Of a DNA stretch of 7,923 nt, positions 1 to 7,923 are shown one piece after another. Position numbers and translations under genes: made by a program. The stretch spans positions 1 to 7,923 of the forward strand of contig VGXH01000074.1 in the NCBI GenBank assembly GCA_016873405.1. Direction: 5' to 3'. This stretch comes from a bacterium. GTDB lineage: Bacteria > Krumholzibacteriota > Krumholzibacteria > LZORAL124-64-63. Below the pieces are notes generated by a model, which saw only the letters and a program-made list of their open reading frames with translations, was not told the origin of the DNA and made no database searches. Numbering within the stretch: the stretch's first letter is position 1; each line of letters begins with the position of its first letter.

Positions 1-2
1 GG

Positions 3-830
3 GGGTGTGGACGCAGCCACGATGTCGCCACACACCCGGACGGATCCGCGCCCGGCTTGCGCGAGCCGGAAACCAAGCTGCTCGAACTGGGCGACGCGGG
101 ATCGCTGGCGCGCGACGGGGGCGGTGACGAGCTGGCGATTCCGGTCGACGACATCGCCCTCGATCCGGCGCCGCAGTGCGCGCTGCCCACCGAGGCCGGT
201 TACCTGCCGGTTGAGCTGCTCGGCCCTCTGCACGAGTCGTTGGCCACGCACGGGGTGCTGACCGACGAGATCGCCGCCGACCTGGCGCTCGCCGAGAGAG
301 CTCTCCGCGCCGGCCGCGAAGCGCACGCCCGCGAATCGCTGGCGCGTGTTCGCGCAGCGCTCGAACGCGCTGGCGGCGCGCACGACGGCGACGACGCTGC
401 CGACGGAGCGGGCTATGTGCGGTCCATCGTGCTCCGCTTGGACATGCTGCAGGCCCTGGGCGACCTGCGCAGCGCCCGCGTCGATCCCGTCGCGATGGCT
501 GCCCAGGCGCATGCGCTCGCCTACCCCGGCGACAAGTCCTTCTTGGACTGCTGGAAACGCTGCCTGGAGGGCAAGATCCGCGAGGCGGCCAATGAACTCA
601 TCCAGGACCTCGGCGGCACCGTTTCCGGCATCGTCAAGACGATGATCAACAACTGCATCGACGGCGCGGTCGCGGGTCTCATCGCCGGTTCCATCACCGG
701 AGCCGGGGCGTTGATCACCGCGCTGCAGGGCTGTCTGCTGGCCATCAACGTGGACATCATGGTGCAGGTGGCGGACTTCCTGTGCGACGTGGCCTGGGGT
801 GCGGCGGTCTGCGCCTGGGATTGCTGGTAG
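3..830 (+). CDS. Unrecognised protein, C-terminal part, with Cys/Gly-rich hydrophobic tail (5' end outside window)
   Basis: The frame is open from the left edge (first full codon at 3), so the true start is probably upstream; an in-frame TTG at 57 has no convincing Shine-Dalgarno. About 275 residues are visible, ending in TAG at 828-830. Numbered from the TTG, residues 50-140 are Ala/Arg/Leu-rich helices (LLGPLHESLATHGVLTDEIA onward) that loosely recall the helical FIMAH type of domain. Residues 165-257 are quite different: they hold seven cysteines (165, 169, 200, 226, 243, 252, 256) and a small-residue hydrophobic stretch (IDGAVAGLIAGSITGAG), ending in AWDCW. The Cys spacing plus the Gly/Ala-rich core is loosely like exported Cys-rich peptide toxins such as halocin C8, but this is pattern similarity only. 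A hairpin follows the gene, separating it from the downstream operon. That it is coding is fairly sure; function is unknown. Confidence 0.75.
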   Translation, partial: GCGRSHDVATHPDGSAPGLREPETKLLELGDAGSLARDGGGDELAIPVDDIALDPAPQCALPTEAGYLPVELLGPLHESLATHGVLTDEIAADLALAERALRAGREAHARESLARVRAALERAGGAHDGDDAADGAGYVRSIVLRLDMLQALGDLRSARVDPVAMAAQAHALAYPGDKSFLDCWKRCLEGKIREAANELIQDLGGTVSGIVKTMINNCIDGAVAGLIAGSITGAGALITALQGCLLAINVDIMVQVADFLCDVAWGAAVCAWDCW

Positions 831-845
831 TGAGTCGGGGATTCC

Positions 846-875
846 GCGGGTGGGGCCGTTCTCGGCCTCACCCGC
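846..875 (+). terminator. Strong GC hairpin after the first gene, probable terminator
   Basis: A 13-bp stem (GCGGGTGGGGCCG at 846-858 pairing with CGGCCTCACCCGC at 863-875) contains one G-U wobble and closes on a TTCT tetraloop. It lies 16 bases after the stop codon of the first gene and just before the promoter of the next operon. No T-tract follows, so it would be a U-less terminator or an mRNA 3'-end stabiliser. The stem is read directly; the role is inferred from position. Confidence 0.6.
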
Positions 876-881
876 ACCCGG

Positions 882-911
882 TTGACGCGGCCTCGCAAAA
901 AGTGGCACAAT
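882..911 (+). promoter_or_regulatory. Candidate sigma70-type promoter of the anti-sigma/lipoprotein operon
   Basis: TTGACG at 882-887 (5 of 6 to TTGACA) is followed after 18 bases by CACAAT at 906-911 (4 of 6 to TATAAT). A TGG just before the -10 gives an extended -10 (TGn). Transcription would begin near 918, leaving a leader of roughly 118 bases before the TTG start at 1036. It lies immediately after the hairpin that ends the previous gene. Confidence 0.5.
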
Positions 912-954
912 CGACGGCGAGGTCTTGAAGAAGCGGTCGCCGGGGAGTTCCCTC

Positions 955-977
955 GGCGGAGCCGGCGGAGCCGGCGG
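955..977 (+). repeat. Short tandem repeat GGCGGAGCC in the operon leader
   Basis: Two exact copies of the 9-mer GGCGGAGCC (955-963, 964-972) and a partial third (GGCGG, 973-977) lie in the untranslated leader of the anti-sigma gene. Such GC-rich short repeats can arise by slippage; no function is evident. Confidence 0.55.
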
Positions 978-1022
978 TGCGCGCGGGGTTTCAACGCGGG
1001 CAGTGGGGGCCGGCAACAGGCC

Positions 1023-1028
1023 AAGGAG
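1023..1028 (+). promoter_or_regulatory. Ribosome binding site that fixes a TTG start
   Basis: AAGGAG at 1023-1028 is 7 bases before TTG at 1036. No ATG or GTG in the same frame nearby has a comparable site, and the frame upstream is a low-complexity Gly/Ala/Arg stretch, so this site sets the anti-sigma start. Confidence 0.7.
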
Positions 1029-1035
1029 CAACGAA

Positions 1036-1785
1036 TTGGCAGCCGAGCGGGATGTTCTCAGCGCGCGCGAGCGCTACGAGTGCGTGGAACCCGCGCTCGG
1101 CGCCGAGCTCTGGCGGCGCGACCTGCCCGCGTGTGAACCGGCGCTGGCGGCCCGACTGGATCGGCACCTCGATGTCTGCGACGCCTGCCGGCTTGAACGG
1201 GTCGTGCAGGCGGTGCTTGCGGAGGGCCTGCTGACCGAAGCGCTCGGGGCGGCGCGCCCACCGGCGGCGGCCCGGCGTCCGGGGCCGATCGCCACCGGCG
1301 GCTGGGTGGCGCTGGCGGCTTCGCTGGCGCTGGCGGTTCTGGTGCCGCCCGGGGCGCTCCGCCCGGAAACGACGCGCAGCGGCGCGCCGGTGGGCGGTTT
1401 CCTGCGGCCGGTCGAAGGTGAAGTCGTGGCCGACACCCCGCATCTGCAATGGCGACCGGTGCCGGGAGCGACCGCCTACGAAGTGACCCTCGACCGGATT
1501 GGCGGCGACTTCCGCTGGACGGCCCGCGCCGACGCCAGCCGTCTGGTTCCGACGGACGCGCAGGCGGTGCCCGGCCCCGGACGCTACCGGGTGATCGTGC
1601 GCGCCATTCCCGACGATCTGACGCCACCGGAGGGACTGAGCGTGACCTTCGAGCGCGGCAGCGTCGGCAAACAGATCTCGTATCGGCTCCGTGCCGCCCC
1701 GTGGCCCCTCCACCTGCTCGGTTTGGCCGGGCTGGCGGCGGGACTGTCGGGTCTGGTCCGGCGTCGCACGCAACGGGCGTTCTGA
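1036..1785 (+). CDS. Membrane anti-sigma-like protein: zf-HC2 zinc finger, TM, FN3-like extracytoplasmic domain, second TM
   Basis: Predicted 249-residue protein starting at TTG. The cytoplasmic N-terminus has the zinc-binding anti-sigma signature HLDVCDAC (His44, Cys48, Cys51), with Cys16 or Cys33 as the likely fourth ligand. A hydrophobic segment at about 89-106 is the first transmembrane helix. Residues 120-206 form a beta-rich domain with the pattern PHLQWRPVPGATAYEVTLDR, typical of FN3-like modules. A second hydrophobic helix (about 223-241) is followed by RRRTQR, which fits a cytoplasmic C-terminus. Proteins of this family hold an ECF sigma factor at the membrane until a signal releases it. 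The only sigma gene in the window is about 4 kb away at 5924, so partnership is inferred. The ZU5-like lipoprotein follows after 14 bases, so the two are an operon. Alternative: a zinc-finger membrane sensor that is not an anti-sigma factor. Confidence 0.82.
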   Translation: MAAERDVLSARERYECVEPALGAELWRRDLPACEPALAARLDRHLDVCDACRLERVVQAVLAEGLLTEALGAARPPAAARRPGPIATGGWVALAASLALAVLVPPGALRPETTRSGAPVGGFLRPVEGEVVADTPHLQWRPVPGATAYEVTLDRIGGDFRWTARADASRLVPTDAQAVPGPGRYRVIVRAIPDDLTPPEGLSVTFERGSVGKQISYRLRAAPWPLHLLGLAGLAAGLSGLVRRRTQRAF

Positions 1786-1799
1786 CCCGGAGGCAGTCC

Positions 1800-2597
1800 A
1801 TGCGCTACCACACCATCAGCCAGAACATCCGCGGACGCGTCGCGCACAGCTTCATCCCGCTGATCGTGCTCCTGGCGTTGGCGCCCGGTTGTGGGGGCCA
1901 CCGCGACGGAGCGGCGACGCCGCTGCGGGCCGACCTCGAGTCAGCCCTGCCGGCGCTGACGCCGTCCAGCCCCGCCGAGCGGCAGTGGCAGAAGCTGTTG
2001 GCCAGACTCTGGGCCCGGAGCGACCACGACGATTGGGATGTCATCTCCGGCTGGATCGACCCCGCCACGGGCGGCGTCGTGTCAGGCGTGCCGGACAGTT
2101 GGCCCGACGCCTTCGAGTTCGCGATCAGCATCCCGCCCGGAGCGATCGAACCGCGCGGCTTGGGCGTCAGGGAGCCACCGGTCGACCCGGACCCCTTGAT
2201 GGAGATTGCGATCCTCGTGCCCCGCTACGATCCCGACCTGCCGCCCAAGCAGCAGCATGTCGCCGTATACCAGATGCTGCCGCACGGCCTGCAGTTCAAC
2301 ACTCCAGCCACGGTCACCTTCTGTTATCCGCCTTGGCGCAATCCGTGCGAGAGCTACGCGAAGTTCTATTTCTGGCGCGAGAACGAGGACGGGGATTGGG
2401 TTTACTACCTGTCGGATTTCGAGATCCTCGTGCCGACGCCCGGCGGCGATCCGCGGGTCGGACTGCAGTTCACGACGACGCATTTCTCGCGTTGGGGCAT
2501 GCAGAACGGCGCCGGCGGCGAGGGTATCGTGGACCCGGACAGCTTGGACGTGCCGCCGCCGCCGCTGCCCCAGGTGCAGCCACACGGCGGCAACTGA
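1800..2597 (+). CDS. ZU5-like domain lipoprotein
   Basis: Predicted 265-residue exported lipoprotein. The ATG at 1800 has GGAGG six bases upstream. The N-terminus has arginines 11 and 13, a hydrophobic core (FIPLIVLLALA) and a lipobox-like LAPGC with Cys31 as lipidation site. Residues about 90-234 follow the ZU5-like pattern of bacterial surface proteins: GGVVSG, then the strand AISIPPGAI (108-116), then VYQMLPHGLQFNTPATVTFCY (156-176, the usual 'GL.F..P.tv.. Y' segment), an acidic DGDWVYY stretch and a final TTTHFSRWGM (225-234). HFS at 228-230 matches the self-cleavage tripeptide of animal ZU5 proteins such as PIDD; whether it cleaves here is unknown. The C-terminus is a Pro-rich tail. It is co-transcribed with the anti-sigma-like gene and converges with the CHAT gene. 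The domain call rests on pattern recognition by eye. Confidence 0.78.
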   Translation: MRYHTISQNIRGRVAHSFIPLIVLLALAPGCGGHRDGAATPLRADLESALPALTPSSPAERQWQKLLARLWARSDHDDWDVISGWIDPATGGVVSGVPDSWPDAFEFAISIPPGAIEPRGLGVREPPVDPDPLMEIAILVPRYDPDLPPKQQHVAVYQMLPHGLQFNTPATVTFCYPPWRNPCESYAKFYFWRENEDGDWVYYLSDFEILVPTPGGDPRVGLQFTTTHFSRWGMQNGAGGEGIVDPDSLDVPPPPLPQVQPHGGN

Positions 2598-2604
2598 CTC
2601 CGGG

Positions 2605-5600
2605 CTAGCGAGCGGATTCGATCAGGCGGAAGAAGGCCCAGTAGTACGGATGACGCGTGCGTTCGCTTTGCGCGCGCACGCGCTGCTGCGCAGCCCGCAA
2701 GGCGGCAGCCGGATCGGTCCCGCGCGCGAACTCCTCATAGAACGCCAGCGCCAGATCGCGCGCCGTCCGATCGTCCACGCGCATGGACGACGCGATCACG
2801 CGCCGTGCGCCCGCCGCCAGGAAGGCGCCCGCCAAGTCCGCCGAACCGGCGCCGACGTGTCGTCGCCGCGTGCCATCGCAACAGGAGAGGAACACGAGGT
2901 CGGCCAGCAGCGGCGTGGACGCGATCATCGGCAGCGTGGGGGAGTCGCCGGGAGCATCGCCGGCCAGCTGCAACACGGCGCCGCCGCCGCTGACGACGGC
3001 ATGCGTCGCGAAATGGATGACCGCGGCGCGCTCGAGGCCGGCTGTCCGCAGCCCGGGCCACGAGGCCTCGTCGCCGAGGCACGCTCGCGCCGGCCCGCCG
3101 CGCCAGGCCGCCGCCACGGCGCGCGCCTCGTCCTCGGCGTGATGCAGCGGCGCCAGTTCTTCGGGCAGGCCGGCCGCGCCGTTGACTCCGGCCGCCAGCA
3201 GCAGGCCGCCACCGGTACCGGCGTCGCGGCCGCGAACGACGGGATCCGCCGCCGCAGACCTCAGCTGCAGTTCGACCACCGGGCCCAGTTCGAGCAGCGC
3301 CGGACCGGCGGCCTCCGTCATGAGCGCGGCCCAAGGAAGGCCCTGCAGGATGTCGTCGGCCAGGACGTGGAGCGGCGCGTCCGCCGGCCAGCCGTCCAGC
3401 GCCGTGCCCAGCACCGCGCGGGCGAGGCGCGCCGCGGCCGTGAAGTCCGGTTCGCGGCGCGGCGTCGCCGCGTCCGCCAGCACCGGCGCCGCCAGCCGCA
3501 GCAACTCCGGCCGCGCGGGCAGATCGTACCGCTCCGTGCGATGTGCATCGACATACCAGGCGTGCGCGCGGGTCTCGCCGACGAGCGTGATGACCAGACG
3601 GGCGCCGGCGGGCTGCGCCGCCAGCCAATCGCGCGGTCGGAACCCGACGGTGGCGGCGAACGGATCGCCCGCGCCGAGAAAGGCGAGCGCGTGCGCAAGA
3701 GCGCCCTCGTCGTCGCCGACCGCGGCGCGCGCGGCCGCGGCTTCCAGGGCGATGTCGCGGCGCAGATGCTCGGTGAAGATCGCGAACTCGCGCGTGGGGG
3801 CGCCTTCGGTGCGCGCCAGCTCCGTCGCCGCGCTCCGCAGCGCGCGCGCGCCGCGGTCCGCCGCGCCGGTCGTGCGCAGGGCTCGCGCCTGTTCGAAACG
3901 CAGCCGCGCCGTCAGGTCGGCCGGCGTGTACGGCGTGATCAGCGAATCGGCGCGCGCCAGCGGCGCCAGGGCGCGCGCGGCGCGCCCCTCCTCGTTGTGT
4001 GCACGCCCAAGAAATACCAACGTCGACAGGCGCGTGCGGAAACCCGACCCGAAGCGGCCGTCGTCGGCTGTCGCGGCGAACAGATCGCGAGCGGATTGCC
4101 ACTGCCCCAGCTCGAGGAGGCAGTGTCCCAAGTGGAAGCGGCTGGAGGCGCGCTGGTCCGGGGACCCCTCGGCCTCGGCAGCGGCCAGCGAGGAGCGGAA
4201 GGCGGTGGCGGCCGCCGTCAGATCGCCGCGCCGCTGGGCCAGCTTGCCGGTGACGAGGTGGTAAAGCCAGAGCTTGCCCTCGCCCCCCCGCCGCCCGACC
4301 GCGACACCCGCGCGGGCCAGGGCTTCGGCGGCGGCTTCGTACTCGCCCTGGCCCAGATGGTATTCGGCGGTAGCCGTTTCGTAGTCGGCAACCAGGTTCT
4401 GGTCTGGCGTCGCGTCGTGCAGCGCGGCGCGCAGATGCTGCAGGCGCGCCACAGAGCGCAACGCCAGTTCGGGGCGACCCAGTTCCAGCTGTTGGCGGAT
4501 GAGTCCGATATGCAGGCGCGCCTCGTCCGCGGCGAGGCTGGCGCCCGGCGCCCGCTGGCTTGCCCGAGTCAGGAGCTCGGTCACCTTGGCGTAGTTCCCA
4601 ATCTGGCAGTAGTACTCGGCCTCGAGCAACGGCAGCATGGCCTGGTTGCGCGCGTCGTCGTAGGCTTGGACCCAGACGCGGGCGCGCTCCTGGTAGACCA
4701 GACACGAATCGAGCCGGCCGATGAGCCGCATGTCATTCGCCAGGTTCATCAGGTTGCGCGGGACGTTCAGTGAGTCCGCCATGGCGAGGCTGTGCGCGAG
4801 GGTGCGGCGATCGAACTCCAGCGCCAGGTCGGGCCGGCCGAGCGCTCCGGCCAGCGCGGCCGCCTTGTCGGTGGCGTCCAGAAACAGCCAGGGGAGATCG
4901 TGCGCCTGTGCATAATCCGACGCCCGGCGCAGCAGCGCCAGCGCCGCCGCGGATTCGCGGCGCTCCTGACGGAGCGAAGCCGCGAGCACGAGATAGCGGC
5001 CGCGCCAGGACGAGCTGCCCAGCGCGTCGGCCAGGCGCGCGCCGGCCGCCGCCGCGTGCAGGGCGTCATCCAGACGATCGGCGCGCAACAGGTAGCGCGC
5101 GACGTGATACCACTCGCGGACCGCCAGCCGCGGGCCCACCGGTTCGCTGGGCGCGAGTAAGGCCAGTAGCCGTTGGACGGCTACCAGCGGCGCGCCGCCA
5201 TCGGCTTCGACCATCGCGAGCTTCTGCTCGGCCAGCGCCCGGTCCAGCCGGCTCAATGCGGCGGAGAGCGCCGCGGCACGGCGGTAGCCGGCGCCACGCG
5301 AGCCGTAACCGTACTCGCGGCAGTCCTGCGCGAACCAATAGGCCGCCGGCGTCCGCACGCTGTCCACCCGCGCCGCCAGGTCGGCCGCCAACTCCTCGCC
5401 GCGGTGCAGTAGGTACTCGTAGCGGGTGGCGGCCTCGAGCCAAAGCAGACTGGCAGGTTCTGCGCGCCACAGCGCGTAGAGACGATCGCCAGACCCGCTC
5501 CGCGTGGCGGGCCGCTGGATCGCGATCTCCAGGCTGTCGAACAGGGCCAACCGGCGCTCGCCCGCGGTATCGAGGACAGCAACGGCTCCAGTGCCGGCGC

Positions 5601-5790
5601 GAAGGTGTTGGGCCAGCTCGTCGGAACACGGAACGCCGGTCAGATCGATCGCGGTCGTCACGTTCGCGGGGTCGGCGATGGTGCCGGCGGGCGACGTGGT
5701 TCGGCGGCCGCACGCGCCGGCCGCAAGCGCCAGCGCCAGCGCCAGTGCAACGGGCAGCGAGAGGGAATCCGGGCGAGGAAGGCCGGCCAC
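2605..5790 (-). CDS. TPR-repeat lipoprotein with C-terminal CHAT (caspase-like) protease domain
   Basis: Predicted 1061 residues from GTG at 5790. This start has GGAG six bases upstream and gives a compact signal peptide (Arg, then ALALALAAGAC) with Cys27 as a weak-consensus lipobox cysteine. An in-frame ATG at 5862 would add 24 residues, but has no good ribosome site, gives an overlong n-region and overlaps the sigma promoter. Residues about 176-670 are helical TPR-type repeats, clearest at 507-540 (WLYHLVTGKLAQRRGDLTAA), 547-578 and 585-617. Residues about 731-1061 are a CHAT domain: HVLADDILQGLPWAALM, the His motif VIHFATHAVV (His930), the Cys motif LVFLSCCDG (Cys971, family form LSAC[ED]T), then GAFLAAGARRVI, Fy..f..G and the closing HPYYWAFFRL. 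CHAT proteins are clan CD peptidases related to caspases and separase, so both catalytic residues being present suggests an active protease; TPRs would recognise the partner or substrate. It is divergent from the sigma gene and convergent with the ZU5-like lipoprotein gene. Confidence 0.88.
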   Translation of the reverse strand: MAGLPRPDSLSLPVALALALALAAGACGRRTTSPAGTIADPANVTTAIDLTGVPCSDELAQHLRAGTGAVAVLDTAGERRLALFDSLEIAIQRPATRSGSGDRLYALWRAEPASLLWLEAATRYEYLLHRGEELAADLAARVDSVRTPAAYWFAQDCREYGYGSRGAGYRRAAALSAALSRLDRALAEQKLAMVEADGGAPLVAVQRLLALLAPSEPVGPRLAVREWYHVARYLLRADRLDDALHAAAAGARLADALGSSSWRGRYLVLAASLRQERRESAAALALLRRASDYAQAHDLPWLFLDATDKAAALAGALGRPDLALEFDRRTLAHSLAMADSLNVPRNLMNLANDMRLIGRLDSCLVYQERARVWVQAYDDARNQAMLPLLEAEYYCQIGNYAKVTELLTRASQRAPGASLAADEARLHIGLIRQQLELGRPELALRSVARLQHLRAALHDATPDQNLVADYETATAEYHLGQGEYEAAAEALARAGVAVGRRGGEGKLWLYHLVTGKLAQRRGDLTAAATAFRSSLAAAEAEGSPDQRASSRFHLGHCLLELGQWQSARDLFAATADDGRFGSGFRTRLSTLVFLGRAHNEEGRAARALAPLARADSLITPYTPADLTARLRFEQARALRTTGAADRGARALRSAATELARTEGAPTREFAIFTEHLRRDIALEAAAARAAVGDDEGALAHALAFLGAGDPFAATVGFRPRDWLAAQPAGARLVITLVGETRAHAWYVDAHRTERYDLPARPELLRLAAPVLADAATPRREPDFTAAARLARAVLGTALDGWPADAPLHVLADDILQGLPWAALMTEAAGPALLELGPVVELQLRSAAADPVVRGRDAGTGGGLLLAAGVNGAAGLPEELAPLHHAEDEARAVAAAWRGGPARACLGDEASWPGLRTAGLERAAVIHFATHAVVSGGGAVLQLAGDAPGDSPTLPMIASTPLLADLVFLSCCDGTRRRHVGAGSADLAGAFLAAGARRVIASSMRVDDRTARDLALAFYEEFARGTDPAAALRAAQQRVRAQSERTRHPYYWAFFRLIESAR

Positions 5791-5796
5791 GGCACG

Positions 5797-5800
5797 CTCC
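5797..5800 (-). promoter_or_regulatory. Ribosome binding site supporting the GTG start of the CHAT gene
   Basis: On the minus strand GGAG (plus-strand CTCC at 5797-5800) lies six bases before GTG at 5790. The upstream ATG at 5862 has only a weak GGCGG directly against the start codon. This and the signal-peptide geometry favour the GTG. Confidence 0.55.
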
Positions 5801-5833
5801 GACCTGGCGACGACCACCGGTGCGCCGTTGAGA

Positions 5834-5862
5834 TGGACACCCGAGCCAACGTCCCGTATCAT
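5834..5862 (+). promoter_or_regulatory. Candidate sigma70-type promoter of the sigma-factor gene
   Basis: TGGACA at 5834-5839 (5 of 6 to TTGACA) and TATCAT at 5857-5862 (5 of 6 to TATAAT) are separated by exactly 17 bases. Transcription would start near 5869, giving a leader of about 55 bases before ATG 5924. It is the best promoter match found in the window, in an otherwise very GC-rich region. Confidence 0.6.
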
Positions 5863-5877
5863 CCGCCAGGACGCCGG

Positions 5878-5896
5878 CGACGGGAGTTTCCCGTCG
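5878..5896. repeat. Perfect 8-bp inverted repeat in the sigma/CHAT divergent region
   Basis: CGACGGGA (5878-5885), spacer GTT, TCCCGTCG (5889-5896) is a perfect palindrome with a 3-base centre. It sits just downstream of the predicted sigma transcription start and 27 bases before the ATG. It could be an operator for a dimeric regulator or an mRNA hairpin that controls translation of the sigma factor, which lacks a clear Shine-Dalgarno. The repeat is directly visible; the role is inferred. Confidence 0.65.
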
Positions 5897-5923
5897 AGCT
5901 CTCATCTTACCCGCTGGACCACG

Positions 5924-6508
5924 ATGAATCAACCCACCGGCCGCCACACGGGCGACGCCGCCGCCATCGCCGCCATCATCGCCGGTGTCGCGGCCGGAGA
6001 CCACGATGCCGACGTGGCGTTGCACGCGCTGCTGCGCTCGCCGGTGATCGCGGCGGTGCGCGGGTTTCTGGGCGCGGACGATCTCGAGACGGATGATATC
6101 GCGCAGGACACGATGCTGGTGGCTTATCGCTATATCCGCGATGGCGGAGGATTCACCGGCGACATCGTCGCTCTTGCCGTCACCGTCGCGCGCAACCGCT
6201 GCCGCAGCGTGCTGGCCCGTCGCCGCCGCCGCCGGCACGTTCCACTCGAAGACGCGCAGGATCGCGTGCCGGATCCGCGCGCTGGTCCGGCCGAATCGTT
6301 GCTGTCGGCCGATGCTCTGGCGACGCTGCGCGAGGGCATCGCGCGCCTGGGCACCCGGTGTCGCGCGCTGCTGTGGGCGTTCTACGTCGACGAGAAGCCG
6401 ATGGAGGAGATACGGGCGCTGTCCGGGCTCAAGACGGTGCAGGGCGTCTATTATCGCCGGCAGGTGTGCCTGCGCGAACTGGCGGGCATGCTGGCGGGAC
6501 GCCTGTAG
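5924..6508 (+). CDS. Sigma-70 family (ECF-type) RNA polymerase sigma factor
   Basis: Predicted 194 residues from ATG, ending in TAG. Region 2 spans about 32-104 with the core-binding/-10 signature DDIAQDTMLVAYRYI (57-71) and the helix VARNRCRSVLARRRRRRH, which includes six consecutive arginines (99-104). After a short acidic linker, region 4 (about 132-190) has LGTRCRALLWAFYVDEKPME, then the helix-turn-helix that reads the -35 element (EEIRALSGLKTVQGVYYRR). There are no region 1 or 3 domains, which fits the ECF (group 4) class, and the length is normal. The ATG lacks a clear Shine-Dalgarno, and residues 1-31 are an Ala-rich lead-in, so a slightly later start is conceivable. It is divergent from the CHAT gene, with a promoter and an inverted repeat between them. 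No anti-sigma gene is adjacent; the nearest candidate is the zf-HC2 gene at 1036. Confidence 0.9.
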   Translation: MNQPTGRHTGDAAAIAAIIAGVAAGDHDADVALHALLRSPVIAAVRGFLGADDLETDDIAQDTMLVAYRYIRDGGGFTGDIVALAVTVARNRCRSVLARRRRRRHVPLEDAQDRVPDPRAGPAESLLSADALATLREGIARLGTRCRALLWAFYVDEKPMEEIRALSGLKTVQGVYYRRQVCLRELAGMLAGRL

Positions 6509-6891
6509 GCGGCCGGCGCGCGGGCCGGGTTGGACCCCGCCGGCGGCGCGCTCGGGGTCGTCGGGGTCGGCGCGCAGGCTCACCTCGCGCAGAGCGGCGA
6601 GGTTCAGGAATCCGAGCAGGCGCATGGCGCAGGTCCGATCGGTGGCGAGTGCGGCGTGCTGCCCCATCGTCGCCGATCCGGCAACCACGCGCCTGGACGC
6701 AGACGACGGGGCGGGACGCACGGATCGGGAAGGCAAGACGGGACGGATGCAGCCGGTGTGCCCGCCCTTGGGATTGGCCTTGCGCCACGGTTCTCCCACA
6801 ACGGGCGCGGCTGCCGCCGGGGCCGCCAAGACCGGTCCCGCTCGAATCGCGCCGGCGCACACGCGCCGCCAGCCCCCAGCGAGGAGAGACG
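6509..6891. other. Intergenic stretch, no supportable gene
   Basis: 383 bases between the sigma factor and the secreted CpcT/DUF6265 protein. Frames stay open here only because the DNA is so GC-rich; their translations are Arg/Gly/Pro-rich with no domain pattern on either strand. Directly after the sigma stop, GCCGGCG at 6512-6518 can pair with CGCCGGC at 6538-6544 around an inner GGGT/ACCC mini-stem (6527-6537), a possible weak U-less terminator. No convincing promoter for the downstream gene was found. Confidence 0.55.
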
Positions 6892-7917
6892 ATGGCGCCC
6901 ATCACTCCGCTCATGGCCCTGCTTGCGATCTGTGCCTCCTTGGCCGCCGCCGCGGTTCCTGCCCGGGCCGATGTCGCCACTCTCGCCGGCTGGCTCTCCG
7001 GCCACTTCTCCAGCGCCGCGCAGGCCGCCGCCGACACGAACTACTTCGACATCCGCCTGCGCATGGCGCCCATGTGGGGCGACCGCGCCGACGGGCCCTG
7101 GCTCTACGTCGAGCAGGCCACCGCCGCGGCGCAGGACCGGCCGTACCGCCAGCGCGTGTACCGGCTGCGGGACGGCGGCGACGGCGCGTTCATCAGCGAG
7201 GTCTACGCGCTGCCCGGCCCGCGCCGCTTCGCCGGGGCGTGGCGGCACCGGCAGCCGCTCGCGTCACTGACGCCCGACTCGCTGCTCGCGCGCGAAGGCT
7301 GCGCGGTGGTGCTGCGTCGCGCGCCGGACGGCCGCTTCGCCGGCGGCACCGAGGGCCAGGCCTGCGCCAGCGACCTGCGCGGGGCGGCGTACGCCACCTC
7401 CGAGGTCACGGTGGGCCCCGACATGATCGTGAGCTGGGACCGCGGCTTCGCGGCCGACGGCTCGCAGGCCTGGGGCGCCACCGCCGGCGGCTATGTCTTC
7501 GTGCGCGAACCGGCCGACGCGCCGTGGCCCCTCATCGCCCGCGCCGCGTGGCTGGCCGGCACCTGGGAGATGGGCGAAGCCGGCGACCTCACCGAAGAGC
7601 ACTGGCTGCCCCCGCGCGGCGATTCCATGCTGGCGGTCAGCCGCACCGTCAGCGCCGGCCGCCTGGCCTGGTTCGAGACGGTGGTGCTTCGCGAGACAGG
7701 CGACGGGCTGGTCTTCGAGGCGCACCCGGCGGGGCAGCCGGGCGGCTCGTTCCCGGCCGTGACGGTGACGGACTCGCTGCTCGTGTTCGAGAACCCGGCG
7801 CACGATTTCCCGCAGAGGATCGGGTATCGGCGGACGGACGACGGCGGCCTCGAGGCGTGGATCGAGGGCGGGGGGAAGCGGGTGGAGTTTCCGTATCGGG
7901 CTGGGGGTGGGCGGTGA
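6892..7917 (+). CDS. Secreted fusion of a CpcT/CpeT-like domain and a DUF6265-like domain
   Basis: Predicted 341 residues; ATG is preceded by GAGGAG (6881-6886) five bases upstream. Residues 1-26 form a signal peptide with probable cleavage at ARA|D. Residues about 30-204 match the CpcT/CpeT family: LAGWLSGHFSSAAQ, MAPMWGDRADGPWLYVEQA, YRQRVYRL, the cysteine pair GCAVVLRR (137) and GQACASD (158), then DRGFAADGSQAWGATAGGYVF. In cyanobacteria this fold attaches phycobilins to phycobiliproteins, but many non-photosynthetic bacteria carry exported relatives of unknown role; no phycobiliprotein gene is seen here, so lyase activity should not be assumed. Residues about 218-336 match DUF6265: WLAGTWEM, TEEHWLPPRGDSMLAVSRTV and FENPAHDFPQRIGYRR (299-314), probably a lipocalin-like beta barrel. 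Two beta-barrel-like domains in one exported protein suggest binding of a small hydrophobic ligand; this is inference. Confidence 0.85.
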   Translation: MAPITPLMALLAICASLAAAAVPARADVATLAGWLSGHFSSAAQAAADTNYFDIRLRMAPMWGDRADGPWLYVEQATAAAQDRPYRQRVYRLRDGGDGAFISEVYALPGPRRFAGAWRHRQPLASLTPDSLLAREGCAVVLRRAPDGRFAGGTEGQACASDLRGAAYATSEVTVGPDMIVSWDRGFAADGSQAWGATAGGYVFVREPADAPWPLIARAAWLAGTWEMGEAGDLTEEHWLPPRGDSMLAVSRTVSAGRLAWFETVVLRETGDGLVFEAHPAGQPGGSFPAVTVTDSLLVFENPAHDFPQRIGYRRTDDGGLEAWIEGGGKRVEFPYRAGGGR

Positions 7918-7923
7918 TGAAAC
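7917..7923 (+). CDS. Probable start of a further gene, cut by the right edge
   Basis: The TGA stop of the previous gene overlaps an ATG by one base (TGATG, 7915-7919), followed by AAA. This arrangement is typical of translationally coupled operon genes. Only two codons are visible and the upstream G-run (GGGGGTGGG) is a poor Shine-Dalgarno, so the call rests on the overlap alone. Confidence 0.35.

Follow-up and report, generated by a model that had tools for sequence, protein, structure and literature searches.

Four neighbouring genes on a bacterial contig encode an ECF sigma factor, a membrane anti-sigma-like protein and two predicted lipoproteins, one with a ZU5-like fold and one with a caspase-like protease domain, raising the question of whether these proteins work together and, if so, to what end. 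The window analysed here, the whole 7.9-kb stretch of DNA (7,923 nt), encodes six proteins. All four genes lie where a first-pass annotation had placed them, and the identities it proposed (ECF sigma, zf-HC2 anti-sigma-like protein, ZU5-like lipoprotein and CHAT-TPR lipoprotein) were borne out by Pfam, family profiles and model comparison. Along the window the zf-HC2 gene (forward strand) is followed by the ZU5-like gene (forward), the CHAT-TPR gene (reverse) and the sigma gene (forward), so that 4.1 kb, holding the ZU5 and CHAT genes, separates sigma from zf-HC2. The CHAT gene runs towards ZU5 and away from sigma, so the four do not form one operon. Pfam and PADLOC found no cas or other PADLOC matches among the window's six proteins, and no RNA family was found.

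To ask whether this arrangement recurs, we sampled 80 genomes of one phylum, omitting loci L008–L011 from the counts (three repeats of other loci, with L009 a short piece of the L056 stretch). Around the 25 zf-HC2 matches scoring at least 124 bits (of 44 listed), a sigma gene lies within 6 kb in 21, a CHAT-TPR gene in 20 and a ZU5-like gene in 14; sigma is next door on the same strand in 19 of the 21 with sigma nearby. Linkage is also evident from the other partners: CHAT adjoins 17 of the 19 ZU5 matches of at least 31 bits (28 listed), and zf-HC2 adjoins 21 of 25 sigma matches (E ≤ 1e-15; the CHAT list, also at the search's E limit, holds 32). There are two main gene orders, the commoner being ZU5>, <CHAT, sigma>, zf-HC2>, from which the window differs in having zf-HC2 on the far side, and several genomes carry two or three copies of the set. 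The first-pass annotation had named conservation in close relatives only as a result that would refute its proposal; relatives with the module are instead distant, sharing 32–40% (sigma), 33–43% (CHAT) and 19–56% (ZU5) identity with the window proteins.

Divergence is also correlated between partners. Mirror-tree values, all of them raised by shared species history, are 0.80 for sigma–CHAT (n = 20), 0.80 for zf-HC2–CHAT (n = 20), 0.70 for sigma–zf-HC2 (n = 25) and 0.53 for CHAT–ZU5 (n = 13), making ZU5 the least co-evolving partner. Unrelated genes might be expected to meet now and then, given that zf-HC2 genes occur in 80/80 genomes of the phylum and CHAT proteins in 66/80 (mostly outside the module among the matches listed), but the repeated linkage, two main orders, multiple copies per genome and correlated divergence contradict this account, leaving chance adjacency hardly credible. 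The four genes, linked far above chance in relatives, are a real, conserved module, as their first description had supposed.

The module varies in composition. Three zf-HC2/sigma pairs (L018, L020 and L022) have no adjoining CHAT gene; scoring of at most nine CHAT candidates per genome found CHAT copies of the module family elsewhere in the genomes of L018 and L020. Two modules (L021 and L027) have no recognisable ZU5 gene, and L017 has in its place a lipoprotein that does not match the ZU5 profile; ZU5 is thus not essential everywhere. Similar sigma/zf-HC2/CHAT sets without ZU5 also exist nearby. In the searches made, the module is almost confined to one phylum. A strong match occurs in one of seven genomes of a second phylum (G005, locus L006), and a match in one of the 100 genomes sampled from a further phylum (G004), lying on a 4.6-kb contig, we took for a misplaced contig rather than true spread. 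Viral contigs yielded no relatives of the zf-HC2 protein, and plasmids, at E 1e-10, none of CHAT.

The sigma factor (positions 5924..6508, forward strand; 194 aa) was assigned through its family profile, the window protein alone falling under the Pfam and NCBIfam cut-offs. It has sigma2 and sigma4 regions only, and a seven-member profile matches the solved ECF factors 6in7 (sigma-H, which we take to be AlgU), 1or7 (RpoE), 2q1z (RpoE) and 5wuq (SigW) over most of their length (E 3e-8 to 8e-4). Upstream lies a promoter-like element, TGGACA-N17-TATCAT (5834..5862, forward). This pattern was drawn up once the sequences had been viewed, which makes its counts post hoc: across 510 kb of loci, TRGACA-N17-TAnnnT occurs 17 times, always before module sigma genes (17 of 27), and TGGACA-TAnnnT with spacers of 15, 16 or 18 occurs 7 times. 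The stricter TRGACA-N17-TATCRT is found at 91 places in 53 of the 80 genomes, against 25 for a reversed control; module sigma promoters account for 6 of the 91, and many of the other sites lie in genomes without the module. Four non-module examples that we retrieved precede secreted proteins of ~430–600 aa, two of them in genomes (G050 and G061) without a strong module match. We had considered that the element marks sigma autoregulation and dropped the idea, since the same element is widespread in genomes without the module; for the same reason we take it to be a sigma70-type promoter of general kind.

These observations bear on what the sigma factor controls. The earlier proposal that it drives the CHAT and ZU5 genes finds no support here: with the one two-box pattern tested, TRGACA-N17-TAnnnT precedes none of the CHAT, zf-HC2 or ZU5 genes of the examined loci, and genomes lacking any strong match to the module contain the element too. 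A related account makes CHAT and ZU5 the outputs of an ordinary envelope-stress sigma/anti-sigma pair: the exported protease and the ZU5 lipoprotein would belong to its regulon and have targets elsewhere, in envelope remodelling, defence or self-lysis. In favour of this, genes that diverge and converge could well be controlled separately, and CHAT is abundant in the phylum, mostly outside the module among the matches listed. We nonetheless think it unlikely, given the lack of a promoter element common to sigma and the other three genes under that single pattern, the closer co-variation of sigma and anti-sigma with CHAT than with ZU5, and a conserved arginine in the anti-sigma-like protein, described below, that fits a protease substrate.

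That protein (1036..1785, forward; 249 aa) starts at a TTG preceded by the ribosome site AAGGAG. Alone it falls under the Pfam zf-HC2 cut-off (14.9 bits versus 22.2), and 11 of 13 aligned members match at E ≤ 1. Its zinc-binding ZAS motif (1081..1188, forward) comprises C16 (1081–1083), H44 (1165–1167), C48 (1177–1179) and C51 (1186–1188); the pattern C16-x27-H-x3-C-x2-C is kept in 13/13 members, and each column in 32/33 of a wider alignment. The single miss, L031, carries HMAECKDC outside the matched stretch; we rejected the view that this locus has neither zinc motif nor sigma factor, as its frames show HxxxCxxC and an adjoining sigma-like frame. A transmembrane helix, TM1, spans residues 85–103 (1288..1344, forward; hydropathy 2.1; AlphaFold helix 84–102), while the hydropathy of an AlphaFold C-terminal helix at 223–248 stays below 1.5. 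Zinc motif, Pfam and AlphaFold model together identify a ZAS-type anti-sigma-like protein, predicted to be anchored in the membrane by one clear transmembrane helix and to expose an FN3-like extracytoplasmic domain (residues 117–209; 1384..1662, forward).

Between TM1 and the FN3 domain, just outside TM1, lies Arg114 (1375..1377, forward), conserved in 30 of 33 proteins. It sits in an extracytoplasmic linker predicted to be disordered (AlphaFold pLDDT < 50 at 112–116); the next residue is G, S, A or N in 31/33, mostly Gly or Ser, and its neighbours are variable. Distant zf-HC2 proteins also carry an Arg after TM1 when inspected by eye, a post hoc observation outside these counts. An almost invariant arginine in an exposed, disordered linker makes Arg114 a candidate cleavage site, and fits the suggestion of the first-pass annotation that the outer portion of the anti-sigma could be a target of CHAT. 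Arg114 may be kept for some other function: an arginine close to the C-terminal helix, Arg217, is just as conserved (32/33). The one clear loss of Arg114 is at L022, where sigma and zf-HC2 are fused in a single 449-aa frame. We found no module-type CHAT beside it, and scoring all 53 candidates in its 5.7-Mb genome (G053) returned only weaker CHAT relatives (best 166.8 bits, positions 638–1055); this joint loss of Arg114 and CHAT is one case, in a genome that is possibly incomplete.

The candidate protease, the CHAT-TPR lipoprotein (2605..5790, reverse strand), most likely starts at GTG 5790, which has a GGAG site; the open frame extends to ATG 5862, a less likely start since it overlaps the -10 box of the sigma element. 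Its CHAT domain (2623..3426, reverse; His codon 3001–3003, Cys codon 2878–2880) scores 119.6 bits against a Pfam cut-off of 24, and a TPR region is indicated by TPR_MalT at 3820..4389 (reverse; TPR_MalT 22.5 and TPR_12 25.8 bits, both under cut-offs). The His–Cys dyad and the lipobox Cys are each kept in 6/6 aligned proteins. Among 25 CHAT members, one (L015) is truncated before the Cys; the rest keep the Cys motif in 24/24 and the His motif in 23/24, the exception being L029. Judged from these residues, the protein has an intact-looking caspase-like active site and a lipoprotein signal. Against the PDB, TPR proteins were the only ones we recognised among the matches of the family profile, and the single window protein gave no match.

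The remaining lipoprotein (1800..2597, forward; 265 aa, lipobox Cys31) has, by model comparison, a ZU5 fold: a beta sandwich at residues 79–236 (2034..2507, forward). Pfam ZU5 (PF00791) matches none of the 23 family members, and distant relatives reached through the family profile (P0014–P0017) match it at E 5e-4 to 0.06, all under the cut-off; lacking a match above cut-off, the family is called ZU5-like. No PDB sequence match was significant for the family, and there was none for the single window protein. The family alignment leaves out the L017 lipoprotein, which does not match, and the ZU5-like L035, which is truncated by the end of its contig and shows no HFS. In it, the lipobox Cys is kept in at least 90% of the 23 proteins, as are each of the three residues of a His-Phe-Ser motif (228–230; 2481..2489, forward), against a mean column identity of 27%. 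This is the motif of PIDD and Nup98, and a predicted autoproteolysis site, HF|S; it falls between strands 222–228 and 231–236, before the last strand, and a PDB match at chance level (E = 1) lines it up with HFS of yeast NUP145. Beyond Phe229 lie 36 residues in the window protein, the tail after the predicted cut being ~10–60 residues among relatives, and Pfam found no UPA, Death or CARD domain after ZU5.

The motif suggests that the ZU5 protein probably cleaves itself. A passive, ligand-binding subunit in which HFS is kept for structure would accommodate the 2 of 23 relatives that lie within the module and yet lack the motif (L002 has HHS, L031 none). The ZU5 domains of ankyrin and ZO-1 share the fold and are not known to be cleaved, which would favour such a role too. 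The degree of H, F and S conservation speaks against it, as does the fact that PIDD and Nup98 carry HFS as their self-cutting site whereas UNC5b has Leu in place of Phe (PMC3210808), and we consider passivity improbable. A further possibility, raised by the first-pass annotation, is that CHAT cuts the ZU5 lipoprotein, with the ZU5 fragments then signalling to the anti-sigma FN3 domain. ZU5 and CHAT are indeed positional partners, as the 17 of 19 adjoining pairs attest, and the partial correlation of ZU5 with CHAT given sigma is 0.51, versus -0.28 for ZU5 with sigma given CHAT and only 0.26 for ZU5 with CHAT given zf-HC2 (n = 13, no significance test). The HFS motif, present in 21/23 relatives, points instead to self-cleavage, which needs no protease, and we therefore rate cutting of ZU5 by CHAT as quite unlikely.

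Our own reading, put forward tentatively and a little short of probable, is an envelope-stress switch by regulated proteolysis in which the CHAT lipoprotein serves as site-1 protease for the anti-sigma, under the control of ZU5. The anti-sigma would tether sigma to the membrane; the ZU5 lipoprotein would cut itself at HF|S, its two pieces staying together as reported for CARD8, and act as a sensor or licence for CHAT-TPR. An envelope signal, which we infer together with the cleavage, would lead the TPR part to free the CHAT protease, which would cleave the anti-sigma linker after Arg114, close to the outer end of TM1, whereupon intramembrane proteolysis would release sigma. This retains from the earlier interpretation the gene identities, their linkage and a possible action of CHAT on the anti-sigma, and sets aside sigma control of CHAT and ZU5. 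There is precedent in the TPR-CHAT protease Csx29, which cuts Csx30, an inhibitor of an ECF sigma; since no Csx30 residue proved essential for that cutting (PMC10028731), arginine specificity of CHAT is a guess. A bolder version, which we regard as speculative and rather unlikely, is that the logic of the PIDDosome or inflammasome has a counterpart in the bacterial envelope: a ZU5 lipoprotein that cleaves itself would license CHAT once its own C-terminal strand and tail were released or exposed, the anti-sigma would be cut after one conserved Arg, and the outcome would be transcription, not killing.

How does such a switch compare with known systems? In the regulated intramembrane proteolysis of RseA–RpoE and RsiW–SigW, to which the module may be likened, a membrane anti-sigma keeps hold of an ECF sigma until it is cut in successive steps. 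There the site-1 proteases DegS and PrsW are not known to be caspase-like; here, by contrast, a CHAT gene belongs to the module. Both pairs are named in work on CASP/Craspase, the type III-E CRISPR system of Csx29, Csx30 and CASP-sigma, which likewise links a TPR-CHAT protein to an ECF sigma through a sigma inhibitor whose proteolysis lifts inhibition (PMC10028731). In that system, however, target RNA activates the protease, which is complexed with Cas7-11 (PMC10028731), whereas the module has a lipoprotein signal on CHAT, a membrane ZAS inhibitor with FN3 and an added ZU5 lipoprotein; Cas7-11, Csx30 and Csx31 have no Pfam or PADLOC match among the six proteins of the 7.9-kb window. CASP/Craspase was the only system joining a CHAT protease, an ECF sigma and an anti-sigma that we found in a literature search outside which most subscription papers and preprints lay.

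The ZU5-UPA proteins PIDD, CARD8 and NLRP1 share with the lipoprotein the ZU5 fold, an HFS (or SFS) just before the last strand and a tie to caspases (PMC3210808), but ours is a small protein with a lipoprotein signal in which UPA, Death and CARD were not found, and it is paired with a CHAT protein encoded by a gene of its own. Bacteria also have ZU5 autopeptidases within exported surface proteins and polymorphic toxins, predicted to cut themselves, with a C-terminal CxH active site described; unlike the small lipoprotein tied here to a sigma switch and CHAT, those proteins are large and carry RHS or adhesion modules (PMC3482391). EACC2-caspase neighbourhoods similarly bring together a caspase-fold protease, a TPR protein (DUF1822) and an ECF sigma, drawn from other protein families, with ZU5 and zf-HC2 not mentioned for them in the part of that source used here (PMC8195603).

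In a little-studied bacterial group, then, a conserved set of four genes seems to connect two envelope proteins, a caspase-like protease and a probably self-cutting ZU5 protein, with a gene switch held at the membrane. In animals, ZU5 autoproteolysis and proteases of the caspase family come together in the proteins of cell death and inflammasomes; here the two are genetically tied in a bacterial envelope, beside a sigma/anti-sigma pair, which offers a simple system in which to test whether and how a ZU5 domain governs a caspase-like enzyme. If the proposed switch is true, the site-1 proteases acting in ECF sigma release would come to include caspase-like enzymes, for which a specific site of cutting is predicted here.

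The window holds six likely genes, four of which make up the module: a zf-HC2 (ZAS-type) membrane protein (1036-1785, plus strand), a ZU5-like lipoprotein (1800-2597, plus), a CHAT-TPR lipoprotein ending at 2605 (minus) and an ECF sigma factor (5924-6508, plus). Because the CHAT gene runs towards the ZU5 gene and away from the sigma gene, the four genes do not form one operon. The CHAT start is most likely GTG 5790, which has a GGAG site, since the longer alternative, at 5862, overlaps the -10 box of the sigma gene's promoter-like element. The flanking genes, an orphan open frame entering from the left window end (3-830, plus) and a CpeT-DUF6265 protein to the right (6892-7917, plus), had no match in the first seven related loci examined. 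The orphan, whose hydrophobic C terminus ends with Cys and Trp, gave no hit in Pfam, NCBIfam or PADLOC at E <= 1; the right-hand protein, with a signal-like N terminus, fuses a CpeT/CpcT domain to DUF6265, to our knowledge an unusual combination.

Searching genome contigs with the zf-HC2 alignment yielded seven loci, all with CHAT-TPR adjoining zf-HC2 and six with sigma adjoining it, the seventh contig stopping within CHAT. In a wider sample of 80 genomes from one phylum (among them G003, bearing locus L004 and titled Candidatus Krumholzibacteriota), we took 25 strong zf-HC2 hits, finding the module sigma within 6 kb of 21, a CHAT-TPR protein of 20 and a ZU5-like protein of 14. CHAT lay beside 17 of 19 ZU5 hits, and zf-HC2 beside 21 of 25 sigma and 20 of 32 CHAT hits; several misses reflect contig ends or fragments that score below threshold yet are still visible at the locus (L019 and L023 for CHAT, L029 for sigma). 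One recurring order is ZU5> <CHAT sigma>zf-HC2> (for example L001-L003, L013, L014, L016); another, zf-HC2>ZU5> <CHAT sigma>, is that of the window (L006, L007, L024), and further orders occur (for example L021, L028). In each of five genomes (G002, G003, G006, G015, G071), zf-HC2 is present in two or three copies that score as strong hits. The four-gene envelope module is conserved and real. Between zf-HC2 and ZU5, L004 (6136-6693) and L007 (10903-11454) encode a small secreted protein with, by eye, two dockerin-like repeats.

Pairwise distances between partner proteins correlate for sigma-CHAT (0.80, n = 20), zf-CHAT (0.80, n = 20), sigma-zf (0.70, n = 25), CHAT-ZU5 (0.53, n = 13), zf-ZU5 (0.42, n = 15) and sigma-ZU5 (0.31, n = 13), with permutation p from 0.0005 to 0.011, shared descent of the genomes adding to all six values.

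The window CHAT domain scores 119.6 bits (Pfam CHAT) behind an N-terminal TPR part, and the catalytic His and Cys and the lipobox Cys are invariant in the six aligned proteins. Among 25 members surveyed, setting aside L015, which ends before the Cys, LS[SC]C is kept in 24/24 and the His motif in 23/24 (L029 lacks it). CHAT proteins occur in 66 of the 80 genomes. Loci chosen for a low-scoring match to zf-HC2, sigma or CHAT near a CHAT gene, a choice that gives no rate, include four with CHAT, sigma and zf-HC2 all by profile (L050, L051, L052 and L056, the last from a second phylum), three with two of these by profile (L053-L055) and L041, where CHAT matches its profile and the other two were recognised by eye. 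A ZU5 profile match is absent at these eight loci, and several other CHAT proteins there have signal-like N termini, suggesting that the ZU5-bearing set belongs to a broader sigma/zf-HC2/CHAT class, of which it forms one branch. A broad spread over phyla is not borne out: beyond one phylum we found a single second-phylum genome and a doubtful third-phylum contig. That 4.6-kb contig (L005, PNNM01000095.1, titled Coriobacteriaceae), from a MAG of another phylum, carries the module, an occurrence seen in 1 of 100 genomes sampled there, and is probably misbinned.

In L022 (1636-2985, minus), sigma and the zf-HC2 anti-sigma are joined in one 449-aa frame that has lost the linker arginine. A large exported protein that resembles a tricorn-type protease (3134-6502, minus) adjoins the fusion in place of CHAT. 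A tricorn-like-looking gene also adjoins an unlinked CHAT copy of the module family in L032 (2200-5496, minus); possibly proteases have been swapped within the same pathway.

The earlier proposal that this sigma controls CHAT and ZU5 is not supported, the promoter-like element found being of a general type. TGGACA-N17-TATCAT also stands upstream of a secreted protein of ~430-600 aa in four genomes (L046-L049), some lacking the module, and is probably a general promoter type of the phylum.

The module proteins carry their active-site residues, the HFS motif of the ZU5-like protein and Arg114 in the zf-HC2 linker, and structure models give their predicted folds. In the mechanism we propose, the ZAS protein would bind sigma and be cut at Arg114, and the ZU5 protein would cleave itself; we infer localisation, order of events and signal as further parts. 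A search with the family profile also turned up ZU5-type proteins bearing a THFSDW motif in other bacteria (P0014, P0016, P0017); two of them have lipoprotein-like N termini, and the three are candidate self-cleaving lipoproteins outside the module. The principle of a CHAT-freed ECF sigma is supported by the precedent of the type III-E CRISPR system CASP, where an ECF sigma can be relieved of its inhibition by a TPR-CHAT protease (PMC10028731). Our literature search found no description of the four-gene envelope module. It would be a protease-controlled sigma switch, a new version of such switches, and this reading yields a sharp, testable prediction of the cut site.
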